The notes beneath the pieces are model-generated. The model made no database searches, had not been told where the DNA came from, and saw only the letters and a program-made list of their open reading frames with translations. The position numbers and the translations under genes were made by a program. From positions 1-9,408 of the forward strand of contig QNAU01000038.1 in assembly GCA_003641545.1 (NCBI GenBank): a stretch of DNA of 9,408 nt, written 5' to 3'. This DNA is from Thermotoga sp. GTDB taxonomy: Bacteria; Thermotogota; Thermotogae; B21-G9. This document shows, one piece after another, positions 1 through 9,408 of this stretch (the stretch's first letter is position 1; each line of letters opens with the position of its first letter).

Positions 1-60
1 CCTCGCCAGTCTTCTGAGTTCCTTCAGCTTCATCTTCTCATAATCTGTGGTCGTTATCAA
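1..60 (-). CDS. Start of a truncated gene, possibly transcription termination factor Rho
   Basis: Only the first 20 codons are inside the window. The start is a TTG at 58-60, preceded by the near-perfect ribosome binding site AGGAGGTG (minus strand, 66-73) with 5 nt spacing. The TTG overlaps the stop of the phosphoesterase gene by 2 nt, so translation is probably coupled. The visible N-terminus has Thr residues followed by the basic helix KMKLKELRRLAR. Such a helix is typical of the Rho N-terminal (SAP-like) domain, whose pattern is LKELRxLAxELGI, but it is also seen in other SAP or helical domains. That the gene exists is well supported by start, binding site and frame; the Rho identity is only a suggestion because the diagnostic Rho regions lie outside the window. 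Confidence 0.6.
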   Translation of the reverse strand, partial: MITTTDYEKMKLKELRRLAR

Positions 61-614
61 ATCTTCACCTCCTCGCTGATATCACCTTCCAAAGAGAGTA
101 TCACAACCTTCCTTCCTTCGGTGTCGAGTATGGCGAAGGAAGGAGGATCCCCTCCCTTTGGAAGGGATGGACTTCCCGGATTCACGATGAGCAAATTTCC
201 CACTTTCTCGACTCTGAGCACGTGGGTGTGGCCATGGAATAGAATATCCACTCCTTCTTCTCGGGATATCTCCACCGCTTCATCGACTTTCGGGTCATGA
301 CCGTGGGTTAAAAACAATTTTAACCCATCCAATTCCTCAACAACGAATCTTCCAGGTTTCTCGATCCCCAGCACATCGTAGTCTATCTCCGCATCACAAT
401 TTCCCCTCACAAATCGCATCTCGATTTCAGAACTTGAGATTCTCTCCGCAAGGTTCTTCGGATCATAACAATCCGGAATGGGATTCCTGGGTCCGTGATA
501 GAGAACATCTCCAAGATGGTATATCCTCTCACAACCACCCTTTTTCATCAGTTTAAAGGCTTTTTCCCACCCACACAAGGACCCGTGAGTATCGCTTATT
601 ATTCCAACTATCAC
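57..614 (-). CDS. YfcE/MJ0936-type metallophosphoesterase
   Basis: Predicted calcineurin-like phosphodiesterase of the small YfcE family, about 185 residues, the usual size. Metal-binding blocks appear in the expected order: GIISDTHG near the N-terminus, HLGDVLYHG, VRGNCDAE, LTHGHD, and FHGHTHV, followed by the typical LLIVNPGSPSLPK strand. Family members hydrolyse phosphodiesters such as bis-pNPP with a dinuclear metal centre (often Mn2+); the physiological substrate is usually unknown. I place the start at the GTG at 612-614. It overlaps the thiN stop as GTGA and has GAAGGTGA 4 nt upstream, giving an N-terminus of (M)IVGIISDTHG as in relatives. The ATG at 629 has no visible binding site and would add five residues. 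The gene is cytosolic and probably co-translated with thiN. Confidence 0.9.
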   Translation of the reverse strand: MIVGIISDTHGSLCGWEKAFKLMKKGGCERIYHLGDVLYHGPRNPIPDCYDPKNLAERISSSEIEMRFVRGNCDAEIDYDVLGIEKPGRFVVEELDGLKLFLTHGHDPKVDEAVEISREEGVDILFHGHTHVLRVEKVGNLLIVNPGSPSLPKGGDPPSFAILDTEGRKVVILSLEGDISEEVKI

Positions 615-1264
615 ACTCTCACCTTCCATCTGAAGACGAGTATTGACCCTTCCCCAACGACTATTTTCACGCTATCCTCCACCGTTTCATTGCTCACACC
701 CACAGTTTTTCCAAAGGGAAATTTGAAATTCTTTACAGGATACAGAAAACCCTCCAAGTCAACCTTCCTTGCCTCTTCGAAGATCGGTAGAATGGACCAA
801 GTTTCTCCCTTTCTCACACTCATTACGAAGATCTCATTTCTGAGAAGAAAGATATCTAAATCCTTCTCCACGATTCTTGATTTTATACCTTTCAACTTCA
901 GTTTGTAAAGAATTTGAAAGACCGCGAATGTGTGATCCATCCTGTCACCCACGACACCGCTGAAGGTTATGTCATCTACGTTCATGTTCAAAAGAAGATC
1001 CACCGCAAGCTCCGTGTCCGTTTTATCCTTCTCTCTTGGATATCTCAAAATTTCAACACCGTTTTTCTCGAAGAAGGAGAGAACACTCGGATCGACAGAA
1101 TCCATATCTCCAACGATGTAATCCGGTTTCACGTTGGCTCTCTTCAGGAAATTGGCACCACCATCGACGCCTATCACCATATCGAAATCTCTCGAAAGAA
1201 TTCTGAGGAATTCTTCGTTGTTCACCCCACCGTTCGCAACGAGAAGAGCTTTCAGATTGTTCAA
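611..1264 (-). CDS. thiN: Thiamine pyrophosphokinase
   Basis: Transfers pyrophosphate from ATP to thiamine to give thiamine diphosphate, the final step of thiamine salvage, in the cytosol. The 217-residue length is normal for bacterial ThiN. Family motifs: GVDGGANFL (residues 32-40), VGDMDS (51-56), EKDKTDTELA (77-86), and GDRMDH (105-110). GDRMDH corresponds to the usual GGRxDH, with Asp replacing the second Gly. Near the C-terminus is GKTVGVSNE, matching the GLSNE block that closes the thiamine site. The start is a TTG at 1262-1264 that overlaps the rpoN stop as TTGA, with AGGAGA a short distance upstream, so translation is probably coupled to rpoN. Its 3' end overlaps the next gene by GTGA. 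No TPP riboswitch is visible in front of it, as expected for an internal operon gene. Confidence 0.93.
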   Translation of the reverse strand: MNNLKALLVANGGVNNEEFLRILSRDFDMVIGVDGGANFLKRANVKPDYIVGDMDSVDPSVLSFFEKNGVEILRYPREKDKTDTELAVDLLLNMNVDDITFSGVVGDRMDHTFAVFQILYKLKLKGIKSRIVEKDLDIFLLRNEIFVMSVRKGETWSILPIFEEARKVDLEGFLYPVKNFKFPFGKTVGVSNETVEDSVKIVVGEGSILVFRWKVRV

Positions 1265-2436
1265 ACTCTTTCTCTCCTTCTTATCCCCAATTTCAACCTG
1301 TATTTCGTCACCGTTCTTCTCGATATGTATATGCCTCTTCTCTCCAATTCCTTTCTTATCACGTTGTCGCTCACCTTACCGTTCGCTGAAAGGATATCCC
1401 TTATCTCCTTCTCCAGTTCGTATGTAGAAAGATCCCGATTTTTCCCAACGACTCTTCTGAACAGATCCCTCAATTTGAATGTTCCAACCGGAGTATGAAT
1501 GTATTTCCCACTCACCGCCCTGCTGACAGTTGATACATTCAATCTTAGTATCTCCGCAGTTTCCGTCAGAGTCAACGGTTTCAGTTCACCCATCCCCAAG
1601 AGAAATTCCCGTTGTCTTTCGAGAAGAAGACAACCTATCCTATAAAGTAGTTCCTTCCTCTTCCCAAGGAAAGTCAAGATCAGCTTGGCTCTTGAGTATT
1701 CCTTCGGTTTCCAGTTGTCAGATTTTACAAATTTCTCGAGTTCCTCATTCATCCTCAACCTCAGCATTTCCCTCAACTCGACCTTCATCGATCCGTCTTT
1801 CTTTTCTATCAATATTTCGGGAATGATCGGTACGATCGGCTCATCACTTTCAAATCCCCACGATGGATATGGGGGAATACCTCGCAATTTCGATTTGACG
1901 GTTTCGGGGATCTTCCTCTTGGAACTCACACAATTCAAAACGGTCTCCAATTCCCGAGAGTTCAGAAAATTCCTCAGATAATCCAACAAATTTCTCGAAC
2001 CGCATCCGAGTGGTTCGAATTTTCCCTTGAGAACCCTTAGGTTCTTCTCAACAATCTCAGCGGGAATCTCGAGATCTTCCGCGAGTTCCTCAACATCATG
2101 AGGTAGAAAACCCTTTTCATCCAAGTTGTCTATGATGAAAGATATCACCAAATGATCCTCATCATCCAAGTTCATGAAATCGAGTTGTTCATGTAGAAAT
2201 CTTCTAAGGGTTTTTGGAAATGGTCGAACGTATCTCTCGGGATCGATATCCACACTTTCCACGTTCAATTCTTTTTCGAATTCGAGGAAAGGATTCTCCG
2301 CCACTTCTCGCTTCACAAATTCGAAAAGATCCAGAATAGGTTTTTGGAGTATCTCCAAACCGAGTTTCACATTTTGATTCAACTTCAGTCCCAGCTTCAG
2401 TGTGGATTCTTGTTTCAGTTCGTAATCTATCCCCAT
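1261..2436 (-). CDS. rpoN: RNA polymerase sigma-54 factor
   Basis: Sigma-54 directs RNA polymerase to -24/-12 promoters and needs AAA+ enhancer-binding proteins for open complex formation. All regions are recognisable. Region I is the N-terminal Leu/Gln-containing helix (GLKLNQNVKLGLEILQKP). The core-binding domain contains NLDEKGFL and EPLGCGSRNLLDYL, and the VPIIPEILIEKKDG block follows. The HTH is LTLTETAEILRLNVSTVSRA followed by KYIHTPVGTFKLRDLF. The C-terminal RpoN box is SRRTVTKYR. At about 391 residues it is shorter than the roughly 477 of E. coli because the acidic region II is minimal, which is common outside Proteobacteria. I prefer the ATG at 2434-2436, which starts 4 nt after the HIT stop and has GGGAGG about 14 nt upstream. 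A GTG at 2469 would add 11 residues but lacks a binding site. No enhancer-binding protein is in the window. Confidence 0.95.
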   Translation of the reverse strand: MGIDYELKQESTLKLGLKLNQNVKLGLEILQKPILDLFEFVKREVAENPFLEFEKELNVESVDIDPERYVRPFPKTLRRFLHEQLDFMNLDDEDHLVISFIIDNLDEKGFLPHDVEELAEDLEIPAEIVEKNLRVLKGKFEPLGCGSRNLLDYLRNFLNSRELETVLNCVSSKRKIPETVKSKLRGIPPYPSWGFESDEPIVPIIPEILIEKKDGSMKVELREMLRLRMNEELEKFVKSDNWKPKEYSRAKLILTFLGKRKELLYRIGCLLLERQREFLLGMGELKPLTLTETAEILRLNVSTVSRAVSGKYIHTPVGTFKLRDLFRRVVGKNRDLSTYELEKEIRDILSANGKVSDNVIRKELERRGIYISRRTVTKYRLKLGIRRRERV

Positions 2437-2440
2437 CCTC

Positions 2441-2779
2441 TCATCCCAATCCTCCCAATTTTCTACCACCTATTATGTGAAAATGGATGTGATCTATCTC
2501 CTGACCCGATTCTCTGCCGTTGTTGTTCACCAATCTGAAGGAATCCAATCCCTCCAGCTCTGCCACCTTTTTCACCACTTCAAACAGCCTCGAGAATTTT
2601 TTCACATCTTCATCATCCATATTCAAGATGGTTGGAACATGTTTTTTGTATATCACAAGATCGTGAACGGGAGCAACGGGTTTTATATCCCTTATCACGA
2701 TGAAATCCTCATCCTCGTAAACTTTATCCGATTTTACCTCCCCGGAGATTATTTTACAGAAGACGCACTCCCTCCCCAT
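2441..2779 (-). CDS. HIT-family (HINT-like) nucleotide hydrolase
   Basis: Small histidine-triad protein of the HINT/PKCI branch, 112 residues. HINT enzymes hydrolyse nucleoside phosphoramidates and adenylated amines such as AMP-lysine; the in vivo substrate in bacteria is mostly unclear. The N-terminal CVFCKIISGE has the Cys-x-x-Cys pair (C5, C8) seen in zinc-binding members, followed by VHDLVIYKKHVP and LVNNNGRESGQ. The triad itself is H97-I-H99-F-H101-I-I, with H99 the expected nucleophile, followed by GGRKLG. The start at ATG 2777-2779 is well supported by AGGAGGTG (2786-2793, 6 nt away), which overlaps the cysteine desulfurase stop. An upstream GTG at 2788 lies inside that binding site and is rejected. 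The gap to the desulfurase gene is 13 nt. Confidence 0.93.
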   Translation of the reverse strand: MGRECVFCKIISGEVKSDKVYEDEDFIVIRDIKPVAPVHDLVIYKKHVPTILNMDDEDVKKFSRLFEVVKKVAELEGLDSFRLVNNNGRESGQEIDHIHFHIIGGRKLGGLG

Positions 2780-2792
2780 TGAAAACACCTCC

Positions 2793-3926
2793 TCAGTTCC
2801 TTAGCAGATTCAAGGCTCTGTTGAATCTGTCCAAAGCGTTATCTATCTCATCTTCCGCCGTATATCTGGACAGACTCAACCTAACGGAACCAAGTATCGT
2901 TTCATCATCGAATCCCATCGCCTTCAGAACGTGGCTTTTCTTCCTTCCGGAACATGCCGATCCCGTCGAGAAGAAAACACCCATCTCCGACATGAGATTC
3001 ATCAATATTCCCGCATTCAATCCTTTGAATGAAACGGAAAGAGTGTTAACGACAGAATTCTCGATCGGTGTTATCAAAAGGAGATCATCGTAAAGTTCCT
3101 TCAAACCATTCAGAAGTTTCGTCCTGAGATTTTCCATCCTTTCGTGATCCTCATCCATCTGGGAAGCCACGAGTTCCAAGGCAACTGCCGTTCCCACTAT
3201 TCCGGGAACATTCTGAGTTCCCGATCTGAGATTCTTCTCCTGTCCTCCACCCGTCATGAAAGTCTCGATCACGACACCTCTTCTCTTGAACAAGACCCCC
3301 ATTCCCTTTGGACCATGGAATTTGTGCGCACTGAAGCTGAAAAGATCCACATCCAGTTTTCCCAGATCCACATGCAGTTTTCCGATGGACTGAGCGCCAT
3401 CTATGTGGATCAACGCTTTCGTTCTCTCGCGAATGATCCTCACCGCCTCCTCTATCGGTTCCACCGTTCCAACCTCGTTGTTGACATGCATCAACGAAAC
3501 AAGTATGACATCATCATCGAGGTTTTTCTCAAGCGCGTTGAGATCGAACACGCATCTCTCATCTACCGGTATCCCCACCACCGTGAACCCAAATTTCGAC
3601 AGTGATCTCACCGTTTCCAGAACCGCTTTATGTTCAACATTCGATATTATTATCTTTCCACCTTTTTCCAAGTTCCTGAAAACAACCCCCCTGATGGCTA
3701 TGTTTATAGATTCCGTGGCACATGATGTGAAAAATATCTCGTCGCTTTTAGTGTTTAGGATCTTTGCCACTTTGGTTCTGGCTTTTTCAATGGCTTCCCA
3801 CGATTTCATACCGAATCCATGTGGAGAATTCGGATTGCCGTAGAACTCCAATTGATACTTTCTCACCTCTTGAAAAACCTCATCCGCCATCCTCGTCGTT
3901 GAATTGTTATCCAAGTAAGCCACCAT
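2793..3926 (-). CDS. Cysteine desulfurase (NifS/IscS family)
   Basis: PLP enzyme converting cysteine to alanine and an enzyme-bound persulfide used for Fe-S clusters, thiolated tRNA or thiamine sulfur. About 377 residues, normal length. Visible: YLDNNSTT at the N-terminus, CATESINIAIRG, NVEHK with PLP-stacking His99, NNEVGT, HIDGAQS (Asp176, Gln179), SAHKFHGPKG with PLP-binding Lys202, the RSGTQN block, and the catalytic Cys325 in GSACSGRKKSHVL. The segment between GSAC and SHVL has five residues, where typical NifS sequences have about seven, so the mobile Cys loop looks slightly shortened. Start: ATG 3924-3926, or an in-frame TTG at 3930-3932 that sits 5 nt from AAGGTGA (3938-3944); they differ by two residues. 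A TTG at 3953 would overlap nadK by 16 nt and has no good binding site. No IscU or NifU follows, so the sulfur acceptor is unknown. Confidence 0.94.
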   Translation of the reverse strand: MVAYLDNNSTTRMADEVFQEVRKYQLEFYGNPNSPHGFGMKSWEAIEKARTKVAKILNTKSDEIFFTSCATESINIAIRGVVFRNLEKGGKIIISNVEHKAVLETVRSLSKFGFTVVGIPVDERCVFDLNALEKNLDDDVILVSLMHVNNEVGTVEPIEEAVRIIRERTKALIHIDGAQSIGKLHVDLGKLDVDLFSFSAHKFHGPKGMGVLFKRRGVVIETFMTGGGQEKNLRSGTQNVPGIVGTAVALELVASQMDEDHERMENLRTKLLNGLKELYDDLLLITPIENSVVNTLSVSFKGLNAGILMNLMSEMGVFFSTGSACSGRKKSHVLKAMGFDDETILGSVRLSLSRYTAEDEIDNALDRFNRALNLLRN

Positions 3927-3937
3927 TTCCAAATCTT

Positions 3938-4744
3938 TCACCTTCTTCCCCAACCGAGTTTTTCCACCAACAGTTCACAGTAGTCTTTGTCCTCGAGAAC
4001 CAAAAGTTTGGCTTTATCTCTCGTTATCTTTATAAAAAGTATATCACCACTTTTCATACTTCCAACGTGTAAACCATCGATCAGGATTTCGGCATCATCC
4101 TCATCGAGAAGCGAGATTTCTATGTTACTTCTTTCAAATCCGATCACGATTGGTCTCGCACTCATGATGTGCGGAGCTATAAAGCTCAATTCGAATGCCT
4201 CAACGGATGGATGAAGTATCGCACCTCCGTTGGATAGATTGTAGGCAGTGGATCCTATGGGAGTGCACACCGTCACCCCATCCGCGGGTATGATTCCCAG
4301 ATCCTTTCCATTTATCTTGACTGATATCTCGAGTATCCCAGATGTCCTCCTTTTGAACACCACCAAATCGTTCAATCCCTTGAACTTTCTCCCCTTGAAT
4401 TCCACTTCAAAAACGGGGAGTTCCATCGTCTTGTATCTACGTTTCACCATTGTATCGAGGAGTTTCCTCATGTCCTCCGGATGATGTGGTGTGAGAAAAC
4501 CGAGTTTTCCGAAATTCACGCCGAGAACCGGTATTCTCACATCCATGATTCTGTGGAAGGCTTTCAACACAGTTCCATCCCCACCAAGTGCTATGAGTAG
4601 ATCCAAGTTTTCCTCCACATCCTCGACATCCTCATTTATCTCCCTTATGAAGGATACCTCCACTTTCGAAGCGACATCCGACAATATCTTCTCGAGTTTC
4701 TCAGCTTCGATTTTGTGTCTGTTGAAATATATCCCAACCTTCAT
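3938..4744 (-). CDS. nadK: NAD kinase
   Basis: Phosphorylates NAD to NADP with ATP or polyphosphate in the cytosol; the sole route to NADP in most bacteria. The 268-residue protein has the diagnostic ALGGDGT block (residues 52-58, with catalytic Asp56), NFGKLGFLT (77-85), a NDLVV block (125-129) in place of the usual NEV-type motif, and the long glycine-rich signature around residues 155-174 (DGVTVCTPIGSTAYNLSNGG). It is followed by HPSVEAF and PHIMSARPIVI. The start ATG at 4742-4744 has AGAGGTGA 4 nt upstream. The gap to the AAA ATPase gene before it is 10 nt, so it should be co-transcribed with the ESCRT-like block. The stop overlaps the binding site of the desulfurase gene. Confidence 0.96.
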   Translation of the reverse strand: MKVGIYFNRHKIEAEKLEKILSDVASKVEVSFIREINEDVEDVEENLDLLIALGGDGTVLKAFHRIMDVRIPVLGVNFGKLGFLTPHHPEDMRKLLDTMVKRRYKTMELPVFEVEFKGRKFKGLNDLVVFKRRTSGILEISVKINGKDLGIIPADGVTVCTPIGSTAYNLSNGGAILHPSVEAFELSFIAPHIMSARPIVIGFERSNIEISLLDEDDAEILIDGLHVGSMKSGDILFIKITRDKAKLLVLEDKDYCELLVEKLGWGRR

Positions 4745-4754
4745 CGGATCACCT

Positions 4755-5888
4755 CTAAGTGAAATTGCGAACCTTTGTTTTGGAAAACTCCTCGTATCTC
4801 TTCATCGTATCCTCATCGACGGACGGTTTTATCTTTTCGAAGGCTCGTATAAAATCAGACATGTTTATCGGTCTTTCCTTGCCCTCAATCACCGCTTCGA
4901 AGAACGGTATGGATTTCGCCTCCTCACATACACTTTTTATATCCGCACCGGTGTAACCTTTGGACATTTTGACCAACTCATCGAAATTGATACTTTCATC
5001 CAGTGGTAGATCCTTCAAAAACATTTCGAACATCCTTCTTCTCGCCCTCTCATCCGGTAAACCAACGTATATCATGACATCGAACCTTCCCGGTCTCAAA
5101 ACCGCCGGATCGAGTTTCCACGGTATGTTCGTTGCACCGATGAAGAGAACTTTACCTTTTCCCTTCCTCATACCATCGAGTTCGGCAAGTATCTGTGCAA
5201 CTACTCTGTTCATCGGCGAACTGTCCACAATATCACGCGATGGAACTAAGGATTCCACCTCGTCTATGAAAACCACGGACAGATCGTAGGATCTGGCTTT
5301 TTCGAACAACTCCGCTATTCTCTTCTCAGCTTCTCCAAACCATTTACTCAGCACATCCGAAGGGGAGATGGAGAAGAAAGGGGCATTCACCTCCCCCGCG
5401 GTTGCCTTGGCGAGCATCGTTTTTCCCGTTCCCGGGGGTCCATACAAAAGTATTCCACCACCCACGGTCTTTCGATACTTTTTCGCTTTCTCGGGATATT
5501 TCAACGGTAGAACACTCCTCAACATTATCTCCCTCTTGGCATCTTCGAGTCCCGCTATGTCATCAAAACTAATGTTAGGTCTCTCAAAAGATACTTGATC
5601 TTCAACGCTTCTCATTTCACACCTGTTCTCCTCAAACTTCAATTCCACCTTTGTTTTCGCATTCTCTCCCATCCTCAACGAATCGGCGATCTTCACGATC
5701 CTCTCCGCCATCCTGTATCTTTTTTCCTTCCTTTCCCCTCTGCTCATCTGTGCCAGTTTCAACAGGATCGATGCAGATCTGTAAAGATGATACTTAGCCA
5801 TCTTCACATTTCCATCATCCATGGCTTTCAAGGCTTTTTCCATACTGCTTCTGTATTCCTCGTAGAATACCAGTTCTTCCTTTTTCAT
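4755..5888 (-). CDS. Vps4/CdvC-like AAA ATPase with N-terminal MIT-like domain
   Basis: Predicted disassembly ATPase for ESCRT-III-like filaments, 377 residues. Residues 3-72 form three predicted helices (about 3-23, 27-49, 52-72) with an MIT-like pattern: ALKAMDDGN, then AKYHLYRSASILL, then RYRMAERIVKIADSL. After a linker comes one type-I AAA module: FDDIAGLEDAK (108-118), Walker A GPPGTGKT (150-157), pore loop 1 DVLSKWFGEAEKR with Trp183, Walker B VVFIDEVESL (205-214), sensor 1 GATN (251-254), and arginine-finger region VLRPGRFD. GYTGADI (311-317) and a KPSVDEDTMKRYEEF segment (354-368), like the Vps4 C-terminal helix, follow. Trp in pore loop 1 is Vps4-like; katanin, spastin and FtsH have Tyr or Phe there. 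The start overlaps the upstream gene as ATGA. It lacks the FtsH protease and the second AAA module of Cdc48. AAA identity is certain; the Vps4 assignment is a strong inference from motifs and neighbour. Confidence 0.9.
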   Translation of the reverse strand: MKKEELVFYEEYRSSMEKALKAMDDGNVKMAKYHLYRSASILLKLAQMSRGERKEKRYRMAERIVKIADSLRMGENAKTKVELKFEENRCEMRSVEDQVSFERPNISFDDIAGLEDAKREIMLRSVLPLKYPEKAKKYRKTVGGGILLYGPPGTGKTMLAKATAGEVNAPFFSISPSDVLSKWFGEAEKRIAELFEKARSYDLSVVFIDEVESLVPSRDIVDSSPMNRVVAQILAELDGMRKGKGKVLFIGATNIPWKLDPAVLRPGRFDVMIYVGLPDERARRRMFEMFLKDLPLDESINFDELVKMSKGYTGADIKSVCEEAKSIPFFEAVIEGKERPINMSDFIRAFEKIKPSVDEDTMKRYEEFSKTKVRNFT

Positions 5889-6478
5889 TCTTTTCCCGCT
5901 TCTCTCATCTTGTCCAGAACTTTGTTCAATTCTTCCTCAAGTTTTTCATCTATATCCGATTCAGATTCCTCAGTTTTTCCGGATAGAATGCCCATCTTCT
6001 CGAGATTCAATCCCTCTCCTTCAACTTGTGTCTCGAGAGCGTTCTCTATCGTTTCCATGCTAAGTTCTATCCTTTCTTCCATCTCCTCAGTCATGTTTAT
6101 TATCCTCATCATGGATGTACTCAAATCGGCGAGTTCTTTGCTTCCAAGAACACTCTCGAGTTCCTTCACAATTCCCTGAGTTGCGGTCGCGAAATCCTTG
6201 AACAATCCCACTTCCGTTCTACTCAGCTCGAGTTGATCGAGAATGAAAGAAAGTCTCTGAAGCCTCTTCCTGAGGTTGTCTATCCTGAGATAACCCTCGG
6301 CGAATCTCTTAGCCATGTATGTATCACCGTTTTCGAGAGCTTGGGAACCTTTCTTGAAATATTCATTCCTCAACTTCGTGTATCTGTTCATCGCTACGTT
6401 TAGATGTCTCTTCAACTGGGATATTTTCAACTTCATCTCCAACTTTTTCCTCTCTTCTTTCCTTCTCCTCGAGAACAT
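5885..6478 (-). CDS. ESCRT-III-like (Snf7/CHMP/CdvB-type) filament protein
   Basis: 197 residues, almost entirely helical, with no catalytic motif. The layout matches ESCRT-III subunits. A basic N-terminus (MFSRRRKEERKK) leads into a long helix (about 7-48). A turn carrying NGDTYMAKRFAEGYLR (50-65) resembles the small-residue and basic start of ESCRT-III helix 2, which runs to about 105. Shorter helices follow (106-149, acidic from 131), then a Gly/Glu/Ser linker (150-175) and a terminal helix. Within that helix, EEELNKVLDKMR (181-192) fits the MIM1 pattern (acidic-x-x-L-x-x-R-L-x-x-L-K/R) with Val at the Arg position and Met for the last Leu. MIM1 is the helix that Vps4 MIT domains bind. The start ATG has GGGAGG 8 nt upstream (6487-6492). 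It overlaps the preceding gene by 116 nt and the ATPase by ATGA. A PspA/Vipp1-type protein is less likely. Family call is by eye. Confidence 0.78.
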   Translation of the reverse strand: MFSRRRKEERKKLEMKLKISQLKRHLNVAMNRYTKLRNEYFKKGSQALENGDTYMAKRFAEGYLRIDNLRKRLQRLSFILDQLELSRTEVGLFKDFATATQGIVKELESVLGSKELADLSTSMMRIINMTEEMEERIELSMETIENALETQVEGEGLNLEKMGILSGKTEESESDIDEKLEEELNKVLDKMREAGKE

Positions 6479-6914
6479 TCTTCCCGCCTCCCAAGTGAAC
6501 GATCAACATGTCCAATATCTCATCCACTTCTTCACTCTCCAACTTGAATCTACCGATCTCTTTTTTCATCTCATCTTCAACCTCGTCCAGTTTTAAATTT
6601 CCCTTCAGATAATCGAATTTCTTCAGAAATTCATTCTCCTCGTTGAGAAGATTCAACAACATGAGAGCTTTCATCCTCTTGAAGAGCTCCTTCAAACTTT
6701 CGAATATCATCTTCAACTCCATCTTCAAATTTTCCAGCTTAGATTGTATGGCTTCTCTTTCGAGATCATATGTGGTTTCCTTTTCCTTGAGGATCTCCTT
6801 TATCTTTTTCTTCAAATCTTCATACCTTCTTTCCAACTTCTTGATCTCGTATTCAATCTCCGCCATTTCTTTCTCGGTATCCTTCAAATTCCTCAATCTC
6901 CCAAAGAATTTCAT
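6363..6914 (-). CDS. Coiled-coil protein, possible second ESCRT-III-like subunit
   Basis: 183 residues, highly charged and helical; not a family I recognise with certainty. It begins with MKFFGRLR, a short hydrophobic and basic stretch that could bind membrane as ESCRT-III N-termini do. Two long helices follow (about 12-47 and 49-90), joined without a clear Pro/Gly break, then shorter helices. The stretch LDEVEDEMKKEIGRFKLES (from about 109) resembles the helix 3-4 region of Snf7/CHMP4 proteins (pattern I-D-x-V-x-x-x-M). SEEVDEILDMLIVHLG ends the folded part. The last 40 or so residues are an acidic tail encoded entirely inside the overlap with the next gene. It overlaps the preceding gene by ATGA. 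An ESCRT-III relationship is plausible from position and layout but weaker than for the 197-residue neighbour; a generic coiled-coil partner is the alternative. Confidence 0.72.
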   Translation of the reverse strand: MKFFGRLRNLKDTEKEMAEIEYEIKKLERRYEDLKKKIKEILKEKETTYDLEREAIQSKLENLKMELKMIFESLKELFKRMKALMLLNLLNEENEFLKKFDYLKGNLKLDEVEDEMKKEIGRFKLESEEVDEILDMLIVHLGGGKNVLEEKERREEKVGDEVENIPVEETSKRSDEQIHEVEE

Positions 6915-7348
6915 TCTTCCATCTCCCTGATGAAATTATCCACCATGTCTTCCAGATTTTCCACGTGTATCTCGTCCTCGATGAATCTTCTCTCGATGCC
7001 ATCCAGCAATTTCTCCAACTCACGCTTAGATACTTTCAACATTCGCTTTCCTTTGATACTTTCCATCCTCTCGTTGAATATCCTCAAGAATTCGTGGAAT
7101 CTTAGAAGTTTTTTCAGCAGTTCCAATCTCCTCTTCAGGATTTTCAGCTCTGTCTCGTAGTATTCTATGTATCCCTTCGCCTTCAGCTTCTCGAAGGGGT
7201 CATCCGTTCTCCTCAAGACATCCTTCCAGCGTTCTATGAAAGCCTCGATCTTTTTCCCTCTCTCGATCGTTCTGTCCATGACATCGTTTATCTCGGATAT
7301 CCTCTTCTTTATTTCCTCTAAGTCCAACCTTTCTCTTTTCATCCTCAA
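6911..7348 (-). CDS. Small helical protein, first gene of the ESCRT-like operon
   Basis: Unrecognised family; about 145 residues from the preferred start. A first helix (RERLDLEEIKKRISEINDVM onward) and a second (EKLKAKGYIEYYETELKILK onward) are separated by RRTDDPF. A distal segment then ends in VENLEDMVDNFIREMEE, an acidic amphipathic terminal helix. The hairpin plus acidic C-terminal helix recalls a minimal ESCRT-III subunit, but no residue pattern is diagnostic. I choose the TTG at 7346-7348 because GGAGGTG (7355-7361) lies exactly 6 nt upstream. An ATG two codons later (7340-7342) is possible. The frame stays open to an ATG at 7456, but that start lacks a binding site and the extra 36 codons cover the likely promoter. 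The 3' end overlaps the next gene by ATGA. Being first, it may set expression of the block. Confidence 0.72.
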   Translation of the reverse strand: MRMKRERLDLEEIKKRISEINDVMDRTIERGKKIEAFIERWKDVLRRTDDPFEKLKAKGYIEYYETELKILKRRLELLKKLLRFHEFLRIFNERMESIKGKRMLKVSKRELEKLLDGIERRFIEDEIHVENLEDMVDNFIREMEE

Positions 7349-7354
7349 GATGAA

Positions 7355-7361
7355 CACCTCC
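7355..7361 (-). promoter_or_regulatory. Ribosome binding site deciding the start of the first operon gene
   Basis: Minus-strand GGAGGTG, 6 nt before a TTG codon at 7346-7348. It supports the short form of the protein over the ATG at 7456. The same arrangement of a strong binding site followed by a TTG at 5 nt is seen at 58-73. Confidence 0.65.
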
Positions 7362-7367
7362 AATTCG

Positions 7368-7396
7368 ATTATATTATCATTCACGATGAAGATGAA
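7368..7396 (-). promoter_or_regulatory. Possible promoter of the ESCRT-like operon
   Basis: On the minus strand there is a perfect TATAAT (7368-7373), with TTCATC 17 nt upstream (7391-7396) as a poor -35 match (3 of 6). Transcription would begin near 7361, placing the ribosome binding site almost at the 5' end of the message. The position fits the short start of the first gene. TATAAT can arise by chance in AT-rich DNA, so this is tentative. Confidence 0.33.
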
Positions 7397-7494
7397 AGAT
7401 GAATCGAATCCTTCGAGGAATCTATCTGCTCCACTCTGAGGAATATACATGGTCATCGAAACTTTGAATGCTTCGATGGAAGGAGGGATCCTTC

Positions 7495-7815
7495 ATGTCA
7501 AACAGGAATAAGACCATGATCTGTGTCACGATAGCAGGTTTATTGTTCATAATTGCCGTCATCCTCGACCTGAAATATCTCGTAATAATCGGTGCAATAT
7601 TCGACTGGCTTCCACTTCCCACGGGATGGATGAAGATGGAAGATGAAGAGAAGAAAAAGATCAAGAAGGGTCTCGTATTTCTTCATGTCCTCGTGACCTT
7701 GGTTGCATACCTGTTCGCCGTGCTCTGGTTCTTCATACCGTTGACCATCCTCAAATTTTTGTTCCTCGAAATCTGGTGGCTCGCTGTTATGTTCGGTGTT
7801 TTCATAACTCAATAG
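7495..7815 (+). CDS. Small integral membrane protein of unknown function
   Basis: 106 residues, not a family I recognise, and the only plus-strand gene in the window. Hydrophobic segments lie at about 8-24 (continuing as a second hydrophobic patch 27-38), 60-81 and 85-104, so three or four membrane spans are likely. Between them is a charged loop, KMEDEEKKKIKKG (47-59), probably cytoplasmic by the positive-inside rule. The first and last spans are rich in Ile, Leu, Phe and Trp, and the C-terminus ends right after the last span. The ATG at 7495 has AGGAGGG (7481-7487) 7 nt upstream; an in-frame ATG at 7468 lies before that site and is rejected. It is divergent from the ESCRT-like operon with under 150 nt between start codons, so co-regulation and a membrane-anchor role are possible but unproven. 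Confidence 0.8.
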   Translation: MSNRNKTMICVTIAGLLFIIAVILDLKYLVIIGAIFDWLPLPTGWMKMEDEEKKKIKKGLVFLHVLVTLVAYLFAVLWFFIPLTILKFLFLEIWWLAVMFGVFITQ

Positions 7816-7866
7816 TAATTATTTCAATATTCAATTCAATACACTTATGAACAAGTTTTTGACACT

Positions 7867-7890
7867 GTTTTGACACCAGCTGTCAAAAAC
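7867..7890. repeat. Inverted pair of GTTTTGACA repeats
   Basis: GTTTTGACA and TGTCAAAAAC face each other across a 5-nt centre (CCAGC), giving a dyad that could be an operator or a weak hairpin. No U-tract follows on either strand, so it does not look like an intrinsic terminator, although it lies about 50 nt after the membrane-protein stop. Confidence 0.6.
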
Positions 7891-8010
7891 GATTTCAAAA
7901 TCTTCTGAAACTTTGATGAATAAATCATCACAGAGATTCTGAGTTTTTGACAGTTCCTGGAATCATTTATAAATGGGCATTACAGGCGCATATTCAACAA
8001 AAAAATTCGA

Positions 8011-8046
8011 GTTTTTGACATGAAATTTTTTGCATGTGTCAAAAAC
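8011..8046. repeat. Second inverted pair of GTTTTTGACA repeats
   Basis: Perfect 10-bp arms, GTTTTTGACA and TGTCAAAAAC, are separated by 16 nt of mostly A/T. It uses the same core as the rest of the array in opposing orientation, so the orientation of copies is not uniform. Confidence 0.65.
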
Positions 8047-8153
8047 TTGTGGTTGAATTTCGGAAACCAGCATGAATACACTATCACAGAAATCGAAGTT
8101 TTTGACAGCCTCCAAATACGCATGAATAAACAATTACAATCGTTATCCTCGAA

Positions 8154-8185
8154 GTTTTTGACAGTTTTTTGACAGTTTTTTGACA
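8154..8185 (+). repeat. Three tandem copies of GTTTTT(T)GACA
   Basis: Three cores abut head to tail with starts at 8154, 8164 and 8175, a step of 10-11 bp. That is one helical turn, so three bound proteins would sit on the same DNA face. This is the densest part of the array. Confidence 0.85.
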
Positions 8186-8245
8186 TACTCCTAATCCGCA
8201 TCAATACACAAAAAATTCACAATTTTTCGAATTTTTTGACACCTA

Positions 8246-8274
8246 TATATATACTACGTATACGTATATATATA
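8246..8274. repeat. AT-rich near-perfect palindrome
   Basis: The centre TACGTATACGTA (8255-8266) is a perfect palindrome. It extends on both sides with alternating TA to 14-bp arms, interrupted only by one unpaired C at 8254. It lies directly after the last GTTTTTGACA-type copy and about 70 nt from the 3' end of the GH130 gene. It could be an easily melted element, a cruciform or a weak transcript hairpin; it has no GC-rich stem. Confidence 0.75.
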
Positions 8275-8342
8275 GTATCTTTATCGTAGTAGTATAAATG
8301 GAAGCAGAAAACACAATTAAAACCCTCTAAGAATTTGATATT

Positions 8343-9408
8343 CTAAGATGTTGGAATTAGATCACGAACCTTGGCAGTTGCAACTGACATTACTTCATCT
8401 GCTCCACCGTAGTAAACGAGGATCTCATCCTCCCCATCTAAGACATCGCCTGAATCTCGGAACCTTGGTACAGCACCACAGGTGAAAACAACATTTGGAA
8501 CCCATCCGTTGATCTCATAATCCTCCTCAGGTTCAAGAATAGGGTCGGGGGAAACGTAGATCACCTTAGATGGATCATCGAGAGCCGTCAAAATGGAACC
8601 AAGCGAATAAACCGCGGTGCCATTTTTCAAACCAACACCATGGAATATATGAAGAAAACCATACTTTGTCTTCAACGGTGGGGCACCCGCACCAATTTTC
8701 AAGCTATCCCATGAACCTGGGCGAGGCATCTCAAAAGTTTCTCCAACGCTTCCTTTTCTGAGATCAGCCATCCTGAGTATCTGCATATCCGGAGGAATTC
8801 GATGGATGAGAAAGGCACCACGCTGTGCCAGTTCTTCAACGATATCCTGTGAATCATCGGAATCCCCAAATGAAAAGCCCGAATCGGCAAAGAATAGAAC
8901 ACCATCTTTATCCTCAAAATCGAAGATCGGTCCTCCTCTGATCCATAGAGATTGCCATTCTTCATAGCTGAAACCACACTCGATTGCTCTGAGAAAATCG
9001 CAAAGTTTCATCTTCGCGATTGAAAGCTTCGGAGTATCACCATACGCGGTGTAAAGCATGTATATGGTATCACCCATCACAGTTATTCTTGGATCTTCCA
9101 CACCGCCAATTTCCCTCGCATGCCCAAAGAATTTCAAGTGTTCCTTTACCCTTTCATTCAGATTTCTCGGTGATTCATAATCCTCCCTTGGTCCAAATAT
9201 CGGGTGATCCAACCTCAAAGTTTCCTTCAAGCCATCTTCACTTATCCACAGACCAAACCTCGATATTCCATCAAAACCAAGTGCTCTGTAAATCAAATAA
9301 ACGATCCCATTCACTTTAAAAGCAGCCGAATTGTAAACGAGCCTTTCCCACCTGACCTTTTCACCATTTTCGGATGTTATTTCCAGGTCTTTTCTGGCTG
9401 TAAACAAC
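8343..9408 (-). CDS. GH130-family glycoside phosphorylase/hydrolase (N-terminus beyond window)
   Basis: Predicted glycoside hydrolase family 130 enzyme, at least 354 residues. Members phosphorolyse or hydrolyse beta-mannosides (mannosyl-glucose, mannobiose, beta-1,2-mannan), with cytosolic forms usually phosphorylases. The five-bladed propeller signatures are visible: YLIYRALG, GGVEDPRIT with the Asp of the EDPR motif as expected general acid, YMLYTAYG, SWDSLKIGAGAPPL, GFLHIFHGVG, and the final GWVPNVVFTCGAV and VYYGG blocks. The frame is open to the window edge, and a TTG at 9405-9407 lacks visible upstream context, so the true start is probably outside. Substrate and the phosphorylase/hydrolase choice cannot be read from this. 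It is separated from the other minus-strand genes by the repeat region and the plus-strand gene, so it is not part of the operon. Confidence 0.9.
   Translation of the reverse strand, partial: LFTARKDLEITSENGEKVRWERLVYNSAAFKVNGIVYLIYRALGFDGISRFGLWISEDGLKETLRLDHPIFGPREDYESPRNLNERVKEHLKFFGHAREIGGVEDPRITVMGDTIYMLYTAYGDTPKLSIAKMKLCDFLRAIECGFSYEEWQSLWIRGGPIFDFEDKDGVLFFADSGFSFGDSDDSQDIVEELAQRGAFLIHRIPPDMQILRMADLRKGSVGETFEMPRPGSWDSLKIGAGAPPLKTKYGFLHIFHGVGLKNGTAVYSLGSILTALDDPSKVIYVSPDPILEPEEDYEINGWVPNVVFTCGAVPRFRDSGDVLDGEDEILVYYGGADEVMSVATAKVRDLIPTS

What the first reader, a model, noticed from the sequence alone, without database searches (positions are those of the whole stretch)
4755..7348. Bacterial ESCRT-III/Vps4-like (Cdv-like) cassette
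Seen: an AAA ATPase with an MIT-like N-terminal three-helix domain, the Vps4-type pore loop SKWFGEAE and a Vps4-like C-terminal segment, ATGA-coupled to a 197-residue helical protein with ESCRT-III layout. Two more helical proteins precede it in the same operon. Known: in archaea (CdvB/CdvC) and eukaryotes, Vps4 disassembles ESCRT-III polymers to drive membrane scission; bacterial superfamily members PspA and Vipp1 lack a dedicated MIT-Vps4 partner. Inferred: this operon, in a genome with RpoN and hence bacterial, encodes a complete filament plus disassembly-ATPase system, possibly for division, envelope or vesicle remodelling.
Basis: partly seen in the sequence, partly recalled or inferred. 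Interest (0 to 1): 0.95.

Follow-up and report, generated by a model that had tools for sequence, protein, structure and literature searches.

The report
Bacterial ESCRT-III/Vps4 gene pair
A bacterial genome carries, side by side, genes for a protein related to the membrane-cutting ESCRT-III filaments and for a Vps4-like ATPase with a domain related to the one that grips such filaments, a pairing that a recent survey called confined to archaea and eukaryotes; together they are predicted to build and recycle membrane-bending filaments in bacteria.

Summary
The contig is bacterial, most likely Thermotogota. One minus-strand run encodes two helical proteins, an ESCRT-III-related protein (ESC) and a Vps4-like ATPase, the last two joined by ATGA. 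ESC by itself hits no ESCRT-III family, but scores 56.9 bits against a profile of relatives built without it (best of 2000 shuffles 12.7); three of twelve family proteins scanned pass Pfam's Snf7 cut-off and none matches PspA. The ATPase family's N-terminus aligns with Asgard MIT domains (HHalign 95.4%, reversed controls under 1%), and its AAA domain lies on the Vps4/CdvC side of a 100/99 branch, away from Cdc48 and FtsH. The ESC–ATPase order recurs in 7 of 8 Chloroflexota and 19 of 30 Planctomycetota loci examined, and in one euryarchaeal-phylum genome. A 2024 survey calls such pairs confined to archaea and eukaryotes. Caveats: the window's nearest ATPase relatives with loci lack an adjacent ESC, the ATPase keeps a Cdc48-type arginine-finger motif, fold searches do not discriminate, and nothing is tested biochemically. 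An FtsZ/tubulin-family gene is present, so remodelling or repair is likelier than primary division. Verdict: a real, probably undescribed bacterial branch of ESCRT-III/Vps4 systems.

The parts
4755..5888 (-). Vps4-like ATPase, 377 aa: MIT-AAA-Vps4_C
5679..5882 (-). MIT-like three-helix domain (residues 3-70)
   Evidence: AF2 helices 3-24, 28-48, 51-70; bacterial N-terminal profile against Asgard MIT profile, HHalign 95.4%, E 1.8e-8; relative P0065 hits Pfam MIT at 9.3e-5, under the cut-off; the window's own sequence has no Pfam MIT hit at E <= 1
5058..5453 (-). AAA ATPase core (Walker A GPPGTGKT, Walker B FIDEVE, pore loop SKWFGEAE)
4779..4880 (-). Vps4_C-type C-terminal segment
   Evidence: Pfam Vps4_C 30.7 bits, cut-off 21.3
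5885..6478 (-). ESCRT-III-related protein, 197 aa (called ESC here)
   Evidence: 56.9 bits to a family profile built without it; relatives over Pfam's Snf7 cut-off; AF2 pLDDT 82.8
5918..5950 (-). MIM1-like C-terminal motif DEKLEEELNKV
   Evidence: (D/E)xxPhixxxPhixxPhi in the last 32 residues of 42 of 44 family rows, 500 shuffles mean 2.1 and at most 7; the strict recalled MIM1 consensus with Arg in 0 of 44; the rows are related
5885..5888 (-). ATGA stop/start overlap between ESC and ATPase
   Evidence: sequence
6363..6914 (-). helical companion, 183 aa
   Evidence: ORF; no hit over a Pfam cut-off; no match to the ESC profile
6911..7456 (-). helical companion, 181 aa
   Evidence: ORF; no hit over a Pfam cut-off; 1.4 bits to the ESC profile, E 22

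Best explanation
The window encodes a bacterial ESCRT-III-related protein next to a Vps4-like ATPase with an MIT-related domain, which together likely work as a membrane-remodelling filament and its ATP-driven disassembly motor. Inferred mechanism, step by step: (1) ESC opens its helical hairpin and polymerises on the inner face of the cell membrane; (2) the amphipathic C-terminal helix of ESC, with a MIM1-like motif, docks on the ATPase's MIT domain; (3) the ATPase assembles through its Vps4_C-type segment into a hexamer and pulls ESC subunits through the aromatic pore loop, so that the filament shrinks, changes and is recycled; (4) the net effect is bending, sealing or cutting of the membrane. 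Because the genome keeps an FtsZ/tubulin-family gene, envelope repair or vesicle-type remodelling is more likely than primary division. The two helical proteins are likely accessory or nucleating factors. Shown here: homology, domain make-up, gene order and its conservation. Inferred: polymerisation, MIT-MIM contact, disassembly, cell role. Origin is likely horizontal, since none of the other 102 genomes of the phylum searched has a matching ESC gene.
For: ESC: 56.9 bits (2.2e-16) against a profile of relatives built without it and its near-copy; best of 1000 plain and 1000 block shuffles 12.7 and 9.9 bits; reversed protein no hit; among 1732 ORFs the only others under 100 bits are one family member (97.9) and ORFs beside Vps4 in 5 of 20 Asgard loci, 9.6e-5 to 0.013, which are Snf7 proteins by Pfam, 55-65 bits. 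Snf7 in bacterial relatives: P0138 32.1, P0162 29.4, P0159 27.7 bits against cut-off 27.3; 21 of the 66 homologues carry Snf7 precomputed. Profile A4 (window included) against PDB: CHMP1B 5.7e-4, CdvB 0.0036, CHMP2A 0.024, with designed proteins between them. ATPase: MIT 95.4% by HHalign; the branch separating bacterial MIT-AAA + Asgard Vps4 + CdvC from Cdc48/FtsH/PAN is 100/99; best structural match archaeal Vps4. Conserved pairing, ESC upstream and same strand: 7 of 8 Chloroflexota loci from five genomes, 19 of 30 Planctomycetota loci, 1 of 10 single-AAA loci in a euryarchaeal phylum (L210). Host: NifS best PDB match 1ecx, 375 bits against 270 for the next (T. maritima origin recalled), synteny with a same-order genome.
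Confidence: 0.85

Rival explanations
1. The ATPase is a Cdc48-derived unfoldase with an MIT-like adaptor domain, and the helical neighbours are substrates or adaptors that do not form membrane filaments (coiled-coil scaffolds).
For: RPGRFD motif; higher single-sequence score to Cdc48 than to CdvC; top phmmer matches in PDB are VCP-like; nearest relatives with loci lack an adjacent ESC.
Against: Tree branch 100/99 on the Vps4/CdvC side; MIT 95.4%; three ESC relatives pass Pfam's Snf7 cut-off; ESC–ATPase pairing recurs in two other bacterial phyla.
Confidence: 0.1
2. The ESC protein is a PspA/Vipp1-type stress protein that recruited an ATPase, so the pair is a PSP variant rather than an ESCRT-III/Vps4 pair.
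For: PspA is the usual bacterial member of the superfamily (PMC7615534, passages); PspA with a two-AAA protein is reported (PMC11237479, passages).
Against: None of 12 ESC-family proteins scanned matched PspA_IM30 at E <= 1, while 8 of the 12 matched Snf7 at E <= 1e-3 (five of the eight were chosen because they bore Snf7 already); the partner here has a single AAA and an MIT-related domain.
Confidence: 0.03
3. Misassembly or misbinning: an archaeal or other contig in a Thermotogota bin.
For: Only 1 of 103 genomes of the phylum has a matching ESC gene, the window's own.
Against: YfcE-like/TPK/RpoN/HIT on the same contig is syntenic with a same-order genome; NAD kinase starts 10 bp after the ATPase stop; near-copies P0002 (85%) and P0003 (97%) come from other, shorter contigs.
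Confidence: 0.02

Closest known systems
Archaeal ESCRT/Cdv systems (CdvB-CdvC; Main, Halo_FHA and Meth_adaptin types of Makarova 2024, PMC10936438)
   Same: ESCRT-III gene upstream of an MIT-AAA-Vps4_C ATPase; a kinase (L047), phosphatases (L144, L147, L148) and an SPFH protein (L146) near Chloroflexota relatives
   Different: In bacteria; ATPases form their own clade (99/99); Cdc48-type arginine-finger motif; no CdvA or winged-helix partner found among the window proteins scanned
Eukaryotic/Asgard ESCRT-III (CHMP1B, Snf7) and Vps4
   Different: One ESC gene in the operon; arginine-finger motif differs; strict MIM1 Arg absent
Bacterial PspA/Vipp1
   Same: Superfamily-level helical layout
   Different: No PF04012 match; bacteria are said to lack a clear Vps4 homologue to go with PspA (PMC7615534, passages)
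Vps4-like AAA transferred to bacteria (Ravi 2024, PMC11237479, passages)
   Same: Bacterial Vps4-like AAA
   Different: There snf7 is said to be displaced by a TPR/6TM gene in these cases; here an ESCRT-III-type gene is kept beside it. The paper also mentions Snf7 homologues with a TM segment in operons with AAA ATPases; its tables were not seen

Membership tests
Vps4/CdvC ATPase | N-terminal MIT domain (a criterion in Makarova 2024) | tested here: met
   family profile, HHalign 95.4%, E 1.8e-8, reversed controls 0.6-0.8%; the window's own sequence gives no Pfam MIT hit at E <= 1
Vps4/CdvC ATPase | ESCRT genes in the neighbourhood (other criterion in Makarova 2024) | tested here: met
   ESC directly upstream in the window and in many relatives
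Vps4/CdvC ATPase | AAA domain groups with Vps4, apart from Cdc48/FtsH | tested here: met
   100/99 branch; 94 SH-aLRT in a quick tree with more rows; katanin and spastin not included
Vps4/CdvC ATPase | Vps4_C domain | tested here: met
   30.7 bits, cut-off 21.3
Vps4/CdvC ATPase, canonical subfamily | RRRF-type arginine-finger motif seen in the Asgard references (not a published criterion that I know of) | tested here: not met
   RPGRFD; I therefore call it Vps4-like, a separate clade, not a canonical Vps4
CdvC equivalog (NCBIfam NF041006) | curated cut-off of 650 bits | tested here: not met
   227.6 bits over residues 13-369
ESCRT-III (Snf7) | Snf7 profile match | tested here: inconclusive
   window protein none at E <= 1; three relatives over the cut-off; linked through the family profile
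ESCRT-III (Snf7) | helical hairpin plus alpha4 and distal helix | tested here: inconclusive
   AF2 layout fits; fold match to ESCRT-III not above other helical bundles
ESCRT-III (Snf7) | C-terminal MIM motif | tested here: inconclusive
   MIM1-like spacing in 42 of 44 rows, strict recalled MIM1 in 0 of 44 (rows are related)
ESCRT-III (Snf7) | membrane-bound filaments remodelled by Vps4 | not testable with these tools
   -
PspA/Vipp1 | PspA_IM30 (PF04012) match | tested here: not met
   absent at E <= 1 from the 12 ESC-family proteins scanned
FtsH/Cdc48 | AAA domain grouping with FtsH/Cdc48 | tested here: not met

The most novel reading that the evidence does not exclude
Bacteria have their own branch of true ESCRT machinery: ESCRT-III filaments and a dedicated MIT-Vps4 motor, spread through Planctomycetota, Chloroflexota and at least one Thermotogota lineage, in some loci with kinase, phosphatase and SPFH partners, cutting membranes for vesicles, envelope repair and, in planctomycetes without FtsZ, perhaps for division or budding.
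Probability: 0.35. Interest if true: 0.95.

Novelty: new variant of a known kind. Interest (0 to 1): 0.85.

Why it matters
[quoted passage not shown] a 2023 review (PMC7615534, passages) says that bacteria lack a clear Vps4 homologue. Recurrent pairs in three bacterial phyla would change that map. They point to bacteria in which ESCRT scission could be studied and bear on how the ESCRT-III/Vps4 pair arose. They also give a concrete candidate to test for membrane cutting in planctomycetes, where budding without FtsZ is called mechanistically unknown (PMC6952346, passages); whether the planctomycetes with the pair lack FtsZ was not checked here.

Tried and rejected
Rejected: FtsH/Cdc48 as the ATPase's home; PspA as the ESC's home; misbinning. 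Led nowhere: ESC alone against 5.8 billion proteins found only itself and one relative, and a profile with the Chloroflexota protein was needed; PDB search with the MIT profile gave designed proteins among its best rows, with chitin synthase 1 (2mpk) at 0.011 and 'hypothetical p60 katanin' (2w2u) at 0.1 (that both are MIT domains is recalled); L047's ESC alone hit nothing in PDB. The window's helical companions showed no BLAST match at E <= 0.1 to eight helical ORFs of other loci, so only their position before ESC is shared (two helical ORFs precede ESC in L266). An FHA reading of L047:7682-8455 in my notes was not confirmed by Pfam and is dropped. Katanin and spastin could not be added to the tree; only Asgard, TACK and some euryarchaeal Vps4 were. 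Two Cdc48-bearing genomes (G063, G064), taken along as a small control, gave no ESC.

Of the 11 Planctomycetota loci without ESC, L234 and L239 have under 150 nt upstream of the ATPase frame, and L255's genome has an ESC on another contig; 9 of the 39 matching genomes gave no locus and were not examined. In the Foldseek-ranked second look at the ATPase no row covered the MIT part, so that domain was not tested by fold.

Full report
What is there. The window is contig C38 of a 1.48-Mb, 79% complete genome. A minus-strand run reads: helical 181 aa (7456-6911), helical 183 aa (6914-6363), ESC 197 aa (6478-5885), ATPase 377 aa (5888-4755), NAD kinase, NifS, HIT, RpoN, thiamin pyrophosphokinase (TPK), and a calcineurin-like phosphoesterase that I call YfcE-like. 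ESC and ATPase overlap by ATGA, as do the 181 and 183 ORFs.

Host. RpoN marks the contig as bacterial (sigma-54 as a bacterial factor is general knowledge). NifS is closest in PDB to 1ecx, 375 bits against 270 for the next; that 1ecx is from Thermotoga maritima is recalled. RpoN's best match among 40 relatives is the one same-order genome, G001 (36%), and YfcE-like, TPK, RpoN and HIT lie there in the same order and orientation; the ESC and ATPase genes gave no match in that 20-kb stretch. So Thermotogota is likely; no tool named the phylum. The genome has one gene of the FtsZ/tubulin family PF00091.

Conservation of the pair. In the class of the Chloroflexi-titled genome G061, 5 of 245 genomes have ESC, at eight loci; in 7 of 8 the MIT-AAA gene follows directly, and in the eighth (L047) about 3.5 kb on; several of these are near-copies between G227, G289 and G298. 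Neighbours include PP2C phosphatases (L144, L147, L148), an SPFH protein (L146) and a Ser/Thr kinase with PKD and GOLD-type hits (L047). In the phylum of a Phycisphaerae-titled genome (Planctomycetota), 39 of 392 genomes have the ATPase at E <= 1e-70; of 30 loci fetched, 19 have ESC upstream on the same strand, 18 of them with under 160 nt between the open frames and one (L244) with 541. In L266 two further helical ORFs precede ESC, as in the window; their homology to the window's is not shown. In the window's phylum 1 of 103 genomes, its own, has ESC. Against a simple story: the loci of the window's nearest ATPase relatives (L230/L264, L231/L267) have no ESC beside the ATPase.

Literature. 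Makarova 2024 (PMC10936438; passages, section 5): both genes confined to archaea and eukaryotes. A 2023 review (PMC7615534, passages): bacteria lack a clear Vps4 homologue. Ravi 2024 (PMC11237479, passages): Vps4-like AAA transferred to bacteria, with snf7 displaced, and some Snf7 homologues with a TM segment in operons with AAA ATPases. Planctopirus paper (PMC6952346, passages): bacterial budding mechanism unknown, FtsZ-less. Passages of PMC9192718, PMC7618577, PMC11804906 and PMC9871819 told nothing of a bacterial pair. Nine searches showed no paper on a bacterial ESCRT-III/Vps4 pair in the rows listed; two searches listed only 20 of 583 and of 156 papers, and preprints and most subscription journals are not held, so prior description cannot be excluded.

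Mechanism and verdict. The best reading is an ESCRT-III-type filament with its own MIT-bearing, Vps4-like disassembly ATPase, used for membrane remodelling or repair. Homology, architecture and recurrent pairing are shown; filament, binding, disassembly and role are inferred.

Noticed in passing
window 6363-6478: The 183-aa ORF overlaps the ESC ORF by 116 bp in another frame; the family alignment supports the ESC start at 6478, so the acidic tail of the 183-aa ORF may be a true long overlap or a sequence error.
   Followed up: no
L144:7709-8872 and L262:5946-7214: A second, divergent AAA ATPase lies upstream of ESC in some Chloroflexota and Planctomycetota loci, giving AAA-ESC-AAA; in L144 it has a Vps4_C hit (1.1e-5) and sits on the Vps4 side of the tree.
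   Followed up: partly
L047:8516-10195: Ser/Thr kinase with PKD and a GOLD/EMP24-type C-terminal hit (1.3e-10) near the Chloroflexota ESC and ATPase genes.
   Followed up: partly
L146:3289-4275; L144:12513-13247; L147:5562-6299; L148:394-1131: SPFH/Band_7_1 protein (2.9e-41) directly upstream of ESC in L146; PP2C phosphatases near the pairs in L144, L147 and L148.
   Followed up: partly
   Followed up: partly
P0004: Heimdallarchaeota-labelled protein with two AAA domains whose first domain falls inside the bacterial MIT-AAA clade.
   Followed up: partly
window 7468-7815 (+): Divergently transcribed hydrophobic 115-aa ORF beside the operon, with no family hit over a cut-off.
   Followed up: no
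window 8343-9407 (-): GH130-family ORF at the contig end (Pfam 9.8e-37), closest to a beta-1,2-mannobiose phosphorylase model below its cut-off.
   Followed up: no
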